DNA from: Verrucomicrobiales bacterium
Lineage (GTDB): Bacteria; Verrucomicrobiota; Verrucomicrobiia; Limisphaerales; UBA1096
Direction: 5' to 3'
NCBI GenBank assembly: GCA_002689335.1
Contig: NZFR01000059.1
Location: 1 to 7,875, forward strand
Length of the DNA: 7,875 nucleotides
Part shown: positions 1 through 7,875 of the stretch, in pieces
Layout of the letters: every line of letters begins with the position of its first letter
Numbering within the stretch: position 1 is the stretch's first letter
Position numbers and translations under genes: made by a program
Notes under the pieces: model-generated
Told to the model about the DNA's origin: nothing
Databases searched by the model: none
Seen by the model: only the letters and a program-made list of their open reading frames with translations

Positions 1-2
1 CG

Positions 3-374
3 GAGTCGGAGCCGTTCGATGCAGAAGGGCAGCTCACATGGGATGGAGAGTTGCCGGTGTTGAAGTTTAATTTCGATATCGAGCAGGAACTGACGAGCGA
101 CGAGTTCAAAGGCATCACCGTGTTGGTTTCCGCAGTAGGCACCGTCGTGGCGCGGGGCGAGCGGTTGGAGATCGAACAGCCGGTGTTGGCCATCGACCCC
201 GTCGAAAACGGGCTTCGCGTGAGCTGGGCACCGGGCAATTACGTACTTGAGGCCTCGCCCGAACCCACCTTCGCTGAACCGAAACGCATCAACCTCGAAG
301 AAGGTCAAACGGAACAAATCGAGCAGCCTGACCCGAAGTATTCCCAGAGCTTTTTTCGTTTGCGTGTGATATGA
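3..374 (+). CDS. C-terminal part of a secreted protein with a beta-sandwich (FN3-like) tail, 5' partial
   Basis: The frame is open from the window edge, so this is the last ~123 residues of a longer protein; the internal TTG at 51 is not a convincing start. The sequence is acidic and beta-rich. Its last ~60 residues (from GLRVSWAPGNYVLEASPEPTF to a terminal FFRLRVI) have the shape of the Ig/FN3-like tail common at the C-terminus of large secreted Verrucomicrobiota proteins: a strand ending SW, then YVLEAS, and a closing FFRLR strand. The first half, including FNFDIEQELTSDEFKGITVL, is not recognised. No catalytic motif is visible in this part, so the function of the full protein cannot be stated. 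TGA at 372-374 ends it. A threonine-synthase-like remnant begins within a few bases, an unusually tight junction. Confident that it is coding, moderately confident that it is an extracellular tail. Confidence 0.65.
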   Translation, partial: ESEPFDAEGQLTWDGELPVLKFNFDIEQELTSDEFKGITVLVSAVGTVVARGERLEIEQPVLAIDPVENGLRVSWAPGNYVLEASPEPTFAEPKRINLEEGQTEQIEQPDPKYSQSFFRLRVI

Positions 375-390
375 TTTGCCTGCTTGCTTG

Positions 391-401
391 CGCTTGGCCA
401 A
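391..401. repeat. CTTGGCCAA palindromic repeat unit at the junction before the gene remnant
   Basis: CGCTTGGCCAA lies 17 bases after the stop codon of the upstream gene and exactly where threonine-synthase-like similarity begins. It is preceded by partial CTTG copies (382-390). This position suits a recombination or deletion junction, which is inference. Confidence 0.75.
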
Positions 402-570
402 TCTCGAGGGCTTGGCTATCTACCCAGAAACCGCCATCTGCATGGGAGTACTCGGCCAGTTGCTTGCGAAGGGAGAAATTAAGCCAAGCTCGAGCGTGCT
501 TGTATTTATCACCGGCGGCGCAATGAAATATTCCGACATCATCGAGGAACCCACCCAACGCCAAATCCTC

Positions 571-580
571 GGCCAAGCGC
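571..580. repeat. Degenerate repeat unit GGCCAAGCGC
   Basis: CTCGGCCAAGCGC (568-580) is a one-mismatch copy of the window-wide word, followed at 585-593 by TTGGCAAGC, another decayed half-unit. Both lie in the gene remnant. Confidence 0.55.
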
Positions 581-605
581 CTGATTGGCAAGCGATAGCT
601 GAGAG

Positions 606-634
606 TTGAATTGAACGAATAACTCAAGTACTAA
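606..634 (+). promoter_or_regulatory. Possible sigma70-type promoter for the sulfatase cluster
   Basis: TTGAAT (606-611) and TACTAA (629-634) are separated by 17 bases and lie just upstream of the sulfatase ATG at 653. The match is partial (4/6 and 3/6), and verrucomicrobial promoters are poorly defined, so this is only a candidate. The 610-652 gap is the only AT-richer stretch before the four-gene cluster. Confidence 0.22.
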
Positions 635-652
635 CCTCTGGTCACTATTGAG

Positions 653-2092
653 ATGAATCTGAGAAACAATCCCCAGTTGACGAAGACATGGTTATTTTTC
701 CTGTTGTTGCTGTCGCTTGGCCAGGCGGCAGCGAAGCCGAATGTTTTGTTCATAGCGGTGGATGATCTCAACGACTGGGTCGGGGTATTGGGCGGTCATC
801 CGCAGGCTAGCACTCCGAACATCGATCGCCTGGCCAAGCGCGGGACGCTCTTCACCAACGCCCACTGTTCCGCGCCAGGTTGCAACGCCTCACGCTCGAG
901 TTTACTCAGCGGATTGCGGCCGTCGACCACCGGTATTTATGCTAACGCCCACGACTGGCGGCAGTCCCCTAGGCTGAAGGGGGCGGTCACGCTGCCCCGG
1001 CATTTCATGGACAACGGCTACCGCACGCAGGGTGCCGGCAAGCTGTTTCACGCGCACACATTTTTCGACAAGAAAAACCTCAACGGCTACCCTGATTCAG
1101 GGGCGTGGCACGATTATTTTCCGTCCAAAACACAGCAAATGCCGGATGAGGCCGTGCCGGAAAATTGGCCGGTCAATAGCAGCCGAAAGTTTTATCGGGG
1201 TCATTTCGACTGGGCCCCACTCCAAATTCCTAGCGCCGAAATGGCCGATGCCAAGGTTGTCTCGTGGGCGGCCAAGCGCTTGGCCAAGCGGCACGATCAA
1301 CCGCTGTTTTTGTCGGTCGGGATTTACCGTCCGCACGTGCCGTGGTACGCTCCTCAAAAATATTTCGACCGATTCCCGCTGGATGAAATCCAGCTGCCGA
1401 AACACTTGAAGGGGGATCTCGATGACGTGCCTGCTGCCGGCCAAAAAATGGCCAAGCGGCATTGGCACAAGTGGATCAACGACAACGGCGAGTGGAAAAA
1501 AGCGGTGCAGGGTTATCTTGCCTCACTCGCGTTCGCCGACGACATGGTGGGTGAACTTCTCGTCGCCCTCGACAACGGCCCGATGGCCAAGGACACGCTG
1601 ATCGTGTTTTGGGGCGACCATGGCTATCACCTTGGCGAAAAGGAGAACTGGGAAAAGTTTGCCCTGTGGGAGGACACCACCCGCGTACCGCTCATCATTG
1701 TCGATCCGCTCCGAGCCAAGCCGGGCACCCGCTGCAATTCGCCGGTTAGTTTGCTCGACTTGTACCCAACACTCATCAATTTGTGCGGGCTTGGCTCGCC
1801 GCCCCAGTCACTCGAGGGACGAAGCCTGGCCAAGCGCTTGGCCAAACCGGGCGCCAAAACCGGCCTCGTCGCCATTACCACCCATGGTAGGGGCAACCAC
1901 GCAGTGCGGTCTAGCCGGTATCGCTACATTCAGTACGCCGATGGTGGCGAGGAATTGTACGATCACCAGACTGACCCGCACGAATGGCACAATCTCGCCG
2001 GCGACCCAAGCTTGGCCAAGGTCAAATTACGCTTGGCCAAGCACCTTCCAAAAGTTAATAACGCTCCAATTTTAATTAAACGCAAAAAATGA
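653..2092 (+). CDS. Secreted sulfatase, iduronate-2-sulfatase type
   Basis: A formylglycine-dependent type I sulfatase of 479 residues, expected to hydrolyse sulfate esters of polysaccharide outside the cytoplasm. A signal peptide is clear (residues ~11-27: hydrophobic WLFFLLLLSLGQAAA, then KPNVLFIAVDDLND, the alkaline-phosphatase-fold first strand with metal-binding D37/D38). The modification site is C77-N-A-S-R81 followed by SSLLSGLRPSTTGIY, so Cys-type with Ala rather than Pro at the third place. K130 (QGAGK), H228 (GIYRPHVPW), the WGDHGYHLGE block with D322/H323, and K335 supply the remaining expected metal and sulfate contacts. The GIYRPHVPWYAPQKYFD and LYDHQTDPHEWHNLAGDP blocks are typical of iduronate-2-sulfatase-like proteins of PVC bacteria; the actual substrate is unknown and probably algal polysaccharide. 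Five or six LAKR-coding repeat units are embedded in frame, all away from the catalytic residues. The stop overlaps the next gene's ATG (ATGA), so the two are probably co-translated. No strong ribosome site is seen before ATG 653. Confidence 0.93.
   Translation: MNLRNNPQLTKTWLFFLLLLSLGQAAAKPNVLFIAVDDLNDWVGVLGGHPQASTPNIDRLAKRGTLFTNAHCSAPGCNASRSSLLSGLRPSTTGIYANAHDWRQSPRLKGAVTLPRHFMDNGYRTQGAGKLFHAHTFFDKKNLNGYPDSGAWHDYFPSKTQQMPDEAVPENWPVNSSRKFYRGHFDWAPLQIPSAEMADAKVVSWAAKRLAKRHDQPLFLSVGIYRPHVPWYAPQKYFDRFPLDEIQLPKHLKGDLDDVPAAGQKMAKRHWHKWINDNGEWKKAVQGYLASLAFADDMVGELLVALDNGPMAKDTLIVFWGDHGYHLGEKENWEKFALWEDTTRVPLIIVDPLRAKPGTRCNSPVSLLDLYPTLINLCGLGSPPQSLEGRSLAKRLAKPGAKTGLVAITTHGRGNHAVRSSRYRYIQYADGGEELYDHQTDPHEWHNLAGDPSLAKVKLRLAKHLPKVNNAPILIKRKK
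714..729. repeat. Repeat unit CGCTTGGCCAGGCGGC in the signal peptide
   Basis: A one-mismatch copy read as SLGQAA at the end of the sulfatase signal peptide, so it shapes the region around the predicted cleavage site. Confidence 0.55.
831..840. repeat. Repeat unit TGGCCAAGCG in the sulfatase
   Basis: Read as LAKR within NIDRLAKRGTLF, a helix that precedes the active-site cysteine. Sulfatases naturally carry similar residues here (typically LA.(R/K)G), so this copy could be homology-driven rather than inserted. Confidence 0.5.
1269..1291. repeat. Double repeat with 16-bp perfect palindrome
   Basis: GGCCAAGCGCTTGGCC (1270-1285) is a perfect 16-bp palindrome, followed by AAGCGG, giving two period-12 units. 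It is read in frame as AKRLAKR within the surface helix before HDQPLFLSVGIYRPH, so the protein absorbs it without a frame change. Confidence 0.8.
1449..1460. repeat. Repeat unit TGGCCAAGCGGC
   Basis: Read as MAKRH in a polar, lysine-rich stretch of the sulfatase (GQKMAKRHWHKW). It is a half-unit with flanks diverged from the perfect palindrome. Confidence 0.5.
1826..1847. repeat. Double repeat with 16-bp perfect palindrome
   Basis: GGCCAAGCGCTTGGCC (1828-1843) is identical to the palindrome at 1270-1285. It is read as LAKRLAK in the loop after LEGRS of the sulfatase, again in the LAKR frame. Confidence 0.8.
2011..2042. repeat. Two repeat units 19 bases apart near the sulfatase 3' end
   Basis: CTTGGCCAAG (2011-2020) and CGCTTGGCCAAGC (2030-2042) are both read in the LAK frame, giving SLAKVKLRLAKHLPK. 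Sulfatases of this type normally end in a helix with a similar LAKWLPK pattern, so the element coincides with a natural lysine-rich helix. Confidence 0.7.
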
Positions 2093-2937
2093 AACGAAGA
2101 TTCCTTTTCGCGTTTATTGCGGCGGCACTGCTATTGCAGGGTTGCGCGACTGTGGACACCTCGGCCAAGCGGCAGGTTTCGGGTGGGCCTGGAAACGGCA
2201 CACTGATTATCGTTGGCGGTGGTGAGATGCCGCAGGTGATATTTGACCGCTTTTTTGAGGCGGCCGGGGGGAAGGATGCCAAGCTGGTCGTCGTGCCGAC
2301 TGCGGGGTCAGAGGCTTCGTACGATGAGACCAGTCGCTCGGTGAAGATGTTTCAAAAAGCCGGGGCGACGGATGTGCTTTTGCTGCACACGCGAGACCCG
2401 AAGGAAGCGGATACGGCTAAGTTCGGAGCGGTGCTAAAGGATGCCAAGGCGGTGTGGTTCGCGGGTGGGCGCCAATGGCGCATGGCGGACTCTTATCTCG
2501 GAACAAAAACGGAGGCTGCGTTTCACGATGTGCTGAAGCGGGGCGGGGTGATCGGCGGCAGCTCGGCCGGGGCAACGATTCAAGGTTCGTATCTTGTGCG
2601 GGGTGCGCCGGAGGGAAATCACATCATGATGTCGCCCGGCCATGAGGCGGGTTTTGGTTTTCTACGAAACGCCGCCATCGACCAGCATTTACTCGCCCGA
2701 AAACGGGAGAACGATTTGTTGCCGGTCATCCGCAAGCATCCACAGCTGCTGGGGGTGGGGATCGACGAGGCGACGGCGATCGTCCTGAAGGGCCAAACGG
2801 CTGAGGTCATCGGTAAAAGCAAGGTGCTCTTTTATGACATCGCACTGGAGAAAACGCTCGGCGAAAAATTTTATATCACGCTCGATCCTGGCGACCGTTA
2901 CAACCTCGGAGCGCGCCGCGAGTTGCCTATAAAATAG
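2089..2937 (+). CDS. Lipoprotein cyanophycinase-like peptidase (family S51)
   Basis: A 282-residue serine peptidase of family S51. Cyanophycinases of this family cut the Asp-Arg polymer cyanophycin to beta-Asp-Arg dipeptides. Residues 1-19 are a lipoprotein signal (MKRR, hydrophobic core, lipobox LQGC with C19), so the enzyme should be membrane-anchored and act outside the cytoplasm. A short linker then leads to the core: IIVGGGEMP (41-48), VVVPTAG (67-73), FAGGRQWR (124-131, with the substrate-contacting Gln), the nucleophile elbow GGSSAGA (156-162, Ser159), DQH (198-200, His200) and GIDEATA. Size and motif order fit cyanophycinase better than the shorter dipeptidase E (~230 residues), but another S51 peptide substrate is possible. 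ATG overlaps the sulfatase stop (ATGA) with no obvious ribosome site, indicating translational coupling. The stop TAG runs straight into a tandem palindromic repeat. Confidence 0.88.
   Translation: MKRRFLFAFIAAALLLQGCATVDTSAKRQVSGGPGNGTLIIVGGGEMPQVIFDRFFEAAGGKDAKLVVVPTAGSEASYDETSRSVKMFQKAGATDVLLLHTRDPKEADTAKFGAVLKDAKAVWFAGGRQWRMADSYLGTKTEAAFHDVLKRGGVIGGSSAGATIQGSYLVRGAPEGNHIMMSPGHEAGFGFLRNAAIDQHLLARKRENDLLPVIRKHPQLLGVGIDEATAIVLKGQTAEVIGKSKVLFYDIALEKTLGEKFYITLDPGDRYNLGARRELPIK
2162..2173. repeat. Repeat unit CGGCCAAGCGGC in the lipoprotein linker
   Basis: Read as SAKRQ in the flexible stretch between the lipobox Cys19 and the catalytic domain of the cyanophycinase, a position that tolerates change. 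One base differs from the core word. Confidence 0.5.
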
Positions 2938-2960
2938 CGCTTGGCCAAGCGCTTGGCCGC
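2937..2960. repeat. Tandem palindromic repeat immediately after the cyanophycinase stop
   Basis: Two period-12 units begin at the last base of the TAG stop codon and contain the perfect palindrome GGCCAAGCGCTTGGCC (2943-2958). Located in the 69-base gap between two coupled gene pairs, a transcribed copy could fold back on itself. No T-tract follows, so it is not a standard intrinsic terminator. Confidence 0.85.
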
Positions 2961-3006
2961 TCATCCTTTACAAGTGGGCATTCGCCACGGAAGATGTGGG
3001 CGCATT

Positions 3007-4452
3007 ATGAATATTCGATTACACGATGGACCGCTGGCGGAGCTGGAGTGCGACGCGTTGGTCCTGCCGTTGACGGGAGGGGGCGCGCTTGGCCAATCGG
3101 CTGCGACTCAAGTGGCCGGCCTGCGCGAGTCCGGCGAAGTGACCGGGAAACCAAGCGAGTTGACCCTCCTGCACGAGCCGAAGAATCTCGCTGCACGCCG
3201 GCTGATGCTCGTGGGGGTTGGGGATGAATTGGATGCGACTCAGGCGTTTCATTTGGCCGGCCAAGCGGTGCGTGTGGCACAGCAAAAAAAATTCAAACGG
3301 CTCGCGATCGCGTTTGAGGATGGTGGGTTGATTCGTGCCTTGGTGGAGGGTTGCGTTTACGGAGGGTATGAACGGCCGAAGTACAAAAGTGACGACTCCG
3401 CGTCGCCTGTGGAGGAGATTATGATCGTCGCACCGGGCGCGGATGAATTGGCTTTCGAAGCCGGCCGAGCCGTTGGCGAATCGGTCAATCTGACGCGCCG
3501 ATTGGTCGATATTCCTGCGAATGATCTTGGGCCGGTTGAGTTTGCCGATATGGCCGAGTCGATGGGGAGCGCCGCGGGGCTGGAGGTCGAGGTGCTCGAC
3601 GAACCGGCGCTCGAGGCGCTTGGGGCCGGTTCCCTATTGAGCGTGGCCAAGGGCTCCGCGCGACCACCCCGATTGGTTCGGCTGAGCTGGAATCCAAGCA
3701 ACGCCATTGGAGGGTCTCACCTGTTTCTTGTCGGCAAGGGGGTGACGTTTGACACTGGCGGGCTTTCGTTGAAGCCGGCGAACTCGATGGAAAAAATGAA
3801 GTACGACATGGCTGGCGCGGCGACCATGCTCGGGGCGATCACGGCAATCGCGAGGCTCGGGGTGCCGCAGCGAGTGAGCTGCCTGCTTGGCTTAGTGGAA
3901 AACATGCCCAGCGGAACGGCCACCCGCCCGGGCGATATTGTGCAGGCGATGAATGGCAAAACCATCGAGGTGATCAACACCGACGCCGAGGGCCGATTGG
4001 TTTTGGCGGACGCACTCACGTATGCGGTGAGACAGGGAGCGACGCACCTGATCGATGCCGCGACTTTGACCGGCGCGGTGAGCGTTGCACTCGGTTCAGT
4101 GAATATCGGGTTGATGAGCAACAACGAATCGTTGCAATCGCACATCACGGCATCCGGTCTCGCGATCGGAGAACATTTTTGGGCGCTGCCGATGAACGAC
4201 GATTATCTGGATCCGATGAAAGGCGACCTCTCCGACCTGCGCAACGCCGGTACGGATCGCAAGGCGGGGACGATTACGGCGGCCAAGTTTCTCGAGCAAT
4301 TCGTGGACGCCACGCCGTGGGCGCATCTGGACATCGCCGGCACGGCCAATCTCGACAAGGAACTGCCGCACGCGCCGAAAGGAGCCTCGGGCATCGCGGT
4401 GCGGTCACTGGTCTGTGCGGTGGAAAACTGGCCGAATGGAGGGCCCGGATGA
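3007..4452 (+). CDS. pepA: Leucyl aminopeptidase (family M17)
   Basis: A cytosolic two-metal aminopeptidase releasing N-terminal residues from peptides, 481 residues (E. coli PepA is 503). The N-terminal macro-like domain covers roughly 1-160 (MNIRLHDGPLAELECDALVLP; ARRLMLVGVGDELD) and the catalytic domain the rest. Metal and active-site residues are all in place: VGK244GVTFD249TGGLSLK256P, KYD267MAGAA and the signature NTD326AE328GR330L. ATG 3007 was chosen because MNIRLHDG matches the family N-terminus. An in-frame TTG at 2941 lies inside the palindromic repeat and would add an atypical MAKRLAAHPLQ leader. GGAAG at 2989-2993 is a distant, weak ribosome site. The stop overlaps the carbonic anhydrase ATG (ATGA). 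Repeat units give GALGQSAA near residue 30 and LAGQAV near residue 86, both in the non-catalytic domain. After a cyanophycinase it could finish peptide breakdown, but M17 enzymes are not established to cleave beta-Asp-Arg. Confidence 0.95.
   Translation: MNIRLHDGPLAELECDALVLPLTGGGALGQSAATQVAGLRESGEVTGKPSELTLLHEPKNLAARRLMLVGVGDELDATQAFHLAGQAVRVAQQKKFKRLAIAFEDGGLIRALVEGCVYGGYERPKYKSDDSASPVEEIMIVAPGADELAFEAGRAVGESVNLTRRLVDIPANDLGPVEFADMAESMGSAAGLEVEVLDEPALEALGAGSLLSVAKGSARPPRLVRLSWNPSNAIGGSHLFLVGKGVTFDTGGLSLKPANSMEKMKYDMAGAATMLGAITAIARLGVPQRVSCLLGLVENMPSGTATRPGDIVQAMNGKTIEVINTDAEGRLVLADALTYAVRQGATHLIDAATLTGAVSVALGSVNIGLMSNNESLQSHITASGLAIGEHFWALPMNDDYLDPMKGDLSDLRNAGTDRKAGTITAAKFLEQFVDATPWAHLDIAGTANLDKELPHAPKGASGIAVRSLVCAVENWPNGGPG
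3085..3101. repeat. Repeat unit GCGCTTGGCCAATCGGC in pepA
   Basis: Read in the alternative LGQ frame as ALGQSA in the N-terminal domain of PepA. It contains an exact TTGGCCAA core. Confidence 0.65.
3252..3268. repeat. Variant repeat TTTGGCCGGCCAAGCGG in pepA
   Basis: Two half-units share a GGCCGGCC centre instead of GGCC, read as LAGQAV. Probably a diverged copy. It is the last recognisable unit before a ~1.8-kb stretch lacking the core word. Confidence 0.45.
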
Positions 4453-5051
4453 TTTCAGCGAGTGACGCTCTCAAACAACTGAAGGAAGGCAACGACCGTT
4501 TTGTCTCCGGCAGTCCGTTGCTAGAGTCGCTGGCGAATCCCGAGCGCCGCAGCGAATTGCAGGCCGGTCAGGAACCATTTGCGATCATCCTCGGTTGTTC
4601 AGATTCGCGCGTACCATCGGAGATTGTTTTTGATTGCAGCCTTGGCCATTTATTTGTGATCCGAGTGGCCGGAAATATAGTGGCGCCGTCACAGATCGGT
4701 AGCATCGAGTACGCGACCTCGCAGTTAGGCACTCGCTTGGTCGTGGTAATGGGGCATACCGGCTGCGGCGCGGTTTCTGCCACGATCAATGAACTTCGGC
4801 AGCCCAGCGAAGATCTTTCCCCGAACCTAAGCGCGATCGTTGATCGCGTTCGTCCGGCGGTCGAGCCGTTAATGGATTCCGGTGCGAAAGAAGCCGAGTT
4901 GCTCAATCGTGCTGTGCAGGCGAATATCCACCAGTCGGTGGCGCAACTCCGTGCCGGGTCGGACATCCTCGCCGGCCAAGTGCAGGGCGATGGGCTTGAG
5001 ATTGTTGGCGCCCAATATTCGCTGAGCACCGGCCGCGTGGAATTCCTCTAG
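4449..5051 (+). CDS. Beta-class carbonic anhydrase
   Basis: A zinc enzyme of 200 residues interconverting CO2 and bicarbonate. The beta-class ligand set is complete: C50-S-D52-S-R54 in IILGCSDSRVPSE, and H103-T-G-C106 in VVMGHTGCGAV. The conserved FVIRVAGN segment lies between them (69-76). The N-terminus (SASDALKQLKEGNDRFVSG) is the usual helical start of bacterial beta-class enzymes, and no signal peptide is present, so it is cytoplasmic. The start at 4449 is supported by the ATGA overlap with pepA and by a good ribosome site GGAGGG (4438-4443) 5 bases upstream; the frame continues further upstream inside pepA, but that part is antifamily sequence. Its place at the end of the cluster suggests bicarbonate supply for carboxylation or pH balance; no partner gene here specifies which. 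Confidence 0.95.
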   Translation: MISASDALKQLKEGNDRFVSGSPLLESLANPERRSELQAGQEPFAIILGCSDSRVPSEIVFDCSLGHLFVIRVAGNIVAPSQIGSIEYATSQLGTRLVVVMGHTGCGAVSATINELRQPSEDLSPNLSAIVDRVRPAVEPLMDSGAKEAELLNRAVQANIHQSVAQLRAGSDILAGQVQGDGLEIVGAQYSLSTGRVEFL

Positions 5052-5080
5052 CCACAAGCTGCAAAAAAACGCCCCCCAAG

Positions 5081-5092
5081 TTGGCCAAGCGC
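5081..5092. repeat. Repeat unit TTGGCCAAGCGC between convergent genes
   Basis: Lies in the 52-base gap separating the carbonic anhydrase stop (5051) from the LarA-family stop (5104). A run of seven A (5063-5069) sits nearby, which would be a T-tract in the minus-strand transcript. Confidence 0.7.
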
Positions 5093-5103
5093 AGTAGTGT
5101 GTG

Positions 5104-6375
5104 TCAGGCCCAAGCGGGCGGATTGGCCAAGCGGAAAAGCCGTTCGCCAGCGTGTGGGACGAGCAGAATACCTTCGTCCTCACGGTTGGCGAAATCCTCA
5201 GGATTAATCGTCGCCGGATCGCGGTAGCCGAGATTGATCTGCCGGCACTTGGCCTCGGAGATCTGGGTGGCCAAGGTCACCTCCGCGCGTGGCGTCTCCA
5301 CCCCGTTTTTGAACTTACCCAGCCCTTTTACGTGCACGCAGTGGGCCAGAGCACCCCAAGGCATATCCTTGAATTGATCCCACTGTTTCAGGAAATAGTC
5401 GCGGCAGTGGTAGCCGACTTTTTCGATCGTCTCTCCGTGAGCGATGCAAACGTCGCTGATGTGCGGCGCGTAGATGATCAACTCACCACCGTCGGCCAAC
5501 ACCGACTCAAGTTTGTACATGCATTTGCCGGCGGTCCAAATCTCATCATACATCTCCGGCGCACAGGCGAGGATCTTATGGAACGGCTTTTCCTTGCTGA
5601 GCGTGTGGCGTTCGGAGGAAAGGTCACTCGCCGCAGACCACGCCTCCTCGACCGATCCGGCGAACAGGCCGCTCATACCGTCGCTTTCGACGACCATGCA
5701 AAACGCGAGTTTGGGAATTTTCACCATCGCGCCGGCGCGATCGACGACCTTTCGCACCGGCGTCCATTTGTGGCCGATGATTTTCGGAGTGGTGATTACG
5801 GCACCGAGCCAATGGAAAAAATTCAGCACCTGCGGTCCGGCGACCCCTGGGAAGAGATACTTGTTACCCCCGGAAAACCCGACAACCTCGTGCGGGAAAA
5901 CCGGCCCGATGATCACGATTTGGTCGTAGTCAAACAGCTTGGCGTTGACCTCCACCGTCACGTCCATCTCGAACAATCCGCCACTGAGATCGCTGATTTC
6001 CTCGGCCGTGATCGTGCCAATATTTTTGAGGGCACTTGGGTCATCCCAAGCATGATTGAAAAACTGAACCTTCGCGTATCGGCCGGTGCGTTCGTCGTGG
6101 GAGATTTCCAGCCTTTGCTCGATGGCCGCCTCTCCCATGGCCTGATGCGTCCCCAGTGCGATCATGACATCCAGCGCTGAGGCAACCCCACCGATCTGTT
6201 CGTGGATCTCCTTAAACATCGTCCCCACCGGTGCAGTTCGGGTGGCGTCCGGCACGATCAACAGAACCTTGCGATCGCGGAATGCCTCTTCCGGCATGGA
6301 CTCCGTCACGACCTCGCGCGCTTGCTCGGTGCTGAGCAGTTTGCCCTCGGAAACTTTTTTGGAAACGACTCCCAC
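5104..6375 (-). CDS. LarA-family nickel-pincer hydroxyacid racemase/epimerase
   Basis: A 423-residue protein of the lactate racemase (LarA, DUF2088) superfamily, which racemises or epimerises 2-hydroxy acids using a nickel-pincer (NPN) cofactor bound to a lysine. Visible residues: PD43ATR46TAP, ALGTH77, PH162EVVGFSGGNK172YLFPG and NFFH188. The 162-172-188 spacing equals that of L. plantarum LarA His174, Lys184 (cofactor attachment) and His200 (Ni ligand), and D43/R46/H77 fit its Asp72/Arg75/His108. A catalytically competent enzyme is therefore likely. Substrate is not fixed: the superfamily also includes malate, phenyllactate and D-gluconate 2-epimerases, and the upstream mannonate-type dehydrogenase favours a sugar acid. 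The start is GTG (6373-6375), 6 bases after the SDR stop, so the two form an operon. The family-like sequence ends near VPHAGERLF; the last residues (RLANPPAWA) are encoded by repeat units. The LarB/C/E cofactor-synthesis genes are not in the window. Confidence 0.9.
   Translation of the reverse strand: MGVVSKKVSEGKLLSTEQAREVVTESMPEEAFRDRKVLLIVPDATRTAPVGTMFKEIHEQIGGVASALDVMIALGTHQAMGEAAIEQRLEISHDERTGRYAKVQFFNHAWDDPSALKNIGTITAEEISDLSGGLFEMDVTVEVNAKLFDYDQIVIIGPVFPHEVVGFSGGNKYLFPGVAGPQVLNFFHWLGAVITTPKIIGHKWTPVRKVVDRAGAMVKIPKLAFCMVVESDGMSGLFAGSVEEAWSAASDLSSERHTLSKEKPFHKILACAPEMYDEIWTAGKCMYKLESVLADGGELIIYAPHISDVCIAHGETIEKVGYHCRDYFLKQWDQFKDMPWGALAHCVHVKGLGKFKNGVETPRAEVTLATQISEAKCRQINLGYRDPATINPEDFANREDEGILLVPHAGERLFRLANPPAWA
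5122..5134. repeat. Repeat unit ATTGGCCAAGCGG at the LarA-family 3' end
   Basis: On the minus strand it is read as RLAN and is followed by a decayed partial copy (5109-5117, CCCAAGCGG) encoding PAW. The final residues of the LarA-family protein are thus repeat-derived. Confidence 0.65.
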
Positions 6376-6381
6376 GGTGCG

Positions 6382-7194
6382 TCAGATTGTTTGGCTCAGG
6401 AACCCGCCGTCGACCACAATGTCAGAGCCGGTGACGAAGCTCGCTGCTTTTTCGCTGGCCAAATACACCGCCGCGCCGGCTAACTCGCTGGGGTTGCCAA
6501 ACCGGCCCATCGGCGTGTGGCCGAAGATCGACTTGGCCCGGTCGCTCGGTGTGCCGTCCTCGTTGAAAAGTAGTTTCTTATTTTGTTCCGCCGGAAAAAA
6601 ACCGGGTGTAATGCTATTGACGCGCACGCCTTTAGTTGCCCATTCGCGTGCAAGAAAACGGGTCGCGCTCAGCACGGCCGCCTTGGACGCGGAGTAAGCA
6701 ATTACCTTCGATAGGGGCAGGTGCGACGTGACGCTAGCGATGTTGATGATGCTGCCCTTGCCGCGCTCGCACATCGCCGGCCCGAACTCCTGACACGGCA
6801 GCAGGAAGCCGCCTACGAGGTTGAGGTCGAACACCTTGGCCCAGGCTGGTTGCGGGATATTTTCGAACGGCATTTCCAGGGTCACGGTGGCGTCCGGGTC
6901 GTTCCCGCCGGCGGCGTTGAGCAAAACAGTCGGCGAGCCAAGCGCTTGGCCAATGGCGTCGTGGCATGATTTCAGGCTGGCGGGATCCATCGCGTCGCAA
7001 CTGAAAAATTGCGCTTGGCCACCCGCGTCGCTGATCTCCTGCACCCTCGCTTCGCCGCGCTCAGCACTACGCCCTACCACGGCGATTTTTGCTCCGGCCT
7101 TGGCCATCGCCAACGCGGAGGAACCGCCCAGTGCTCCGGTGGCACCAATCACCACGGCCACCTCCCCGGTTAAATCAAACATGTAATCCGACAT
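6382..7194 (-). CDS. SDR-family D-mannonate oxidoreductase-like dehydrogenase
   Basis: A 270-residue classical short-chain dehydrogenase, cytosolic and NAD(P)-dependent. Cofactor loop G17-A-T-G-A-L-G23, NAAGG (93-97), N125, catalytic S154, Y167-x-x-x-K171 and the closing VTGSDIVVDGGF are all present. The segments LLNAAGGNDP, PCQEFGPAM, ITPGFFPAEQNKKLL and TPMGRFGNPSELAGA resemble the SDR type of D-mannonate oxidoreductase (fructuronate reductase; UxuB/YjmF of Bacillus), which interconverts D-mannonate and D-fructuronate. A gluconate 5-dehydrogenase-like activity is the main alternative. I chose ATG 7194 (MSDYMFDLTGEVAVV); a GTG two codons upstream (7200) and ATG 7182 are alternatives, and none has a clear ribosome site. 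It is the first gene of a minus-strand operon with the LarA-family gene 6 bases downstream. Two repeat units are read as AIGQALGS and GGQAQ in the adenine-side half of the fold. Confidence 0.9.
   Translation of the reverse strand: MSDYMFDLTGEVAVVIGATGALGGSSALAMAKAGAKIAVVGRSAERGEARVQEISDAGGQAQFFSCDAMDPASLKSCHDAIGQALGSPTVLLNAAGGNDPDATVTLEMPFENIPQPAWAKVFDLNLVGGFLLPCQEFGPAMCERGKGSIINIASVTSHLPLSKVIAYSASKAAVLSATRFLAREWATKGVRVNSITPGFFPAEQNKKLLFNEDGTPSDRAKSIFGHTPMGRFGNPSELAGAAVYLASEKAASFVTGSDIVVDGGFLSQTI
6937..6957. repeat. Double repeat with 14-bp palindrome in the SDR gene
   Basis: GCCAAGCGCTTGGC (6937-6950) is a perfect palindrome continuing into CAATGGC. On the minus strand it is read as AIGQALG, in the LGQA frame rather than LAKR, in the surface helix before the strand PTVLLNAAGG. 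Confidence 0.75.
7011..7020. repeat. Repeat unit GCGCTTGGCC in the SDR gene
   Basis: A single half-unit, read on the minus strand as GGQAQ just before the FFSCD strand. The flank beyond GGCC has diverged. Confidence 0.5.
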
Positions 7195-7316
7195 AGCCAC
7201 GCAGTGTTCACCAGCCGGCCGTCATGTTGAAGGAAATTCCGCCAAGCCAAGCGCTTGGCCAAGGGGAGGGTTTTACGTTTGCAGAGCGGAAAAATCAGAC
7301 GTATGGTTTGTTGTTT
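7195..7316. promoter_or_regulatory. Divergent intergenic region with candidate promoter
   Basis: This 122-base gap separates the minus-strand SDR/LarA operon from the plus-strand MORN-like gene and must carry start signals for both. On the plus strand TTGCAG (7279-7284), a 17-base spacer and TATGGT (7302-7307) are a weak promoter-like pair, which would leave almost no leader before ATG 7317. Nothing convincing is visible for the minus strand. The middle is occupied by a palindromic repeat (7241-7264). Confidence 0.3.
7241..7264. repeat. Double repeat in the divergent intergenic region
   Basis: Contains the perfect palindrome GCCAAGCGCTTGGC (7246-7259), flanked by an extra GCCAA on the left and CAAGG on the right, so parts of three units are joined. 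It is well placed to act as an operator or to be read through in either direction, which is inference. Confidence 0.8.
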
Positions 7317-7751
7317 ATGAAGTGGATTCTTATAGTGTCGGCCGTTGTGGCGGTCGTGTTTTTGCAACTCAAACGTGGTGAAGTCGGCGTGAAACGTGGC
7401 GATGATGGGCTGTATTATAAAGCCGATAGCACGACCGTGTTCACCGGAGAGGGATTGGTCTATCACCCCAACGGCAAAAAGGCGGCGCACGGTCAAATCG
7501 TGGATGGAAAACCAACCGGCACGTGGAGTCATTGGTACGCCAACGGGCAACTCGAAGCGGAGGGTAATTACACGGAGGGCAAGCGAGACGGCGTTTGGGT
7601 GCAGTTTGATGAGGCTGGGGAAAAACTCGAAGAGGCTACTTGGGTTGACGATGTCAAACAGGCTCCGGCCGATCCCACTGCGACGCAGACCTTGGACAAT
7701 ACAGCTTCCGCTGAAGCACCAAAAACAAAAGAAGAACCAAAGAAAGAATAA
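7317..7751 (+). CDS. Small membrane-anchored MORN-like repeat protein (YwqK-type repeats)
   Basis: 144 residues. Residues 2-18 (KWILIVSAVVAVVFLQL) form a single membrane segment or uncleaved signal, so the rest is probably outside the cytoplasm. Three consecutive ~23-residue repeats follow: TGEGLVYHPNGKKAAHGQIVDG (43-64), PTGTWSHWYANGQLEAEGNY (66-85) and RDGVWVQFDEAGEKLEEATW (90-109). They share the G-x-W/V-x-x-(W/Y)-(Y/F)-x-x-(N/A)G-x pattern of the MORN_2/YwqK-type repeat, found in many secreted bacterial proteins of unknown role. The tail (113-144) is low-complexity, rich in A, T, K and E. ATG 7317 was chosen because it begins directly with the hydrophobic segment; the in-frame ATG at 7224 would add 31 polar residues, partly encoded by the palindromic repeat. 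Function unknown; a lipoprotein gene starts 10 bases after its stop. Confidence 0.78.
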   Translation: MKWILIVSAVVAVVFLQLKRGEVGVKRGDDGLYYKADSTTVFTGEGLVYHPNGKKAAHGQIVDGKPTGTWSHWYANGQLEAEGNYTEGKRDGVWVQFDEAGEKLEEATWVDDVKQAPADPTATQTLDNTASAEAPKTKEEPKKE

Positions 7752-7761
7752 CGGTGATGAT

Positions 7762-7875
7762 ATGGAATCGCTTCATCTCTCCTTGTTGGCGGCGGCCTCG
7801 ATTGCGGTAATCGGATGTCAGTCGGCTCAGTTCGTGGCGAGCAAACAAAAGATTACACGGATCGAGCCTCAACTC
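7762..7875 (+). CDS. Start of a predicted lipoprotein, 3' partial
   Basis: Thirty-eight codons open to the window end. The N-terminus MESLHLSLLAAASIAVIGC ends in a plausible lipobox (VIGC, Cys19) followed by QSAQF, as expected for an envelope lipoprotein. The usual N-terminal Lys/Arg is missing, which weakens the signal. GGTGA (7753-7757) lies 4 bases before the ATG and can serve as ribosome site, and the gene starts 10 bases after the MORN-like gene, suggesting one transcript. The remainder (VASKQKITRIEPQL) is too short to assign a family. Confidence 0.6.
   Translation, partial: MESLHLSLLAAASIAVIGCQSAQFVASKQKITRIEPQL

Follow-up and report, generated by a model that had tools for sequence, protein, structure and literature searches.

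Why does one short palindrome recur so often, in genes and between them, along this 7,875-nt stretch of DNA (the window, analysed as a whole)? We use nested names for it: the 14-mer palindrome CGCTTGGCCAAGCG, its core CTTGGCCAAG, and the shorter word TTGGCCAA. The sequence-only reading had counted 11 exact copies of TTGGCCAA in the window; we found all 11 and at the places that it gave, except for one copy that starts at 2033 and not at 2032. In 200 dinucleotide shuffles of the window, TTGGCCAA occurs 0.17 times on average and three times at most. The palindromic forms present are CTTGGCCAAG (five copies), GCTTGGCCAAGC (three) and CGCTTGGCCAAGCG (two); CGCTTGGCCAAG, which had been put forward as a palindrome, is not palindromic by itself. 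The period-12 doublets that had been described are real, and each of the three contains the palindrome GGCCAAGCGCTTGGCC (Table 1). Near-copies with one mismatch also exist, and some of them lie a few bases away from where they had been placed (GGCCAAGCG at 3259, CGCTTGGCC at 7012).

Table 1. Copies of the word and its one-mismatch near-copies in the window, with the genes in or beside which they lie.
Feature	Positions	Strand	Context
Word CGCTTGGCCAA, core TTGGCCAA 394-401	391..401	.	5' of sulfatase gene, within unassigned 77-codon frame
Near-copy CGCTTGGCCA	714..723	.	Within sulfatase gene
Near-copy TGGCCAAGCG	831..840	.	Within sulfatase gene
Period-12 doublet GGCCAAGCGCTTGGCCAAGCG, core 1280-1287	1270..1290	.	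Within sulfatase gene
Near-copy TGGCCAAGCG	1449..1458	.	Within sulfatase gene
Period-12 doublet TGGCCAAGCGCTTGGCCAA, core 1838-1845	1827..1845	.	Within sulfatase gene
Word CTTGGCCAAG, core 2012-2019	2011..2020	.	Sulfatase gene, 3' part
Word CGCTTGGCCAAGC, core 2033-2040	2030..2042	.	Sulfatase gene, 3' part
Near-copy GGCCAAGCG	2163..2171	.	S51 peptidase gene, 5' part
Period-12 doublet CGCTTGGCCAAGCGCTTGGCC, core 2941-2948	2938..2958	.	Immediately 3' of S51 peptidase stop codon
Word CGCTTGGCCAA, core 3089-3096	3086..3096	.	In M17 aminopeptidase gene
Near-copy GGCCAAGCG	3259..3267	.	Within M17 gene
Word TTGGCCAAGCG	5081..5091	.	Between converging carbonic anhydrase and LarA-N genes
Word TTGGCCAAGCG	5123..5133	.	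LarA-N gene, 3' end
GCCAAGCGCTTGGCCAA, core 6946-6953	6937..6953	.	In short-chain dehydrogenase gene
Near-copy CGCTTGGCCA	7012..7021	.	Within short-chain dehydrogenase gene
GCCAAGCGCTTGGCCAAG, core 7255-7262	7246..7263	.	5' of MORN-repeat gene proper, adjoining dehydrogenase gene

In the 2.2-Mb draft genome, we found 2,184 copies of TTGGCCAA (993 per Mb, about one per kb) as compared to 128 copies of a control, the reversed word, which has identical base composition; the 14-mer occurs 493 times and its control not at all. Several marine Verrucomicrobia relatives likewise reach about one word per kb. The 14-mer is present in all 21 genomes of one marine Verrucomicrobia genus, at 1 to 1,174 copies each, and 140 genomes of the same order outside the genus hold 15–433 copies of TTGGCCAA, at most about threefold their own controls. 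When a species collection was scanned with the 26-mer doublet, 82 stretches were found, and the best 80 of these 82 are all titled Verrucomicrobia, Verrucomicrobiales, Verrucomicrobiota or Pedosphaera. The claim of an unusually abundant word withstands both refuting conditions that had been set for it, counts close to a Markov expectation and equal abundance in other genomes; within the searches made, the word is restricted to one genus. Samples of 32–69 kb from three low-copy species (G387, G391 and G401) held no substitute word of comparable strength. In the literature searched by word text and related topics, with most subscription journals outside the coverage, we found no account of the word as a genome feature among the papers listed; those listed for the word's own letters deal with different topics, chiefly in plants, animals and humans.

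Clusters of the word have centres about 1.6 kb apart, and they are spaced more evenly than in simulations (CV 0.60 as compared to 0.77; none of 2,000 simulations was as even). Words occur in all three reading frames, and 95 of them lie within 100 bp of a predicted gene end where 57.8 are expected. In a 273,654-base sample, six gaps between TTGGCCAA copies are exactly 12 bases long. In seven word-rich species, we found 5 words in 11.5 kb of DNA without an alignment to any other species fetched, as compared to 352 in 341.8 kb of shared DNA (1.03 per kb), a difference with a Poisson probability of 0.02 that comes from little DNA.

When words of the present genome (G000) were aligned to its relatives, they were intact at 27 of 31 positions in G395, 22 of 23 in G390 (which shares 78% of bases with G000), 23 of 26 in G399 and 35 of 46 in G389, as compared to 9/51, 6/42, 17/42 and 26/62, respectively, for other 4-GC palindromic 8-mers. 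Fourfold-degenerate sites within words are identical in 245 of 260 cases (94%, 63% expected) and, with G395 as the reference, in 269 of 282 (75% expected); in the low-GC clade there is a mild excess (46/84, 41% expected). Some close pairs show little constraint, with words and controls intact at 77% and 73% for G389 in G394, 75% and 73% for G396 in G400, 79% and 72% for G404 in G398, and 69% and 70% for G398 in G404. Word positions are held beyond the neutral expectation in shared genes, weakly or not at all in some close pairs and in word-losing species, and they are common to many species of the genus and lost in others. Where species differ at a word, they differ mostly by substitution, and gaps are found at 0–9% of aligned words (0.1–4% for controls). 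The word in the M17 gene keeps its exact core in three of ten aligned relatives (G389, G397 and G395) and has base substitutions in the other seven.

The kind of change seen at these sites bears on the proposal of a selfish micro-repeat spreading by insertion, as REP sequences and Rickettsia palindromic elements do. In its favour, the word occurs in doublets of period 12, and the gap rate at words is higher than at controls in several pairs (for example, 8.8% as compared to 2.1% for G391 and 4.3% as compared to 1.4% for G389); however, the aligned words without gaps are intact or substituted, and in low-GC relatives the M17 word CTTGGCCAA lies opposite the codons CTTGGTCAG and CTTGGTGAG. The word had been called proliferating, but orthologous sites change mostly by substitution, and we find selfish insertion hardly credible. 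It is also very unlikely that the word follows from base composition or mutational bias in members with high GC. Word density does follow sampled GC across 21 species (Spearman 0.51, p=0.018), with the 41–42%-GC trio lowest, but the correlation is gone in the 17 species above 54% GC (0.08, p=0.76), the reversed word is not enriched, and conservation at word positions exceeds that of codon-matched fourfold sites. Composition or codon bias was rejected on three grounds: the reversed-word control, the presence of words in every reading frame, and the control at fourfold sites.

Taken together, the genome-wide excess, the restriction to one genus, the differences by substitution, the conserved positions, the even spacing and the neutral loss of words where comEC is not intact (see below) suggest that CGCTTGGCCAAGCG, with its core CTTGGCCAAG, may be a DNA-uptake word that marks the genus's own DNA for import in natural transformation, and we give this reading an even chance. 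The little constraint in some close pairs, the mild fourfold excess in the low-GC clade and the near-neutral word loss of three comEC-positive species (see below) weigh against it. Among the roles that the sequence-only reading had listed, an uptake-like signal is the best supported; a selfish micro-repeat is not supported, nor is a methylation word for the two methyltransferase families searched. An uptake word would work in the manner of the Neisseria DUS. A putative surface or periplasmic receptor, presumably a symmetric dimer, would capture word-bearing fragments, a single strand of which would go through ComEC and then recombine, and alleles with the word would replace wordless ones so that the word is restored wherever it has decayed. 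We infer the receptor, the preference in uptake and the mode of upkeep, be it selection or transformation drive. A fuller proposal is that ocean Verrucomicrobia have a palindromic uptake language in which the receptor is symmetric, transformation drive maintains the word at fixed core-genome sites, and the repeated losses of ComEC each set a clock of word decay running. It falls somewhat short of an even chance; under it, cyanobacterial palindromes of the HIP1 type may be uptake words as well.

To our knowledge, the only families with established self-marking uptake words are Neisseriaceae and Pasteurellaceae, and the known words are directional and not palindromes. The core described here is a perfect palindrome and so departs from the non-palindromic, directional word of the uptake class. 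The USS of Pasteurellaceae are directional, are unrelated in sequence to the present word and belong to a different host phylum. USS resemble the present word as a short word kept in large excess, with near-words enriched (PMC1939737; see also PMC12616744). The accessible part of Treangen et al., 2008 (PMC2397512) describes neisserial DUS that are like the present word in their density near one per kb, in clusters about 1.5 kb apart on average, in stringent position conservation in shared genes, in close pairs, in many sites one substitution off and, on the little DNA compared here, in scarcity in unshared DNA. In contrast to DUS, whose dialects are treated in PMC3630211 (in the portion available), the present word is a perfect palindrome of 10–14 bp and is found in Verrucomicrobia. 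Cyanobacterial HIP1 and alternate HIPs, in the accessible sections of Elhai, 2015 (PMC4390886), are likewise over-represented GC-rich palindromes of similar density that are lost in some lineages and palindromically extended; the present word is a different word in a non-cyanobacterial host, and its link to a cognate methyltransferase did not appear in the two families searched. A review of cyanobacterial competence makes no mention, in its accessible text, of HIP1 or uptake words (PMC7690421). The uptake reading, if true, would mean that the trait evolved once more, with a different mode of recognition, in an uncultured marine phylum; it would point to sex that is species-specific among ocean bacteria, and word decay could serve to date the loss of competence. 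It would also give an explanation open to test for genome-wide palindromes like HIP1, the function of which has yet to be settled.

We judged the competence machinery by comEC alone (family PF03772), which is matched in 9 of the 21 genus genomes; the comEC of G000 is not in its draft assembly. At the ffh-comEC-vanZ locus, comEC is absent and its flanks are adjacent in G387, G391 and G398, it is replaced in G392, and it is truncated in G394 and G397, on a short contig or close to where a contig stops, and these truncations may be assembly errors. Six species without intact comEC have lost 86 of 151 ancestral words (O/E 1.01 as compared to neutral 8-mers), and nine comEC-positive species have lost 54 of 269 (O/E 0.55; species bootstrap 0.37–0.80). 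Comparison of the two groups gives p=0.009 for word density and p=0.012 for the loss ratio (p ~0.02 if the low-GC pair is taken as one), in a test that covers 15 of 21 species and a few tens of kb of homologous DNA per species, with kinship roughly corrected and the nearest-relative reference picked after the loss table had been seen. An earlier test, with other references for some species, G405 counted as comEC-positive and G397 left out, gave p=0.006 for each of the two measures. G405 was then taken out of the comEC-positives and left unscored because its match ends at a contig end, and G397 was scored as comEC-lost because its match stops at codon 264 although the contig runs on for 553 bases. 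Individual species vary: the word-loss ratio of G400 is 0.57 with one reference and 1.18 with another, and G394, with a truncated comEC, still has 238 14-mers per Mb and a small excess of word loss (6/30 as compared to 2/26 in its sister species). In G398, G394 and G397, GC is still 57–59%.

Three comEC-positive species, G393, G403 and G402, lose words at 0.79–1.08 of the neutral rate, which would suit a factor other than competence. Such a factor could be a putative protein of chromosome organisation, recombination or repair, nucleoid-binding or acting at Chi-like sites, that requires a binding site per 1–2 kb. The even spacing, the conserved positions and the enrichment near gene ends all fit a site of this kind; however, G398 and G397, which lack intact comEC and are of ordinary GC, show little or no constraint (word-loss ratios 0.73–1.28), and sites of the Chi type have a direction and are not palindromes. 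We consider a chromosome-protein site unlikely. Elhai's model for HIP-type words is improbable too; in it, GGCC or a longer palindrome is the target of a DNA methyltransferase, and sites arise and are protected through mismatch repair directed by methylation. The word looks like HIP1 in being a GC-rich palindrome, at a density on the lower edge of the HIP range (1,000–2,000 per Mb; PMC4390886). Repair protection would likewise conserve positions, and saturation near 1 kb could also yield even spacing (PMC4390886). Among one-base changes inside the word, the most frequent, CTTGACCAAG (GGTC when read on the opposite strand), is the product of cytosine deamination. The model offers no reason for the association with comEC, however, and a methylation word is not borne out for the two families searched: the C5-methylase family PF00145 is matched in 1 of 21 genus genomes (G395 only) and the N4/N6-methylase family PF01555 in none of 21, as compared to 10 and 11 of 14 genomes with control matches. 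Xu and colleagues have reportedly published selection on HIP1 sites.

The word also occurs in viral contigs. Phage origin was rejected, as the 14-mer, with at least 120 viral-contig matches, has one copy in each of the 80 matches listed. The viral stretches that are densest in TTGGCCAA hold two copies in 2.2–2.5 kb, and a 19-mer scan of viral contigs found three stretches with one copy each.

In the window, whose gene content is ordinary, we found all 11 copies of the 8-mer core TTGGCCAA that the sequence-only reading had counted and placed far above chance; they are spread across genes, and shuffled sequences average 0.17 copies. In the whole genome (G000, a 2.2-Mb draft of 142 contigs, 67.6% complete), TTGGCCAA occurs 2,184 times as compared to 128 times for the word written backwards, and the 14-mer form CGCTTGGCCAAGCG occurs 493 times as compared to 0. 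The excess stands against an order-3 Markov expectation for both strands of a 273,654-base sample (20 of the 142 contigs), with 378 copies of CTTGGCCAAG where 4.2 are expected and 198 of GCTTGGCCAAGC where 0.5 are expected. The word extends symmetrically: 3' of TTGGCCAA, G is found in 82%, the next base is C in 63% and the next is G in 59%. Among 146 genomes of the order, six members of the genus carry 2,121–4,314 copies of TTGGCCAA, far above their controls (91–143), and the other 140 stay near control (15–433 copies, at most about threefold their own control). The 14-mer is present in 12 of 387 phylum genomes, 11 of them with a single copy and the twelfth being G000, and its counts range from 1 to 1,174 across the 21 genomes of the family, which is one genus. 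A 26-mer doublet matched 82 stretches in a one-genome-per-species collection (84,980 species as described); every one of the 80 listed has Verrucomicrobia, Verrucomicrobiota, Verrucomicrobiales or Pedosphaera in its title. By accession prefix these 80 fall into 11 assemblies, and some of them bear the names of marine isolates (ALOHA, Arabian, NIOZ).

At orthologous sites in four word-rich relatives of the same genus, words of G000 stay intact far more often than background, in 27/31 (G395), 22/23 (G390), 23/26 (G399) and 35/46 (G389) cases. The pooled figures for the remaining 95 palindromic 8-mers that have four G or C are 9/51, 6/42, 17/42 and 26/62, and 8-mers of equal GC in general are 15–28% intact in these species. 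Fourfold-degenerate sites within words are identical at 245 of 260 positions when G000 is compared with nine species from the genus's other half, and at 269 of 282 with G395 as the reference, as compared to 63% and 75% at codon-matched sites outside words, and the identity profile has its maximum over the word itself. Some close pairs show constraint (G389 words in G399, 93% intact vs 50% of controls; G395 in G390, 83 vs 44%) and others show little (G389 in G394, 77 vs 73%; G396 in G400, 75 vs 73%; G404 in G398, 79 vs 72%; G398 in G404, 69 vs 70%). We are close to certain that the word is real and genus-wide and that selection or drive holds it in place in word-rich species.

The G000 sample contains 276 words (1.01 per kb), 234 in predicted genes and 41 intergenic, with intergenic density about twice the genic one. 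There are 81 single words and 80 clusters, each with two to five words inside 300 bp. The mean distance between cluster centres is 1,614 bp, with a CV of 0.60 as compared to a random mean of 0.77, and 0 of 2,000 random placements were as even. By simple ORF calling, 95 words lie less than 100 bp from predicted gene ends where 57.8 are expected. Gaps between neighbouring copies of TTGGCCAA in this genome (stretches L136–L155) are bimodal, with an excess at 50–200 bp (81 vs 37 expected), a deficit at 200–800 bp (50 vs 100) and an excess at 1.6–3.2 kb (53 vs 36); six other species were examined for the deficit, and all but G400 have it. Close pairs of DNA-uptake sequences (DUS) act as terminators.

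The sequence-only reading had also offered a proliferating, selfish micro-repeat and a methylation word; the first is not supported here, nor is the second for the two methyltransferase families searched. In the M17 gene alignment, CTTGGCCAA stands opposite CTTGGTCAG or CTTGGTGAG in low-GC relatives, so the word there was made by in-place base changes. Across three homologous regions gaps fall at only 0–9% of aligned words and at 0.1–4% of control 8-mers. For some pairs the gap rate is higher at words than at controls, a difference that comes from one to three words. Because HIP-like words are associated with methyltransferases, we searched the genus for them: with positive controls, PF00145 was found in 1 of 21 genomes and PF01555 in 0 of 21. 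The word shares its palindromic form with HIP1 but not, in the two families searched, HIP1's methyltransferase link. The sole PF00145 C5 DNA methyltransferase lies on L275 (G395:C53).

A second well-known class of words that are both conserved and dispersed is that of uptake sequences, and we therefore searched the genus for the competence channel gene comEC, which was found in 9 of 21 genomes. Because draft genomes miss genes by chance, we inspected the locus. In G395, comEC (PF03772 and PF13567) is flanked by ffh and a vanZ-like gene; in G387, G391 and G398, ffh adjoins vanZ with no comEC in between; in G392, unrelated frames occupy the place; and in G394 and G397 there is only the N-terminal part, on a short contig or near a contig end, where an assembly error is possible. 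This gives nine species with comEC, six without and six unassigned (G000, G396, G401, G404, G405 and G406), whose assemblies lack the locus or break it off at the end of a contig. The repeat-bearing gap between ffh and comEC is possibly an unstable spot where comEC was lost again and again.

Features of the window and of the comEC locus in relatives
Feature	Location	Remark
Open frame, 77 codons	window 376-609	between first gene fragment and sulfatase
Sulfatase gene	window 653-2092	
S51 peptidase gene	window 2089-2937	
Word doublet	window 2938-2958	directly 3' of S51 peptidase stop codon; candidate hairpin, might serve as terminator
M17 aminopeptidase, carbonic anhydrase, LarA N-terminal protein, short-chain dehydrogenase and MORN-repeat protein genes		further window genes
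comEC place of G392	L389 (G392:C40:18000-34000), ~4960-7340	by translation impression, 498-codon frame resembling secreted protease/endonuclease, and TPR-like frame
Repeated pieces, ~200-250 bp, ffh-comEC gap	L380 ~8295-8544	several species; same place in L381, L383, L385

To quantify word loss, we took words that a reference relative shares with at least one outgroup, treated them as ancestral, and compared their losses per species with those of neutral 8-mers, using nearest-relative reference rows for the pooled figures. In the six species without intact comEC, 86 of 151 ancestral words were lost as compared to 85.1 expected (1.01; bootstrap 0.94–1.07), and in the nine species with comEC, 54 of 269 were lost as compared to 98.3 expected (0.55; species bootstrap 0.37–0.80). 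Single ratios are 1.09 (G394), 1.28 (G398), 0.97 (G392), 1.04 (G387), 1.04 (G391) and 0.85 (G397) without comEC, and 0.43 (G389), 0.19 (G399), 0.40 (G395), 0.28 (G390), 0.56 (G388), 0.79 (G403), 0.87 (G393), 0.97 (G402) and 1.18 (G400) with it. Through the more distant reference G000 the ratios are 0.43 for G394 and 0.53 for G389; other references give 1.08 (G398), 0.73 (G397), 0.57 (G400), 0.92 (G403), 1.08 (G393) and 0.73 (G388). From the per-species ratios, therefore, comEC absence accompanies near-neutral word loss in all six species, as judged on their recent branch, and comEC presence is no guarantee of constraint. At least three comEC-positive species look relaxed; putative loss of another competence part would give such relaxation. 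Among status-assigned species, the four lowest 14-mer densities (0.4 to 58 per Mb) all belong to species without comEC and the four highest (282 to 356 per Mb) to species with it, and the species with truncated comEC are intermediate (G397, 116; G394, 238 per Mb). One-sided rank tests on comEC status, which are not full phylogenetic tests, give p = 0.009 for density and p = 0.012 for loss ratio; merging the low-GC pair brings p to about 0.02. GC alone is no explanation of this association, because G398, G397 and G394 have 57–59% GC and density is unrelated to GC in the 17 species above 54% GC.

Neisserial DUS (PMC2397512) show 97% identity as compared to an average of ~85%, 71% are exactly conserved in all genomes, clusters lie ~1,500 nt apart on average, close pairs occur and acquired genes have none. 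The word appears to behave similarly. It would thus work like a DUS, yet we stop short of classing it as one, given its palindromic form and an uptake role that is a candidate one. We give DNA uptake an even chance of being its function.

In the low-GC trio (G387, G391 and G401, 41–42% GC), words are intact in 6–15% of cases, much as controls are (7–9%), and a mild excess remains at fourfold sites within words (46 of 84 identical vs 41%). The word was probably lost in this trio, because in an rpoB tree (19 species, midpoint root) it is nested inside the half that holds G000, G389, G394 and G399 (support 100/100 for the half with G000 and 81/70 for a node within that half). Sampled GC spans ~41% to 62% in this single genus, with the low-GC trio nested in a high-GC group.
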